Positions 1 through 64,000 of a stretch of DNA of 64,000 nucleotides are shown one piece after another. Source of the DNA: Candidatus Poseidoniaceae archaeon (GTDB lineage: Archaea > Thermoplasmatota > Poseidoniia > Poseidoniales > Poseidoniaceae); contig CALKGM010000002.1 of assembly GCA_938084675.1 (NCBI GenBank), forward strand, positions 1 through 64,000, given 5' to 3'. A model generated the notes under the pieces. That model ran no database searches. It was not told the DNA's origin and was given only the letters and a program-made list of their open reading frames with translations. The position numbers and the translations under genes are program-made. How positions within the stretch are numbered: the stretch's first letter is position 1; each line of letters opens with the position of its first letter.

Positions 1-134
1 ACACCGCCCGTCAAACCATCTTAGTTGGGGGTGGGTGAGGCTGCGCTTTATGGCGTATTCGAGCCTGCCTTCGACAAGGAGGGTTAAGTCGTAACAAGGT
101 ATCTGTAGGGGAACCTGCAGATGGATCACCTCCT
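1..134 (+). rRNA. 16S ribosomal RNA, 3' end (partial)
   Basis: The window opens inside the universally conserved 3' region of small-subunit rRNA (ACACCGCCCGTC) and contains the helix 44/45 segment AAGTCGTAACAAGG. It ends in GGATCACCTCCT, the anti-Shine-Dalgarno tail, at base 134. The 5' part lies outside the window. No 23S gene, tRNA or internal spacer follows; instead a terminator hairpin and a convergent protein gene come next, so the 16S gene is unlinked from 23S on this side. Unlinked rRNA genes are known in Thermoplasma relatives. Confidence 0.97.
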
Positions 135-142
135 AAGAAACT

Positions 143-186
143 GGAGGCTGGGATTCGCAAGAATCCCAGTCTCCTACCCTTTTTTT
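143..186 (+). terminator. Terminator hairpin plus T-tract after 16S rRNA
   Basis: Bases 143-156 pair with 161-174 in a 14-bp stem (one G-T wobble at 147/170) closed by a GCAA tetraloop (157-160). Seven T residues follow at 180-186. This has the form of an intrinsic terminator, or of a processing stem followed by a poly-U archaeal termination site. It lies only 9 bases after the mature 16S end, which supports a stand-alone 16S transcript. Confidence 0.85.
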
Positions 187-254
187 ATCGATCACCAAGT
201 TTACTTTTTACACTGAATTTCCAGTGCGCTGAGGACAGCATCTCCTCAGTAATT

Positions 255-1139
255 CTACTCATTCGCCTCGAGTTGGCGTAGTTTTTCCATTAACGTTGAG
301 CGAAACGTGAGTAATTGCAATGGTGGAGCCTCTGCGTTTACCGTGATTGTAGCGCCTCGGTTGAAGTGGACTTCATCCCATCCGTCAGGAACAACGTATC
401 CTCTGTGCATGTCTGATGTGATCGTTGTTGAGGTGTCGGTCCAGTCCGCCCATGACCATGATCTCTGCTTTCGTTCTGAAGGGGGGATGTCTCGTGCGAG
501 TACGAAATAATGCGAGTCAACATCATGTTCCTCCACTGCTGAGCGCAGCGTATTGAATTCATCTGAACTCATAGCATTACGAAGCCAAGCTCCTTGTCCA
601 AACCATGTCGAGAATAGCAGTCCACTGCTTTGCTGAATACACTGTTGCTCTCCACGACGCAAATGATACTTGCTAGGTGCATATTGGTGCGTGTTGGCGA
701 TGAACAGGTCATTCATTGCAGGGTCAGTCGTAAATCGATTCCCTGATGTTGAATCAATAATGGCCTGCAATCTTGGAAGTTCGTTGACAATTGCTTTTCC
801 GGTCATGACGGTTTTCACATCATCCTCAAATGTGGCTATGGATGAATCCATGTAGAATCCAAAGCTTCCCGTAGGATCCTCACTTCTTGGGTGAGAATTG
901 ACACCCATTACCGGAGTTGAAGCATCAATGTTGTGTGAAAGAGAGGTAAGGGTTCCATCTCCACCAAATACAATCACCAGGTCACGGGCAATAAAATCGG
1001 CTCTTCGTACGTGTTCTCTAGGCTTGAAATCAACTCGGTCACTCTTTGAACTTGTTCGTGAAAGGGCTTCCTTGACTTCCATTAAGCCGGAGTCGTGGAC
1101 AGATTCGAAATTTTTCTTGTAGACCACGAGTATGTTCAT
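255..1139 (-). CDS. NAD kinase-like protein (ATP-NAD kinase family)
   Basis: Probable NAD kinase, phosphorylating NAD to NADP with ATP in the cytoplasm. From the ATG at 1139 it is 294 residues. The N-terminal Rossmann-like half carries the family signature FGGDGTL, and an NDLFIAN segment matches the conserved Asn-acidic loop. The later glycine-rich motif reads SSGLLFSTWFGQGAW where bacterial enzymes have a DGxxxSTPTGSTAY-like motif. This divergence recalls the NADK2-like branch, so the family is clear but the exact substrate less so. An in-frame upstream ATG at 1172 would add 11 residues; I prefer 1139 because the protein then begins directly with the first beta strand (MNILVVYKK). It converges on the 16S gene and diverges from the next gene. 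Confidence 0.75.
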   Translation of the reverse strand: MNILVVYKKNFESVHDSGLMEVKEALSRTSSKSDRVDFKPREHVRRADFIARDLVIVFGGDGTLTSLSHNIDASTPVMGVNSHPRSEDPTGSFGFYMDSSIATFEDDVKTVMTGKAIVNELPRLQAIIDSTSGNRFTTDPAMNDLFIANTHQYAPSKYHLRRGEQQCIQQSSGLLFSTWFGQGAWLRNAMSSDEFNTLRSAVEEHDVDSHYFVLARDIPPSERKQRSWSWADWTDTSTTITSDMHRGYVVPDGWDEVHFNRGATITVNAEAPPLQLLTFRSTLMEKLRQLEANE

Positions 1140-1198
1140 TTCAGCCCCCCCTTGATGTTTGCAGGAGTTCATGCTTCAAGAACACAACCCTTTGTGCG

Positions 1199-1208
1199 TT
1201 TAAAAAAA
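1199..1208 (+). promoter_or_regulatory. Candidate TATA box, divergent promoter region
   Basis: A T/A-only run (TTTAAAAAAA) lies about 35 bases upstream of the ATG at 1240. This is the spacing expected of an archaeal TATA element for a leaderless or short-leader transcript. It sits between the divergent NAD kinase-like gene and the membrane protein gene. No transcription data are available. Confidence 0.35.
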
Positions 1209-1239
1209 GAACCATAAGGGTCCGCTCTAACCCCCATGC

Positions 1240-1887
1240 ATGCAGTCTGATTCACCTTGGGATGATATAACGCCAGAAGACGAAGTGAAGCAGTCCTCTA
1301 TGATGGATGCTACACCGGAATCGGTGCCAATCTCTGCCGGGTTTTCGACCATGCAAAACGGTGCTATGCTCTCAGGGATGGCGGAAATGCCTCCTGGGCA
1401 GATGATTTTCCTTGGCCCTCCGTCCAGTGCCCCAAAAGTCATTGGAATTTTGTGCGTGTTGTGGGGTCTTATCGGTCTTGGTTCATCCGGGCTCAATCTC
1501 TTGGATGTTCTCGGGTATGAAACCTCACAACCGCTGTTGCTCGCAGTTTACGCTGGAGGTTTGGCTGCTGGAATAGCAACCATCGCCGGTGGTGTTATGC
1601 TTGTGAATTACCAACGACGTGGCGTCCATCTCCTCTTCGTTGCGATTCTTGTAGCCTCGGCCTTGAGCGGACTTGAACTCACAACTATCGATGAGGTCTA
1701 TGACCAAATGCTTGACGACGGTGACCTTACCCAAGAGGAGTACGACCTCATCATGAACAATTCAGATCTTGTTGCAGGAATTGGAATGATCTTCGTGGCT
1801 CTTTGTGGAGGCATGTGCGGGCTCATCGCAGCAATTCCCCTGATGGTGAGCAATAACGGCTTGGACAAGAGTTCTCTCTTTGGATGA
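1240..1887 (+). CDS. Hypothetical four-helix membrane protein
   Basis: I do not recognise a named family. The 215-residue product has a soluble acidic N-terminus of about 60 residues rich in Met, Pro and Ser. Four hydrophobic segments follow: around VIGILCVLWGLIGLG, LLLAVYAGGLAAGIATI, VHLLFVAILVASALSG and a C-terminal glycine-rich helix (GIGMIFVALCGGMCGLIAA). An acidic loop between helices 3 and 4 (DEVYDQMLDDGDLTQEEYD) probably faces the solvent. It is followed 47 bases later by the thiolase gene on the same strand, but nothing in the sequence links their functions. The reading frame has no competing long frame and is probably real. Confidence 0.65.
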   Translation: MQSDSPWDDITPEDEVKQSSMMDATPESVPISAGFSTMQNGAMLSGMAEMPPGQMIFLGPPSSAPKVIGILCVLWGLIGLGSSGLNLLDVLGYETSQPLLLAVYAGGLAAGIATIAGGVMLVNYQRRGVHLLFVAILVASALSGLELTTIDEVYDQMLDDGDLTQEEYDLIMNNSDLVAGIGMIFVALCGGMCGLIAAIPLMVSNNGLDKSSLFG

Positions 1888-1934
1888 ATAACTACACAGT
1901 GATATTCATGACCCTCCCCCTTTTGGGATGATAC

Positions 1935-3161
1935 ATGAGCGAAGATGTAGTGATTGTAGGCGGTGCGAGAACACCGTTTTGTGAATGGGTTGGCGGGAAG
2001 CGTGGTGACGGTAAAGTCGGCGGTGCTCTGAAGACACTTAGTGCTCAAAATTTGGGTGGAATTGCAATTCAAGCGGCTCTAGAAAAAACTGGAACTGCTC
2101 CTGAATCAGTCGACCATGTTGTTATGGGCTATGCGCTCCAAACTTGCTCTCAATCGATTTATGGAGCCCGCCATGCAGGTTTGCAAGGTGGTATCCCTCA
2201 AGAAGTTCCTATGCTCACCCTTTCCAGAATTTGCGGTTCCGGCATTCAATCGATCGTGAGTGGAGCACAGATGATTATGCTCGATGAGGCCAAAACCGTT
2301 GTCTCTGGCGGCATGGAGAACCTCTCTCAAGCACCCCACGTCATGCGTGGAGGTCGAGAAGGATGGAAATTGGGCCGTTCGCCCAAGGTTGAGGATTACA
2401 TGATGACTAACCTTCAAGACATGACCTGTGGTCTCTTTATGGCTCAAACTGCTGATGAACTTTGCAAGCGTAAAAGCGTGACACGAGAAGAAATTGATGC
2501 TTTTGCCGCTCTTTCACATTCTCGTGTTGCCTCGTCAATTGATAACGACGTATTTGAGCAAGAAATCGTTCCAGTTACAATCTCCTCACGCCGTGGTGAC
2601 ACGGTAATCACTCACAAGGATGAAGACCACGTTGTGCGGGGTACTACTGAGGAAAGTCTTGCCCGCCTTCCTACTGCATTTGGCCCTGAATCCTTTGTTA
2701 CCGCAGGCAATGCTTCAGGCGTTGTAGACGGTGCAGCAGCAGTCGTCATCAAATCTGCTTCAAAGGCAAAGGAAGATGGTGACCAACCACTTGCTCGAAT
2801 TGTCTCTTGGGGAATCGTTGGCCTGGAGCCATCAATCATGTCATACGGTCCTGTCCCTTCTTCCCGAAAAGCCCTGGAAAAAGCTGGCCTTACCGTGAAT
2901 GATATTGACCGTTGGGAAATCAATGAAGCCTTTGCAGGCCAAGCTGTTGCATGCATCAAGGATTTGGAACTTGATGTTGAGAAGGTCAATGTTAACGGTG
3001 GAGCAGTCGGTATCGGTCACCCCCTTGCAGCAACTGGTACTCGTTTGGTTCTTACACTCGCATACGAATTGCAGCGCAGTGGTGGACGCTATGGTGTTGC
3101 AACAGCTTGTATCGGTGGCGGCCAAGGCATTGCAATGGTCATTGAATCGATTAAAGAATGA
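1935..3161 (+). CDS. Thiolase (acetyl-CoA C-acyltransferase)
   Basis: Condenses two acyl-CoA molecules or cleaves 3-oxoacyl-CoA; a cytoplasmic enzyme of beta-oxidation or acetoacetyl-CoA synthesis. At 408 residues it is of normal length. The active-site nucleophile is the Cys in SRICGSGIQS, the conserved NEAFAGQAV segment is present, the catalytic His is in GGAVGIGHPLAATGTR, and the second Cys is in ATACIGGGQG. All catalytic positions of bacterial-type thiolases (AtoB/FadA/PhaA) are intact. It is thus not the archaeal thiolase that pairs with a DUF35 partner, and no such partner is adjacent. The stop codon overlaps the 3' end of the convergent exporter gene by 11 bases. Degradative versus biosynthetic direction cannot be told from sequence. 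Confidence 0.93.
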   Translation: MSEDVVIVGGARTPFCEWVGGKRGDGKVGGALKTLSAQNLGGIAIQAALEKTGTAPESVDHVVMGYALQTCSQSIYGARHAGLQGGIPQEVPMLTLSRICGSGIQSIVSGAQMIMLDEAKTVVSGGMENLSQAPHVMRGGREGWKLGRSPKVEDYMMTNLQDMTCGLFMAQTADELCKRKSVTREEIDAFAALSHSRVASSIDNDVFEQEIVPVTISSRRGDTVITHKDEDHVVRGTTEESLARLPTAFGPESFVTAGNASGVVDGAAAVVIKSASKAKEDGDQPLARIVSWGIVGLEPSIMSYGPVPSSRKALEKAGLTVNDIDRWEINEAFAGQAVACIKDLELDVEKVNVNGGAVGIGHPLAATGTRLVLTLAYELQRSGGRYGVATACIGGGQGIAMVIESIKE

Positions 3162-3975
3162 GTCCGCTAAGGTCCCAAAGGTACCGGACCAACACAACTC
3201 CCGTGAGGGTCATGAAAATTTTCATGATGTTTTGAGATGAGATATAGTTCATTCCAAATTGGGCTCCGAGCCTTGCTCCGATGAATGTCAAAAAGGGTAA
3301 GGCGAAGAGTACGCCAATTTGCTCAACGAGGGCATCTCGTTCTGATGAAGAGATAAACGCCAAGTGTGTAATTACTGCGATAGGTACGACGACCATCATC
3401 AAATGAAGGCTGGAGCCAATTGACTTTCTCGCGCTCAATCCAGTATATTGCTGTAATACAGGGACATAGATTACCCCTGCCCCAATAGCAAGAACAGAGG
3501 AGAGCGTGCCTCCCGTGGCTGCTCCAAGTCTGAGGTTTTTGTGTTGTATCTCTCGTGGTTCGTCGCTCTCATCAGCATCAGTGGAGTTGATTGAGGTGAT
3601 TTTCCTCCTCGTTTTCACAAGAGCCCAAGCCAAGATAATAATGCTCACTGTCTTGAATACGGTGTCAAGGTTGTCTCCAAGAACTACGACGATGCCAACG
3701 CCTAGCAATGCGCCTGGAATCGCTCCAACAAGTGCAGATTTGATCGCCTCGTCATCGTAGTGTCCTTTCTTGCGGTGGGCAAAGCCACTCCCATAACTTA
3801 CAACAGCCGTGAGGGATAGAGATACGGCAAGAAGGGTTCCATCGATTGGTAGGTCTGCACCATAATGCAAAAGAGGGACGAAAAGTAATCCCCCCCCGAG
3901 TCCAACTGGGGCGAATGCAAAGGCGATACAGAATACGCCAAAAAAGATGAGCGCTGTATCGTACATTTTGTTCAT
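3151..3975 (-). CDS. TauE/SafE-family membrane exporter
   Basis: Predicted sulfite/organosulfonate-type exporter of the TauE/SafE (formerly DUF81) family, in the cytoplasmic membrane. From the ATG at 3975 it is 274 residues with about eight hydrophobic segments in two halves. Each half has the family's glycine-rich opening helix (APVGLGGGLLFVPLL in the first; AATGGTLSSVLAIGAGVIYVPVL in the second). A charged cytoplasmic loop (TRRKITSINSTDADESDEP) joins them. A TTG at 3999 in the same frame is a less likely start. The substrate cannot be assigned from sequence. The gene converges on the thiolase gene and overlaps it by 11 bases. Confidence 0.8.
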   Translation of the reverse strand: MNKMYDTALIFFGVFCIAFAFAPVGLGGGLLFVPLLHYGADLPIDGTLLAVSLSLTAVVSYGSGFAHRKKGHYDDEAIKSALVGAIPGALLGVGIVVVLGDNLDTVFKTVSIIILAWALVKTRRKITSINSTDADESDEPREIQHKNLRLGAATGGTLSSVLAIGAGVIYVPVLQQYTGLSARKSIGSSLHLMMVVVPIAVITHLAFISSSERDALVEQIGVLFALPFLTFIGARLGAQFGMNYISSQNIMKIFMTLTGVVLVRYLWDLSGLIL

Positions 3976-4114
3976 CTCAAGTGGTTCACTCTGGTTCAAT
4001 TCGGGTTAAAACAGCGGTCCTTGGTGATGCGAATAAGTTGATGTTCATCATCTTGCTCCTTGAAATCAGTATGGGAGAGAAGGATTCAAGTAGGAATTGT
4101 ACCGAGCGCAGTGC

Positions 4115-4690
4115 ATGGTTGACATGATGTATGTCGCTGCAGCAATTGCAGCAATTGTGATTTTGATTCTTATCGTTTGGTTTTTCACAACTTGGAACCG
4201 TTTCATTCGTCTTGAAGAAAACGCCAACAAATCCTGGTCTGATATTGACGTATTGCTCAATCAGCGGTACGATATGATCCCGAATCTTGTCAAAATTGTT
4301 GGACGCTACGCCGAGCACGAAGCAGGTATCTTCCAAGAATTCGCAAAGGCACGCCAAGCGGCTGCTGGTGCATTGAGCCGTGGTGACGTAAAGGGCGTCG
4401 CCGCCGCTGAAGGTTTGCTTTCTGGAATGATGCCTCGTATCAACATGGTTGCAGAACAATACCCCGATTTGAAGGCGAATGCAAATTTCATGGACCTCCA
4501 AAACAAATTGGTCTCCTTGGAGAACCAAATTGCTGACCGTCGTGAATTCTACAACGCTGCTTCCACCAACTTCAACAAGGCTATCCAGATGATTCCTGCA
4601 AGCATTGTCGCTGGATTCAAGGGATGCGAGCGACGAGAACTATGGACTGTTGCAGCCCATGTCCGAGAGAACGTTGAAATCACTTTCTGA
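4115..4690 (+). CDS. lemA: LemA family protein
   Basis: A 191-residue LemA-family protein: one N-terminal membrane helix (about residues 5-23) followed by a long helical bundle. Family hallmarks are the region WNRFIRLEENANKSWSDIDVLLNQR, RYDMIPNLVKIVGRYAEHE with the conserved Pro-Asn-Leu, and a distal segment around RREFYNAASTNFNKAIQ. LemA proteins are widespread in bacteria and some archaea; their biochemical role is unsettled. The start is the ATG at 4115; a TTG at 4097 in frame is less likely, and ATGs at 4124 and 4127 are alternatives. The C-terminus (GFKGCERRELWTVAAHVRENVEITF) looks shorter than in bacterial LemA. It is followed after 56 bases by a TraB-family gene. Confidence 0.88.
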   Translation: MVDMMYVAAAIAAIVILILIVWFFTTWNRFIRLEENANKSWSDIDVLLNQRYDMIPNLVKIVGRYAEHEAGIFQEFAKARQAAAGALSRGDVKGVAAAEGLLSGMMPRINMVAEQYPDLKANANFMDLQNKLVSLENQIADRREFYNAASTNFNKAIQMIPASIVAGFKGCERRELWTVAAHVRENVEITF

Positions 4691-4746
4691 AGGTTGAATT
4701 TAGCCCTTGGGCCAATCTTTGGAAACTATGAAACTGAGGTGAATGC

Positions 4747-5904
4747 GTGAGTGACGAAACTCCGCTCATCGATGTTAACGACCGTCTTCGTCTGCTCGGT
4801 ACAGCACACATTGCGACCGCGTCGGTTGAAGCAGTCATGGAGCAAATTGCTACCTATCAGCCTGATATTGTGGCAGTGGAACTGTGTCAGAGTCGGTATG
4901 AGACACTCATCAGTGATCGTCGTTTAGACAAAGAAGGTTTACTCAAGGTAGTGAAAGAAGGAAAAGCACCCATGGTCTTGTTGCAATCTATGCTTTCTGC
5001 CGAGCAGAGAAAACTCGGTCTTGATGAAGGTCAACAGCCCGGTGCTGAATTGCTTGCAGCAGTCAATATCGGAAAAGAAGCGGGTTGTGAGATTGCCCTT
5101 GTAGACCGTGATATCCAAGTCACCTTGCGTCGTGCTTGGCGTAAAATGAAGTTTCGAGAAAAGTGGCGTCTTCTAACATCACTCCTTGAGGATGATGATG
5201 ATGATGAAGATGAAGTTGATGTGAACGAGTTACTTCGTGATTCTGATATGCTCTCCTCTATGATGGAAGAACTCAAAGAATTCTCTCCCGGTGCAGGAAC
5301 CGTCCTCATCGATGAACGAGATGCCTATATCTCTGGGAAATTGGCGGAACTTGACCCGAACAAGAAAGTTCTCGCCGTCCTCGGAGCAGGTCACTTGAAA
5401 GGTGTTGCAAAAAAGATGGCTGAGCCTTCACCTTCTCATGAACTTGAAGAATTTTCAACACTCCCAAAACGCTCTCGTGTAGCCCGAATGCTCCCTTGGG
5501 CCATGCCGTTGATTCTCATCTCAGCAATTGCAGTTTTCGTTTCAAACGGTGAAGGTGTAGATTGGATTGAATTCTTCACCGTATGGACGATTGCAAATGC
5601 TGTCTTTGCAGCCATTGGGTGCATCATTGCCCGAGGCCACCCACTGGCGGTTCTTACAGCAGCGGCAGCGTCTCCTATCACCTCATTGAATCCTGCTTTA
5701 GCTGCAGGTTGGTTTGCAGGATACGTCCAACTCAAAGTTGCCGAACCAACGGCGGATGATTTGCAGAAGTTTTTGAAATTGGATGACTTTTCCTCGTTCT
5801 GGTCTAATCCTGCTGGAAAGGTTCTCTTGGTCACTGCCTTGACCAATTTAGGGTCAATGGCTGGAGCGTGGGTTGCACCCATCCTTTTGTTGGGTGGAGT
5901 TTGA
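4747..5904 (+). CDS. TraB/PrgY family membrane protein
   Basis: A 385-residue member of the TraB/PrgY/GumN superfamily, thought to be membrane-linked metal-dependent hydrolases or pheromone-shutdown factors. The N-terminal domain has the signature LLGTAHIATASVEAV and the acidic partner VAVELCQSRYE. A second conserved segment, VLAVLGAGHLKGVAKK, closes the domain near residue 225. An unusual acidic run (EDDDDDEDEVD) lies at about 147-157. The last 130 residues contain several hydrophobic segments, giving the two-part layout of archaeal PrgY-like proteins. The start is a GTG at 4747. The stop lies 3 bases from the convergent folP stop. The natural substrate is unknown. Confidence 0.85.
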   Translation: MSDETPLIDVNDRLRLLGTAHIATASVEAVMEQIATYQPDIVAVELCQSRYETLISDRRLDKEGLLKVVKEGKAPMVLLQSMLSAEQRKLGLDEGQQPGAELLAAVNIGKEAGCEIALVDRDIQVTLRRAWRKMKFREKWRLLTSLLEDDDDDEDEVDVNELLRDSDMLSSMMEELKEFSPGAGTVLIDERDAYISGKLAELDPNKKVLAVLGAGHLKGVAKKMAEPSPSHELEEFSTLPKRSRVARMLPWAMPLILISAIAVFVSNGEGVDWIEFFTVWTIANAVFAAIGCIIARGHPLAVLTAAAASPITSLNPALAAGWFAGYVQLKVAEPTADDLQKFLKLDDFSSFWSNPAGKVLLVTALTNLGSMAGAWVAPILLLGGV

Positions 5905-5907
5905 TCT

Positions 5908-6771
5908 TCAATCAAACGGCTTCATTGTCAAAAAGAGGTCAACATGCTCCTGCACGTCATGTACTCTGAGCAGATCGATTCCTTTTGCAACTGCAACAGC
6001 AGCAAGGCCTAATGTCCCTGCTAAACGGTCGTCTGCGTGCTCATGTCCAGTAAGATGGCCAACGATTCGTTTCCTTGAAACACCCCAGAGAACGCTCACT
6101 GAGGTATCTTCGCCGATGCTTTTGCCTGCTTGTAACAAGGCCAGGTTATGGGTGTGGTCTTTCCCAAATCCGATTCCAGGGTCAATACAAATGAGTTCCT
6201 TTGGGTGGCCTTGTCCGATGAGTTGGCTACGTTGTTCCGCCAAGTAGGCAGTGACTTCTTCCACGCAGTTCACATAATGAGGCTTTGATTGCATGGTCCC
6301 CGGTTCCCCTTGCATGTGCATGATACAAATTGCAGCCTCCCATTCACGGACAGTATCAATCATTGCTTTGTCGCGGAGTCCTGATACATCGTTTACCATG
6401 TCAGCCCCTGCCTTGAGGCCTTCATGAGCAACAGATGCATGCCGAGTATCAATAGAAATCAATCCCTCAGGGTTTGCCTTTCTCAATGCCTTGATGACTG
6501 GGACGACACGTTGTATTTCGCTTTCCTCATCTACCGGGGCCGCCCCAGGGCGCGTAGATTCACCCCCAATGTCAACCCAAGTCGCTCCTGAATCCCACAT
6601 TGCAAGGGCTCGTTCTATGGCATCTTCCGAAGAGAGCGAGCGACTTCCTTCAAAGAACGAATCGGACGTTACATTGATGATTCCCATGATTTGAGGAAAA
6701 CCATCGTTCTGATTGAGTCCGTCAACAATACGCTTTCGGCGCGATTGAGAGACTCCCGAGTCGGTCACCAT
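5908..6771 (-). CDS. folP: Dihydropteroate synthase
   Basis: Joins p-aminobenzoate to dihydropterin pyrophosphate in folate synthesis; cytoplasmic TIM barrel. The 287-residue product shows the DHPS signatures in order: IMGIINVTSDSFFEGSR (phosphate-binding loop), DIGGESTRPGA, SIDTRHASV, MVNDVSG, MHMQGEPGTMQ, CIDPGIGFGK and the C-terminal VSRKR and RVHDVQE. The start is taken as the ATG at 6771, 52 bases from the divergent gene's ATG; frames reaching 6855 would overlap the neighbour's start. This bacterial-type enzyme implies folate rather than only methanopterin chemistry. A pteridine-reductase-like SDR at 35911 could serve the same pathway. Confidence 0.95.
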   Translation of the reverse strand: MVTDSGVSQSRRKRIVDGLNQNDGFPQIMGIINVTSDSFFEGSRSLSSEDAIERALAMWDSGATWVDIGGESTRPGAAPVDEESEIQRVVPVIKALRKANPEGLISIDTRHASVAHEGLKAGADMVNDVSGLRDKAMIDTVREWEAAICIMHMQGEPGTMQSKPHYVNCVEEVTAYLAEQRSQLIGQGHPKELICIDPGIGFGKDHTHNLALLQAGKSIGEDTSVSVLWGVSRKRIVGHLTGHEHADDRLAGTLGLAAVAVAKGIDLLRVHDVQEHVDLFLTMKPFD

Positions 6772-6823
6772 GAACACCTCCAAAGCGACAGGTTTCATAA
6801 GATGTGACAAAGAAGGTACTCGT

Positions 6824-7468
6824 ATGTCCGAGGCCGAACCATCAACGATGAGCACGATTCCTGTGGCTGCAGGTTCGGATTCGGTCAGTGGTGCCTCGGT
6901 CAGTGATTATGAATTTGCAGAACGCATCATTCGTCGTCTTAAGCCTCGAAATTTGCAAGAAGTTTTTGATAAAGCAGCCAGTACATCGCGCTTAGGCGGG
7001 ATGCTCATCACGCTCATGGTCGCTGTTTGGTGGTTGGGTATTTATTCACAAGACGATAATATGAGCGAAGGCATCTCCGTATTTTTTGGGCTTAACTTTG
7101 GCCAAGTTGCCTTTGCCGTGATGATTCTCTCTTTGCTTTCGGCAATACTTACCGAATTCAGCAGAGATATGGGGAAAATATTCCCTTCAACTGCTGCAGG
7201 TGGAATGCTAATTCTCGCTGGCCTTTACGTCGTTGAGCCTCTTATCGGCTCCTTCTTCGTAACTGACGGGCTATCAACTGCGGACGGGCTATGGAGAACC
7301 GTCCGTCTTGGTGCGCTTTGGGGTGGAATGTCAATGGGTTCTAACCTCTTGGTCAATGCTATGTTGTTGAATTGGTTGATCCGCTTCATAGATTCAAACG
7401 ATTACGAATTTACAGGCATGGGTGATTCATCACAATCATCCGAGGCTGTCATCGATAAAGTCGAATGA
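6824..7468 (+). CDS. Hypothetical membrane protein upstream of trm56
   Basis: Not recognised. The 214-residue product has a hydrophilic N-terminus of about 60 residues with the basic segment ERIIRRLKPRNLQEVFDKA. Four hydrophobic segments follow (MLITLMVAVWWLGIYS, VAFAVMILSLLSAILTEF, MLILAGLYVVEPLIGSFF and LLVNAMLLNWLIRFI) and then a short acidic, Ser-rich tail. The ATG at 6824 is chosen because the earlier in-frame ATG at 6770 would overlap the divergent folP start. The stop overlaps the start of trm56 by four bases (ATGA), so the two are probably co-transcribed and translationally coupled. Confidence 0.7.
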   Translation: MSEAEPSTMSTIPVAAGSDSVSGASVSDYEFAERIIRRLKPRNLQEVFDKAASTSRLGGMLITLMVAVWWLGIYSQDDNMSEGISVFFGLNFGQVAFAVMILSLLSAILTEFSRDMGKIFPSTAAGGMLILAGLYVVEPLIGSFFVTDGLSTADGLWRTVRLGALWGGMSMGSNLLVNAMLLNWLIRFIDSNDYEFTGMGDSSQSSEAVIDKVE

Positions 7469-8076
7469 GCCGCTACGCTCATGTGGGCGAGGCCGGTCGT
7501 CTGCACATGGCCGACACGCCGTTCAATGTGCTTCGTTTGGGGTACCGTAAGGGCCGCGACCCCCGAATCACAACGCATCTCGCCCTCGTTTCCAGGGCAC
7601 TTGGAGGGACACGTTTTCTTCTGGCAGGGGATGAAGACAATGACCTCTTCGAAAATGTGGGCTCTGTGAACGAACGCTTTGGCGGAGAGATGTCCTGTGA
7701 ACATATCACAGGCTCAATGGGATGGCTGAAACGGTTTGTTGAGGAAGACGCAGGGGACGGGATGCCCGGCGTAGCCATTCACCTCACGATGTACGGCCAG
7801 CCTTACAGGGAAGTGATTCCTCAAATTCGTCGTGACCGGCCCGTGGTTCTTGTTGTCGGTGGAGCAAAGGTACCGGGTGACGTCTTCAAGTATTCACAAT
7901 ACAACGTCGCAGTGGGCAACCAGCCCCACTCCGAAGTCGCTGCTTTAGCACTGTTCATGGAGGCATGGTTTGGAGACGGTGGAACCGAGCGTCACTTCCC
8001 AGATGCACGCCTTGTGATAGAGCCCTCCGCTCGTGGAAAGTCCGTTCATGATAAAGAACGAGAGAATGAGAAGTAA
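7465..8076 (+). CDS. tRNA (cytidine-56 2'-O)-methyltransferase Trm56
   Basis: Methylates the ribose of C56 in the T-loop of archaeal tRNAs using S-adenosylmethionine; a SPOUT-fold enzyme confined to archaea. The 203-residue protein carries the characteristic opening VLRLGYRKGRDPRITTHLAL and the knot region with VVLVVGGAKVPGDVF and YNVAVGNQPHSEVAALALF. These match the aTrm56 family very closely. The start overlaps the previous stop by four bases. This is one of the cleanest archaeal marker genes in the window. Confidence 0.93.
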   Translation: MSRYAHVGEAGRLHMADTPFNVLRLGYRKGRDPRITTHLALVSRALGGTRFLLAGDEDNDLFENVGSVNERFGGEMSCEHITGSMGWLKRFVEEDAGDGMPGVAIHLTMYGQPYREVIPQIRRDRPVVLVVGGAKVPGDVFKYSQYNVAVGNQPHSEVAALALFMEAWFGDGGTERHFPDARLVIEPSARGKSVHDKERENEK

Positions 8077-8157
8077 GTAATTATTTGTTTCCACTACCAA
8101 GGGCGATATTTTCTTGTTTTCGTGTCATATTTTTGGCTCTCTCTTCCAATCAAACCC

Positions 8158-8178
8158 ACACCCAATCATTATGGGTGT
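8158..8178. promoter_or_regulatory. Inverted repeat upstream of carA
   Basis: A perfect 7-bp inverted repeat, ACACCCA (8158-8164) and TGGGTGT (8172-8178), separated by 7 bases, ends 19 bases before the carA start codon. It could be an operator or a leader hairpin for carAB. No known archaeal pyrimidine or arginine regulator motif is recognised. Confidence 0.4.
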
Positions 8179-8197
8179 CCGTTGACGACCAAATACG

Positions 8198-9505
8198 ATG
8201 TTAGGAAGCGAACTCCAAAATGGGCGTTCCCTTCCTGCTACTCATCGGCTCTACAACCCTTCATCATTGGACATCGGAGATGCCGCTGATGGACTTGTTC
8301 AAGGAGTTCCTCTCCCAGAAGGTGCATCGGGCCCTGGTGTCCTTTTGACGGCCGATGGAGGGCGCTACGAAGGAGAACTCTTCGGAGCCAATCAAGCAGG
8401 TTCAGGAGAACTGGTCTTCACAACAGGCATGATGGGGTACCAAGAGTCACTGACCGACCCATCTTTTGCTGGGCAGGTCTTGACCTTCACCTACCCTTTG
8501 ATTGGAAACTATGGTATCCATCACGGGACTTCTGAATCCAAACGGGTCTGGCCTCGGGGTGTTGTTGTACGTCACGCCATGCATCAACCGGACCACAGAA
8601 ACTCGATTGGGACGGTTGATGAGTTGCTAAGGCTCCATGGGGTTCCTGGCATTCAAAATATTGACACACGGGCTATTACTCGTCGTGTGCGTGAATTGGG
8701 AACAGTTCTGTGCGTCTTTGGCCCACTCGGTCAAGAAGACAAGTTGAAGGCCAAATTGGAATCACTTTCCTCTCCTGAACTTGAGGACCTTGTTGATGAA
8801 GTTTCTATCGACGAGCCCGTGGAATTAAATCCAGGTTCGGCAGATGATTTAGGCGTAAGAAAACCACGTTTGGGGGTCCTTGATTGTGGAGTTAAATACA
8901 ACATTTTGCGGCACCTCTGCATGTATTTTGACGTTGTATGGTGCCCCCCCCATACTCCGTTTGACGTCTTGAAAAATACCTACAACATCGACGCCTTGTT
9001 TTGTTCAAATGGGCCTGGGGACCCTGCGCATCCGGGTATGGCTACATCTGCCCGAAATACTCTTGCTGAAGCAGTCAAAGACGGACTTCCCGTGATGGGG
9101 ATTTGTTTGGGGCACCAATTGATGGGTCTTGCTTCCGGATTACAAACCTACAAAATGCGATACGGTCATCGGGGAGCCAATCAGCCGGTGGTTGATCTCA
9201 AGGAAGGTACTGTGGCCATTACCAGTCAAAATCATGGTTTTGCAGTTGCTCATCCACAAGATGGAATGCTCGCTGCCCATCCGACAGGAGCTTCATCTCC
9301 TCCATCACCAAATCAGCATGGGGCGGAGGTTGAGGTTCGTTATGTCAATGCCAATGATGGAACCGTAGAAGGGCTTGATGTCATCGGGAAACCATGCTTC
9401 ACGGTCCAATTCCATCCTGAAGCTTGTCCAGGGCCACACGATGCTACGCATCTGTTCCTCCGATTCAGAGCGATCGTTGATGCTCATCTTGGAGGTGGAA
9501 TGTGA
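8198..9505 (+). CDS. carA: Carbamoyl phosphate synthase small subunit
   Basis: Glutaminase subunit that feeds ammonia to CarB for carbamoyl phosphate, used in pyrimidine and arginine synthesis. The 435-residue product has the CarA N-terminal domain (GELVFTTGMMGYQESLTDPS, IGNYGI) and a C-terminal class I glutamine amidotransferase domain. The catalytic Cys is at about 303 (PVMGICLGHQLMGLA), with His406 and Glu408 in VQFHPEACPGP completing the triad. There is an N-terminal extension of roughly 45 residues before the usual start, so a later start or a true extension are both possible. The stop overlaps the start of carB. Confidence 0.95.
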   Translation: MLGSELQNGRSLPATHRLYNPSSLDIGDAADGLVQGVPLPEGASGPGVLLTADGGRYEGELFGANQAGSGELVFTTGMMGYQESLTDPSFAGQVLTFTYPLIGNYGIHHGTSESKRVWPRGVVVRHAMHQPDHRNSIGTVDELLRLHGVPGIQNIDTRAITRRVRELGTVLCVFGPLGQEDKLKAKLESLSSPELEDLVDEVSIDEPVELNPGSADDLGVRKPRLGVLDCGVKYNILRHLCMYFDVVWCPPHTPFDVLKNTYNIDALFCSNGPGDPAHPGMATSARNTLAEAVKDGLPVMGICLGHQLMGLASGLQTYKMRYGHRGANQPVVDLKEGTVAITSQNHGFAVAHPQDGMLAAHPTGASSPPSPNQHGAEVEVRYVNANDGTVEGLDVIGKPCFTVQFHPEACPGPHDATHLFLRFRAIVDAHLGGGM

Positions 9506-12500
9506 TGCCTCGCCGAGATGATTTGGAGACCATTCTGGTTTTGGGTAGCGGACCGATTAAAATCGGTCAGGCCGCCGAGTTTGACTTCTCAGGCTCCCAG
9601 GCCGTACAGGCGCTTCGTGAAGATGGATACAGGGTGATTCTGGTCAATTCAAATCCTGCCACGATTCAAAACGACCCGGAAATGGCGGATGTCGTTTACA
9701 TTGAACCACTTCTGCCCGATACCATCGCACGGATCATGGAAATCGAACGGCCTTGTGCCTTGCTCGCAGGAATGGGCGGTCAAACTGCCCTTAACATTGC
9801 GAGTGAACTTTCCCACAATGGGACGCTTGAACGTTTGAACATTGAACTGATTGGTTCTGATTTGGAAGCCATCGATAAAGCGGAGGACCGAGAGTTGTTC
9901 AATCAAGTGTGCGAATCAATTCAACTTCCAATCAGCCAAGCCGTCGCATGCAACACCATCGATGAAGTGATTGCTGCAGCAGATTTAATCGGGAGTTGGC
10001 CCATCTTAGTCCGACCAGCGTTTACATTGGGAGGTCTAGGTGGCGGAACTGCCCGAGACATGGGTGAATTGGTGGAAATCTCACAACTCGGTTTGAGAAA
10101 TTCGCGCATCTCCCAAGTTCTGATTGAAGAATCCATTTTGGGATGGCAGGAACTTGAATACGAAGTTATGCGAGATGAAGCCGACAATGCAACCATTGTT
10201 TGCACCATGGAAAACATTGACCCGATGGGCGTCCATACCGGTGAATCTACGGTTGTCGCTCCGCTCCAATCGTTCAGTGATGCCGACCATCAGCGCTTGA
10301 GGAACCAAGCATTGGCCTTGATTCGGGCATTGAACATCAAAGGAGGCTGCAATGTTCAATTCGCCTTCAATCAATTTACTGGAGAAATACGGGTGATTGA
10401 GGTCAACCCGCGGGTTTCTCGCTCTTCTGCATTGGCCTCGAAAGCCACCGGTTACCCTATCGCTCGAATGGCTGCCAAGATTGCGGTTGGCTACACGTTG
10501 GATGAACTTCCAAATCCAATTACTGGCGACGGTACTACTGCAGCCTTTGAGCCGACTCTGGATTATTGTGTAGTGAAAATCCCGAGATGGCCCTTTGACA
10601 AATTCAGGACTGCAGACCGTACGCTCGGTACCTCAATGAAATCTACGGGTGAAGTCATGGCCATCGGCCGGAACTTCGAAGAGGCCTTCCTCAAAGCTTG
10701 GGCCTCACTTGAACAAGGATGTGCTCATCCACGTCCATTGACACGGGCAGACGAGTCAGAGGGTGAAGGAATGTCTGAGCGTGCTCACGAAGCCTTACCA
10801 GACAGCACCCTTGTTGATTGGTGCAGAATCGCCACAGACCGAAGAATGGGTGCTGTTCTTGAAGCGCTTCGCAGGGGTTGGGGCGTTGAACGGGTTCACG
10901 AAATAACACGTATCACTCGTTGGTTCCTCTATGGATTTGAACGATTAGCTCAGATGGAAGCAGAGATTACTGCACGAGGGGTGTCACCAACGGAATTGAC
11001 TGAAAAGGAACTCCGTCGCTGGAAGAGTCATGGATTCAGTGATGCCCATATCGCAGACGCTCTTGCAGGGTTCCCTCCAGAGGGTCTGAAGTCACTTGCG
11101 ACTGGTCAAGACGAGCGTGCAGTCATGCAACGTCGACATGAGTTGAACCTTCATCCAATTTACCGCATGGTTGATTCATGTGCTGCAGAATTTGCAGCCA
11201 AAACTCCGTATTACTATTCAACCTACGAACCGTTTGGCTCTCCTGGAATTGATCTTCTGCCGAATCTTGAGGAACGAACCAAAGACCGATTGGTCACCAT
11301 TGGAAGCGGTCCAATTCGTATTGGGCAAGGCATTGAGTTTGACTACGGTTGCGTCCACGCTGTCAAAGCAATCCGTGAAGCGGGTAAGGATGCCATCATC
11401 ATCAACAATAATCCAGAAACAGTTTCTACGGACTTTGATACATCAGATCGACTGTACTTTGACCCGTTAACGTTGGAGTATGTCAGCGAAATTCTACTGC
11501 GTGAACGTGCGCATGGGATCCTGCTCCAATTTGGCGGACAGACGGCAATCAATCTTGCCATGCCTTTGGAACAACGTTTGCCTGACCTTCGTCTCAAAGG
11601 GTTAGACCTCAGCATCATGGGTACATCGTGCGACGCTATTGATGAGGCAAGTGACCGAGAGCGCTTTGAAGCATTTGCAGCTCGAAGCGGACTCAAAATG
11701 CCTCGCGGCGCAACGGGAACGTCTGCTGATGATTTGAGGGCAGCCGTGAAAGAAATTGGGTATCCCGTCCTTATTCGTCCCTCCTATGTTCTCGGAGGGC
11801 GCGGTATGGAGATTTTGTCCAATCAACAGCAATTGGATGGCTACCTACGAGATGCCTATTTGGCCCCGGATAAGCCACTTCTGGTTGATGAATACCTTGG
11901 CCATGCTACCGAGTTGGACGTTGACGCTGCTGCAGATGGTGAGGAGGTTTTGGTTGGAGCCATTATGGAGCATTTGGAAGAGGCAGGAATTCACTCAGGT
12001 GATTCGACATGTTTCATTCCAACTCAAAATATATCGGAAGATATGCTTGAGAGGGTGGCCGAACAAACAAAGGTCATCGGTTTGGGCTTGAAGATTGAAG
12101 GCTGCTTTAACATTCAGTTTGCCATTCAAGGAGATAATCTCTATGTCTTGGAGGTCAATCCTCGGTCGTCTCGTACGGTTCCATTCGTCGCAAAATCATC
12201 TGGGTTGCCTCTTGCCCGGATCGCAGCGAGGGTCACCATTGGTCAACCTCTTTCATCCCAAACAATTCCCCGAAGAACCACGGGCCAAGTCTGTGTAAAG
12301 GCACCAGTATTCCCGTTCATTAAACTCCGTGGATTAGACCCAGCCCCCGGTCCTGAAATGAAATCAACGGGAGAAGTATACGGTTCTGATGAGCGAGCAG
12401 ATTTGGCTTATCTCAAGGCGCGTTTAGCAACTGAAATCCCTGTTGCAACATCAGGTGGTGCTTATTTGACGGTTCGAGATGAAGACAAAGAAAGTCTTGC

Positions 12501-12849
12501 CCCAGTTGCACGTGAATTGGTGGATTTAGGATTTACATTGTACGCAACAGGCGGTACTTCAGACGCTCTCCGCCGCCACAACATCCCGGTTGAAACAGTC
12601 TATAGAATCGCTGAAGGGAAGCACCCAGATGCACTCGACCTCATGCGGCAGGGCAAAGTTTCCTTCATCGTCAACGTCCCTACGATTTCCGGAGGTGCAG
12701 TTCGTGACGGGAACATGATGCGTCGTCTTGCTGTTGAATTGAATATCCCGTTTGTAACAACCATGCGAGGGGCAACAATGGAAGCTGCAGCAATGCGGGC
12801 CCATATTGAAGAAACACTAGAACCAAGGAAACTCACCGTTCATTATTGA
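9505..12849 (+). CDS. carB: Carbamoyl phosphate synthase large subunit
   Basis: Synthesises carbamoyl phosphate from bicarbonate, ammonia and two ATP. The single 1114-residue chain has both ATP-grasp halves (VLGSGPIKIGQAAEFDFSG near the N-terminus and TIGSGPIRIGQGIEFDYG around residue 595), the oligomerisation domain between them and a C-terminal MGS-like regulatory domain (TLYATGGTSDALRRH, then GAVRDGNMMRR). The full-length form is notable because several archaea carry split carB genes. The ATG at 9505 shares a base with the carA stop; an adjacent in-frame GTG at 9502 is an alternative start. It is clearly coupled to carA. Confidence 0.96.
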   Translation: MPRRDDLETILVLGSGPIKIGQAAEFDFSGSQAVQALREDGYRVILVNSNPATIQNDPEMADVVYIEPLLPDTIARIMEIERPCALLAGMGGQTALNIASELSHNGTLERLNIELIGSDLEAIDKAEDRELFNQVCESIQLPISQAVACNTIDEVIAAADLIGSWPILVRPAFTLGGLGGGTARDMGELVEISQLGLRNSRISQVLIEESILGWQELEYEVMRDEADNATIVCTMENIDPMGVHTGESTVVAPLQSFSDADHQRLRNQALALIRALNIKGGCNVQFAFNQFTGEIRVIEVNPRVSRSSALASKATGYPIARMAAKIAVGYTLDELPNPITGDGTTAAFEPTLDYCVVKIPRWPFDKFRTADRTLGTSMKSTGEVMAIGRNFEEAFLKAWASLEQGCAHPRPLTRADESEGEGMSERAHEALPDSTLVDWCRIATDRRMGAVLEALRRGWGVERVHEITRITRWFLYGFERLAQMEAEITARGVSPTELTEKELRRWKSHGFSDAHIADALAGFPPEGLKSLATGQDERAVMQRRHELNLHPIYRMVDSCAAEFAAKTPYYYSTYEPFGSPGIDLLPNLEERTKDRLVTIGSGPIRIGQGIEFDYGCVHAVKAIREAGKDAIIINNNPETVSTDFDTSDRLYFDPLTLEYVSEILLRERAHGILLQFGGQTAINLAMPLEQRLPDLRLKGLDLSIMGTSCDAIDEASDRERFEAFAARSGLKMPRGATGTSADDLRAAVKEIGYPVLIRPSYVLGGRGMEILSNQQQLDGYLRDAYLAPDKPLLVDEYLGHATELDVDAAADGEEVLVGAIMEHLEEAGIHSGDSTCFIPTQNISEDMLERVAEQTKVIGLGLKIEGCFNIQFAIQGDNLYVLEVNPRSSRTVPFVAKSSGLPLARIAARVTIGQPLSSQTIPRRTTGQVCVKAPVFPFIKLRGLDPAPGPEMKSTGEVYGSDERADLAYLKARLATEIPVATSGGAYLTVRDEDKESLAPVARELVDLGFTLYATGGTSDALRRHNIPVETVYRIAEGKHPDALDLMRQGKVSFIVNVPTISGGAVRDGNMMRRLAVELNIPFVTTMRGATMEAAAMRAHIEETLEPRKLTVHY

Positions 12850-12896
12850 CTGGTCAAAAGCAGTGCTTTATCACCTCTTTAGCAAATCTTACACTT

Positions 12897-14534
12897 ATGG
12901 AAGAACTCGTGGTTTCAACCCATGCGTCTTCCACGGGTTACTTTTCATCGTCCCTTCTTCCTTACGAAGACGCTCCCGTGGACGGATGGCTGTGGCTTTC
13001 ATACGACCAACTCAATCTCAGATTTATTGAACATGTTGAACCCGTTTCCGGTGTGTATGGGATCATCTTGATTGAATCATCTGCTAAGGGCAACAAACGT
13101 CCCTATCACAAGCAAAAACTCGCTCTCCTCCTTTCATCCCAACGGCATTTCGCCGTTGAAGTTCAAGCGACTGGACGACCTGTCCGCTACCTTATGACAA
13201 ACGGAACATACGAAGACGCGTTGAATGAACACGTTGCTCGTTATGGTCCGGTACAAGCCATCGCGCACGCAGAACTGGAACTGAGGAATGAGTTGAAGCC
13301 ATTGATTCAAAATGAGAACGTCATCATTCACGAGCATGTTGGGTGGTTGACAAAATCTTCGTGGTTTGAACAGAGCGTAGGCTCCCAGCCTCCGTTTCGC
13401 ATGGACCGGTTTTACCGCAAAGTTCGTCATGAAACGGGTTGGTTAATGGAAATGGGAAAACCGATTGGTGGGAAATATAGCTTCGATTCTGAAAATCGAT
13501 TCCCCTGGAAAGGAGACCCAACCCCTCCCGAACCACCATCCTATGAAAGTGATGAAATTGACCTTGAGGTTGAACAACTTATCAACACAGAATATGGCTC
13601 GCATCCTGGCGTTTTGGACATGACTCAACTGCCAACTACAACGAATGATGTAGAAACCGCCCTCGCATTTGGAATGAAATGCATGCCTTGGTTTGGACGT
13701 TATGAAGATGCTATGACCGATAAAAGCCGTGGACTTTTTCACTCACGTCTTGCGGCTCTGCTAAATCTACACAGGTTGATGCCAGATGAACTGGTTCAAG
13801 CAGTTTTAGAGACCGATGCCCCCCTCAACAGTACTGAAGGATTCTTGCGGCAGTTAATCTGGAGAGAATACGTTCACCATATTCACGAAATCACAAACGG
13901 CTTCCGCACCCTTGATGTTCAGCGAACCCCTTCGAACCGGACGTTTTCATGGACGCGTGAAGCCATGCCCGATGTGGAAGAACATCCGAACCATCTTCGC
14001 CAAATGAACCCACTTCCCGAAGTGTATTGGAGAGGAGATAGCGGTCTCCAATGTCTGGATTCTTCAGTTAAATCGGTGATGGAAGAGGGATGGACTCACC
14101 ACATCCCTCGATTGATGGTTCTGAGTAATATTGGAAACTTGTTAGACATCAACCCTCGCGAACTAACCGATTGGTTTCACGCTGCCTTCGTTGATGCCTA
14201 TGATTGGGTGGTTGAGCCGAATGTGCTCGGAATGGGTACCTTTGCGCTTGGCGATGCGATGATGACGAAACCCTATGTGGCTGGATCTGCCTACATTAAC
14301 AGGATGAGTGACCATTGCAAATCCTGTGCTTTTCATCCGAAGAAAACATGTCCAATTACGAGGCTCTATTGGGCATATCTTGATCGGCACGCCCCATCCT
14401 TTGAAGGGAATTTCAGAATGAAGATGGCGATGAATAACCTCAAACGCCGGAGTGAAGAAGAAAAGACGAAGGACAAATTAGCGTTTGAATGGGTCAGCCA
14501 TGCGCTGACTCAAAACGAGAAACTCAGCATATAG
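12897..14534 (+). CDS. Iron-sulfur photolyase/cryptochrome (FeS-BCP family)
   Basis: Flavoprotein of the photolyase/cryptochrome superfamily, iron-sulfur branch (PhrB-like, mostly (6-4) photolyases). The 545-residue product has an N-terminal DUF/Rossmann-type domain and a C-terminal FAD domain. The latter has RQLIWREYVHHIH, WRGDSGLQCLDSSVKS and RLMVLSNIGNLLDINPREL, followed by NVLGMGTFALGD. Four Cys at about residues 386, 474, 477 and 485 (GLQCLD and CKSCAFHPKKTC) match the 4Fe-4S ligands of this branch. The ATG at 12897 is chosen; a TTG at 12846 would overlap the carB stop and add an unlikely leader. It is probably used to repair UV lesions in a surface-water organism. Confidence 0.9.
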   Translation: MEELVVSTHASSTGYFSSSLLPYEDAPVDGWLWLSYDQLNLRFIEHVEPVSGVYGIILIESSAKGNKRPYHKQKLALLLSSQRHFAVEVQATGRPVRYLMTNGTYEDALNEHVARYGPVQAIAHAELELRNELKPLIQNENVIIHEHVGWLTKSSWFEQSVGSQPPFRMDRFYRKVRHETGWLMEMGKPIGGKYSFDSENRFPWKGDPTPPEPPSYESDEIDLEVEQLINTEYGSHPGVLDMTQLPTTTNDVETALAFGMKCMPWFGRYEDAMTDKSRGLFHSRLAALLNLHRLMPDELVQAVLETDAPLNSTEGFLRQLIWREYVHHIHEITNGFRTLDVQRTPSNRTFSWTREAMPDVEEHPNHLRQMNPLPEVYWRGDSGLQCLDSSVKSVMEEGWTHHIPRLMVLSNIGNLLDINPRELTDWFHAAFVDAYDWVVEPNVLGMGTFALGDAMMTKPYVAGSAYINRMSDHCKSCAFHPKKTCPITRLYWAYLDRHAPSFEGNFRMKMAMNNLKRRSEEEKTKDKLAFEWVSHALTQNEKLSI

Positions 14535-14619
14535 TACGGTGAGCCCTTCTCGCTTGGGATTCGTAGGGGATTCTTTCTCGTTGTAGGGTGGTGGGTTCTA
14601 TCGTTGCCGAATTACCAAA

Positions 14620-14745
14620 TTAATCGAATTTGCAATTCTTGCAGGCCTTCGGTTCAAAGAGTGACTTCAGCGGATTCACCTGGCAGTTGTTACATTGTGA
14701 CTTGTGCAAATAACATCCCTTCGTAACAAGGTATGAAATGCTCAT
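14620..14745 (-). CDS. Small zinc-ribbon-like protein (41 residues)
   Basis: A short open frame on the minus strand, ATG at 14745 to TAA at 14620, encodes 41 residues with five Cys. They lie at 11, 18, 21, 35 and 38 in the pattern CNNC ... CKNC, and the chain is rich in Lys. Two CxxC knuckles 13 residues apart are the hallmark of a zinc ribbon. I do not recognise the family, and a gene this short would be skipped by most gene finders. Its start overlaps the most upstream possible start of the exoprotein on the other strand, which favours the later exoprotein start at 14762. The 85 bases between it and the photolyase stop contain nothing obvious. Confidence 0.5.
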   Translation of the reverse strand: MSISYLVTKGCYLHKSQCNNCQVNPLKSLFEPKACKNCKFD

Positions 14746-14761
14746 TCACGCTGGCTTGAGT

Positions 14762-17560
14762 ATGGCCAAGAAGCAATTAGCACTTTTCATGCTTGCAATT
14801 CTCTTATTTTCCATCCCTTCATACGCTACTGCTGCTAAAGAGGCTGTTATGGTGGAACAATTTGGAATGGGTTTTGATGAAACGGTTATTGCTGACTCAT
14901 CGGATGCACTTTCTAACCCAAGGGACCTTGAATTCCACCCCGGGCGGGCGAATGAATTGTGGATTGCAAATCAGTACACAGACAGCATCACTATTGTTGA
15001 GAATACGGGGCTTGAGAATCAAACCTCTCAAAACCGTCAGGATTCAAATCGGAATCACTTTTTGGAAGAAGTCAGCGCTATTGCATTTGGGGCCTATCAC
15101 CCAGAATTTGACTGGCAGTGGGGATCTGCCCAGGAAACAGCGAATACGTTCTGTGGTCAAGCCTCTCCAAACAATTTCATGGGCCCAACACTCTGGCCAT
15201 CCTCGCTCAGTCACTTTGCAGTAGAGAATCAAAACAACGGCAATGGCCTTCTAGGTAGTCACATTGATATGAATCACGAATCACCTTATGGAGTTGGAAT
15301 CGCTCACGATTCTGACAATGCGTATTGGTACAATGACGGCTACTATGAAGAATTGGTGTACTATGATTTCCAAGAGGACCACGATACCGGTCGTGACGAT
15401 CATTCTGATGCTATCGTACGACGGTATTCTGAGGTAGAACTCACTCACATCATGGGTGTTCCTGGACACATGACCCTTGATGATGATTCTGGAATTTTGT
15501 ACATCGCAGACCCTGGTGCAAACCGAGTCTTGTGGGTGAACACCGATGACTCCTCAACCAGTACTCAAGACATCATGAGCGATTCATCTCGTATGGAGCC
15601 CTTGGAGGAATATTCCTCCATCACGAACATTGAATGGGGCGTTCTCGCATCGGGTTTGAACATGCCTTCTGGGATTGTACTTGATGACGACCAACTCTTT
15701 GTTTCAGAATATGGCAACGGTCAAATTGTTGCATATGATTTGAGTTCAAACGGAAAAGCAGCTACTGAAACCGATTCCATTCAAACTTCGGCAACATCCA
15801 TCATGGGCCTTGAGATAGGCCCCAATGGGCACTTGTACTACGTCGATTACGGCCAGGATGAAGTTGTTCGGATAGACCCGTACATGGATGAAGATGGAGA
15901 CGGTGTTGGCGATCAGGTGGACAACTGTCCAATGATTCCTAACGCAAACCAAGCTAACCACGATGGTGATCTTCTCGGAGATGCTTGCGATGGTGACGAT
16001 GATGAAGACGGAATCCTTGATGTAAATGATGACTGTGCTCTTGGCAATCTTTCATGGATTTCTTCTGCCTTGACCGACCATGATACGGATGGTTGCGCAG
16101 ATTTAACAGAAGATTCAGATGATGATAACGATGGAATTTACGATACTTCGGACCTCTGCCCCACCGGTGACCTCGGCTGGACTTCATTGACAGGAACTGA
16201 TTATGACGGAGATGGCTGCAGAGATCAAGGCGAAGACTTGGACGATGATAACGACCGAATATGCGACGGTGATGAATCCAGCACCTGGTGGGTCTGCTCA
16301 CTCTCATCCGCGGGAACTGACCTTTGCCCCCAAAGTCCACCATCGTTCATGTCTTTCATCGGAAATGATGTTGACCGTGACGGCTGTGAGGATTTAGGCG
16401 AAGACATTGACGACGACAACGACGGTTTTTCCGACGATATTGATGACTGTCCCAATGAGGCAGGAACAAGTTCACTCGGTACGAGTATCGGTTGTGCTGA
16501 CTACGATGGGGATGGTTACGGTGACACCGTGGATGTATTCCCAGTTAACGGCGCACAATGGTCAGATGGCGACGGAGATGGTTTTGGAGACAATTCTAAC
16601 GGGGAAGGAGGCGACCAATGTCTCCTTGTCACAGGCACCTCCAATCAAGATCGCAATGGCTGTATTGATACAGATGGGGATGGCTGGTCAGATCCAGATG
16701 GAGCATGGACAGCGGCAGAGGGAGCCGATGCATTCCCCGATGAATTCACGCAACATTCCGACCAAGATGGAGACGGATACGGTGATGCTTCTGACGGAGT
16801 TCAAAGCGACGCTTGTCCGTTGATCGCAGGGACTTCTACAGAAGACCGCTTAGGCTGTATTGATTCTGATGGCGACGGCTGGTCGGATGCTAACGACGCA
16901 CTCCCCGATGATGCAACACAACATTCCGACCAAGATGGGGATGGTTTTGGTGACTCTGAAACAGGTACTACGCCAGACAGTTGTCCCGAAATCTTTGGCA
17001 CTTCTGACATGGAACGCTATGGCTGTCCGGACCCAGATGGAGATGGATGGGCTGGATTCCTTGATGCCTTCCCCGATGACGAACGCTTCTGGTCCGATGC
17101 AGATGGAGATGGATATCCTGACCAAGAGGGTACGAACCTATCAGATGATTGTCCAGAGGTCCCAGGTACTTCTACCGAAGACCGTGTTGGGTGTGTAGAT
17201 GGCGACGGAGACGGCTGGTCTGATGATGGCGACTCATATCCCAAGGATGCATCACGCTTTGCATCTGCCGACGACTCCTCCTCATCCAATACGCTGTACC
17301 TCATTGTGGGGTTCCTTTGCGTCATGGCCGTTCTTGTTCTTGGCTTTGCAGTGCAACGACGTAGCCGAGACGAATCAGCAATAAAATTGCAACCCAACCT
17401 TCCCCAACCGATGATAATGACACCTGTTTCCCCTCCTGCTGCCCCTGTTGTTCAGCCTGCTGCTCCAGCTGGCCCGCCCTTGCCTGCGGAAGGGTTGCCG
17501 GCGGGTTGGACCCTTGACCAATGGGCATGGTATGGTGAAGATTACCTTCGGAACCAATGA
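14762..17560 (+). CDS. Large membrane-anchored surface protein with beta-propeller and thrombospondin type 3 repeats
   Basis: A 932-residue secreted protein. It starts with a signal peptide (MAKKQLALFMLAILLFSIPS). An NHL-like propeller region follows to about residue 370 (IADPGANRVLWVN, FVSEYGNGQIVAYD, LYYVDYGQDEVVRIDP). Residues about 375-835 are Asp-rich calcium-binding thrombospondin type 3 repeats of the DxDGDGxxDxxDxCP type. A transmembrane helix (LYLIVGFLCVMAVLVLGFAV) then precedes a Pro/Ala-rich cytoplasmic tail ending in GWTLDQWAWYGEDYLRNQ. I chose the ATG at 14762 over 14738 because it gives a classic signal peptide and leaves the start of the divergent small gene free. Extracellular display and adhesion are likely; the ligand is unknown. 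Confidence 0.85.
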   Translation: MAKKQLALFMLAILLFSIPSYATAAKEAVMVEQFGMGFDETVIADSSDALSNPRDLEFHPGRANELWIANQYTDSITIVENTGLENQTSQNRQDSNRNHFLEEVSAIAFGAYHPEFDWQWGSAQETANTFCGQASPNNFMGPTLWPSSLSHFAVENQNNGNGLLGSHIDMNHESPYGVGIAHDSDNAYWYNDGYYEELVYYDFQEDHDTGRDDHSDAIVRRYSEVELTHIMGVPGHMTLDDDSGILYIADPGANRVLWVNTDDSSTSTQDIMSDSSRMEPLEEYSSITNIEWGVLASGLNMPSGIVLDDDQLFVSEYGNGQIVAYDLSSNGKAATETDSIQTSATSIMGLEIGPNGHLYYVDYGQDEVVRIDPYMDEDGDGVGDQVDNCPMIPNANQANHDGDLLGDACDGDDDEDGILDVNDDCALGNLSWISSALTDHDTDGCADLTEDSDDDNDGIYDTSDLCPTGDLGWTSLTGTDYDGDGCRDQGEDLDDDNDRICDGDESSTWWVCSLSSAGTDLCPQSPPSFMSFIGNDVDRDGCEDLGEDIDDDNDGFSDDIDDCPNEAGTSSLGTSIGCADYDGDGYGDTVDVFPVNGAQWSDGDGDGFGDNSNGEGGDQCLLVTGTSNQDRNGCIDTDGDGWSDPDGAWTAAEGADAFPDEFTQHSDQDGDGYGDASDGVQSDACPLIAGTSTEDRLGCIDSDGDGWSDANDALPDDATQHSDQDGDGFGDSETGTTPDSCPEIFGTSDMERYGCPDPDGDGWAGFLDAFPDDERFWSDADGDGYPDQEGTNLSDDCPEVPGTSTEDRVGCVDGDGDGWSDDGDSYPKDASRFASADDSSSSNTLYLIVGFLCVMAVLVLGFAVQRRSRDESAIKLQPNLPQPMIMTPVSPPAAPVVQPAAPAGPPLPAEGLPAGWTLDQWAWYGEDYLRNQ

Positions 17561-17564
17561 CCGT

Positions 17565-18167
17565 TCAAAATGGCATTGTTTCGAGCAATGCTTGTTTAAC
17601 AGCTTGAACTTTGACATCATATCCGAGATGTGATAGGGACGTCGTTGTGTCTGTTGCTAGTCCACACCCTGCTACCCCTTCGACTCTCCCAGGCGGGGTG
17701 TCGATGTTAATGGTGAAACCATGCCGACTAACCCAGCGTAAGAAGGATAATCCAATGCTGCAAATCTTGTGACCATCTACCCATACACCTTGCATTCTAT
17801 GGTCGCGTACTCCATGGATGTTTAACGTGCTAAGGGCATTGATGACCCACTGCTCAATCTTCGTGATGATTTCAGCAACCGATGCTTCTTGGTCACGAAG
17901 ACCCCACTTGAATATCGGGTAGCAGACAATCTGTCCAGGTCCATGCCACGTTAGGCCTCCTCCTCGATCAACGGCTTCGGTGGGGTAATCCTCTGGTGGC
18001 CGAATGCCATCGTTACGGGCGCGTGGACCTACTGTTACTACTTCATGATGTTCAAGGATGAGTAATGTATCTGGAATTTCATCGTTGATGCGTTGAGATT
18101 GCAACGACTTCATCATTTTCAAACTGTCTCCATAAGGAACAATGCCCAGTTCCTGAATATCGACCAT
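17565..18167 (-). CDS. lipB: Lipoyl(octanoyl) transferase
   Basis: Transfers octanoyl groups from acyl carrier protein to lipoyl domains, the first step of lipoate assembly. The 200-residue product keeps the family core: VDRGGGLTWHGPGQIVCYP, the catalytic Lys134 in DGHKICSIGL and Cys168 in EGVAGCGL, positions close to Lys135/Cys169 of the E. coli enzyme. Its partner LipA and a lipoyl-bearing E2 lie at 34747 and 31196 on the same strand. An octanoyl-ACP donor is unusual in archaea, so the source of the octanoyl group is an open question. The stop lies four bases from the convergent exoprotein stop. Confidence 0.95.
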   Translation of the reverse strand: MVDIQELGIVPYGDSLKMMKSLQSQRINDEIPDTLLILEHHEVVTVGPRARNDGIRPPEDYPTEAVDRGGGLTWHGPGQIVCYPIFKWGLRDQEASVAEIITKIEQWVINALSTLNIHGVRDHRMQGVWVDGHKICSIGLSFLRWVSRHGFTINIDTPPGRVEGVAGCGLATDTTTSLSHLGYDVKVQAVKQALLETMPF

Positions 18168-18192
18168 GCCTCTTCACCTCTCTTGGACTGCG

Positions 18193-18645
18193 TCAGAATT
18201 TTCCGGAGGAGCCGAAACCGCCTTCTCCTCGTTCGGTTTTAGTCAAATTGTCCATCGTGGTTTCAATCAATGTAACCTTTGGGACTGGTGCAAACAACAT
18301 CTGAGCGATGCGTTCTCCAGCAGCGATTGAGAAGGAATCGCCTTGGCCAATCCATGTTGCAAGGACCATCAATTCACCTCGGTAATCGGCGTCTATGGTG
18401 CCTATTCCATTGGGCATAATCATTCCTTTTTTGCCCAATGATGAGCGACAGCGCAATTGACCCTCCCATCCCTCAGGGATTGCAGCGGCCCATCCCGTGC
18501 GGATGAGGACTGACGAACCCTTGTCAACGATCGTATCTTCCAAAGCATACAGATCCCATCCGGCGGCCAAAGCTGAACCTTGAGTCGGCAAGGTGGCGCG
18601 TTCGTCGAGGCGGGCGAATTGGACGGTCAGTGAAATCTGCTCCAT
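18193..18645 (-). CDS. dut: Deoxyuridine triphosphatase (trimeric dUTPase)
   Basis: Hydrolyses dUTP to dUMP, keeping uracil out of DNA and feeding thymidylate synthesis. The 150-residue product has the five trimeric dUTPase motifs: AAGWDLYALED, RSSLGKKGM, NGIGTIDADYRGEL, GERIAQMLFAP and the C-terminal RGEGGFGSSGKF arm that closes over the substrate. The ATG at 18645 is preferred; a frame reaching 18711 adds residues not expected for the family. It diverges from nrdB, so dNTP synthesis and dUTP removal share one intergenic region. Confidence 0.95.
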   Translation of the reverse strand: MEQISLTVQFARLDERATLPTQGSALAAGWDLYALEDTIVDKGSSVLIRTGWAAAIPEGWEGQLRCRSSLGKKGMIMPNGIGTIDADYRGELMVLATWIGQGDSFSIAAGERIAQMLFAPVPKVTLIETTMDNLTKTERGEGGFGSSGKF

Positions 18646-18760
18646 AGTCGCGGTGAGAATACATCGCTTTTTGACTGTTGGGATAATGTAAGATTCTACC
18701 CACATGTGCATGCAGTGGAAATAGAGGTGATTTTACGATTTTTTTACATTCTCTTATGCG

Positions 18761-18934
18761 TTTTATATCATTCAATGACGAATATGCTAAACGACACACT
18801 GCGCAATTGTGTGAAGGTGTGATGAAGGGTCGCGAAACACATGTGCTCTATCCCTTCGCGGGGGGTATCATTATAGGCGTTATAGGAGGGCAAACAAAAT
18901 CCAGCGCGACGCAAATAGCCGGGGGGAATATGTT
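18761..18934 (+). promoter_or_regulatory. nrdB promoter and long structured leader
   Basis: The 289 bases between dut and nrdB contain a TATA-like element (TTTTATAT, 18761-18768), which would place the transcription start near 18790 and give a leader of about 145 bases. In the leader, 824-829 (GAAGGG) can pair with 852-857 (CCCTTC), while 831-836 (CGCGAA) can pair with 855-860 (TTCGCG). The two helices share 855-857 and cannot form together. No known riboswitch class is recognised. A 62-codon frame starting at 18756 begins before the presumed start site and does not look like a protein. Confidence 0.35.
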
Positions 18935-19969
18935 ATGGTCATAGAACACAGCAAAGATGAGGGAGTAGACGTCGATTTCACAAAAGAACATCTTGAGCCT
19001 ATGCTCCAAGAAAACCTGGACCGTTTTGTTTTATTCCCCATTCAACATGATGATATTTGGGAGATGTACAAAATGGAGCAAGCTTCGTTCTGGACCGCAG
19101 AGGAAATTGACCTTGCTGAAGATCTCAAAGATTGGAAGAACCTTAACGAAGGGGAGCAACATTTCCTCAAGCACATTCTTGCGTTCTTTGCTGCGAGTGA
19201 CGGTATCGTCAACGAGAACCTGGTGATGAACTTCTCCAACGAAGTATGCTGGCCAGAAGCCCGTGCATTTTACGGCTTCCAAATCATGATGGAAAACATC
19301 CACGCTGAAACCTACTCGCTACTCATTGATACGTACATCAATGATGACCAAGAAAAGAACCACCTGTTCAAAGCACTAGAAACAGTCCCCTCCGTCCAGC
19401 GAAAGGGCGAATGGGCTATGAAATGGCTATCTCGCAAGCGTGGTTCCTTTGCAGAACGATTGGTTGCCTTCGCTGCTGTTGAGGGTATCTTCTTCTCTGG
19501 CTCCTTCTGTGCAATCTTCTGGCTCAAGAAGCGTGGACTCATGCCTGGACTTACTTTCTCCAATGAATTGATCTCTCGGGATGAAGGACTTCACTGCGAC
19601 TTTGCATGCCTCCTGCACAACAAGTTGTTGCGCGGAGCTGGTGAAAACGTCATTCGCCGAATCATTGCGGAAGCAGTTGAAATCGAAATAGAGTTCGTGA
19701 CCAAGGCGCTGCCTGTTAACCTCATAGGAATGAATGCAGACTTGATGGAACAATATGTCAAGTTCGTAGCGGACCGTCTCTTGGTGCAGTTGAACTGCTC
19801 TAAGATTTATGAAGCTTCAAACCCGTTCCCGTGGATGGAAATGATTTCCATGCAAGGAAAAACGAATTTCTTTGAGAAGAGAGTAGCAGAATATCAGAAA
19901 GCTGGTGTTATGGATAATTCCTCTCTTGGAAGCGTTCAACAGCGGTTCTCTGTTGACGAAGACTTTTGA
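18935..19969 (+). CDS. nrdB: Class I ribonucleotide reductase, small (beta) subunit
   Basis: Diiron radical subunit that, with NrdA, reduces ribonucleoside diphosphates aerobically. The 344-residue protein resembles the eukaryotic R2 subunit: [20 protein letters not shown], the metal/radical segment [16 protein letters not shown] with the radical Tyr, [19 protein letters not shown], and [16 protein letters not shown]. The C-terminus FSVDEDF matches the R2 tail that docks on R1. Oxygen is needed to form the radical, so the host is aerobic. The next reading frame begins at the stop; the true nrdA start is 62 bases on. Confidence 0.96.
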
Positions 19970-20031
19970 ACCGTACGCGAACAAAGGAACTTACCACGCA
20001 ATCACACTCACCGAATCTGGAGGAAATATAC

Positions 20032-22425
20032 ATGGCCATGCAAGTAGTAAATAGGAAAGGCGAAAGAGAGGATGTGCGCTTTGATGCGATCCTCGAAAAA
20101 TTGACAGTGCTCTCTGAAGGATTGAACTCGAAATGGGTTGACCCTGGGCACGTTACCAAACTCACAATCGAAGGTTTGTACGACGGTGTGACCACCCGTG
20201 AACTTGACCAACTCGCCGCTGAAACGGCTGCATCACTGGCATCTCAGCACCCTGAATACAGCCGTCTTGCAGCTCGTATTTGTGTTGATGATTTGCACCG
20301 TGCAACAAAAGATACCTTCTCCGATGTAATCACCGATTTGCGGGAATACATTGACCCAGAATCTGGTAAGCATGCACCGTTGATTTCGGAAGAAGTGTTT
20401 GATGTCATTATGGAACATGCCGATGTCTTGAACAACCATATCGATTACTCACGTGACAACAATTACGACTACTTCGGGTTCAAAACCTTGGAACGCTCGT
20501 ACCTTCTCCGACTGGATGGCGAAATTGCAGAGCGTCCTCAACACATGTTGATGCGGGTTTCTGTTGGAATTCACTACAACAACATCCCTCGTGCGCTGGA
20601 AACCTACGACCTCATGAGTCAAGGTTACTTCACTCACGCCACTCCAACCTTGTTCAATTCGGGAACACCAATGCCTCAAATGTCCTCCTGCTTTTTGTTA
20701 ACCATGCAGGACGATTCACTTGACGGAATCTATGACACGCTCAAGCAGTGTGCTTTGATCTCCAAATCAGCAGGTGGAATCGGATTGTCCATTCATCATG
20801 TGCGTTCGAAAGGTTCGTACATCAAGGGAACAAACGGGACATCCAATGGAATCGTCCCAATGCTACGTGTCTTCAACGACACAGCCCGCTATGTTGACCA
20901 AGGCGGCGGTAAGCGTAAGGGCTCAATCGCTGTTTATCTTGAACCATGGCACCCAGATATCCTCCAATTTTTGGACCTCAAGAAGAACCACGGAAAGGAA
21001 GAACTTCGTGCCCGTGATCTGTTCTATGCAATGTGGACACCGGACTTGTTCATGGAACGCGTTGAACAAAACGGCGACTGGTCCTTCTTCTGTCCAAACG
21101 AGTGCCCAGGTTTGCAAGATGTCTATGGTGACGAATTCAAGGCTATGTTCGAGGATTTCGAGCGCCGAGGACTTGCTCGCGAGACGGTTCCTGCACGAAC
21201 CATTTGGGACAAAATCGTTGAATCACAGATTGAAACCGGTACGCCTTACATGCTCTACAAGGATGCAGCAAACAACAAGTCCAATCAAAAGAACTTGGGT
21301 ACAATCCGTTCCTCAAACCTCTGCACTGAGATCATGGAATACACCGCAAAGGACGAAGTTGCTGTCTGCAACCTCGCCTCTATTGCATTGCCGAAGTTCG
21401 TTAACATGAGCAGTGGTGAATTTGACCATCAGAAACTCTATGATGTGACCTATCACGCTACAGGGAATCTAAATCGTGTCATCGATGTCAATTACTATCC
21501 GGTAGAAGAAGCACGTAACTCCAACATGCGCCACCGACCCATCGGCTTGGGCGTACAGGGGCTCGCAGACACCTTCGCCATGCTAGAAATGCCCTTCGAC
21601 GGCCCACAAGCTCGCTCATTGAACAAAGAAATCTTTGAGACGATTTACTATGCTGCTTGCACTGCATCAAAGGATGCAGCCATCGCAGAAGGCCCTTATT
21701 CAACCTTCAAAGGCTCACCTGCAAGTAAGGGGATCCTACAATTTGATTTGTGGGGCATGAACGACCACAGTGGTCGCTGGGATTGGAGTTCACTCAAGGA
21801 AGAAATCGTTGAACACGGAATGCGTAACTCTCTGTTAGTTGCTCCTATGCCAACAGCATCAACGTCGCAAATTCTTGGAAACAATGAATGCTTTGAAGCA
21901 TTCACATCCAACCTCTATGTCCGCCGTACTCTTTCTGGAGAATTCGTCGTGCTCAACCGACATTTGGTTCGTGACCTCATCAGAGAAGATCTGTGGAGCA
22001 TTGAAATGAAGAATGAGATCTTGCGACACAAGGGTTCCATCCAAGCGATTGCAAACATCCCTGAACACATCCGCAACCTCTACAAAACCACTTGGGAAAT
22101 CAGTCAGCGTCACGTATTGGACATGGCTGCCGACCGCGGTGCATACATTGACCAAAGTCAATCGTTGAACATCCACATGGTCGATGCAAACCCTGCAAAG
22201 GTCACCTCTATGCACTTCTACGGATGGAAGCAAGGTCTGAAGACCGGAATGTACTACCTGCGAACAAAGGCTGCTGCCGACGCAATTCAGTTCACGCTTG
22301 AATCCAAGGCCAAAGACGACCAAACTGTTGGTGGGCTCGCTGAGCGAGCAGAAGATGTTGACAGCCTTGAAGCGATTGCATGCAGTCTCGATACTCCTGA
22401 TGACTGTTTGATGTGCGGCTCCTGA
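20032..22425 (+). CDS. nrdA: Class I ribonucleotide reductase, large (alpha) subunit
   Basis: Catalytic subunit of ribonucleotide reductase. The 797-residue product has an N-terminal ATP-cone ([20 protein letters not shown]), which gives allosteric overall control. It then shows the barrel motifs of eukaryote-like R1: [16 protein letters not shown] (active-site Cys), [24 protein letters not shown] with the second Cys, and [17 protein letters not shown]. The C-terminal tail carries the re-reducible pair in DDCLMCGS. An in-frame ATG at 19966 overlaps the nrdB stop, but the ATG at 20032 follows a GGAGG ribosome-binding site (20020-20024) and begins directly with the ATP-cone. It is co-transcribed with nrdB. 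Confidence 0.96.
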
Positions 22426-22503
22426 TGGTAGACTGAACCCTCGGAAAGGGTATGCGCGCCGGAGATTCCTTTAATTGAGGAATCAACATGGAACGGTTGA
22501 GGC

Positions 22504-23088
22504 ATGACAATGGATGAAGCAACCTTAGTCCTTAATGTTATTTTGTACGTCCTTCTTCCTCTCTGGGGGATTGCAGGAATGCTCGACTGGTGGTGTCACC
22601 GCAATACCGAGATCGAGAAGACATCTGGATTGAAAGAAGCATATATCCACTGCCTCATGGGTGTACAAATCTGCATCCCTCTTGTTCTCTCGCTTCTGTT
22701 TGAGGTAAATGTCCTCATTATGTTGCTCTGTTTCGTTGCCCTCATTGCACACGAAGTTGTAGCCCACTACGATGTCCATTTCGCAACGGGTAAGCGAGAA
22801 ATATCCATTTGGGAGGTTCATGCTCACAACTATTTGGCAACCCTTCCTTTCTTTCTCATTCTTCTCATCATCGTCCGTAAGTGGGAGGTGTTCCTCGATA
22901 TGGCTACCCTCAATTGGAGCGGTGGATTTAGCATTGAATGGAGAAAGGAGCCACTCGGCAACTCAGGAAACTATGCGACGTTCTACATGGTTCTCATGGG
23001 CATTTTTGTCGTGTTCCCCTACATGCAAGAATGGTGGCGATGTTATACTTATGAGAAGAAACACGGCAAACCTCAGGTGGATGCATGA
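22504..23088 (+). CDS. Histidine-rich integral membrane protein, first gene of the lipid-like operon
   Basis: Family not recognised. The 194-residue product has four or five membrane segments (LVLNVILYVLLPLWGIAGM, CIPLVLSLLFEVNVLIMLLCFVAL in part, ATLPFFLILLIIV, FYMVLMGIFVVFPYM). His and acidic residues cluster at the membrane faces: DWWCHR, EAYIHCL, AHEVVAHYDVHFATGK and WEVHAHNYL. Such clusters are typical of membrane diiron hydroxylases and desaturases, though the spacing matches no family I know. The stop overlaps the ketosynthase start by four bases (ATGA). A catalytic membrane oxidase role is inference. Confidence 0.7.
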   Translation: MTMDEATLVLNVILYVLLPLWGIAGMLDWWCHRNTEIEKTSGLKEAYIHCLMGVQICIPLVLSLLFEVNVLIMLLCFVALIAHEVVAHYDVHFATGKREISIWEVHAHNYLATLPFFLILLIIVRKWEVFLDMATLNWSGGFSIEWRKEPLGNSGNYATFYMVLMGIFVVFPYMQEWWRCYTYEKKHGKPQVDA

Positions 23089-24221
23089 CGGTTTACATCA
23101 CCAGCACCGGTGCCTTTCTTCCTGGTCCTCCAATTTCAGTTGGTGAGGTAGAAGGAATATTGGGGGCAGTTCATGGAAAGCCTTCTTCGCTTCGAGTTCA
23201 AATCCAAAAAGCGAATAAAATTGAAACCCGTCATTACGCCATTGATGGAAACCAAAAAACAACTCATAGCAATACAGAAATGGCCTCGAATGCGGCTGAG
23301 CAATGTCTTGACAGAGCATTCCTGACCCGGGATAAAATCGGAATGCTTGCGGTCGCCTCAACTCAAGGTGACCTCCCTGCACCGGGAATGGCAAGTATGG
23401 TCCAAGCAGAATTAGGCCTCCCAGCAATTGAAATCTTGACTACCCATGGAATCTGTTCATCATCGATGATGGCTCTTAAGGCTTCATGGAACAGCCTTCG
23501 TTTGGGTGACCACGAAGCAGCCGTTGTGGTTTCGAGTGAACTCTCAAGCCGTCTTCTCAAGAAGCAACGCTATGAGGCTGCAACGGAATCAACATTTGCC
23601 TCTAAGCGAATTGACTTCAACACTGAATTTCTTCGGTGGATGCTTTCTGATGGCGCTGGTGCCTTGCTTTTACAGGACAAACCTGCCCCGAAGGGAATCA
23701 GTTTCCGAATTGATTGGATTCACGGTTTCTCCCATGCACATGCCCTTCCAACATGCATGAGCGTCGGTTCTGCGGGTCTTCCTGATGATGAACGGACGTG
23801 GCAGGATTACGACACTTACGGTGAAGCAGAGAAGGCTGGAGCCCTTCTCCTCCGCCAAGAAGTACGATTGCTTGACAACATTGTGCGTATGGGGGTTGAT
23901 GGATATCTCCGACTCGTTGAAGACGGCATCAGTGTCCCGAGTGAAATCGATCATTTCTTGTGCCATTATTCCAGCCATCATTTCAGGGACAAGATTTTGG
24001 ATTTGCTGGACGCTGCGGGAGTTGGCATACCTGAAGAGCGCTGGTGGACCAATCTCTACACTCGGGGGAATACTGGAGCTGCTTCCTTATTCATCATGAT
24101 TGATGAATTTCTTAGAACTGAAGATGTTACCATCAGTGATGGAGATACTATTCTTTGCTTTGTTCCTGAAAGTGGACGGTTCAATACAACATACATGCAA
24201 CTGACGGCGGTGAGCTCATGA
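23085..24221 (+). CDS. Ketosynthase III-like condensing enzyme (DarB/StlD-like)
   Basis: Thiolase-fold condensing enzyme of the beta-ketoacyl-ACP synthase III group, 378 residues. The nucleophile is Cys124 in HGICSSSMMALK, with His294 (HFLCHYSSHHF) and Asn329 (TRGNTGAAS) completing the FabH-type Cys-His-Asn triad. The N-terminus (VYITSTGAFLPGPPIS, then NKIETRHYAID) resembles DarB/StlD-type ketosynthases of bacterial dialkylresorcinol clusters, from memory and unchecked. Such enzymes condense acyl thioesters. There is no fatty acid synthase in view. It is overlapped by four bases on both sides, so it is translationally coupled within the operon. Confidence 0.85.
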   Translation: MTVYITSTGAFLPGPPISVGEVEGILGAVHGKPSSLRVQIQKANKIETRHYAIDGNQKTTHSNTEMASNAAEQCLDRAFLTRDKIGMLAVASTQGDLPAPGMASMVQAELGLPAIEILTTHGICSSSMMALKASWNSLRLGDHEAAVVVSSELSSRLLKKQRYEAATESTFASKRIDFNTEFLRWMLSDGAGALLLQDKPAPKGISFRIDWIHGFSHAHALPTCMSVGSAGLPDDERTWQDYDTYGEAEKAGALLLRQEVRLLDNIVRMGVDGYLRLVEDGISVPSEIDHFLCHYSSHHFRDKILDLLDAAGVGIPEERWWTNLYTRGNTGAASLFIMIDEFLRTEDVTISDGDTILCFVPESGRFNTTYMQLTAVSS

Positions 24222-24967
24222 ACGATGGAGAAATAGCAATTGATGGAAGCCTCGGCAGCAAAGAACCTTTTGACTCAAAGAACGAGCGAGTTTTGAATCC
24301 TCATGCTCAACGTTGCCTACAACAACTCCTTAGAGTTTGGTTGGGGTTCGAACGAGACCTCTCAACAGTCCCTCTACTGCGTCGTATTGATTTAGGAACT
24401 TACACGATTGACGACCATCTTTGTCTGTTGAGGAATCTCAGGCAGCAGGTCATTGAGGGTTCACGTTGGATTACGCGCACGGCAAGTAGTTTTGACCGTA
24501 ATCATGCAGAAATCCGTTCAACAATCATTAGCCATGCTGTTGATGAACACCGTGATTACGAACTGTTGGAAAAGGATTATGTCGCCTCTGGTGGAGACTT
24601 GAATGACATTTTAGGGATGGAGCGGAACGTTGGCTCGGAAGCCCTTCACGGTTTTTTGATGCACCGCTCATCCCGTTCCAATCCAGTTGACCTCTTGGGT
24701 GCGATGTGGATTATTGAAGGGCTTGGAGAAAAGATGGCTCGTTCGTGGGCTGAACGCATTCAGGAACTAACAGGCCTTGGTGAGGATTCCACTCGCTTCA
24801 TGACCTATCATGGACACAATGACGGTGACCACATGGAACGGTTTTACGACATGCTCGACGAGGTGTGCGTGGATGAATTAACAGTTCGTTCAATTATCAA
24901 AACATCTCGAGTCGTTGCACGATTGTACCGACTACAACTGGAGGAAGTAGAACATGAGCTTGAATGA
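24218..24967 (+). CDS. Heme-oxygenase-like diiron oxidase (HDO/TenA-like fold)
   Basis: A 249-residue all-helical protein of the heme-oxygenase-like iron-containing redox family. Candidate metal ligands are Glu80 (VIEGSRW), Glu110 and His111 (HAVDEHRDYE), Glu167 (MWIIEGLGEKMA) and the HxxxDxxH set His198, Asp202, His205 (YHGHNDGDHMERF). This last motif is a hallmark of the family, which includes UndA (makes 1-undecene from lauric acid) and several N- and C-oxygenases. The exact reaction here is unknown. Next to a condensing enzyme and a desaturase, oxidation of an acyl chain is a reasonable guess. The start overlaps the ketosynthase stop by four bases. Confidence 0.75.
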   Translation: MNDGEIAIDGSLGSKEPFDSKNERVLNPHAQRCLQQLLRVWLGFERDLSTVPLLRRIDLGTYTIDDHLCLLRNLRQQVIEGSRWITRTASSFDRNHAEIRSTIISHAVDEHRDYELLEKDYVASGGDLNDILGMERNVGSEALHGFLMHRSSRSNPVDLLGAMWIIEGLGEKMARSWAERIQELTGLGEDSTRFMTYHGHNDGDHMERFYDMLDEVCVDELTVRSIIKTSRVVARLYRLQLEEVEHELE

Positions 24968-25874
24968 ACGACCCCTAAGCCGTAAGGAACAACGAATGCA
25001 GCGTAAGCGTGCAAAGATGATGTCAGGAAATCATGGTAGGATGCCCGCAACACTTTCAGACGCATTGACCGGTGACAAAAGTTTGCCTCTTGACGATGAA
25101 GCCAAGGAGTTCTGGTTGAAGGACCTCAAGAATCCACTACGAATTATCATCTTACCAACGCTCCGGATTCTTCTAACGATTACCCTTCATATTACCTATT
25201 ACATCAAGCGCCTCCTTCCGTTCCAGTGGAAAGCACATCGGTTTTTGCAATGGCAAATCTGCTTTTTCATGAAGAACTTCGTTCGCCCAGAAGCCAATGT
25301 TCTCATCCTAAGACATTTCCAAGCTGAAAGTAATTTACTGAATTTCGTAATTGATAATTCAGGAAAGGAGGATGTTGAACCGGTTCTCATCTATCCAAAG
25401 ATGATACGGGACTTGATGGTGCAGACCTTCGTTCATCACGATCAAGGCGTATTGATGACCATGCGAGACCTTGAGGAACCCGACCGTTCACTCTGGCCGA
25501 TTGAGGGCAAAGAACTCTCGTGGGCAAACTGGCAGCCCGTTCAGGTTGACTACAGTACTCAACGAAAGAAATGGACGCAATTCTTGGATTTTGAAACAGC
25601 ACATGAACTGTTCAAAACATCGTTTTGTTTCTGGCTCACAGCAAAGGAATACGAGGCAGCGATCAATTCGTTCCAATTCGACCATTCAGTGGGCCTGTTG
25701 ATTGATGACATAGTCGGTGCTACCCATTTTGCAGATATTGCTTACAACCGATTCCCAATGATTCTTGTCGGACCTACAGGGCTCTCCTACCGCTTTTTGA
25801 TGCACGGCTTTTTCGTTGAGCACGTCCACGCCCATCTTGAGAACATGCGAATCAACCTTGGATTGGAGAATTGA
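24954..25874 (+). CDS. Unknown operon protein (306 residues)
   Basis: I do not recognise this family by sequence. The chain starts with a very basic N-terminus (RKEQRMQRKRAKMM), continues with a hydrophobic stretch around residues 60-85 (LRIIILPTLRILLTITLHI) that may associate with the membrane, and then an alpha/beta region with several conserved-looking aromatic and acidic residues (LRHFQAESNLLNF, FVHHDQGVL, DDIVGATHFAD). It overlaps the oxidase gene by 14 bases and the desaturase gene by 4, so it is surely part of the same functional unit. Possible roles include lipid-binding or an acyl-handling partner; no catalytic motif is clear. Confidence 0.65.
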   Translation: MSLNERPLSRKEQRMQRKRAKMMSGNHGRMPATLSDALTGDKSLPLDDEAKEFWLKDLKNPLRIIILPTLRILLTITLHITYYIKRLLPFQWKAHRFLQWQICFFMKNFVRPEANVLILRHFQAESNLLNFVIDNSGKEDVEPVLIYPKMIRDLMVQTFVHHDQGVLMTMRDLEEPDRSLWPIEGKELSWANWQPVQVDYSTQRKKWTQFLDFETAHELFKTSFCFWLTAKEYEAAINSFQFDHSVGLLIDDIVGATHFADIAYNRFPMILVGPTGLSYRFLMHGFFVEHVHAHLENMRINLGLEN

Positions 25875-26740
25875 TGATGCTGGTTCGTTGGGCCGACCTT
25901 CAATCATTGATTTACATGGTGCTGTATCCATCTTTGATGGCCTGGCAGTGGTTTTACGGCATTCAGTGGTATCTCTATCTCATCATGCTGATTCTGTCTG
26001 TTGGGCTTTCTGTGGTTCAGCACAATCATACACATCTTCGGATGTGGCGGTGGAAGCCCCTTAACCGCCTTACAGATGCTTATCTAAGTGTCATTCAAGG
26101 CATCCCGTCGTATGTATTCTTCCCGTCACATATTGGCAATCATCACCGTTTTAATCATGGTCCGGAAGATGAGACCCGAACCTATCGCTTTGGGGGGCAT
26201 CACAATCATCTCATGGGCTATTTGCTTCATCCCTTTCTGGCGTTGACCGTCGTGGTGCCTACCTCCTTGAGTTTCCTGAAAAAACGAAGCAAGAATAGTG
26301 ATTACCAGCCCATTTTTGAGATCATCCTTATCGGAGCCTCCGCCGTTATTCTGGCTTCGATGAATGTGCAACTTTGGTTTGTCCTTGTGATTCTTCCTCA
26401 AATGCACGGCCTTCACTGGTTGCTTGGAGCCAATTACTTACAACATGCAGGAGCACGACCGAGTTCGGGTCCAGAAGCGACTGAACCCTCAACCCTCGAC
26501 TACTCTCGTAATTTCACAGGCGCAGTCAATTGGATTTGGTTTAATATCGGTTATCATTCAGCCCATCATGAATCTCCTCGGGTACATTGGAGTGATTTGC
26601 CAGTGCTTCACGAAAGGAAAAAATCGAACGTGCCCGAGTGGCTAATAGAGCGTAGCCTCATGTTCTATATGTTGAGGTGGATGAATGCATTCTCAAGGAA
26701 AAGCCCCCGGAACTTTCACGATTTGACCCCGGAGGGGTGA
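25871..26740 (+). CDS. Membrane fatty acid desaturase
   Basis: Integral-membrane diiron desaturase/hydroxylase of the fatty acid desaturase family, 289 residues. The histidine boxes are HNHTH (51-55), HIGNHHRFNH (87-96) and HSAHH (229-233), plus NYLQHAG with His192. Hydrophobic segments flank the boxes as expected. The usual substrate is an acyl chain bound to CoA, ACP or a lipid. Archaeal lipids are isoprenoid ethers, so either a fatty acyl product is made by this operon or the enzyme acts on another chain. It is the last gene of the five-gene overlapping set and is preceded by an overlap of four bases. Confidence 0.88.
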   Translation: MMMLVRWADLQSLIYMVLYPSLMAWQWFYGIQWYLYLIMLILSVGLSVVQHNHTHLRMWRWKPLNRLTDAYLSVIQGIPSYVFFPSHIGNHHRFNHGPEDETRTYRFGGHHNHLMGYLLHPFLALTVVVPTSLSFLKKRSKNSDYQPIFEIILIGASAVILASMNVQLWFVLVILPQMHGLHWLLGANYLQHAGARPSSGPEATEPSTLDYSRNFTGAVNWIWFNIGYHSAHHESPRVHWSDLPVLHERKKSNVPEWLIERSLMFYMLRWMNAFSRKSPRNFHDLTPEG

Positions 26741-26788
26741 TGCGAACTCCCGCTAGAACTAAATGAGGTCTTCAGCACATACAATCTC

Positions 26789-29092
26789 ATGGAGTCAAAG
26801 TCTCTCGTGCTTAGTTTGGTGCTGGCATTCCTGCTTGTAGGGGCAGGTTTTTCTCTTGTTGCTATGGATTCAACGAGCGAAGAACAGGATGATTCCATTG
26901 TCTCCGAACAAGATACCACGGTTCTTGTCAATAATCCTCCCTCCGTATTGACTCCTGCTGTGGTCTCAATGGACTGGACCGGTGAGAACGCTACGCTTTC
27001 TGGGTTCGTAACAGACGAAGTACCTCAAAATACCTCACTCTCCGTTCGAATGCTTGATCTGAATTTTGCAGAACTCACTGCCTACAACATGACTCCTGCG
27101 CTGGATGGAGCATGGACGGTTGAAACCTCCCTCCATGACCCAGGGGAATGGATTGTTGAATTGATTGCAGTTGACGATGAACAACAGGTTAGTGAACGCA
27201 TACTCATCGAATTGATTATTGTCGCTCCCATTGAACCGCAAGTAACATTGACGTTCCGATGGGACGAGCCAGTTGAGAATGAAACCAACGGAACACTCAG
27301 TGGACTCGTTTTACATCAGTTCCCCGCCTCCTGTACGGTGGAATATCATCCTCTTGGCCAAAGTCCAGCTCTCCTTGTTGCAGGTCAGATTAATGAAAGT
27401 ACAGGTGCTTACCACATCATAGTTAACACCGAGTCGCACAATACTGAAGGAGATATTATTTCCGAATGTGGAATTTTTAATCAAACAGACCTCACTGTTA
27501 GGGTTGCGTTACCTATGCCTCCTGAGCCTGTAGGGGATGCTGATGGTGACGCAGTTCTTGATGACGCAGATCAGTGTCCTTCAACTCCCGAAGGGGAGCC
27601 CGTCTATTCAACTGGATGTTCAGACTCTGAAACCGATGATGACGAAGATGGAATCATGAATGACATGGATGCCTGTCCGAACACAATGCCGAATGAATCA
27701 GTTGACGCCAACGGATGCTCTCAAAGCCAATTGGACGACGACAATGACGGTGTGAACAATGCTGCTGACCTCTGTCCCGCAACCCCTGCAAACGAGGCTG
27801 CTGATGCCACCGGATGTTCACCTTCTCAACGTGATAGTGACGGTGATACCGTTAACGACGCAGCCGACCAGTGCCCCAATACGCCTGCTGGGACTGCTGT
27901 GGGTACAGATGGATGCCCAATACCTGATTGGTCGCATGAAGACTCATTCCTCTGTCTCGATGGACAAGGTGCATGGGCTAAGGACCTCAATGGGGACGGA
28001 AATAGTTACACGGCGAATACGCGTGGTGATGGACAAGAAGGTGGTGGAGGAGGTTCAGGGCCTTGGTTCCAATGCGAGGTTTCGTTATCCTTTACATCCA
28101 CGACGATGCAAATCAACTCCAATGCTATTCCAAACCACAACTGGCTCTCAGCATTTGCAGCAAATGCTGACGAGCAAAGTGAATCCTTTACCATCGCTCT
28201 TGAGCCAGTAAACGATACCAATGGTGGACATTCATCCGCCAATTGTCCGGCCTCAAACGGAGCATATGAGTGTGCTCCAGATCGTGGTCCTGTCGGGGTT
28301 GCAGTGAATGGGGTACCAATTTTTGGTCCTGAAGAAGGGCCGGGTGGGGATGCAGTTGCCTTGGAATTCCTTTATTTCAATGAAGACCGGCAGCCCATTG
28401 ACCTGGGTTATTGTGGGGCACACAACGGCCCCTCAGGTGTACACTATCACTACGATGCGATGTGCCAGTTTTGGGATGATCCAAATGACGAGACTATCGT
28501 GAATTACGATTATACAGACCTTGACTCAACACAACACTCTCCCATAATCGGATGGGCATTTGATGGTTATCCAATCTATGGAATGTACGCTTGGGACGAT
28601 AACGGGCAAGTAGTCCCCATGAAATCATCTTACGAAGTTGAACGCTCTTCTGAGGGAGGAGACCAAGGTTACAATGGAATTGATGATTGGAATTATGTTA
28701 GTGGCCTCGGGGACTTGGACCAGTGTAACGGTCGGTTTGGCCCAACTCCGGAGTACCCAGATGGGACCTATTACTATGTTTCAACACCTATCAGCGCCTC
28801 CACAAAAACAGTAGTGGATACGGATTCACAAACCGTACCAATGATTGGTTTCCCGTACTTCCTACTTTGCTATCATGGAGAAGCGGATATGAGCAATGCT
28901 GATGCTGGCGGTCCCGGAGGGGGCGGAGGACCTGGCGGTGGCGGTCAAGGAGCCTTTGGAGCTCAAGTTCTCTACACCAATGCACCGGATTTCGAGGATG
29001 AGCCTTCAACCATAAGCGATGTCTTTTGGGACTTCTCTTGGCTATGGGTCACACTCCTTGGAGCTGGCTTCATGCTAAGGGTCCGTGATTGA
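26789..29092 (+). CDS. YHYH-domain surface protein with thrombospondin type 3 repeats
   Basis: A 767-residue secreted protein. It has an N-terminal signal/anchor (SLVLSLVLAFLLVGAGFSLV), a beta-rich region to about residue 240, and four or so calcium-binding type 3 repeats (about 250-370; DNDGVNNAADLCPATP type). A YHYH domain follows with its name motif at about 552-556 in GVHYHYDAMCQFW, together with the IGWAFDGYPIYGMY segment typical of that domain. A Gly/Pro-rich linker (GGPGGGGGPGGGG) and a C-terminal hydrophobic helix (LWVTLLGAGFML) end the chain. YHYH proteins are metal-related in some bacteria, but the function is unproven. It lies nine bases upstream of the SCO1-like gene, suggesting co-expression. 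Confidence 0.82.
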   Translation: MESKSLVLSLVLAFLLVGAGFSLVAMDSTSEEQDDSIVSEQDTTVLVNNPPSVLTPAVVSMDWTGENATLSGFVTDEVPQNTSLSVRMLDLNFAELTAYNMTPALDGAWTVETSLHDPGEWIVELIAVDDEQQVSERILIELIIVAPIEPQVTLTFRWDEPVENETNGTLSGLVLHQFPASCTVEYHPLGQSPALLVAGQINESTGAYHIIVNTESHNTEGDIISECGIFNQTDLTVRVALPMPPEPVGDADGDAVLDDADQCPSTPEGEPVYSTGCSDSETDDDEDGIMNDMDACPNTMPNESVDANGCSQSQLDDDNDGVNNAADLCPATPANEAADATGCSPSQRDSDGDTVNDAADQCPNTPAGTAVGTDGCPIPDWSHEDSFLCLDGQGAWAKDLNGDGNSYTANTRGDGQEGGGGGSGPWFQCEVSLSFTSTTMQINSNAIPNHNWLSAFAANADEQSESFTIALEPVNDTNGGHSSANCPASNGAYECAPDRGPVGVAVNGVPIFGPEEGPGGDAVALEFLYFNEDRQPIDLGYCGAHNGPSGVHYHYDAMCQFWDDPNDETIVNYDYTDLDSTQHSPIIGWAFDGYPIYGMYAWDDNGQVVPMKSSYEVERSSEGGDQGYNGIDDWNYVSGLGDLDQCNGRFGPTPEYPDGTYYYVSTPISASTKTVVDTDSQTVPMIGFPYFLLCYHGEADMSNADAGGPGGGGGPGGGGQGAFGAQVLYTNAPDFEDEPSTISDVFWDFSWLWVTLLGAGFMLRVRD

Positions 29093-29101
29093 GGGGATTG
29101 A

Positions 29102-29740
29102 ATGAAACCATACAGCCTCAGCTGTGTTTTGGTTTCGTTGATGATGCTAAGTGGATGTACGGCTGTTGAGCCCGATGTTTTTGACGGTGAAGACATCGTC
29201 CCAATTGGATATGATGCGTTTTCATTGCACGACCATGACGGATACGCATACGGCTCTGAGAACTGGAGTGAGTCTGTGACAGTGGTCCAATTTATGCTTA
29301 CCAACTGTTGGGATGTTTGTCCAACTCAAACTCAAGACCTCTCAGCATTATATGAGGAGTTTAGCGATTACATCGGGAAGGATTTGGAATTCGTTTCAAT
29401 CACAGTAGATCCTTGGCGAGACGACGAAGTCGCATTGACTGACTACATGACAGCGTTCAACACATCATGGCCAATGGTTACCGTGCCCTTCCTTAATGAT
29501 GAGAATCTGTCCGTAATTGAACAGGTTTGGAATGACTTTGACATTACCGTTACTTTACTCGAAAGCAACAACAGTACATCCGTTCAAGGCCGAGGGCATA
29601 CAGTCTATTACAACGTTGAGCATACAGATGGAATTGTACTTGTTGACCGAGAGGGGATGCAACGTGTCCGTTGGACAAGTGACGATTGGGACCTGAATGG
29701 AATCCGAAACGATATCAACGCTCTTTTGAATGGAATTTGA
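29102..29740 (+). CDS. SCO1/SenC-like lipoprotein
   Basis: Thioredoxin-fold, copper-binding type protein that in other organisms helps insert copper into cytochrome c oxidase. The 212-residue product has a lipobox (MMLSGC, Cys19), the copper/redox CxxxC motif in TNCWDVCP (Cys69, Cys73) and the distal metal-binding His166 (GRGHTVYYN). These are all the SCO metal ligands. Lipid attachment would place it on the outer face of the membrane. It sits just after the YHYH protein, and both have metal-related motifs, so a shared role in metal handling at the surface is possible. It converges on the lpd gene. Confidence 0.9.
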   Translation: MKPYSLSCVLVSLMMLSGCTAVEPDVFDGEDIVPIGYDAFSLHDHDGYAYGSENWSESVTVVQFMLTNCWDVCPTQTQDLSALYEEFSDYIGKDLEFVSITVDPWRDDEVALTDYMTAFNTSWPMVTVPFLNDENLSVIEQVWNDFDITVTLLESNNSTSVQGRGHTVYYNVEHTDGIVLVDREGMQRVRWTSDDWDLNGIRNDINALLNGI

Positions 29741-29755
29741 ATCCGATGAGCCGCT

Positions 29756-31186
29756 TCACATCTTGTGAATAGCATGACCTAGGGTGTCAAGCACTCCCTC
29801 ATGGGTCATCTCGGTCATGGTGGGGTGAGCGTGAATGGTATGTGCGATGTCTTCCAGGACAGCGCCCATCTCAAGAGCAAGCGTCCATTCTCCAACCAAC
29901 TCACTGATATGAGTTCCCACACCTTGGATACCCAAGATGCGATGGTCGTCTTCACGGGCAACAACGCGGATGAAACCTGCTGATTTCTCAGCCTCTTGCG
30001 TTAATGCTCGGCCGTTGGCTCCAAGGGGGAACTTTCCGGTGATGATGGGGTGGCCTGCTTCCTTTGCTTGGTCTGGAGAGAGCCCAACCGAAACAATTTC
30101 AGGTTCAGTGAACACAATGGCAGGGACAGCAACGGGGTCATATGCACGACGATGTCCTGCAATAAGTTCAGCCACCATTTCTCCCTGGAAGGAAGCGACG
30201 TGGGCAAGCATTTCTCCGAGATTACACAAGTCTCCGATTGCGTAAACACCTTTCATGTTGGTTTCGCAGCGGTCGTTGACCTTGACAAATCCACGCTCAT
30301 CAAGTGCGACACCTGTGGCTTCAAGGCCGGTTGAGGATGGTTTTCTGCCTACGGTGACGAGAACCTTATCGGCCACAACATGCTGCATCTTTGATTCGTC
30401 TTCCTCGTCCTTGTCAATGAAATTAAGTTGGACCTTTCCGTCTTTTGTTTCCTCTGAACCTTTTGCGAACACACCCGTGTGAACCTTGATTTTGTTTTTC
30501 TTCAAGAACAATTCAAGAGGGCGACGGAGTTCTTTATCGAACAGAGGCAGGACTGAATCCATTGCTTCAACAACAGTTACTTTTGAACCAAGCATTCTGA
30601 AGGTGATTCCCAATTCCAAACCGATGTAACCCCCGCCAACGATGACGACATGTTCTGGTAATTCCTCAAGTAAAAGGGCGTTCCTCGATGAGATCACATG
30701 GTCGTTATAGGGCATGAATGGAAGTTCAATTGGTACTGAGCCTTGCGCCATGATGACGTGTTCAGCTTGGATCAACGTTGCATCCTTGCCTTCGCCGATC
30801 TTGACTGTTTTTGCGTCTTCAAATGTTGCCCATCCAGTAATCAATTCAGCTCCAGCATTCTTCAAGAGGGCTTCAACTCCTTTGTTGAGACGGTCGACGA
30901 TGCCTTCTTTCCAACCTACTAGGTTGGCCATATTGAGTTCAGCCGGGCTTGGGATTGAAATTCCCATATGGCCGTCTTTCTTTGCGTGCTTTGCAAGATT
31001 GTGGAAGGTGTGTGCTGCATGAATAAGTGCCTTTGAAGGAATACATCCACGAATGAGGCAGGTGCCCCCAGCACGTTCTCCTTCAACGATGATGGTTTTC
31101 AATCCGAGTTGGGCAGAGCGAATGGCAGAAACATATCCTCCAGGTCCGGCTCCGATGACGAGTACTTGGCATTGCTTTGTTTTCAC
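29756..31186 (-). CDS. lpdA: Dihydrolipoyl dehydrogenase (E3)
   Basis: FAD enzyme that reoxidises dihydrolipoyl groups of the 2-oxoacid dehydrogenase with NAD. The 476-residue product has the FAD-binding fold (VLVIGAGPGGYVSAIRSAQLG), the redox disulfide in GGTCLIRGCIPSKAL, an NAD-binding site (VVIVGGGYIGLELG), the second FAD motif (GVYAIGDLC) and the active-site HAHPTMTE. The start is a GTG at 31186; the only nearby ATG is out of frame. It is last in the operon lipA, E1 alpha, E1 beta, E2, E3 and lies nine bases after E2. Confidence 0.97.
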   Translation of the reverse strand: MKTKQCQVLVIGAGPGGYVSAIRSAQLGLKTIIVEGERAGGTCLIRGCIPSKALIHAAHTFHNLAKHAKKDGHMGISIPSPAELNMANLVGWKEGIVDRLNKGVEALLKNAGAELITGWATFEDAKTVKIGEGKDATLIQAEHVIMAQGSVPIELPFMPYNDHVISSRNALLLEELPEHVVIVGGGYIGLELGITFRMLGSKVTVVEAMDSVLPLFDKELRRPLELFLKKNKIKVHTGVFAKGSEETKDGKVQLNFIDKDEEDESKMQHVVADKVLVTVGRKPSSTGLEATGVALDERGFVKVNDRCETNMKGVYAIGDLCNLGEMLAHVASFQGEMVAELIAGHRRAYDPVAVPAIVFTEPEIVSVGLSPDQAKEAGHPIITGKFPLGANGRALTQEAEKSAGFIRVVAREDDHRILGIQGVGTHISELVGEWTLALEMGAVLEDIAHTIHAHPTMTEMTHEGVLDTLGHAIHKM

Positions 31187-31195
31187 ACCATCACC

Positions 31196-32473
31196 TCACA
31201 TGAAGATTGTAGCAGGGTTCTCTAAGTAAGTTTTAACCAACTGAACGAGAGTAGCGCCATCATGGCCGTCAACAACACGGTGGTCCCACGAAGAAGAGAG
31301 GTTCATCATTCGGCGAACAACAACGTGGCCATTGCGCACGACAGCACGGTCCTTTGCATTGTGAACTCCAAGGATTCCGACCTCTGGCTTGTTGATGATC
31401 GGTGTTGCACCAAGTCCACCCAGTCGTCCTAGGCTGGTGATGGTGAAGGTTGAGCCGCTTAGGTCCTCAACGCCTGCTTTCCCATCTCGAGTTGCTGAAG
31501 TCACGCGTACCATTTCCGTTGCAGCGGTCCAAATGTCCATTGCTTCTACATGCTTGACAACAGGAACATAGAGCCCTCTGTCAGTTTGGGTAGCAATGCC
31601 CAGATTGATTGCTTCGTGTCGTGTGACGACATTTGCCTCGTCATCGTACAATGCATTGCATTCTGGGCGTTGTTCCAATGCCTTGACCAATGCTTGCATG
31701 ATAAACGGCAGATAGGTGAGTTTCGGAGCGCCTTCAGGACGTGTTGCATTGAGGTGCTGGCGTAGTTCTTCCAGAGCGGTAACATCCACTTCTTCGAAGT
31801 ATGAAAAGTGAGGGATTGTACTGTATGAGGACATCATTCCATCAGCAATCTTCCTGCGAAGACCGATGACCTTGATGTCTTCAGTACCGTTTCGTTCTAC
31901 CTTTGCTGACCCGCCCATTGGGCGAGCAGATGAAGCGCCAGATGCTCCACCTGCGATGTGTCGGTCAAGGTCAGCATGACTGATGCGTCCCGCAGGGCCA
32001 GACCCTGCGACATGTTGCAAGTCTACATTTGCTGAGCGAGCACGTTGGCGTACTGCTGGTGAAGCAAGTGCTTTTGTTCCTGCTGCTCGAGCAACAGGTA
32101 CTGCTGCTGGAGCGGCTTCAACGGGTGGAAGTGTTGGTGCTGAAGGTGCTGCGACAGCCGCCTTCTTGGCGGGTTTCTCTTCTTTTGCAGGAGCAGGTTC
32201 CGAGGCCGTTTCGCCGCTTGCATTACCGTCTCCCTCAACTTCAAAAACGATGCATACGGCGCCTACTGGTAAGATGTCTCCAGCTTCACCAACCATGCTT
32301 TTGACGGTTCCTTCACAAGGAGCAGGGATCTCAACAGTTGCTTTGTCTGTCATCACCGAAAGAATCGGGTCGTCTTCCTTGATGCTGTCACCAACTGCGA
32401 CCAGCCATTCTACGATTTCTCCTTCAACGACGCCTTCTCCGATATCTGGTAGTTTAAATTCAAATGTTCCCAT
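31196..32473 (-). CDS. Branched-chain 2-oxoacid dehydrogenase E2 (dihydrolipoyl acyltransferase)
   Basis: Core acyltransferase of the complex. From the ATG at 32473 it is 425 residues: an N-terminal lipoyl domain (VMTDKATVEIPAP, Lys in the DKA motif), an Ala/Pro-rich linker, a peripheral-subunit-binding domain (SPAVRQRARSANVDLQHV, GSGPAGRI) and the C-terminal catalytic domain with DHRVVDGHDGA. The upstream in-frame stretch to 32611 would overlap E1 beta and has no lipoyl homology, so it is excluded. The lipoate needed is made by LipB (17565) and LipA (34747). It is two bases from E1 beta, so they are tightly coupled. Confidence 0.95.
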   Translation of the reverse strand: MGTFEFKLPDIGEGVVEGEIVEWLVAVGDSIKEDDPILSVMTDKATVEIPAPCEGTVKSMVGEAGDILPVGAVCIVFEVEGDGNASGETASEPAPAKEEKPAKKAAVAAPSAPTLPPVEAAPAAVPVARAAGTKALASPAVRQRARSANVDLQHVAGSGPAGRISHADLDRHIAGGASGASSARPMGGSAKVERNGTEDIKVIGLRRKIADGMMSSYSTIPHFSYFEEVDVTALEELRQHLNATRPEGAPKLTYLPFIMQALVKALEQRPECNALYDDEANVVTRHEAINLGIATQTDRGLYVPVVKHVEAMDIWTAATEMVRVTSATRDGKAGVEDLSGSTFTITSLGRLGGLGATPIINKPEVGILGVHNAKDRAVVRNGHVVVRRMMNLSSSWDHRVVDGHDGATLVQLVKTYLENPATIFM

Positions 32474-32475
32474 GT

Positions 32476-33486
32476 TTATTCCTCCTGTGTGTTCTTTATG
32501 GCTTCTGCAATCCTTGACGGACTTGGAAGGTAATCCCATTCTGTCGTGTGCGGGAACGGTGTGTCCCAGCCTGTTACTCTCTGAATAGGGGCTTCGAGAT
32601 GATAGAAGCAACGCTCTTGAATCGAAGCGCTCATTTCAGCTCCAAATCCACTGGTCTTTGGGGCCTCATGAACGATAACACAACGTCCAGTCTTCTTCAC
32701 TGAATTGACAACTGTATCGCGGTCCCACGGGACTAAGGTCTGCAAGTCGATGAGTTCACAATCGATTCCTGAGTTTTTGATCGCCTGCTCGCTCACATGG
32801 ACCATTGCGCCCCAGGCAATCACGGTACAAGCAGCGCCTTCTCGAACGATATTGGCTTGTTCTAGCGGGATTGAATAGTACCCTTCAGGGACTTCGCCTT
32901 CCGGATGGTCATTCCACGTAGGGACATTGTGCGGGTCTCCATAGAATGGGCCACGATAGCATCGCTTAGGTTCAAAGAAAATAACCGGGTCGTTAGACTC
33001 AATAGCACTCGTCAAAAGTCCCTTTGCGTTCCGAGGATTTGAGCAATACACTACTTTGAGGCCTGGTGTGTGAGTAAATTGTGCTTCAGGAGACTGTGAG
33101 TGATGGTGTCCTCCTTTGATTCCCCCACCTGCTGGCGTTCTGAACGTGACAGGGCTGGTGAATTCTCCCCCAGAGCGATGCCTGAGTTTGGCGATTTCAT
33201 TGACAATTTGGTCGTATGCAGGGAAGATGTAGTCGGCGAATTGAATTTCTGCAACTGGACGTAGCCCGTTCAAGCCCATTCCCATTGCAATGGCTGCAAT
33301 TCCGCCTTCTGCGAGAGGTGAATCAAAGACTCGGTGGTGGCCAAATTCTTCTTGAAGGCCTGCAGTCACTCGGAAAACCCCTCCGAAATAGCCAACGTCT
33401 TCTCCAAAGATGACCACATTAGGGTTGCTTTGTAATTGGTGTTTCAATGCAGAGTTTAAGGCTGCAATCATGTTCATTTTTGCCAT
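32476..33486 (-). CDS. Branched-chain 2-oxoacid dehydrogenase E1 beta
   Basis: Beta subunit of the thiamine-diphosphate decarboxylase. At 336 residues it is of normal length. It has IFGEDVGYFGGVFRVTAGL, the conserved FDSPLAEGGIAAIAMGMGL, and the segment FRTPAGGGIKGGHHHSQSPE that characterises the branched-chain branch more than pyruvate dehydrogenase. It forms the alpha2-beta2 E1 with the neighbouring gene, nine bases upstream. The likely substrates are the 2-oxoacids of Val, Leu and Ile, producing acyl-CoA. Confidence 0.93.
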   Translation of the reverse strand: MAKMNMIAALNSALKHQLQSNPNVVIFGEDVGYFGGVFRVTAGLQEEFGHHRVFDSPLAEGGIAAIAMGMGLNGLRPVAEIQFADYIFPAYDQIVNEIAKLRHRSGGEFTSPVTFRTPAGGGIKGGHHHSQSPEAQFTHTPGLKVVYCSNPRNAKGLLTSAIESNDPVIFFEPKRCYRGPFYGDPHNVPTWNDHPEGEVPEGYYSIPLEQANIVREGAACTVIAWGAMVHVSEQAIKNSGIDCELIDLQTLVPWDRDTVVNSVKKTGRCVIVHEAPKTSGFGAEMSASIQERCFYHLEAPIQRVTGWDTPFPHTTEWDYLPSPSRIAEAIKNTQEE

Positions 33487-33495
33487 GCTAACACC

Positions 33496-34737
33496 TCACT
33501 TCCCCAATTCCTCTCGTTGCTCTTGAATGTGCCAAGGGACCGTTTCGTAAACCTCTGTGAAAATGGTTGATGCAGGAGGATATGGTCCTGTTGCAAGGTC
33601 TCCAAATTCGCATGCTTCCTTGTATGCAGTCATGACCTCTGCATCAATTTTTTCAGCGAGTGCGGTGTTCTTTTCATCATCCCACTCGCCAATTTTGACA
33701 AGGTGGGCTCGAAGCCGTTCTACCGGGTCGCCACCAGGCCAGCATTCTGCTTCGTTCTGAGGTCTGTATGCAGAGGGGTCATCCGAAGATGAGTGGGCTC
33801 CTGACCTGTAGGTGTAGACTTCAATATGTGTTGGCCCAAGGCCGGCTGATGCACGTTCACGGGCCCATTTTGTGACGCTGTAAAGGGCGAGGAAGTCATT
33901 TCCATCGACTCGGAATGATGGGATGTCGTAAGCCAAGCCGCGCTCTGCAAATGTTCGTCCACCCGTAGCCAACGAAACGTGTGTGGAGATGGCCCATTGG
34001 TTATTGACGACATTGAGGATGACTGGAGGTTTGAACGTAGATGCAAAATTGAGTGCGTAGTGGTAATCTCCCTGAGCAGATGTACCGTCTCCAAGCCATG
34101 AGATGCAAGCTTCGTCAAGTCCTTTGTAGGCGCTGGCCATTGCAACACCTACTGCTTGTGAAAATTGAGTCCCAACTGGTGATGAAATGGAGATGAATCT
34201 GCCTTCTTTCCAAGTGTAATGGACTGGCATTTGTCGTCCACGAACGTTATCTTCTGTGTTTCCAATGCAGTGGCAAATCATGCTCACCATGTCTCGTCCA
34301 CGAACGAATTGTGCACCAGGTTGTCGGTAGGAAGGGAAGATCCAATCGTTGTCTTCAAGGGCCATTGTTTGCGCTATTGCCACGGCTTCTTCTCCAAGCG
34401 AGCGCATGTAAAACGAGAGTTTTCCAGTTCGTTGCATTTTGATCATTCGGTCGTCAAAGATTCGGAGTCGCATCATGTATTCAAGACCCTGAATAAGTGC
34501 TTCAGCGTCAAGGCCTGGGTCCCATTCACCAACTGCGATACCATCATCGGTGAGCACACGTACCAAACCGGATGCATGAGGTGCTGTATCTTGTGATGTG
34601 CATGTTGCAGGGTCTGGGCGATTCAGATCTCCAGGTTGTTCAACAAATTTGTCACCAAAGGATGGTGTGTCTCCGGGACGGAATGGTGCAACCCCAATCG
34701 TGTAGGGCGAGGTTGTAACCGTGCTTCTCTCCGTCAT
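33496..34737 (-). CDS. Branched-chain 2-oxoacid dehydrogenase E1 alpha
   Basis: Thiamine-diphosphate-binding alpha subunit, 413 residues. It shows the ThDP motif (WLGDGTSAQGDYHYALNFA followed by NNQWAIS) and the phosphorylation-loop-like YRSGAHSSSDDPSAYRP, which is typical of branched-chain rather than pyruvate enzymes. The first 60 or so residues (rich in Thr, Ser and Pro) extend beyond the compact bacterial forms. The gene lies nine bases after lipA and nine before E1 beta. Pyruvate as a second substrate cannot be excluded. Confidence 0.92.
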   Translation of the reverse strand: MTERSTVTTSPYTIGVAPFRPGDTPSFGDKFVEQPGDLNRPDPATCTSQDTAPHASGLVRVLTDDGIAVGEWDPGLDAEALIQGLEYMMRLRIFDDRMIKMQRTGKLSFYMRSLGEEAVAIAQTMALEDNDWIFPSYRQPGAQFVRGRDMVSMICHCIGNTEDNVRGRQMPVHYTWKEGRFISISSPVGTQFSQAVGVAMASAYKGLDEACISWLGDGTSAQGDYHYALNFASTFKPPVILNVVNNQWAISTHVSLATGGRTFAERGLAYDIPSFRVDGNDFLALYSVTKWARERASAGLGPTHIEVYTYRSGAHSSSDDPSAYRPQNEAECWPGGDPVERLRAHLVKIGEWDDEKNTALAEKIDAEVMTAYKEACEFGDLATGPYPPASTIFTEVYETVPWHIQEQREELGK

Positions 34738-34746
34738 TGTTTCACC

Positions 34747-35754
34747 TCAGGACCGGTCCACCTTAAGGGGTGTCGGTGGGTTGCTTTGGTGGTTGGCTAC
34801 ACGGACATATGCACCGGGCATTGTTTCTGTGTTGTCAGCATCCTTTGTTTTCCTGTATAGGAGGCCTGCTTTGAACGATGAACGGACTAAAGGTCCGCTT
34901 GCAATGCCGGAGAATCCGATATTTATTGCGTGAACGGCCCAAATGTCATACATCTCGGGCTCAGGGAAACGATCAACAGTCAAGTGGTTTGCAGACGGAG
35001 CGAGGTATTGTCCAATCGTGACAAGGTCAACACCCGCATCCCTGAGGAGGTCCAGGGCTTCCAGAATCTCATCATCGGTTTCTCCAACCCCGACCATGAG
35101 GGATGATTTTGTAAGAATGTCTGGGCGCAATACCTTGGCCTGCCTGAGGATTTCCAGTGACTGGCTGAACGATGCTCGTGCGTCTCTGACCGTCGCATCA
35201 AGTCGAGGAACGCATTCTACGTTGTGAGCAAATACTGAGAGAGGGCTATCGTTCAGTAAATGTTCAAGAGCGACATGGTCTCCGGCAAGGTCTGAACAGA
35301 GAAGTTCAAGCGTAACTTCAGGTGCTTGGGAGTGAACGGCGTCAATGCACTGTTTGTAATGGTCAGCCCCACTGTCGGGTAGGTCGTCTCTATTGACTAC
35401 AGTGATGACTGCGTGGCGCAAATTCATGGAGGTCACGGCCTGTGCGAGGTGTGCTGGTTCCTCGGGGTCAAGGGCGGGGGGTCTCTTGATGGTCCCAACC
35501 GCACAAAAACGGCACCCTCTGGTGCATTCTTGGCCGGCGATCATGAAGGTTGCATCACCCGAGGCCCAGCAGTCGTGAATGTTGGGACATCGTGCTTCTT
35601 CACACACCGTGTGGAGTTTGTTATCCTTCACTGCTGTTTTTGTGGTATTGAATATGGCCTGCTGTTCCCCGCTTGGGAGTCGGGTTTTGAACCATGTTGG
35701 GAGTCGCTGTTTGCGGCGAGGAGGCGATTCAGAACCTCCTTTGGAAGCGGCCAT
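34747..35754 (-). CDS. lipA: Lipoyl synthase
   Basis: Radical S-adenosylmethionine enzyme that inserts two sulfurs into the octanoyl chain on E2. The 335-residue product has the two iron-sulfur signatures of LipA: Cys51, Cys56 and Cys62 (VCEEARCPNIHDCW; auxiliary cluster) and Cys77, Cys81, Cys84 (CTRGCRFC; radical SAM cluster). The C-terminal serine motif reads RSSFKAG instead of the usual RSSYxA. It heads the dehydrogenase operon, so cofactor attachment and the complex are made together. The divergent SDR gene shares the upstream region. Confidence 0.96.
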   Translation of the reverse strand: MAASKGGSESPPRRKQRLPTWFKTRLPSGEQQAIFNTTKTAVKDNKLHTVCEEARCPNIHDCWASGDATFMIAGQECTRGCRFCAVGTIKRPPALDPEEPAHLAQAVTSMNLRHAVITVVNRDDLPDSGADHYKQCIDAVHSQAPEVTLELLCSDLAGDHVALEHLLNDSPLSVFAHNVECVPRLDATVRDARASFSQSLEILRQAKVLRPDILTKSSLMVGVGETDDEILEALDLLRDAGVDLVTIGQYLAPSANHLTVDRFPEPEMYDIWAVHAINIGFSGIASGPLVRSSFKAGLLYRKTKDADNTETMPGAYVRVANHQSNPPTPLKVDRS

Positions 35755-35860
35755 TGGGAGAGGTTTTCCTTCTATTTGACCCCCTCCTTGGTATGGGGCA
35801 GTCGGAGTCCATCAAAAAGGTGTGTGATTCAAGGGTTTGTTCGTGAAGCCGCGGAATTGA

Positions 35861-35890
35861 TTCATGAATTCATACGAGGTTTCATGAATT
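35861..35890. repeat. Two copies of TTCATGAATT, 20 bases apart
   Basis: The sequence TTCATGAATT occurs at 35861-35870 and 35881-35890. Each copy contains the palindrome TTCATGAA, and the spacing is two helical turns. They lie between the divergent lipA operon and the SDR gene, as a dimeric regulator site might. The second copy includes an in-frame ATG (35884), which is one possible SDR start. Confidence 0.45.
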
Positions 35891-35910
35891 GGGTCCTCGC
35901 CATGAACATC

Positions 35911-36654
35911 ATGAACACCAAGATTGCACTGATTACGGGGGCTGGCCACCGGCTTGGTGCAGCCACGGCAAACAGGCTCATGGACTCCGGATGGTTTGTG
36001 TTTGTTCATGTTCGCTCTTCAATGAAGCCTGCCCGAGAACTGCTCGAACAAGCAGAGGTTCGTAACAACCGCAAATGTGGTTCAATTGTGCAGGCGGATT
36101 TGACCGATGATGGCCAACTGAAAGCGATGGTTGAAGAAGTAAAAAACCATCCAGCTGTGAAAGCGAATGGTCTTTCTGGACTCGTTCATAACGCCTCGTT
36201 CTATAGCCAATCTAAGTTTGAAGAAACATCGTTTGAATCCTTCCGAAACTTGAACCGTTTGCACATGGAGGCCCCGTACTTTTTGACGCAACAATTCCTT
36301 CCCGAATTGCGAGCAACCCAGGGGTCAGTTGTTGGCGTCGTTGATACCTCTTGGGGCAAGGCTTGGGAGGGCCTTTCTCACTATACTTCAAGCAAAGCAG
36401 GGTTGCGTCAACTCATGCTGAATCTCGCAGGAGAGCTGAGTCCCGATGTCAACGTCAATTGTGTTGCACCCGGGGCGATTATGGCTGCGGAGTGGGAATC
36501 TGAACATTTCACAAAAGTCCTCGAAAAAGTGCCGATGGGGCGCTCTGGCCAAGCATCAGACATTGCCGCAGCAGTACAACACTTGCTAGAAGCACCTCAC
36601 CTTTCTGGGCAAGTGCTCCATGTGGATGGCGGTTGGTCGATTGAAGACGCTTGA
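35911..36654 (+). CDS. Short-chain dehydrogenase, pteridine-reductase-like
   Basis: NAD(P)H-dependent Rossmann-fold oxidoreductase of 247 residues from the ATG at 35911 (in-frame ATGs at 35902 and 35884 are alternatives). The cofactor motif is ITGAGHRLGAATA; the TGxxxRxG form is used by pteridine and dihydrofolate reductases (PTR1/FolM). Further SDR features are VHNASFYS (NNAS-like), the catalytic YTSSK and CVAPGAI. The C-terminus (GQVLHVDGGWS) is standard. With a bacterial-type folP in the same window, a role in reducing folate or pterin is plausible, but not proven. A longer frame back to 35413 runs through lipA and has no SDR homology, so it is not part of the gene. Confidence 0.85.
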   Translation: MNTKIALITGAGHRLGAATANRLMDSGWFVFVHVRSSMKPARELLEQAEVRNNRKCGSIVQADLTDDGQLKAMVEEVKNHPAVKANGLSGLVHNASFYSQSKFEETSFESFRNLNRLHMEAPYFLTQQFLPELRATQGSVVGVVDTSWGKAWEGLSHYTSSKAGLRQLMLNLAGELSPDVNVNCVAPGAIMAAEWESEHFTKVLEKVPMGRSGQASDIAAAVQHLLEAPHLSGQVLHVDGGWSIEDA

Positions 36655-36690
36655 GTTTCATTGAAGAAGGAAGGCACCACCGCATGGGGT

Positions 36691-36774
36691 GCAGGGGTGG
36701 CTGAGGTGGTCAAAGGCGCCGGGCTTAAGATCCGGTCCCGTATGGGTTCGTGGGTTCGTATCCCACCCCCTGCA
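36691..36774 (+). tRNA. tRNA-Leu (anticodon UAA)
   Basis: A complete class II tRNA. The acceptor stem is GCAGGGG (36691) with CCCCTGC (ending 36773), discriminator A at 36774. The D-arm carries GG, the anticodon loop reads CTTAAGA with anticodon TAA, a long variable arm (CCC...GGG) follows, and the T-arm is GTGGG, TTCGTAT, CCCAC. The CCA end is not encoded. The long variable arm, discriminator A and anticodon all indicate leucine. Confidence 0.95.
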
Positions 36775-36868
36775 TCAACTCCTTCGGCTTCATTCTAATG
36801 TCGTCTAGAATCGCTTAACTTGATGCATCCCATGCAAAACCGTTTAACACCCCCTGCACCACGGAGGC

Positions 36869-39841
36869 ATGGTGAACAAGATGCTGTACAGCAAATCTGC
36901 AACTCATTCGCACTCAGTCGCTTGGTTCCTGGCAGCATTGATGGTTCTTTCAACAAGCGCCGTGCTCTTCGCTACAAATGACGAGAAAATGGAATTGTTT
37001 GAGGACGATTCACCGGTTATCTTTAGAAATACTGCAAATCAACAAACTTACGACCTTTACCTTGAGAAAAAGAATGACACCTATGGCGGCCAAGGTTCGA
37101 TTACAACCATCATACCCGAAATGGACCAACAAGAAGGAAGCGCCATTGAAGGTCTTGAATTTAGAAGCGCTGAAATGATCAGTAACCTCTATGTTAACGG
37201 TACAGGGGGCAATAACGTCGCTCGTCTTTCAATATACTATCAGTTCAGTGGTGCTGAGGGGTCAACTGCCGATGTGACGTTTTCCATCAAAGCAGGTGAC
37301 CAGCAGATTACATCTACAGGCAAATCGCTAGAGAATCCTTGTTCATCCGCTCCATTTTCACAGAACAGTTGTACTTGGACCGTTCTTGAAGTTGAATTCA
37401 ACATCGGTTCATCCGGATTTATGGTTCCTCAGGGCAAACAACTCAAAATTCGAATTGATGCCCAAGCAAGTTGTGAAGACAATACTGGAGGGTTTGGTCA
37501 AACCGGCTGCGATGTTGAATTTGCTTACGGGAAGGTCGGAAGTGCGAGCGGTTATTCCCGGCTTCAAATCACGACCAATGCTCTTTCTGGTTCATCGGTT
37601 CGTGTCCACAGTTGCTATGGTGACTTTGGCTGCAATTGGAACGATGCAGAAAAATTGGAATGGTCTCCAAATCATCGTTTGGAATTCCGTGAAATGCGTT
37701 TTTCTGTGGAAGTAAGGGATGCATTCGGCCGTGAAGATATTGAAGATGTCACGCTTATTATGAGCACTCCTAACGGAGCGAATTCAGTGTTTGAGAAGGA
37801 ATTTGATGATGACTCATTAAAACTCGATAACAACGGGCTCGTCGGAGTTTACAACTTCACTGCCTCTGGCTTAGCCTCTGGTGAATATCCTGTTCGTTTG
37901 GAGATTAACGATGTGCAAGGGCATTCGCTTCTCTTTGAACATCCAGGCTTAGAATTCTTGGAACATGATGTATATCTTACCGTTCCTCAAAATCAACCCG
38001 ATGTTGTGCTTTATGCGCCTGGGCAAACCAGCAAAGTGAATTTCCTCATCGAGCATACTGGGTCCGCCTCATCAAGTTTGGATGTGGTCTTTGACATTGC
38101 TGACAATCTCCCTATTGAATGGGCTGAACCTTTGTGGAGTCAAGCCAGCGGTTCATACACCCTAACAGGTGGAGGCGATTCAGCAATACCCGAGTTGTTG
38201 ATTGAGGTCCCAGAAGGCGACTTATCCGATGCCCCCGATTACCTCCAAATTGAAGCCCGTGTCTATGCAACAAACGACCAAGGCCAAAGTGAAGAAGTCG
38301 CCATTAAGAACCTAAGAATTGATTTCGAGAAGGTCGATGTGTTTGCACCCCCTCGTATTTCAGTATACGAAGACGAAGAACATCAAAAACAAATTGCAGA
38401 TTCAACCCGTCCCGAATCTTATGACGAGGGCCTTTCACACTATGTTGATGCATTCAACGGAAGCGAAAACTTCTACATTGATGTTTTCAATTCAGGGTTT
38501 GATACTGACTCGTTCAAGATCCGGGTACTGGAACAGCCTGATGACTGGCAGTACCGCTTTTATTCCAATCAAACCGGGGCTGAACTCACTGAGGATGGTA
38601 TCTATCATTTGACAACCGATATTGGGTCGACTAAATTGCTGACCGTGCGCATGCAAGTGTTCCCTCCCGAAGACCGAGAAAGCCTCGATATTGGCCTCTT
38701 TTCTCTTGCTTTCTCAAGCACAGAGGATTCGGAATTGAGGACTGATGTGGCGTTTACTGTGCACCGAACCTTTGGAATTCTCGCAGAAGTCATCGCAGAT
38801 AGTGATGGCGTTGGTGAGGACAATCTACTCGGTCAAGTAGGTCCAGTGAGCCCTACTCAAGACGTATGGTACAACGTGCGTATTTCTGATTCATCAAGTA
38901 CAAGTACGACCGAAACAACATGGCGAATCATCAATCCTCGTGACTTGTCAAGGAACGCAGATAACAATCCGAAATACACCGCTTGGGGATATACCATTTC
39001 GAACGATACCAATGATAACATTGTGGTCGTTACCCTTCCCGCTGATGAATACGTTGACCTCCGAATCAGTATCCAACTGAACGGACAGGTAGAGGCTGGA
39101 GAGCACATCGTTTACACCCGAGTTATCGAGGAAGGTGTCGAGGAAGAAAATGAGCCACGGTATTTCGACCTTCCAGTGAAGGTCATCATCAAGGAGGATG
39201 TTGTCCCTGGTAGACTTGAGATCACAGCAAAGTCCGAAGCATCGCGGTTCTCATCAGGTGAAGAGAAGAACTTAGAGTTTAAGATTACCAATCAAAACAA
39301 CGTTGAACTTGACGTGGTTATTCTATTGGAAGAACCACTTGGCTGGGAAGGCGCAATCAGTGCAACATCCAATCAGTTGGGTCGAAATTTCATTATCGTG
39401 AAACTTTCTGCGTATGAAAGCAAGGATTTCAGCCTTAGATTGACTGCACCCGATACCCTCAAAGACAGTGCTTCAATTGGGTTTGAATTCAAAGTTACCC
39501 CGATGAACAACGAAACGCCCTATGCGGAAGAGTTTGAGCAAACCTTCACGTTCCAGTACGTGACTGAATGCACCGGTGCCTCCTGCTTGTTTGGTGAATT
39601 GACCAATCCTGAGCCTCAGACCATGGTGTTCTATGTGATTCTGGGCGTGCTCTTGCTCTACGCTGCCCGTCGGGGCAGGCAACAGCCAGCACAACACGTT
39701 GACGCATTTATTTCAAATAAAGAAACGGAGCAGCTGTTTGAAGAGGAGTCGGCTGAGATGGAAGATTCCATGCCGGAGCCTGTGATTGCCCAAGACGACG
39801 ATGACGACCTAGAATTGCTCGAAGAACTTGACGACATTTGA
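36869..39841 (+). CDS. Large secreted protein with NEW3-like domain and acidic cytoplasmic tail
   Basis: A 990-residue surface protein. A signal segment (SVAWFLAALMVLSTSAVLFA) is followed by a long beta-rich, Cys-poor ectodomain. Near residues 790-880 is a NEW3-like beta-sandwich (SGEEKNLEFKITNQNNVELD, then FSLRLTAPDTLKDSAS). A transmembrane helix (about 918-936, TMVFYVILGVLLLYAARR) leads to an intensely acidic tail (DDDDDLELLEELDDI). The start is either ATG 36869 or ATG 36881; a GGAGG at 36863-36867 fits the second better by spacing. Its gene lies just before the giant protein and may be expressed with it. Ligands are unknown. Confidence 0.78.
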   Translation: MVNKMLYSKSATHSHSVAWFLAALMVLSTSAVLFATNDEKMELFEDDSPVIFRNTANQQTYDLYLEKKNDTYGGQGSITTIIPEMDQQEGSAIEGLEFRSAEMISNLYVNGTGGNNVARLSIYYQFSGAEGSTADVTFSIKAGDQQITSTGKSLENPCSSAPFSQNSCTWTVLEVEFNIGSSGFMVPQGKQLKIRIDAQASCEDNTGGFGQTGCDVEFAYGKVGSASGYSRLQITTNALSGSSVRVHSCYGDFGCNWNDAEKLEWSPNHRLEFREMRFSVEVRDAFGREDIEDVTLIMSTPNGANSVFEKEFDDDSLKLDNNGLVGVYNFTASGLASGEYPVRLEINDVQGHSLLFEHPGLEFLEHDVYLTVPQNQPDVVLYAPGQTSKVNFLIEHTGSASSSLDVVFDIADNLPIEWAEPLWSQASGSYTLTGGGDSAIPELLIEVPEGDLSDAPDYLQIEARVYATNDQGQSEEVAIKNLRIDFEKVDVFAPPRISVYEDEEHQKQIADSTRPESYDEGLSHYVDAFNGSENFYIDVFNSGFDTDSFKIRVLEQPDDWQYRFYSNQTGAELTEDGIYHLTTDIGSTKLLTVRMQVFPPEDRESLDIGLFSLAFSSTEDSELRTDVAFTVHRTFGILAEVIADSDGVGEDNLLGQVGPVSPTQDVWYNVRISDSSSTSTTETTWRIINPRDLSRNADNNPKYTAWGYTISNDTNDNIVVVTLPADEYVDLRISIQLNGQVEAGEHIVYTRVIEEGVEEENEPRYFDLPVKVIIKEDVVPGRLEITAKSEASRFSSGEEKNLEFKITNQNNVELDVVILLEEPLGWEGAISATSNQLGRNFIIVKLSAYESKDFSLRLTAPDTLKDSASIGFEFKVTPMNNETPYAEEFEQTFTFQYVTECTGASCLFGELTNPEPQTMVFYVILGVLLLYAARRGRQQPAQHVDAFISNKETEQLFEEESAEMEDSMPEPVIAQDDDDDLELLEELDDI

Positions 39842-39930
39842 GTAAAAATCAAGCCTCTTTTCATTGGGTTGTATGAACATCGTACCATTTCCCTTATGAG
39901 GCATAAAACACCCCGTCCCTTGTGAGAACC

Positions 39931-42900
39931 ATGCTGACAGGCTCGAACCTAACTGCCGCGACCCCTCAATTGCGCCTGTCAGAGCGTAAAAATGCCGTAA
40001 AATCAGTGTTTTTGACGCTTTTGATGGTATTATCATCACTTGCATCCATTGAGTATCTTGCGATCGATGTACAAGCAGCCTCAGACCAAGACGGTGACGG
40101 GCTTACATACGGTCTGGAGTATCTCATGAACACTCAGCCTAATGACCCGGATTCAGACAATGACGGCCTTCCTGACGGGTGGGAGTGGAAGTATGGACTT
40201 GACCCACTTTCCTCCACCGGAGCAGACGGCGCAGTTGCAGACCCTGATGGAGATGGAATGTCAAACCTTCAGGAATACACCTACCTCATGCCGAATGGTT
40301 GGGACAATCCCAGCACCAACTCAGTTCTTGACAATGGTGTTTGGTGGAACGGAACCATTCCGGTCAACGACTGGAACGAAGAAAATTCCATGCAATTCAA
40401 TCAACCTGCTTGCGGCGACGCTGGTTCTGACGGAACTGGCAGCATCATCCTATGCGACGAAGACCCTGTAGGGAACATCTGTACGAATGGATTTGATGAT
40501 GACAAGGACGGTTTCGTTGATGCTGCTGATTCAGATAACGATGGAGATGCAGATTGTCTGAGCGACGATGACGACGGAGACGGACTCATTGACGAGGACC
40601 CAGCTGGATGGGATACCGACGGAGATGGAATGAACGATGGATGGGAGGCAGCAAACGGCCTTAATGCAACGTCGCCATCGAATGCAGACGGGCCAAACGG
40701 AGACCCTGACGGAGACGGGCTAACCAATCTCATGGAATACGTTAATCCGACGTGGACTACGATGTGTGGTTCTTCTCCATGTTTTAGAAACGGCCCTGAC
40801 GGCGCAGTGACAGAAACCACTTCGCCTTGTGACCCTGTCCAAGGCGTGGGCCCCGGTGCCTGTGCAACCTACACGGCAGAGGTGGACGGAATCACATCAA
40901 CCAACCCACAGATTGCCGATACTGATGGTGACGGCCTCAACGATTCATATGAAGCACTTACACTTCTCACAGACCCTACGGCATCAGATACTGATGGTGA
41001 TGGCATTAGCGATGGTGTAGAAGTTAACGGTGCATACGGTAACCCTCCCCAAGCCACCAACCCCCGTGACAACAATACCGATGACGATGCTTTTGATGAT
41101 GGTGAAGAAGATATCAATTTCAACGGATTAGTGGACGAGGGTGAAACCGATCCCACTCGTCGTGAAGATGCTGGCGATGCAGACAATGATGGTATACAAA
41201 ACTGGGAAGAAAACCTCTCTTGCACGCTTTGGAACGTCGCTGATACAGACTTTGGTGGCATCAGTGACGGTGATGAGCGAAACATCAGCCATGGCACTGA
41301 CCCTTGCGATTCTCTTGTGAACTTTGAAACTACATTTGTGAGTTACGACTCTTCTACAAACCAACTCGCAATTGGGGACGGTAGTGGATTCAATCCAGGG
41401 GGTGGCGTAGGTTGGTACAATGTATCTGGGACTTGGGAATCTTTTGCTTATGCAACGGTGGTGAACACGGTAATCCAGGGCGTATCAAACGGCCCAACCG
41501 CAACGCCCAGTCAAGTTGCTAACCGGAACGGTTCGTTTTGCCATACAGATGCGGTGGCATCTGGAACCATCGGCTCCACACAGCAATATTGCGATGATGA
41601 TTTCACAGATAGTGACGGAGACGGTCTTGCCGACTGGCAGGAGTTGTTGGGTACCTTCGGATGGTTCTCAAACCCAAATATCGCAGATTCTGATGCAGAT
41701 GGAGTTGACGACTTTGGAGAAATCTCGGACAATACAGATCCAAACGAACCCTGTGCGAATTTGTTAGACGCAGACGGGGACGGGCTCAACAATTATTTTG
41801 AGAACAGTACTGGTTGTGACTTGCAATTCATTGGAATCACCAACGGTTCCCAGGACGTTTGGGTGACGGACTTCGCTTCGTTTGACACGGACCAAGGTGG
41901 CGTTAATGATCGTACAGAATACTTCGACGGAACCAATCCTCAAAATGACCCAAGTGACGACATCCAACCGGATGACTTTGACGGTGACGGTGTCCCTGAT
42001 GCGATTGAAAATCAAACTGGAACCGACTGGACCAATCCTGATACAGATGGCGGTGGGTTGCTTGATGGAATTGAATGTCCTGACCTTTATTGGGTGGCAA
42101 ATTGCGCAGGGTCGCCGTTTGACCCCTTCGACCCTACCGATGACATCCTCAACAACGATGTTATCTTCTGGGCTAACAACACCACTGGTGTTGTTGACGT
42201 GGACAGCATCCACCGTTGGCGAGCTATAACAAACGATTTTTACACGGGTTCTACGTATGCGCAACTAGACAGTGTGCATCCTAAGGAAGCAGTATCAATC
42301 CCCTACAGTAACCTGACACATCTTGCTCCTCTCTCGTTTGCGAACGACACTGTTGAATGGACCATCAATTACAACAATCCCATAAGTGTAGGTCAGATTC
42401 CAGTGCCCTCGTTCTATTCCAACATATCTTATGTGTTCGAATCGATTGCGACGTTCTCAAGAAATAACGACACGCATACCCTCACCGTCGACCAAGGCCC
42501 CATTAACGAACTTTGGTTCCAGCAACCAGAGTATTACTTCGATTGGGCGACTCTAGCATCAACAACAGTACCTGGCCAAGGCTTCCCGTACGAACTCATA
42601 ACCGATGAAATCTTTACCAATTCGAGCGATGTTCACTCCTATGTCTTCAACGTTACAAATGGCGTCGTGACAGATTCAGGAGCGACGGATGCTTACAGCG
42701 TTGCAGCATCGCTTGAAGAGTTCCTTACCAACGGGAATGCTACAACTGAATTCAAGCGTAATTACAACGGTTCAGGAACCCCCTCCATTCTTGACACAAC
42801 CCTGAATATTCTTGAAACAAGAAAAGAAGGCTCTTGCCGTGAATTCAACACTTTATTCGTCACCATGGCTCGCCTTGCCGGTCTACCAGCACGCCAAGTG

Positions 42901-45900
42901 ACGGGTTATGCTGGAGGTACGTGGACGGGAGAAGGCTATGCAGTCTACGCTACCGACGCCACTACCTGGTCCGAAGTCCGACTTCAACAAAACAGTGCTA
43001 ACGGAAACACAGACCTAGGTTGGGTTCCCTTTGACCCCTGCCCACCAGCAGAAGAAATGGAGGTTGTAAACCAAACCATTTCCACCTTGACTTGGACTCG
43101 CGACGGTACTCAAGACATCAATGTAACAGGGCAACTCCGCTATGCAGAGAACGGGACTCCCGCTTCGGAGATCCCCGTCTTTGCCTATCTTGTCCCGGTA
43201 TCCGAGGCAAACCTTGTACCAGGCCCAGGCGGTTCAATGGATCGTCTAATCGGGGAGTTCCGAACCGATGCAAATGGAAGCTTCAATTTCTCAGGTGCCC
43301 CAGATGCTCCTTCGGCACCGGGTATGCACAATATCGTCGTTGAATACCGGCAGTCTGGTTATGTTCCAAATGGAGGGACAATATACGATGGTTATGTTAA
43401 CGTGACAGAGAATTCAACCTTGTTCCATACGGCTCCTGCAGTCATCAACGCTCCGGTTGCTGGAGCAGGTGCAACCACAATCATTGAGGGGCTGCTTGAG
43501 TTTGAGAACCAACCACTCAATGTCTTCTTCCAACTTCCAAATCAAACTGTTTGGTTGACGTATACCTCTTCTGTTGACGGTGCTCAGAATTTGACCGGAC
43601 TTGTTGATAGCGCCGGAGCGTTCACCTTCACCTTGAATTTAAGTGAATTTGAGACCAAAGGAAATCTCTCTGCCACGCTTGGATATTCTGGCTGGCAGGA
43701 TACCTCCGTCACAGGTATCCCGCTTGAGGCATTCCACCTCAATCCTACGACAACGTCTATTGTCCTCAATGTGACTGATGCACCAAATCTAACCGCTGTT
43801 ATTGAGGGTCCATTAGCCAACAATAGCATCCTCCTTCTCGAAGATGACATTTGGGTGAACGGCTCTGCGGTTGCAGTAGGTGCATCACCTGTGCCATTGA
43901 CTGGAAACCTGCAACTTGCTATTCGAGGCAATAACAGTGGCGATGTTTGGTTCCAGGTCTTCAACGTAAGCGTCACGGGTACCTTCTCTGTCCAACATTT
44001 CCTCCCCTCTTCAACAATGGTTGGTTCAGGTGAACTAGAAGTGCGTCTTCGTTTCTTCCCAGCAACCCTTCCCGCAACGGATGATGCCGACGTAAGCACC
44101 AGTGTGCCATACTTCTTGCGAGGTTTCCTTGGATTCCAAGTTGCTGAATCTGCTCAGATGCGAGGCTTTGACGGTAATGTTGAGGTATCTATCAGAGACC
44201 ACCGAGGGTTTGTACAAGATCTCGTTCTTTTGGGGGATTATGATTTCTCATTCAATGGAACGTGGTACAATACAACCACGGACCCGGGTGGCGACATAGT
44301 TGAGTTCTCTTGGCCACTTGCCGCCGACCTCCGTGCAGGGGACTATCCGATTGACATATCGTTTAACGGCTCAGATTACTACCAGCCATCCATCGGTAAC
44401 GGAAGCATACGGGTGCAAGCTGAAATTGGATACAACCTTTCAATCGGACAGGATTGGACTCACATTGGTAATTCCACCTTCTTGTTCGGTGACATCTTTG
44501 ATGCGTTCTACAATACCCCAGTTCTCAACAATGGAACCCAAATTCGTGTCACTATTAACCTTGAAGACGGACCTGTTGACATCGCAACATCTTCGCTGAA
44601 CAACTCCACAGGAGCCTTCAACATCCCATTCACCATGCCAACCACCATCGCTTCGGGGGTTTACGACTTTGTGGTAGAGTTTGACTTTGAATCTCAGGCA
44701 CCAATTGGAGGTGCTTACTATTCGTATCTCGATACCAGCCTACCACCAAATCCACCAACACTGGTCTCAACTCTTGGAGGAATTGAATCAGAAGTCGTTG
44801 TCACGGCTGAACGACAAAACTACATCGTTGAAATGAACAATACCGTTGATTTCATCACTAAGATTACCGATCTCGCAGACGGTTCAAACATCACTGGGGC
44901 TTCAGTGGATTACATTTGGGACTACGGCGTTACAAACACCTCCTTGGGAACCGTTTCCTCTGATGCAGATGGTAACGCAACCTTCAGTTTCACACCATCA
45001 GGTATCGCTCCGGGATACTACGATTTATTGGTCATCGTTCAGGATGATATCAGTTCATCATTGACCGCTGGAAATACTCGATATCTGGGTAACTCCACGC
45101 TGCTCAACATCACCATTCAGGTTACGAGTGATATCCAATTCAACAATGTTCCAACCACCATCACTGCGGGAACACCGTTCAATGTGGTTGGACAGGTGCT
45201 TGACGCAGAAAACAGTTCACGACCGTTGATCTCACCAGTCCGACTCAATGTGTTCTGGCTTGAGTATCCAGACGAACTCCTTCTCAACGGGTTTTCCACT
45301 ACCACGAACGGCAGTTTCAACATGAGCGTTCCAACCGACACAGCCAACAACGGAACTCAACGAGGCCCTCACACACTCGTCATCTCCGTAGTCAACGAAT
45401 CTTCACCGTTCTATCTAACCGCAACAGCTCAAACACCAATTCAGGTCATGGGCGTATCTCGCTTAGAGAATTTGGTTCCGCTTAACCCCGTGGTGATTAA
45501 CCGTGGAAATACAATCAACATGTCAGCAAAACTTGTTGAGGCTTCGGACCTCTTTGCCCCTCTGGCAGGCTATGACGTTGGTCTTGAATTCCATGAAACG
45601 TGGTTGACGTCCACCACAACTGACGGTGAAGGCTTTGCGAACTTCTCGTATACGATACCTTACGACCACCCGTTAGGACTTATCGTCGTTCAAATGGTTT
45701 ACAACGGTTCATCTGACCTCCTCTCTACCTCGGCAAACCTCACTACCATTACCGTTCGTTCATTGACCTTCATGGTTGTTGATGCCATCTCGGACAATCC
45801 GGTTGCGGGAGATGAATTCAATATCTCTGGCCGGGTCACATCCGATAACGGCTCAGGACTAACTCAACGGGATAATATCACTCTTCCTAATGCGAACGTC

Positions 45901-48837
45901 CTCTTCTCGATTGACGGAGTTCCAACAGGATTTACCGTGACTGGAGGAGCCATTGGTGATGGTGGATTCTGGAACGCAACCCTACGCCTTACGGAAACCT
46001 TTGCTGCAGGAACGCATGTAATGGAAGCAACGTACCTACCGAATGTCAATTATTACGTGGGCTCAGACAACAACACAACCTTTGATTCAAGAGGATTCTC
46101 AACACTTGATTTCATCATACCAAGCCTTGACGGAATCGGTCAGCCTTCCTTGAACGACCGCACAGACCGTGGAACCAATGTATCCTTCCAACTTCTTTTG
46201 CGTGACAATCAAGGCGATGCAATCGACAATCAATCCGTAACAGTGACTCTGCCAGGAACCAATGTGAGCGGAGTATTCGTTACAGCGCCTAACGGCACCG
46301 CATTCGGGACACTTCTCGTACCCTATGACTCATCAGTTGGACCAGCAGACATTCGTGCATCCTATGTTGGGATCTCTGGTACGACTGGAATCCTTGGTTC
46401 AAACGGCACAACTCTCTTTGTGGTGTTAGCAGCAACCAACCTTACAATCGTTGATGCTCCAACGGTCCTTACTGCTGGTGATTCATTGACGGTCAATGGA
46501 ACGCTCCTTGATGACTTGGGAATGCCTCTCATGGAAGCAGGTGCACCCGCTACTGCAGTTGTCCACCTCACGATTGATGGCGTTCCTGTGGCGAGCATTG
46601 AGACCAATGCTACCGACGGTTCCTACACCCTTGGCTACACGCTGCCTGATGATATTTCGGCAGGGCCTCACGTGATTGGAGTAGAATTCCGCGGCGGCCG
46701 TGATTGGGTAGACCCTGTTGGTTACGGTGACATCATCAATCCAGAATATTACATGCCAAGTTCAGGAACAGTCGGGTTCAATGTTAGCGTCCCTACTGAG
46801 ATCATCTTCTTGACCCCAACCGGACAAGCAGACCGTGAATCAACCATGACCCTTGAAGGTCAACTCGTTGACCTTGTTGACAACAGCCTGCCGAATTTGA
46901 CGATTGGAATTTGGCTGGATGGACAATGGTTGACGAACACTACCACCGACGAAAACGGTTACTTCGTCGCAGTTCACCCTGTTCCAGCGGACGCACAACT
47001 TGGCCCCCTCTCTGTTGAAATTCGTTTCACAGGAACAGTGGCTTACCTTCCAAGCAATGCCACAGGTGTTTGGGAAATCTTCAGTCCGGTTCTTGTTACT
47101 GTCGATATGTCCTCTCCAGTTGCCGTCAACGAAACGGTAACGGTGAGCGGAACTGTTGTTGATAACCAGCTCATAGGAATCGCTGATCATGAAGTTCAGT
47201 TGATTGTAGAAGGCATTGTCATCACCTCACTCATCACGGATGAAAACGGTGCGTTTACCTTTGACTGGTTGGTTCCAGACATCTTTTCGTTTGGTAACCA
47301 CACCCTTGAAGCCGATGTTGCCTCACAAGGATACTACCGTTCCGGTTCCGGAAACGTGACCTTCTTCCTTTCTCACCGGTCGTGGGTCACTCTTCTGTTT
47401 GATGACGGCATTGATGCAACTCGTGGAGATTCATGGGAAGTGACCGGTCGTCTGTATGACTATGACACCGTGGATCGTGACGGCTTGGTTGGAATGATGG
47501 TTGACATCTCAATGGACGGAGTTCCGTTGTTCTCAACCGTGACTGGGGCTGATGGAATTTGGTCAGCATCTATTCCTGCTACAATGGACCTCTCGCGTGG
47601 AGCACACTCATTGACTGTTAGTTTCGAAGGCACACAGGCACATCTCGCTGCTTCAGCCAATAGCAACCTTTTGGTTTGGTCTGATGTTATCATTACCCTT
47701 GACCCCACCTCGTCATCGATTGTGACAAGGTCGGATGATGTGTTTGCGCCAATTGTATACACTGGTTCAATCCAAGAAGTTGGTGGTGAAGGAGAAGTCT
47801 TCGAAGACCTCCTCTTGACCATCGGTAACGGTTCAGAATGTGCAAGTGGTCGAGAAGGTGCTCAATGTTTCCCAACGGCTCTCGTCACATGGGCAAATGG
47901 AAACTTTTCAATGACAGCAACCGCACCTTATTGGCTCAACGTTGGTTCGCAATACTTTGCAGTGGACTCCGCTCGTAACGATTCAAACTATCTAAATCCA
48001 GGAACGGTAAGCAAGGCTGTCTTCGTACAAGTCAATGCAAACATTGTTCCTACCGTTGGAGAAATTGTTGAAGGCGTTCAAGAAGAAATTGACGTTGAAG
48101 TTCTCATCACGGCAAAGGATACCAAGAATGGAATCCCCGGCATCAACGTTGTCGTCTATCTTTACGATGAAAACAACAGCCAAATTGCATCCCAACAGCG
48201 TCAGACAGATAACTCGGGCGAGGTTATTTTTGACTTCCCTGCTGACCCACCATACGGCGACTATTCCTTCTGGGGCGAAGTCACCTTGGATATCGTCATC
48301 AACGACCCACGTATTTCCAGCCAAAGCACACAAGACTTTGAGGCTCAACGCAGTGAAGGATTTGAGTTGAAATATTCCTACGCTGTTGAAGAACCCCCAG
48401 TATCTCCGTGGGCTTATTTCTTGGTTCTACTTCTTGGAGCCCTCATCGCTGGAGGCGTAGTTCTGTACCGGCGCAAGGTTGCTTCTGATGATCTGTTGAA
48501 GGACGCTGCCGAGGTCTTTGCATACACTGCTGAATTACTTGCAGCGGGTGATGCGGTTCGTGAATCCATCTTTACCTGTTACCAAGACCTCTGTGGTCTC
48601 CTCCAACAACGTGGATTCCTGCGAAGAGATTTCGAAACCGTTCGTGAGTTTGAATTTGCCATCCGTCAGGCTTTGCATGGAGTCTCTGATGATGCCCTTA
48701 CTGCACTGGACAATACGTTCGAAATGGCTCGGTACAGTCGTGAAGAAATGGGAAGCCAGCATCAAGAGGTTGCAGTCCAATCATTGACACGAATGGGAAC
48801 TGAAATCGAACAGATTCAGAAGTTCCCGCAGCGCTGA
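39931..48837 (+). CDS. Giant surface protein: thrombospondin type 3 repeats, transglutaminase-like domain, Ig-like repeats, DUF4129-like tail
   Basis: At 2968 residues this is the largest gene here. A signal segment (SVFLTLLMVLSSLAS) opens it. Asp-rich calcium-binding repeats (DxDGDGL type) run to about residue 745, then a linker. At about 930-1040 is a transglutaminase/cysteine-protease-like domain with the nucleophile region GSCREFNTLFVTMARLAGLP (Cys969) and WVPFDPC (Asp1035), but TTW (1011-1013) where HAW is expected. From 1040 to 2800 come many Ig/carboxypeptidase-regulatory-like beta-sandwiches. A membrane helix (about 2828-2846, AYFLVLLLGALIAGGVVL) leads into a 120-residue cytoplasmic region resembling DUF4129. 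GTG 39922 is an alternative start. It likely forms a long surface stalk or adhesin. Confidence 0.85.
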   Translation: MLTGSNLTAATPQLRLSERKNAVKSVFLTLLMVLSSLASIEYLAIDVQAASDQDGDGLTYGLEYLMNTQPNDPDSDNDGLPDGWEWKYGLDPLSSTGADGAVADPDGDGMSNLQEYTYLMPNGWDNPSTNSVLDNGVWWNGTIPVNDWNEENSMQFNQPACGDAGSDGTGSIILCDEDPVGNICTNGFDDDKDGFVDAADSDNDGDADCLSDDDDGDGLIDEDPAGWDTDGDGMNDGWEAANGLNATSPSNADGPNGDPDGDGLTNLMEYVNPTWTTMCGSSPCFRNGPDGAVTETTSPCDPVQGVGPGACATYTAEVDGITSTNPQIADTDGDGLNDSYEALTLLTDPTASDTDGDGISDGVEVNGAYGNPPQATNPRDNNTDDDAFDDGEEDINFNGLVDEGETDPTRREDAGDADNDGIQNWEENLSCTLWNVADTDFGGISDGDERNISHGTDPCDSLVNFETTFVSYDSSTNQLAIGDGSGFNPGGGVGWYNVSGTWESFAYATVVNTVIQGVSNGPTATPSQVANRNGSFCHTDAVASGTIGSTQQYCDDDFTDSDGDGLADWQELLGTFGWFSNPNIADSDADGVDDFGEISDNTDPNEPCANLLDADGDGLNNYFENSTGCDLQFIGITNGSQDVWVTDFASFDTDQGGVNDRTEYFDGTNPQNDPSDDIQPDDFDGDGVPDAIENQTGTDWTNPDTDGGGLLDGIECPDLYWVANCAGSPFDPFDPTDDILNNDVIFWANNTTGVVDVDSIHRWRAITNDFYTGSTYAQLDSVHPKEAVSIPYSNLTHLAPLSFANDTVEWTINYNNPISVGQIPVPSFYSNISYVFESIATFSRNNDTHTLTVDQGPINELWFQQPEYYFDWATLASTTVPGQGFPYELITDEIFTNSSDVHSYVFNVTNGVVTDSGATDAYSVAASLEEFLTNGNATTEFKRNYNGSGTPSILDTTLNILETRKEGSCREFNTLFVTMARLAGLPARQVTGYAGGTWTGEGYAVYATDATTWSEVRLQQNSANGNTDLGWVPFDPCPPAEEMEVVNQTISTLTWTRDGTQDINVTGQLRYAENGTPASEIPVFAYLVPVSEANLVPGPGGSMDRLIGEFRTDANGSFNFSGAPDAPSAPGMHNIVVEYRQSGYVPNGGTIYDGYVNVTENSTLFHTAPAVINAPVAGAGATTIIEGLLEFENQPLNVFFQLPNQTVWLTYTSSVDGAQNLTGLVDSAGAFTFTLNLSEFETKGNLSATLGYSGWQDTSVTGIPLEAFHLNPTTTSIVLNVTDAPNLTAVIEGPLANNSILLLEDDIWVNGSAVAVGASPVPLTGNLQLAIRGNNSGDVWFQVFNVSVTGTFSVQHFLPSSTMVGSGELEVRLRFFPATLPATDDADVSTSVPYFLRGFLGFQVAESAQMRGFDGNVEVSIRDHRGFVQDLVLLGDYDFSFNGTWYNTTTDPGGDIVEFSWPLAADLRAGDYPIDISFNGSDYYQPSIGNGSIRVQAEIGYNLSIGQDWTHIGNSTFLFGDIFDAFYNTPVLNNGTQIRVTINLEDGPVDIATSSLNNSTGAFNIPFTMPTTIASGVYDFVVEFDFESQAPIGGAYYSYLDTSLPPNPPTLVSTLGGIESEVVVTAERQNYIVEMNNTVDFITKITDLADGSNITGASVDYIWDYGVTNTSLGTVSSDADGNATFSFTPSGIAPGYYDLLVIVQDDISSSLTAGNTRYLGNSTLLNITIQVTSDIQFNNVPTTITAGTPFNVVGQVLDAENSSRPLISPVRLNVFWLEYPDELLLNGFSTTTNGSFNMSVPTDTANNGTQRGPHTLVISVVNESSPFYLTATAQTPIQVMGVSRLENLVPLNPVVINRGNTINMSAKLVEASDLFAPLAGYDVGLEFHETWLTSTTTDGEGFANFSYTIPYDHPLGLIVVQMVYNGSSDLLSTSANLTTITVRSLTFMVVDAISDNPVAGDEFNISGRVTSDNGSGLTQRDNITLPNANVLFSIDGVPTGFTVTGGAIGDGGFWNATLRLTETFAAGTHVMEATYLPNVNYYVGSDNNTTFDSRGFSTLDFIIPSLDGIGQPSLNDRTDRGTNVSFQLLLRDNQGDAIDNQSVTVTLPGTNVSGVFVTAPNGTAFGTLLVPYDSSVGPADIRASYVGISGTTGILGSNGTTLFVVLAATNLTIVDAPTVLTAGDSLTVNGTLLDDLGMPLMEAGAPATAVVHLTIDGVPVASIETNATDGSYTLGYTLPDDISAGPHVIGVEFRGGRDWVDPVGYGDIINPEYYMPSSGTVGFNVSVPTEIIFLTPTGQADRESTMTLEGQLVDLVDNSLPNLTIGIWLDGQWLTNTTTDENGYFVAVHPVPADAQLGPLSVEIRFTGTVAYLPSNATGVWEIFSPVLVTVDMSSPVAVNETVTVSGTVVDNQLIGIADHEVQLIVEGIVITSLITDENGAFTFDWLVPDIFSFGNHTLEADVASQGYYRSGSGNVTFFLSHRSWVTLLFDDGIDATRGDSWEVTGRLYDYDTVDRDGLVGMMVDISMDGVPLFSTVTGADGIWSASIPATMDLSRGAHSLTVSFEGTQAHLAASANSNLLVWSDVIITLDPTSSSIVTRSDDVFAPIVYTGSIQEVGGEGEVFEDLLLTIGNGSECASGREGAQCFPTALVTWANGNFSMTATAPYWLNVGSQYFAVDSARNDSNYLNPGTVSKAVFVQVNANIVPTVGEIVEGVQEEIDVEVLITAKDTKNGIPGINVVVYLYDENNSQIASQQRQTDNSGEVIFDFPADPPYGDYSFWGEVTLDIVINDPRISSQSTQDFEAQRSEGFELKYSYAVEEPPVSPWAYFLVLLLGALIAGGVVLYRRKVASDDLLKDAAEVFAYTAELLAAGDAVRESIFTCYQDLCGLLQQRGFLRRDFETVREFEFAIRQALHGVSDDALTALDNTFEMARYSREEMGSQHQEVAVQSLTRMGTEIEQIQKFPQR

Positions 48838-48843
48838 TGGTTC

Positions 48844-49341
48844 TTACCAGCGAAGATGAAGGCGACCGCTGCTGAATTCAGCAGTAAGGTTGGATGAAGC
48901 TTCCTTAGGCAGTGGAATCTCCTTGACCAACGGGGGCAGGTCTCCGTCATCGACCTGAAGTTGAACCACAGTTTGGTCATTGATGGTTTTGAATCGTAGG
49001 TGGAGGTTGTCATAGGTGGTCCCAAGCATTGGAATGGTGAGCCCGTCAGGGTTCATTCTTCCATTAATGGATTCAACAACCCAAGAAAGGGCACGTTCTG
49101 GTTCTGCTTCAGCGAGTGATGTTTCAGGGAGCATACCTGCAGTTACCAATACTTCTGTGTGAAGTTGGCGAACCTCACTCAGATGTGTTGACTCCGTTTC
49201 AAATTGGGCTTGGAGCATGGATGCATCCGGTGAGAAACCGTCCAAACTTGGTCCATCCGAGTGATGATTCGTCGTACTTGGTGATTGCTCAATTGCGAGA
49301 GGTGACCATTCGTCCATGAGGTTTGGATACGACGAGCCCAC
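48844..49341 (-). CDS. Hypothetical protein downstream of the helicase
   Basis: Not recognised. The 165-residue product (GTG at 49341; an ATG at 49317 is an alternative) has a disordered, Ser/Pro/His-rich first 50 residues and a likely helix (about 40-75). The end is beta-rich (NDQTVVQLQVDDGDLPPLV, AEFSSGRLHLRW) and faintly recalls the alpha-crystallin/HSP20 fold, on which I would not rely. It lies 24 bases after the helicase gene on the same strand, so it may be co-transcribed with it. It converges on the giant surface-protein gene, six bases away. Confidence 0.6.
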   Translation of the reverse strand: MGSSYPNLMDEWSPLAIEQSPSTTNHHSDGPSLDGFSPDASMLQAQFETESTHLSEVRQLHTEVLVTAGMLPETSLAEAEPERALSWVVESINGRMNPDGLTIPMLGTTYDNLHLRFKTINDQTVVQLQVDDGDLPPLVKEIPLPKEASSNLTAEFSSGRLHLRW

Positions 49342-49365
49342 ATGAACCTTCGGTCGGAGCTTCTT

Positions 49366-51483
49366 TCATTCCAAGGTGGAATCCGGATGTATTTTTGAGA
49401 AAAATCTACGTGCAAAATGTCCGGTTGATTCCGGGCTACTCGATTCGTTCATTCTGAGATCTTCAGGGAAACATGAGGCGTAGGTTCGTTCCGTAACTCT
49501 TCGGTCCAAAAGCACGATGAGGGCTCGATCTCCAATAGAACGAATTGGACGCCCCATCGCTTGCAGGATTGAATTGATGGCTGGCTGAGATACAGTATAC
49601 CTCCATGCAAGATTCCTTCCAAAACGCTCTTCCGCATGGGCCTTTAGCGCTGAAGAAAGTACAGAAGGTGGTGAATTTGGAATGCCAATGCAAGCAACAG
49701 CATCCAATGCGCCACTGTGATAGTCAACACCTTCGGAAAGGCGCGCATTGAAGACTCCTGCCAACAGAATACGCCGGCCGGATTTCTTCTCTTCAAGGAG
49801 AGTTTCTACCACTTGGTCCAAATCTTGCTTGGTCCAATTCCGGTCTTCAACCATCATTCGAACCCCCGAGAAATGGGCCTCAGCAACAATGGAATTGAGC
49901 AGTGCATATGACGGGGCAAATACGGCTACGTTTCCAGGTGTCGTATCAATAAGTGATTGAATGTGCTGTCGCATCAAATCTGTATTTTGTGGCGTTCGTT
50001 CAGTGTATTTTGTCGTCACGTCAGAGGCGACGAGTACAGGGCGACGCATGGCGGCGAAAGGAGATGGGTATGCCACAGCAGTTGTTTTGGATGCTGGTAG
50101 TGCCAGGATGTTGGCATACATTGTGGGTGGATACAGTGTTCCTGACATCAATACGGCCCCAGCAGAGCCGGTAATTACGGGTTTTGAAACAAGCCCTGGG
50201 TCAAGCAGATGCGTTGTGATTCGGCCATCCTTTCCTTTGGTATCGTACACCATCGTCATTGCAGTTGTGGAGCCAAAGCGAATGAGACAATCAAGAATCT
50301 GAGCAACTCGATGAGCATTCGGCTCCATTGGATTCCCATCGTCTCCTGCATCCATGTCCACATCAACTGCGGAAAGAATGTCTCGTAGTTGATGGATTCG
50401 GACGGCTGGGTCTACGCCGTGCTTGTTTTGTTGAACAGGAGGTGAGTTCAAATTCTTTTGTCCAACAATCCCGTCAACTTCATCACAGGCACGATGGAAC
50501 ACTTGGAGAAGCGTGTCAACTTGAACTTCACATTCTTCTTTATCTCCTGTAAGGGATGAACGAAGACGGCTGAAAAAGTCTGCAAACCTCTTTCTTGAAG
50601 TGCGAATGACCTCAAAGGCCCAGTATGCTAAGTCGTGGGTTGCTGCCAACATCTCTCCTCCGGGCATGTTCATGGATCGTTGAAGCGTACCAACATACTC
50701 TTCCAATTCAGCAAACGTGTTCCGAATCATCGTCTGAGTAAGTCGCTTTTCAAGCGTAAGTCGGATGCGGTCGGGCAAGTTGTGCGCTTCATCAACAACA
50801 ATAATGATGTCCTCAAGGGACAGGTCCATGGCCTTCAGGCTAGAGTCACGAACGCCTTCATCAAAGAGGTGGTTGTAATCTCCGACGAAGACATCAGCAC
50901 CATTCACGGCTTCACGGGCAACTTTCCAAGGGCATGCTTGGGTAACTTCTCCGTTGACGGTGTGGGTTCGAGTAAGCGATACGAGTTCATCAACGTGAAG
51001 TGGTGATTCAAGAATTCGTTCCTTGAGCCCAGGCGCACTTGTAATCCATGGTCGGCAGGACCTTGATTTGCGTGCTTGGCTGCACATGAGAGAAAACACA
51101 ACGGATGATTCTTTGGCGAATTCTTGAACGCACATGCCGGCTTGACCGACCATGTCTACAAGTCGAATCGGGGCCATGCCTTCTCGCTGTTGGTTGATTT
51201 TACGAACGGTGTCAACAACGATACGATGCTGGGTTTGGCGTGACGTGAGGAAGAAAATTGTTTTCCGCTGAGGTTGTTGGCTCGCAACTTGAAGAGCAGC
51301 AGCCAGGGATGCTGCGGTTTTACCAATTCCAGTTGGAGCTGCCGCAAGATGGTAGCCACCAAGTTCGAGAGCTTTGATTGAGTCTTGAATCATTTCAAGT
51401 TGCCCAGGTCGTGGTTGCGAGTGGGCAAGGAACGGGAATTGTGGTGGTTGAATCACCGCATTCTTGTCGTTCATATCGCTCAT
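49366..51483 (-). CDS. XPD/DinG-like iron-sulfur DNA helicase
   Basis: Superfamily 2 ATP-dependent 5'-3' helicase of the Rad3/XPD/DinG group, acting in DNA repair. The 705-residue protein has Walker A (APTGIGKTAASLA, about 49-60), a DEAH box (VVDEAHNLPD, 231-234) and motif VI (QAMGRPIRSIGDRALIV). Between motifs I and II lie four Cys (118, 134, 143, 184; in MCVQEF, LMCSQ, SCRPW and ACPWK) that fit the iron-sulfur domain of XPD. The start is the ATG at 51483. It is followed by the small gene above and preceded by a 329-base region with a probable RNA. Confidence 0.9.
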   Translation of the reverse strand: MSDMNDKNAVIQPPQFPFLAHSQPRPGQLEMIQDSIKALELGGYHLAAAPTGIGKTAASLAAALQVASQQPQRKTIFFLTSRQTQHRIVVDTVRKINQQREGMAPIRLVDMVGQAGMCVQEFAKESSVVFSLMCSQARKSRSCRPWITSAPGLKERILESPLHVDELVSLTRTHTVNGEVTQACPWKVAREAVNGADVFVGDYNHLFDEGVRDSSLKAMDLSLEDIIIVVDEAHNLPDRIRLTLEKRLTQTMIRNTFAELEEYVGTLQRSMNMPGGEMLAATHDLAYWAFEVIRTSRKRFADFFSRLRSSLTGDKEECEVQVDTLLQVFHRACDEVDGIVGQKNLNSPPVQQNKHGVDPAVRIHQLRDILSAVDVDMDAGDDGNPMEPNAHRVAQILDCLIRFGSTTAMTMVYDTKGKDGRITTHLLDPGLVSKPVITGSAGAVLMSGTLYPPTMYANILALPASKTTAVAYPSPFAAMRRPVLVASDVTTKYTERTPQNTDLMRQHIQSLIDTTPGNVAVFAPSYALLNSIVAEAHFSGVRMMVEDRNWTKQDLDQVVETLLEEKKSGRRILLAGVFNARLSEGVDYHSGALDAVACIGIPNSPPSVLSSALKAHAEERFGRNLAWRYTVSQPAINSILQAMGRPIRSIGDRALIVLLDRRVTERTYASCFPEDLRMNESSSPESTGHFARRFFSKIHPDSTLE

Positions 51484-51505
51484 GCGCCGACGACCCTCCT
51501 AAAGG

Positions 51506-51796
51506 ATTGGGATTGCGGGAGATGGCTTACGCTGGTTTCAAATCGATGTGCCCAGATATGTGGGGGCTGGGCACGGGAACCACCAACTCAGCAAGCTGGA
51601 GTGGAATCAGAGTCCCCCTGGCCGTCATCCAAGGGGGGGGTTGTGGGGTTTTGGTTGGGGTAACCAGGGCCAAGACGTGCATGACGGGCACGCTGACACA
51701 GTGAGGCAAAACCATGCAAGTTTGACCGAACTTGCTTGGCCATAGGGGTGGCTCCACTTAGGTTGTATCCTGAGTTTTGCCAAATCATCCCATCCC
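51506..51796 (+). ncRNA. Candidate structured non-coding RNA in the 329-base gap
   Basis: The stretch 51484-51812 has no convincing protein gene. On the plus strand it folds well on paper. The ends can pair (GGAT and GGGAT at 51506-51515 with ATCCC and ATCC near 51786-51795). Hairpins lie at 51548-51574 (8-bp stem GTGCCCAG), 51676-51692 (CGTGC, 7-base loop), 51716-51735 (7-bp GCAAGTT), 51739-51752 and 51757-51774. A 7-bp stem joins 51705-51711 (GGCAAAA) to 51775-51781, enclosing the last three hairpins in a cloverleaf-like four-way junction. A G-U pair in the last hairpin fits the plus strand. RNase P and SRP RNA signatures (GGAAAGTCC, GGAAGGGAGCAGC) are absent, so the identity is open. Confidence 0.45.
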
Positions 51797-51812
51797 CTCC
51801 GCTCTCTCACCA

Positions 51813-52187
51813 TTATTCTTGGTATTCACTGCGTCGTATCGTTGCTGCTCTGGACGCCTCCAGGACTGCATCGAGTGTGTTGTTGATTGGCGCCAAAGAA
51901 GCTGTTGCTTTGGCGATGTAGAGTTTAATCCCTTCTTGGGCTGCGATTTCAGGAGTAACTCCCAGCAATTCGTAGAGTTTTCCAAGTTGTTGTTGGTCAT
52001 GCCGCCCCAGTGGGATTCGCACGGACTCCATGTCCTGCAGAAGCGGACGGTTGTGAAGGTATTCTTGGATGGCCATTCGGACAACATCGGAACGGTTTCG
52101 GGAACCCTTGAGGCCTACCTGGGCATCAAGCAAAGCAAGATCTTCCTCAGTGATTCTGAGTGATACTGCGGTGGTTGGTTGGCTCAT
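51813..52187 (-). CDS. Ribbon-helix-helix (CopG-like) regulator
   Basis: Probable transcription factor of 124 residues. The N-terminal 45 residues match a ribbon-helix-helix domain: a strand (AVSLRITEEDLALLD), then RNRSDVVRMAIQEYLHNRP. The C-terminal part is helical (ELLGVTPEIAAQEGIKLYIAKAT) and may bind an effector or mediate oligomerisation. The ATG at 52187 is chosen because it is preceded by GGAGG; frames reaching 52337 would read through the operator-like palindromes. It diverges from the TerB-like gene; the shared region holds two inverted repeats, which makes autoregulation likely. Confidence 0.8.
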   Translation of the reverse strand: MSQPTTAVSLRITEEDLALLDAQVGLKGSRNRSDVVRMAIQEYLHNRPLLQDMESVRIPLGRHDQQQLGKLYELLGVTPEIAAQEGIKLYIAKATASLAPINNTLDAVLEASRAATIRRSEYQE

Positions 52188-52236
52188 CTTGGTTCCTCCG
52201 TTATCTGTTGACACTTGTTCCATGCATATAAATGTA

Positions 52237-52272
52237 GTCATATAATGACAAAATGTAATAATGTGTATTACA
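52237..52272. promoter_or_regulatory. Two adjacent inverted repeats, likely operator
   Basis: GTCAT-ATA-ATGAC (52237-52249) and TGTAATA-ATGTG-TATTACA (52254-52272) are perfect inverted repeats four bases apart. They lie 50-85 bases upstream of the RHH start and 75-110 upstream of the TerB-like start, in an AT-rich divergent promoter with TATA-like sequence (CATATAA). Ribbon-helix-helix proteins typically bind such paired palindromes. Confidence 0.55.
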
Positions 52273-52346
52273 AACGAATTCAGTGCCGCATTGGGCTCAT
52301 TGAAAAACGACCGAAGTTTGAAAGAGAAGAGGTCCAAACACCTAAC

Positions 52347-52793
52347 ATGCCTCTCGTCCCAAGCCGTGGTCTCTACCTGTATCTGGAAATTCTAAAGGTT
52401 GCTTACGACGACGCAATCGTTACGGATGATGAAGCACAAATCCTCCATGTTCTTTCGCGGAGCTTGGGAGTGGCACCCGCAGATACTGCGGAATGCCGTT
52501 CTGTTGTATTGGGTGAAGTCGCCTCACCATTCGAAGATGATGATTCCTTTGGGGGTCACCATATGGGTGACGTCACAACCTACCAGTCTGCTCTTATTGC
52601 AGCCTTGGACGACGATGTCATTTCTGAAGATGAATGGGCCATGCTTGACCATTTGCGCCAAACGATTGGGGTTCAGGAGGATCAGCACGCACTTATTGAG
52701 GAAGCGATTCGTGCCATGAGTGAGATTGATGCCCAAGGACGAAGGCGTATTGAACGTCTTGAACGCTTCATCACAGTTTGCCCTTACCGTTGA
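52347..52793 (+). CDS. TerB-like repeat protein, divergent from the RHH gene
   Basis: A 148-residue acidic helical protein. It contains two copies of one module: YDDAIVTDDEAQILHVLSR SLGV near residue 20 and LDDDVISEDEWAMLDHLRQ TIGV near residue 92, each followed by a second helix. The pattern of acidic residues followed by a helix resembles TerB/tellurite-type or EF-hand-like helical domains. Function unknown. The ATG at 52347 starts directly before the first module; longer frames from 52215 would cover the operator. It is probably controlled by the adjacent RHH regulator. Confidence 0.6.
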   Translation: MPLVPSRGLYLYLEILKVAYDDAIVTDDEAQILHVLSRSLGVAPADTAECRSVVLGEVASPFEDDDSFGGHHMGDVTTYQSALIAALDDDVISEDEWAMLDHLRQTIGVQEDQHALIEEAIRAMSEIDAQGRRRIERLERFITVCPYR

Positions 52794-52848
52794 GCCTAAC
52801 AGCCTCTCAGTTTGGGGTTTGTTGAGGTGGACAAGGGACAACCATTAG

Positions 52849-54255
<1,407 letters not shown>

Positions 54256-54256
54256 T

Positions 54257-54538
54257 TCATTCGTTGCCTTCTAGGTTCGTTCTTGGTTCCTTATGGAACA
54301 CATTTGGCCAACGTCGCTTCAATGCTCGGAAGAGTACCCTCGAAAACACCATAGAGAATCCGAGGAAGATGATTGAAGTCCACCATGGTGCTTCTCCGCT
54401 GGTCGCAAGGAAGTAGGTCACAACCAATATCCCCATTCCGTAGACTGCTCGGAATGCTGCAAAAATGAGAAAGCCCCTTAGGATGGGGTTCTCGGTTGCT
54501 TGAGCCATCCAAGAGTTTGTTCCGGATTCTTGACTCAT
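54257..54538 (-). CDS. Small two-helix membrane protein
   Basis: Not recognised. The 93-residue product has a polar start (MSQESGTNSWMAQATENP), two hydrophobic segments (FLIFAAFRAVYGMGILVVTYFLA and WWTSIIFLGFSMVFSRVLF) and a basic tail (RALKRRWPNVFHKEPR), consistent with an inner-membrane hairpin whose tail faces the cytoplasm. The ATG at 54538 is chosen. It lies 26 bases after the large exoprotein gene on the same strand and may be its operon partner. Confidence 0.65.
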   Translation of the reverse strand: MSQESGTNSWMAQATENPILRGFLIFAAFRAVYGMGILVVTYFLATSGEAPWWTSIIFLGFSMVFSRVLFRALKRRWPNVFHKEPRTNLEGNE

Positions 54539-54564
54539 GTCATGCACCAGTGTTCCGCTCCGTT

Positions 54565-57500
54565 TCATCCACGAAACTCTTGGAAGTATTGCTGTGTGTA
54601 AGAAAGCGCTTCAGCATGTGGATAACCTTGGGCGAGTAACCCGTTGTAGTAATCACGAGCGGGGTCGGGCATTGCCATCGGTTGAGGTGGGATTTGAGCA
54701 ACGGGTTGAGCCTGGAAATTTGGCATAGCAACTTGTGCAGCAGGCTGAGCGTGGAAATTTGGCATTGCAACCTGTGCAGCAGGCTGAGCCTGGAAATTTG
54801 GCATTGCAACTTGCCCAGCAGTAGCATTTGCCCACGCCTTTGTTTCATCTTCGCCCTTACTGCGAACGAATAGCAATACGCCAATTCCTGCCAGTATGAG
54901 GAAACCAACTCCTCCGACGAGATAGGTCGTCATGGAACTAGCGCCTTGGGTGTCCTCATCTGCTTCCTTGATCCACCGAGTAGGGTCTTTAGGATAAGCA
55001 TCGGCTCCGTCAGCGAGACTCCAATCAGCGGTCGGGTCGGAATAATTGTCACCATCTTGGTCGAGGCAGCCGATTCGGTCAGCACTTGAATTCCCATATA
55101 CTAACGGACAAGCATCAGCTCCATTATCTGTGGTCCACACTGTGTCGGGGTCAGAAATACCGTCTCCGTCACTGTCTGCACATCCGAAGCGATCTACCGT
55201 GGATGAATCGCGAAGTTCTGGGCAAGCGTCGGGTTGGAAGCCGAGAGGATTGTCGCCGTATCCGTCAATATCACTATCTGCCCATTGAGTGGGTTCATCG
55301 AAAAATGCGTCAGCACCATCAGAAACGAAGTAATTAGCCGAAGGGTCGGGGTCCGAGACTCCATCTTCATCGTAGTCGCTGCATCCAAAACGGTCTGTGA
55401 ATGAACCACCAGGTCGTTGAATACAAGCATCTGGTGTTGTTCCAGATTGGTTATCACCGTATCCGTCCCCATCTTCATCACTCCATTGAGTATTGTCAAC
55501 CGGGAATGCGTCATGGAGGTTGTACCATCCATCTCCATCTGCGTCAGGGCATCCTGCAGTATCGTCCATCCATGAGGTTCCTTCTCGTGTTGGACATGCA
55601 TCTTGATTGTAGGCGTTAGCAACGTAGGTGCCTGGCCAATCTGGATTTCTGTCATCCCAGCTTTGATTGGCGTAATTGTCTCCAAATCCGTCAGCGTCAA
55701 AATCGGACCATTGTGTGTTGTCATCTACAAATGCATCTGCTCCATCTTCAACACCCCACAATGCATCTGGGTTGGAATATCCATCGCCGTCCGAATCGAT
55801 ACAACCGATACGGTCCATTGTTGATGTTCCTGCAGAATTTGGACAAGCATCTGGATTAATTCCAGCGGCTGAGTCTCCATAAGTATCCAAGTCGCTATCT
55901 GCCCATTGTGTTGGCTCATTGACGAAGGCATCGTCAACATCTGCCCACCCATCTCCATCGGTATCAAGACAGGCAATCTTTCCATTCTCTGAAGAGTTTC
56001 CAAATTGATTAGGACAATCATCTCGTGAATCAGCCCATCCGTCACCATCGGTGTCAAGGCATCCAACTTCTCCAAGTGTTGATGTTCCTGCTATGCTTGA
56101 ACAATCATCGCTTCCATCGCTAAAACCATCCCCATCGTCGTCGTTGTCTTCGTCAACATCTCTACATCCGTCACCATCAATGTCCGTTGAGGCCTCAGAG
56201 ACCCAAGTGGGCCGGGGAGGATTGTATGACGTGCGAGGGCATAAATCAACATCATCGTTAACACCGTCATTGTCGATATCATCGTCTTCTATACCGTCTC
56301 TGCATCCATCTCTATCCCAATCGGTTGAGTTCGCAGGGTCATTAAAGTCTTGAGTTGAGGTCCAATTGTACTGGCCACCACGCGCACAAAGATCAGGTGA
56401 GTTGTCAGTCAGGCCATCGTTGTCGTCATCAGGGTCACACTCGTCTCCTTTCTCGTCAAAGTCAGTGTTGCCTTGGCCAGGGTTTGCGACCGAGGGACAA
56501 TTGTCCTCGAAATCAGGAACTCCATCACTGTCCGAATCTTGTTTCATTGATGAATCAAATGCCCAAACATAGACATCCCAACCACCAGTACTCGTGACGG
56601 TCGTTCCACCTTTGGTGATACTTGGAGATGAACTTTGACCCCCAAATGCCCCAACAACTGCAACGACATCAGAACCGTTGATGGCAATACCTCTACCGGT
56701 CTCGAAATCCGGGCTATCCGTGACATCTAACCATGTCCAGGAACCTGTTTTGGAAACGCCACCAACGAGAGCGTCATAATTCCCGTCTGGTGTGATTGCC
56801 TTATTTCCAGCAGTGAAGGTTCCTTGAGCATAGCCCGTAAAGATGAGTTCGTCTTTTGACGTCATCTCCATTCCTTCCAGTACGTCGTTTCCGTTTGTTC
56901 CACCAATCACTGCCCAATTGCTGTTCGAGGAGCCGCTTCCCTTCTTGATGAAAAAGACGTCAGAGCCACCCTTATTTGCAGTGATCGACCAACCACTTTG
57001 AGCAAGGGTTCCCTCAAAGATTCCACCCAAATACAAGGCGCCAGTTGAATCTATGCTCATGTACTCCACCGATACGATTTGGGATGGTATTCCATAGCCG
57101 CTTATTCCAGTAACAGAGCCTGCACTGGTCATTTTGATAATGAAGGAATCTTGTGTTCCGACAGTAGAATAACTCGTTGTTCCGAAAAGTACGTTATTTT
57201 GTGTGAGGCAAGAGATGTGATAGTCTCCATTAAGGTCGGTTACAACATCGGTAACAACTTGTTGTCCAATGCCTCCTCCGCTCGTGACCCATTTGAGTGC
57301 TCCATTTGCTCCGTCAAGTTTTGCAATGAACACTTCAGGGTTTGAAACGTTAATTGCAGTTCCACCGAAATCAGTTTCACCAGAAAAATACCCTGCCACC
57401 ACGATGTCACCAACATTATCTACAGATATTGCTTGAGGAATACTTGCGTCCGTGGTTGTATTCGGGAGCGTTTGGAAGGCAGTAGCCCACATCCAATTGC

Positions 57501-58029
57501 CCGTAGGGTCTGCGACAGCGACGAAACCATCGAGAACTTGCGTGTTCAAGATGGTCTGGCCGAAGTTAACTTGACCGAACATATATCCTGTAATTACAGC
57601 CATGCCGTTGACCGTAGTAATATCAGTTAGGAATGAAACCCCTCCCATGCTGTGGTCGGCCCCCGCCAAGAAGGTCCACGAACCAGTGGAGTCAATCCCC
57701 GCAATGTAAAATTCGTTTCCATTTGAATAAGGTGAAGTCGGTTGAAGTTGGTGGTTGCCAAACGTCATTGAGCGGTTAAAATCTCCTCCAACATAGTATC
57801 CATCGAGGCCAGGCGCAATCATAGTATCAAATTCATCACCAGTTGCGGCCCCTCCTGCCGAAAGGAAAATTTCAGGAGATGTTGCACGGGCCGAGGCTTC
57901 ATTGATGGCCTGAACTGAATCCAATTCAACAGGAGTCGTTTGTTGATGTGCCGCGAGAGGGCTGAGTAAACTCACTACGAACAATACTATGAGGAACAGG
58001 GGTAGGCTATGGCTGCGAGTGCGCTCCAT
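54565..58029 (-). CDS. Large surface protein with beta-propeller-like repeats and thrombospondin type 3 repeats
   Basis: A 1154-residue exoprotein. After a signal peptide (SLPLFLIVLFVVSLLSPLAA) comes a propeller-like region to about residue 495, with repeated blades of the form (TWL or WAVI)GG plus GND or FETGRGIA, resembling SBBP repeats. From about 500 to 1030 it carries calcium-binding thrombospondin type 3 repeats. A transmembrane helix follows (about 1043-1065, TTYLVGGVGFLILAGIGVLLFV), then a cytoplasmic tail with three 13-residue repeats and a Tyr/Gln-rich end (DYYNGLLAQGYPHAEALSY). It follows rpl30e on the minus strand with a hairpin between. Likely adhesion or polymer binding. Confidence 0.84.
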   Translation of the reverse strand: MERTRSHSLPLFLIVLFVVSLLSPLAAHQQTTPVELDSVQAINEASARATSPEIFLSAGGAATGDEFDTMIAPGLDGYYVGGDFNRSMTFGNHQLQPTSPYSNGNEFYIAGIDSTGSWTFLAGADHSMGGVSFLTDITTVNGMAVITGYMFGQVNFGQTILNTQVLDGFVAVADPTGNWMWATAFQTLPNTTTDASIPQAISVDNVGDIVVAGYFSGETDFGGTAINVSNPEVFIAKLDGANGALKWVTSGGGIGQQVVTDVVTDLNGDYHISCLTQNNVLFGTTSYSTVGTQDSFIIKMTSAGSVTGISGYGIPSQIVSVEYMSIDSTGALYLGGIFEGTLAQSGWSITANKGGSDVFFIKKGSGSSNSNWAVIGGTNGNDVLEGMEMTSKDELIFTGYAQGTFTAGNKAITPDGNYDALVGGVSKTGSWTWLDVTDSPDFETGRGIAINGSDVVAVVGAFGGQSSSPSITKGGTTVTSTGGWDVYVWAFDSSMKQDSDSDGVPDFEDNCPSVANPGQGNTDFDEKGDECDPDDDNDGLTDNSPDLCARGGQYNWTSTQDFNDPANSTDWDRDGCRDGIEDDDIDNDGVNDDVDLCPRTSYNPPRPTWVSEASTDIDGDGCRDVDEDNDDDGDGFSDGSDDCSSIAGTSTLGEVGCLDTDGDGWADSRDDCPNQFGNSSENGKIACLDTDGDGWADVDDAFVNEPTQWADSDLDTYGDSAAGINPDACPNSAGTSTMDRIGCIDSDGDGYSNPDALWGVEDGADAFVDDNTQWSDFDADGFGDNYANQSWDDRNPDWPGTYVANAYNQDACPTREGTSWMDDTAGCPDADGDGWYNLHDAFPVDNTQWSDEDGDGYGDNQSGTTPDACIQRPGGSFTDRFGCSDYDEDGVSDPDPSANYFVSDGADAFFDEPTQWADSDIDGYGDNPLGFQPDACPELRDSSTVDRFGCADSDGDGISDPDTVWTTDNGADACPLVYGNSSADRIGCLDQDGDNYSDPTADWSLADGADAYPKDPTRWIKEADEDTQGASSMTTYLVGGVGFLILAGIGVLLFVRSKGEDETKAWANATAGQVAMPNFQAQPAAQVAMPNFHAQPAAQVAMPNFQAQPVAQIPPQPMAMPDPARDYYNGLLAQGYPHAEALSYTQQYFQEFRG
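54704..54820 (-). repeat. Three 39-bp tandem repeats in the exoprotein tail
   Basis: Three near-identical 39-bp units encode QVAMPNFxAQPxA repeats in the cytoplasmic tail. The copies differ at only a few bases, so the array is probably recent and may vary in copy number between strains. Confidence 0.85.
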
Positions 58030-58045
58030 ACCTCATGGGCAGGGC

Positions 58046-58067
58046 TCAAAGGCCATCAAGCCTTTGA
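58046..58067 (-). terminator. Hairpin between rpl30e and the exoprotein gene
   Basis: A perfect 8-bp stem, TCAAAGGC (58046-58053) with GCCTTTGA (58060-58067), loop of six bases. It lies just after the rpl30e stop and before the exoprotein start on the minus strand. No T-tract follows, so it may be a processing site or a partial terminator rather than a full one. Confidence 0.4.
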
Positions 58068-58085
58068 TTCCTTGACGGTACAAGT

Positions 58086-58385
58086 TCACTCCATGTTGGA
58101 GTCAAGAGCAAGCAAATCACTGTCACCAGCGTCGAGGACGGTGATGGTGGACACAGAGAACGGTTTACCACAGGCGATGCCGAGTTCACGGTTCACCATT
58201 GCTGAGCGGTACATGGTCACTTCAGGGTGAGTTGCACGCAAAGCGTCTGTGTATTCTTCCGGGCAGTTAGCAGCAACGAGCACCAACTTTGCCTCTCCTT
58301 TAGCACAAGCATCGTTAGCTTGGCGTTGTCCAAACAACAGATTTCCTGTTGCGATTGCATTTTTCAATTGTCGGCTTAGATCCAT
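58086..58385 (-). CDS. Ribosomal protein L30e
   Basis: Large-subunit ribosomal protein of 99 residues, found in archaea and eukaryotes. It has the L30e/L7Ae fold: DLSRQLKNAIATGNLLFGQRQ, AKLVLVAANCPEEY, and RELGIACGKPFSVSTITVLDAGDSDLL. The ATG at 58385 follows the strong ribosome-binding site GGAGGAA. It sits after rpoA2, the usual archaeal place, but the genes that normally come next (nusA-like, S12, S7, elongation factor 2) are absent; an exoprotein follows instead. Confidence 0.93.
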   Translation of the reverse strand: MDLSRQLKNAIATGNLLFGQRQANDACAKGEAKLVLVAANCPEEYTDALRATHPEVTMYRSAMVNRELGIACGKPFSVSTITVLDAGDSDLLALDSNME

Positions 58386-58430
58386 TTTTATTCCTCCATT
58401 CTCCACATGTGTTTCTCATGGTTGGGAAAA

Positions 58431-63171
<4,741 letters not shown>

Positions 63172-63175
<4 letters not shown>

Positions 63176-64000
63176 CTTCGGTCCTCCAGTTCAAGGCGCA
63201 TGGCCACTCCTAAACTCTTCATTTCGTCTAGAAGTAGCTTGAATGCATATGAAGTCTGCACTTTGTAGACTTCTGCTCCATCTCCGTGGATGGGGCTGAC
63301 ATAAGTTCCACGCTTCGGGTCATACCAGGCAATGTGACCGGATTGAGCGCAGACATACATGTCAATACCATCTGATTCATCGAGCAAACGGTCTTTGATG
63401 ACCATTGAAGCTCCGTGTGCAATCAGACAGTCACGTTCCATCTCACCAAATCGCAGACCACCTTGTCGGGCACGTCCTTCGGTTGGCTGACGGGTCAAGA
63501 TTTGAACACGTCCACGAGAGCGAGCGTGTATCTTAGAGGAAACCAAGTGGTGCAATCGTTGGTAGAAAATACATCCAACGAAGATTTCGGCAGGGTATGA
63601 TTCACCGGTTTCACCGTTGATCATGGTTTCACGGCCTGTGTGGGCAAGTCCATTTCGGACCAAACCATCACGAAGGCTGGATTCCTTTTCTCCACGGAAA
63701 GCAGTACCGTCAACACGGCGGCCTTCCATAGCACCAACCTTACCACCGATCATTTCTAGAACGTGGGCCACGGTCATTCTCGAAGGAATTGCGTGAGGGT
63801 TGATGATGAGGTCCGGTACGACACCGTCTGCCGTGAACGGCATATCTTCTGGTTCAACCAAGCGTCCAATGACACCTTTTTGACCGTGACGGGATGCGAA
63901 TTTGTCACCAACTTCAGGAATCTTGTGGCTTCGAACCATGACACGGACCAAGCGGCCGGAGTCCAGAGATTCAGTAACATAGACGTTGTCGACCCATCCC
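63172..64000 (-). CDS. rpoB: DNA-directed RNA polymerase subunit B, C-terminal part (truncated by window edge)
   Basis: About 276 residues of the second-largest polymerase subunit; the 5' part lies beyond base 64000. The frame is open to the edge and shows [50 protein letters not shown]-like [37 protein letters not shown] and the zinc-ribbon region near the end. These are active-centre and switch motifs of subunit B (or of B' if the gene is split upstream). It is first in the order rpoB, rpoA1, rpoA2, rpl30e. Confidence 0.95.

Follow-up and report, generated by a model that had tools for sequence, protein, structure and literature searches.

Layout and inheritance of the operon

The window, a 64,000-nucleotide stretch of a Candidatus Poseidoniaceae genome, carries five genes at positions 22504-26740, followed by two neighbors that belong to the same variable block in the genus:

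22504-23088, + strand, g1, a His-rich integral membrane protein, 194 aa
23085-24221, + strand, ketosynthase, 378 aa
24218-24967, + strand, haem-oxygenase-like dimetal oxidase, 249 aa
24954-25874, + strand, DUF6999 protein, 306 aa
25871-26740, + strand, FA_desaturase-family membrane desaturase, 289 aa, TTG start
26789-29092, + strand, neighbor, surface protein with TSP3 repeats and YHYH
29102-29740, + strand, neighbor, SCO1/SenC-like lipoprotein

The first-pass annotation had described five overlapping genes at this locus. The ORF list reproduced this exactly, with the same coordinates and strand and with overlaps of 4, 4, 14, and 4 bases between successive genes. The same overlap pattern was seen again across Poseidoniaceae, and dN/dS was 0.02-0.10 for all five genes; strong purifying selection acts on the block. 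The recurring overlaps together with these ratios indicate that the genes are real and selected. Chance or mis-called ORFs were ruled out by the same evidence and by the recurrence of the genes in dozens of genomes, and MAG contamination was ruled out because many independent Poseidoniaceae MAGs contain the same block. A promoter and terminator scan returned counts at the level of shuffled sequence, such a scan being uninformative for an archaeon, and the small proteins had no PHROG match that would point to a viral origin. The surface protein and the lipoprotein are co-located with the operon block, which does not imply a role in the pathway.

The block was found in 45 of 319 Poseidoniales genomes, exclusively in Poseidoniaceae. 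The ketosynthase and DUF6999 genes are co-inherited, as they occurred in the same 44 Poseidoniales genomes and on the same contig. In Poseidoniaceae MAGs, the block occupies several chromosomal sites, with nrdJ/lpd or DNA polymerase II genes as flanks. The order g1-ketosynthase-oxidase-DUF6999 was kept in every g1-bearing locus examined, the hosts being Poseidoniaceae, Colwellia, Pseudoalteromonas, a myxococcal MAG, and Obscuribacter. The operon block was most likely acquired from bacteria. The first-pass annotation had pointed to a resemblance to dialkylresorcinol clusters and to Bacteroidetes as a place to look; the bacterial counterparts found were mainly from Gamma- and Betaproteobacteria, the myxococcal MAG, and Obscuribacter, and were not Bacteroidetes dar clusters. 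The anticipated five-gene order in other Marine Group II genomes was recovered as a four-gene core, but the fifth slot holds one of two different desaturase families or no desaturase. The desaturase slot is thus exchangeable, and the conserved core comprises four genes. The operon genes travel together in Marine Group II and in bacteria, as had been predicted, and neither the ketosynthase nor the oxidase matched an unrelated family with a well-known archaeal role. The earlier interpretation is thus supported in part: the evidence favors a dedicated archaeal pathway that relies on acyl-condensing and oxidative enzymes of bacterial type, conserved in Marine Group II and shared with bacteria.

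Families and conserved residues of the encoded proteins

The ketosynthase matched PF08541 and NF005293 (StlD/DarB) over its full length, and its residues 2-376 aligned with StlD (E 2.3e-72). The profile of its family scored 406 bits against StlD, compared to 92 bits against the best FabH. Cys124, His294, and Asn329 were invariant in 21 aligned sequences, confirming that the catalytic Cys-His-Asn residues are intact. The reported likeness to DarB/StlD holds as full-length homology, but the curated NCBI cut-offs were missed (373.9 versus 450 for StlD/DarB NF005293; 318.9 versus 550 for DarB). By sequence, the enzyme is closest to the StlD/DarB group. Full-length homology and the Cys-His-Asn residues are shared with the StlD/DarB ketosynthases of bacterial stilbene and dialkylresorcinol biosynthesis (PDB 5gk0). 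However, those enzymes have DarA/StlC and an ACP as partners, whereas here the partners are the dimetal oxidase and the DUF6999 protein. Profile searches of the operon detected no DarA aromatase, and the operon contains no free ACP gene (DarC). Only three PF00550 ACP domains were found in the genome, all inside a 2934-aa PfaA-like synthase. Because DarA and a free ACP are absent beside the ketosynthase, the operon is not a canonical dar cluster. An OleA-type ketosynthase was also rejected, since the profile scored only about 54 bits on PDB entries 3row/3s21, which we take to be OleA, compared to 406 bits on StlD.

The oxidase matched PF14518 (haem-oxygenase-2) with 34.4 bits, above the cut-off of 28.9 bits. 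The HxxxDxxH site noted previously is well conserved: H198-x3-D202-x2-H205 was invariant in 20 sequences, together with E80, H106, and E167. Judging by their spacing, these six residues form a candidate 3His/3carboxylate site. PF14518, the H-x3-D-x2-H motif, and the putative 3His/3carboxylate site are common to the haem-oxygenase-like dimetal oxidases UndA, BesC, SznF, PolF, and MboA (PMC13108848). Unlike these enzymes, the present oxidase adjoins a ketosynthase or is fused to it. In Cellvibrio, Deefgea, and their relatives, ketosynthase and oxidase form one ORF, which is followed by DUF6999. No characterized relative of the oxidase was found, its nearest solved structure being the uncharacterized 3dde. 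The open-access literature yielded neither a description of a ketosynthase-dimetal oxidase fusion nor a paper on the ketosynthase/haem-oxygenase-like/desaturase set.

The 306-residue protein, initially listed as unknown, does have a named family, PF22523 (DUF6999; 300.7 bits over the whole domain), although this family is without known function and was not mentioned in the open-access literature searched. All 8 of 8 further proteobacterial DUF6999 genes adjoined a ketosynthase and an oxidase; in the plasmid collection, DUF6999 was found only in Pseudoalteromonas. Residues N115, R120, H121, H162, D163, D212, D243, N265, R280, H284, and E289 were invariant. The model of the protein is all-helical. 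The idea that it is a second haem-oxygenase-like oxidase drew nothing significant from a profile comparison (hhalign 0.3%) or a fold search (Foldseek lists PolF, with all E > 1).

Profile searches assigned g1 to no Pfam or NCBIfam family. Its invariant residues (H32, E38, H49, H83, E84, H88, D90, E104, H106, and H108) suggest a membrane metal site. The AF2 model (pLDDT 87) consists of long helices and had no PDB match. In one bacterial lineage, a fatty acid hydroxylase takes the place of g1. The possibility that g1 is itself a divergent FA_hydroxylase was rejected, given an hhalign probability of 0.2% against the PF04116-type neighbors and no Pfam match.

The fifth protein is a three-box fatty acid desaturase, as first described: it matched PF00487 with 89.2 bits (cut-off 29.7 bits), and its translation contains the His boxes HNHTH, HIGNHH, and HSAHH. 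The bacterial lineage with the fused protein (Cellvibrio, Deefgea, and relatives) adds an orthologue of this desaturase and an FA_hydroxylase. In two bacterial copies an acyltransferase gene comes next, encoding an acyl-ACP-phospholipid acyltransferase at locus L086 and an MFS+acyltransferase protein at locus L050.

Acyl-chain supply in the archaeon

The premise that archaea lack a fatty acid synthase fails for this lineage. Elsewhere in the same genome lies a locus encoding the PfaA-like type I synthase (2934 aa, domains KS-AT-3xACP-KR-DH), FabI, and a phosphopantetheinyl transferase, which implies that acyl chains can be made locally. The synthase scored 845 bits against TIGR02813, below the cut-off of 1010. 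The locus differs from that of the PfaA polyunsaturated fatty acid synthase, as FabI and the phosphopantetheinyl transferase adjoin the synthase and no PfaB/C/D was seen beside it. PlsC-like genes are also present in this archaeon; for Marine Group II, PlsC homologues have been reported along with a putative pathway for fatty acids (PMC6962369). Most Poseidoniaceae have the PfaA-like synthase, with or without the operon. Its co-occurrence with the operon is therefore no proof of substrate supply, and restriction of the operon to synthase-bearing genomes is likewise uninformative.

Proposed pathway and its alternatives

We consider it fairly probable that the block is a horizontally acquired, self-contained lipid-type operon that condenses two acyl thioesters and oxidizes the product with O2. 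The thioesters would be supplied by the PfaA-like type I synthase of the archaeon or by fatty-acid oxidation. The StlD/DarB-type ketosynthase would condense them two at a time, and the dimetal oxidase would then use O2 to oxidize the resulting compound. The membrane desaturase may tailor the acyl chains, as may the hydroxylase that replaces g1 in one bacterial lineage, and g1 and DUF6999 would carry out further membrane-associated steps. Both the joining of two acyl chains and the direct action of the oxidase on the ketosynthase product are inferred here. Our best single guess at the class of the product, which we make tentatively, is a two-chain lipid of the cyclohexanedione/resorcinol type. 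Counting against this pathway, no member has a known product, the ketosynthase scores below the StlD/DarB and DarB cut-offs, the operon contains neither DarA nor a free ACP gene, and no chemistry could be assigned to g1 or DUF6999.

A strict dialkylresorcinol pathway is possible but doubtful. Dialkylresorcinols are built from a pair of fatty-acid intermediates, which DarB cyclizes and DarA then aromatizes (PMC3949708). Here, the ketosynthase would make a 2,5-dialkylcyclohexane-1,3-dione, which the dimetal oxidase would aromatize in DarA's stead, and the resorcinol would be a pigment anchor, antioxidant, or signal. StlD and DarB are the nearest characterized ketosynthases, and the ketosynthase-oxidase fusion fits consecutive steps. 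However, the ketosynthase falls under the curated cut-offs, the operon is without DarA or ACP, and neither membrane oxidases nor DUF6999 are known as components of dar clusters.

Remodeling of membrane lipids is rather unlikely. In that case, acyl chains in phospholipids, or bound for them, would be modified by desaturation, hydroxylation, or an unusual ring or branch, with no free natural product. The membrane desaturases and the hydroxylase that travel with the gene set, the acyltransferase genes after DUF6999 in L086 and L050, and the PlsC-like genes of the archaeon are consistent with this, but the acyltransferase neighbor occurs in only two loci, and modification of finished chains needs no soluble two-substrate ketosynthase.

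We regard a long-chain hydrocarbon or ketone pathway as unlikely. Head-to-head condensation would be followed by UndA-like oxidative C-C cleavage by the oxidase, giving a saturated or unsaturated alkene or ketone. UndA belongs to the same superfamily as the oxidase and turns fatty acids into 1-alkenes by decarboxylation (PMC13108848), the operon includes a desaturase, and several hosts are marine. Against this stand the low profile score on the OleA-like PDB entries relative to StlD and the absence of recognized OleB/C/D genes beside the ketosynthase. It is improbable that the product is no structural lipid but a diffusible, DAR/pyrone/PQS-like compound used for signaling or defense: the operon is patchy and horizontally mobile, and relatives of its StlD/DarB-type ketosynthase make signals and antibiotics, but no conserved receptor, exporter, or regulator was seen beside it at the loci examined.

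Returning to the condensation-oxidation pathway, the operon probably joins two fatty-acid-like chains and oxidizes what results, which points to a lipid, or something lipid-like, that has yet to be described. It is carried by some abundant, uncultured marine archaea, and a small number of bacteria from the sea and from fresh water share its gene order. The operon bears on how Marine Group II archaea build their membranes and lipids: in none of the 270 MAGs surveyed was G1P dehydrogenase present (PMC6461757), and no unusual intact lipids could be linked to these archaea (PMC6962369). Close relatives of the operon in culturable Colwellia, Pseudoalteromonas, Cellvibrio, and Deefgea offer a directly testable route to the product, whose identification would also establish what chemistry DUF6999 and the ketosynthase-dimetal oxidase fusion perform. 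More speculatively, ketosynthase-dimetal oxidase-DUF6999 might constitute a new class of lipid pathway common to bacteria and archaea, which in Poseidoniaceae would use home-made fatty acids and yield a two-chain non-isoprenoid lipid that could belong to the Marine Group II membrane or serve as its biomarker.

Composition of the operon

The Poseidoniaceae host MAG comprises 1.94 Mb, and the window lies on its contig C2. ORF calling confirmed the five genes that the first-pass annotation had described as an overlapping operon, with overlaps of 4, 4, 14, and 4 nucleotides:

22504–23088, + strand: g1, membrane protein, no family match in Pfam or NCBIfam
23085–24221, + strand: g2, ketosynthase III-like protein (KS); top NCBIfam model StlD/DarB, full length, 373.9 bits (below the 450 cut-off)
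24218–24967, + strand: g3, haem-oxygenase-like dimetal oxidase (HO); PF14518, 34.4 bits (cut-off 28.9)
24954–25874, + strand: g4, DUF6999 protein; PF22523, 300.7 bits
25871–26740, + strand: g5, desaturase; PF00487

Strong purifying selection acts on each of the five genes. In the KS alignment, C124, H294, and N329 are invariant; among solved structures, StlD lies nearest by a wide margin (406 vs 92 bits). The HO residues E80, H106, E167, H198, D202, and H205, invariant in 20 sequences, match the 3His/3carboxylate pattern described for haem-oxygenase-like dimetal oxidases (PMC13108848), and candidate ligands were assigned residue by residue from spacing. Because g1 is a helical membrane protein with many invariant His, Glu, and Asp residues in the alignment, it is likely a membrane metal enzyme. 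The predicted model of DUF6999 is all-helical and confident (pLDDT 85); a structural search with it gave no significant match.

Distribution in archaea

Among 319 Poseidoniales genomes, DUF6999 and KS were each matched in 45, all of the family Poseidoniaceae, and in 44 both were found on one contig. A wider sample of 390 Thermoplasmatota genomes from 155 genera gave 24 matches, again all (24/24) in Poseidoniaceae. Some relatives in the window's genus are without the whole block 22426–29755, which contains the five operon genes, a YHYH gene, and an SCO1 gene. In one of them (G134, nrdJ 98% identical), lpd directly follows nrdJ. The YHYH/TSP3-repeat surface protein and SCO1/SenC lipoprotein genes (26789–29740) are gained or lost with the operon in this genus but do not accompany it where it lies elsewhere on the chromosome. 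Its positions in other members of Poseidoniaceae are downstream of the DNA polymerase II large subunit gene or at further sites. A second, broken copy was observed at a contig end (locus L039, 8001–9039; G157:C5:123–1037), with the KS truncated past residue 301 and fused to mid-desaturase; this reflects either degradation of the copy or misassembly.

Bacterial counterparts and the four-gene core

The KS was used as query against bacterial and archaeal genomes, yielding 55 loci. The order g1-KS-HO-DUF6999 is collinear across Poseidoniaceae and also in a Myxococcales MAG (L040), Pseudocolwellia (L041), Colwellia (L042, where HO and DUF6999 each carry a frame break in this record), Obscuribacter (L043), and on a Pseudoalteromonas plasmid (L057). 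The five-gene set proposed earlier was retained only in part: this order stood, but the fifth position is occupied by the window-type desaturase, by a different desaturase type, or by no gene. The operon core therefore consists of four genes. The second desaturase type (39–49% identity to the type of locus L008, in more distant loci) also adjoins g1 in the myxococcal locus.

After DUF6999 comes an acyl-[ACP]-phospholipid O-acyltransferase gene (PRK06814) in L086 (genome G549) and an MFS+acyltransferase protein gene in L050. L086 looks mosaic, since a very divergent KS is combined there with an HO nearer the archaeal type.

A single ORF (617–643 aa in clean cases) encodes both KS and HO in Cellvibrio, Andreprevotia, Deefgea, a Bdellovibrionales MAG, and others, with DUF6999 downstream of it. 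Most of these loci carry a desaturase orthologue (44–49% identity to the window's) and, upstream in the place of g1, an FA_hydroxylase gene. DUF6999 was present in 9 of 399 sampled Proteobacteria, one being the anchor genome; in all of the remaining eight, KS and HO directly adjoin it, fused in six. This fusion is the top hint that KS and HO may act in sequence.

The KS, HO, and DUF6999 trees place archaea and g1-bearing bacteria in one clade, separate from the fused lineage, with a root that is not secure. As the archaea form a narrow clade among diverse bacteria, passage of the operon from bacteria to archaea is the simplest reading.

Caulobacter vibrioides, a model bacterium that served as control genome in the DUF6999 scans, also has a DUF6999 gene and would be a convenient genetic system. 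A KS with 45% identity to its archaeal counterpart is encoded on a Streptomyces sp. NBC_01383 plasmid (L058, 12022–20149). The cluster around it is a different one: it has two ACPs, FabF, FabG, a P450, an FAD oxidoreductase, and an SCP2 protein, but neither HO nor DUF6999.

Proposed pathway and acyl-chain supply

The enzymes belong to known superfamilies; the open-access papers searched yielded no description of the gene set, the KS-oxidase fusion, or any function for DUF6999. We filed the operon as an acyl-condensing specialised-lipid cluster. Membership of the dialkylresorcinol (dar) clusters was rejected, because the operon contains neither the aromatase DarA nor an ACP gene. Most likely, two chains from acyl thioesters would be condensed by KS, the condensation product would be oxidised by HO in an O2-dependent step, and the desaturase, g1, and DUF6999 would carry out membrane tailoring. 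A cyclohexanedione/resorcinol-type product is our tentative choice. A modified membrane lipid is a weaker candidate, and an alkene or ketone is unlikely, to the same degree as a product of some other class.

The host genome encodes its own acyl-chain machinery, with three consecutive genes on another contig:

G000:C14:37561–47938 (= L105:4562–14938): FabI-like enoyl-ACP-reductase, 2934-aa synthase, 4'-phosphopantetheinyl transferase

The synthase is a type I, PfaA-like enzyme with domains KS-AT-3xACP-KR-DH, scoring 845 bits against TIGR02813 (PfaA), below the 1010 cut-off. Its KS-AT part was matched in 199 of 319 Poseidoniales genomes, namely nearly all Poseidoniaceae and part of a second family. 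PlsC-like acyltransferases, one AMP-binding enzyme, and thiolases are also encoded. For Marine Group II, a putative fatty-acid pathway and PlsC were reported previously (PMC6962369), and G1P dehydrogenase was missing from 270 MAGs (PMC6461757). Given the synthase locus, the acyltransferases, and this literature, acyl chains are not anomalous in this archaeon, and the operon adds to an acyl metabolism already there.
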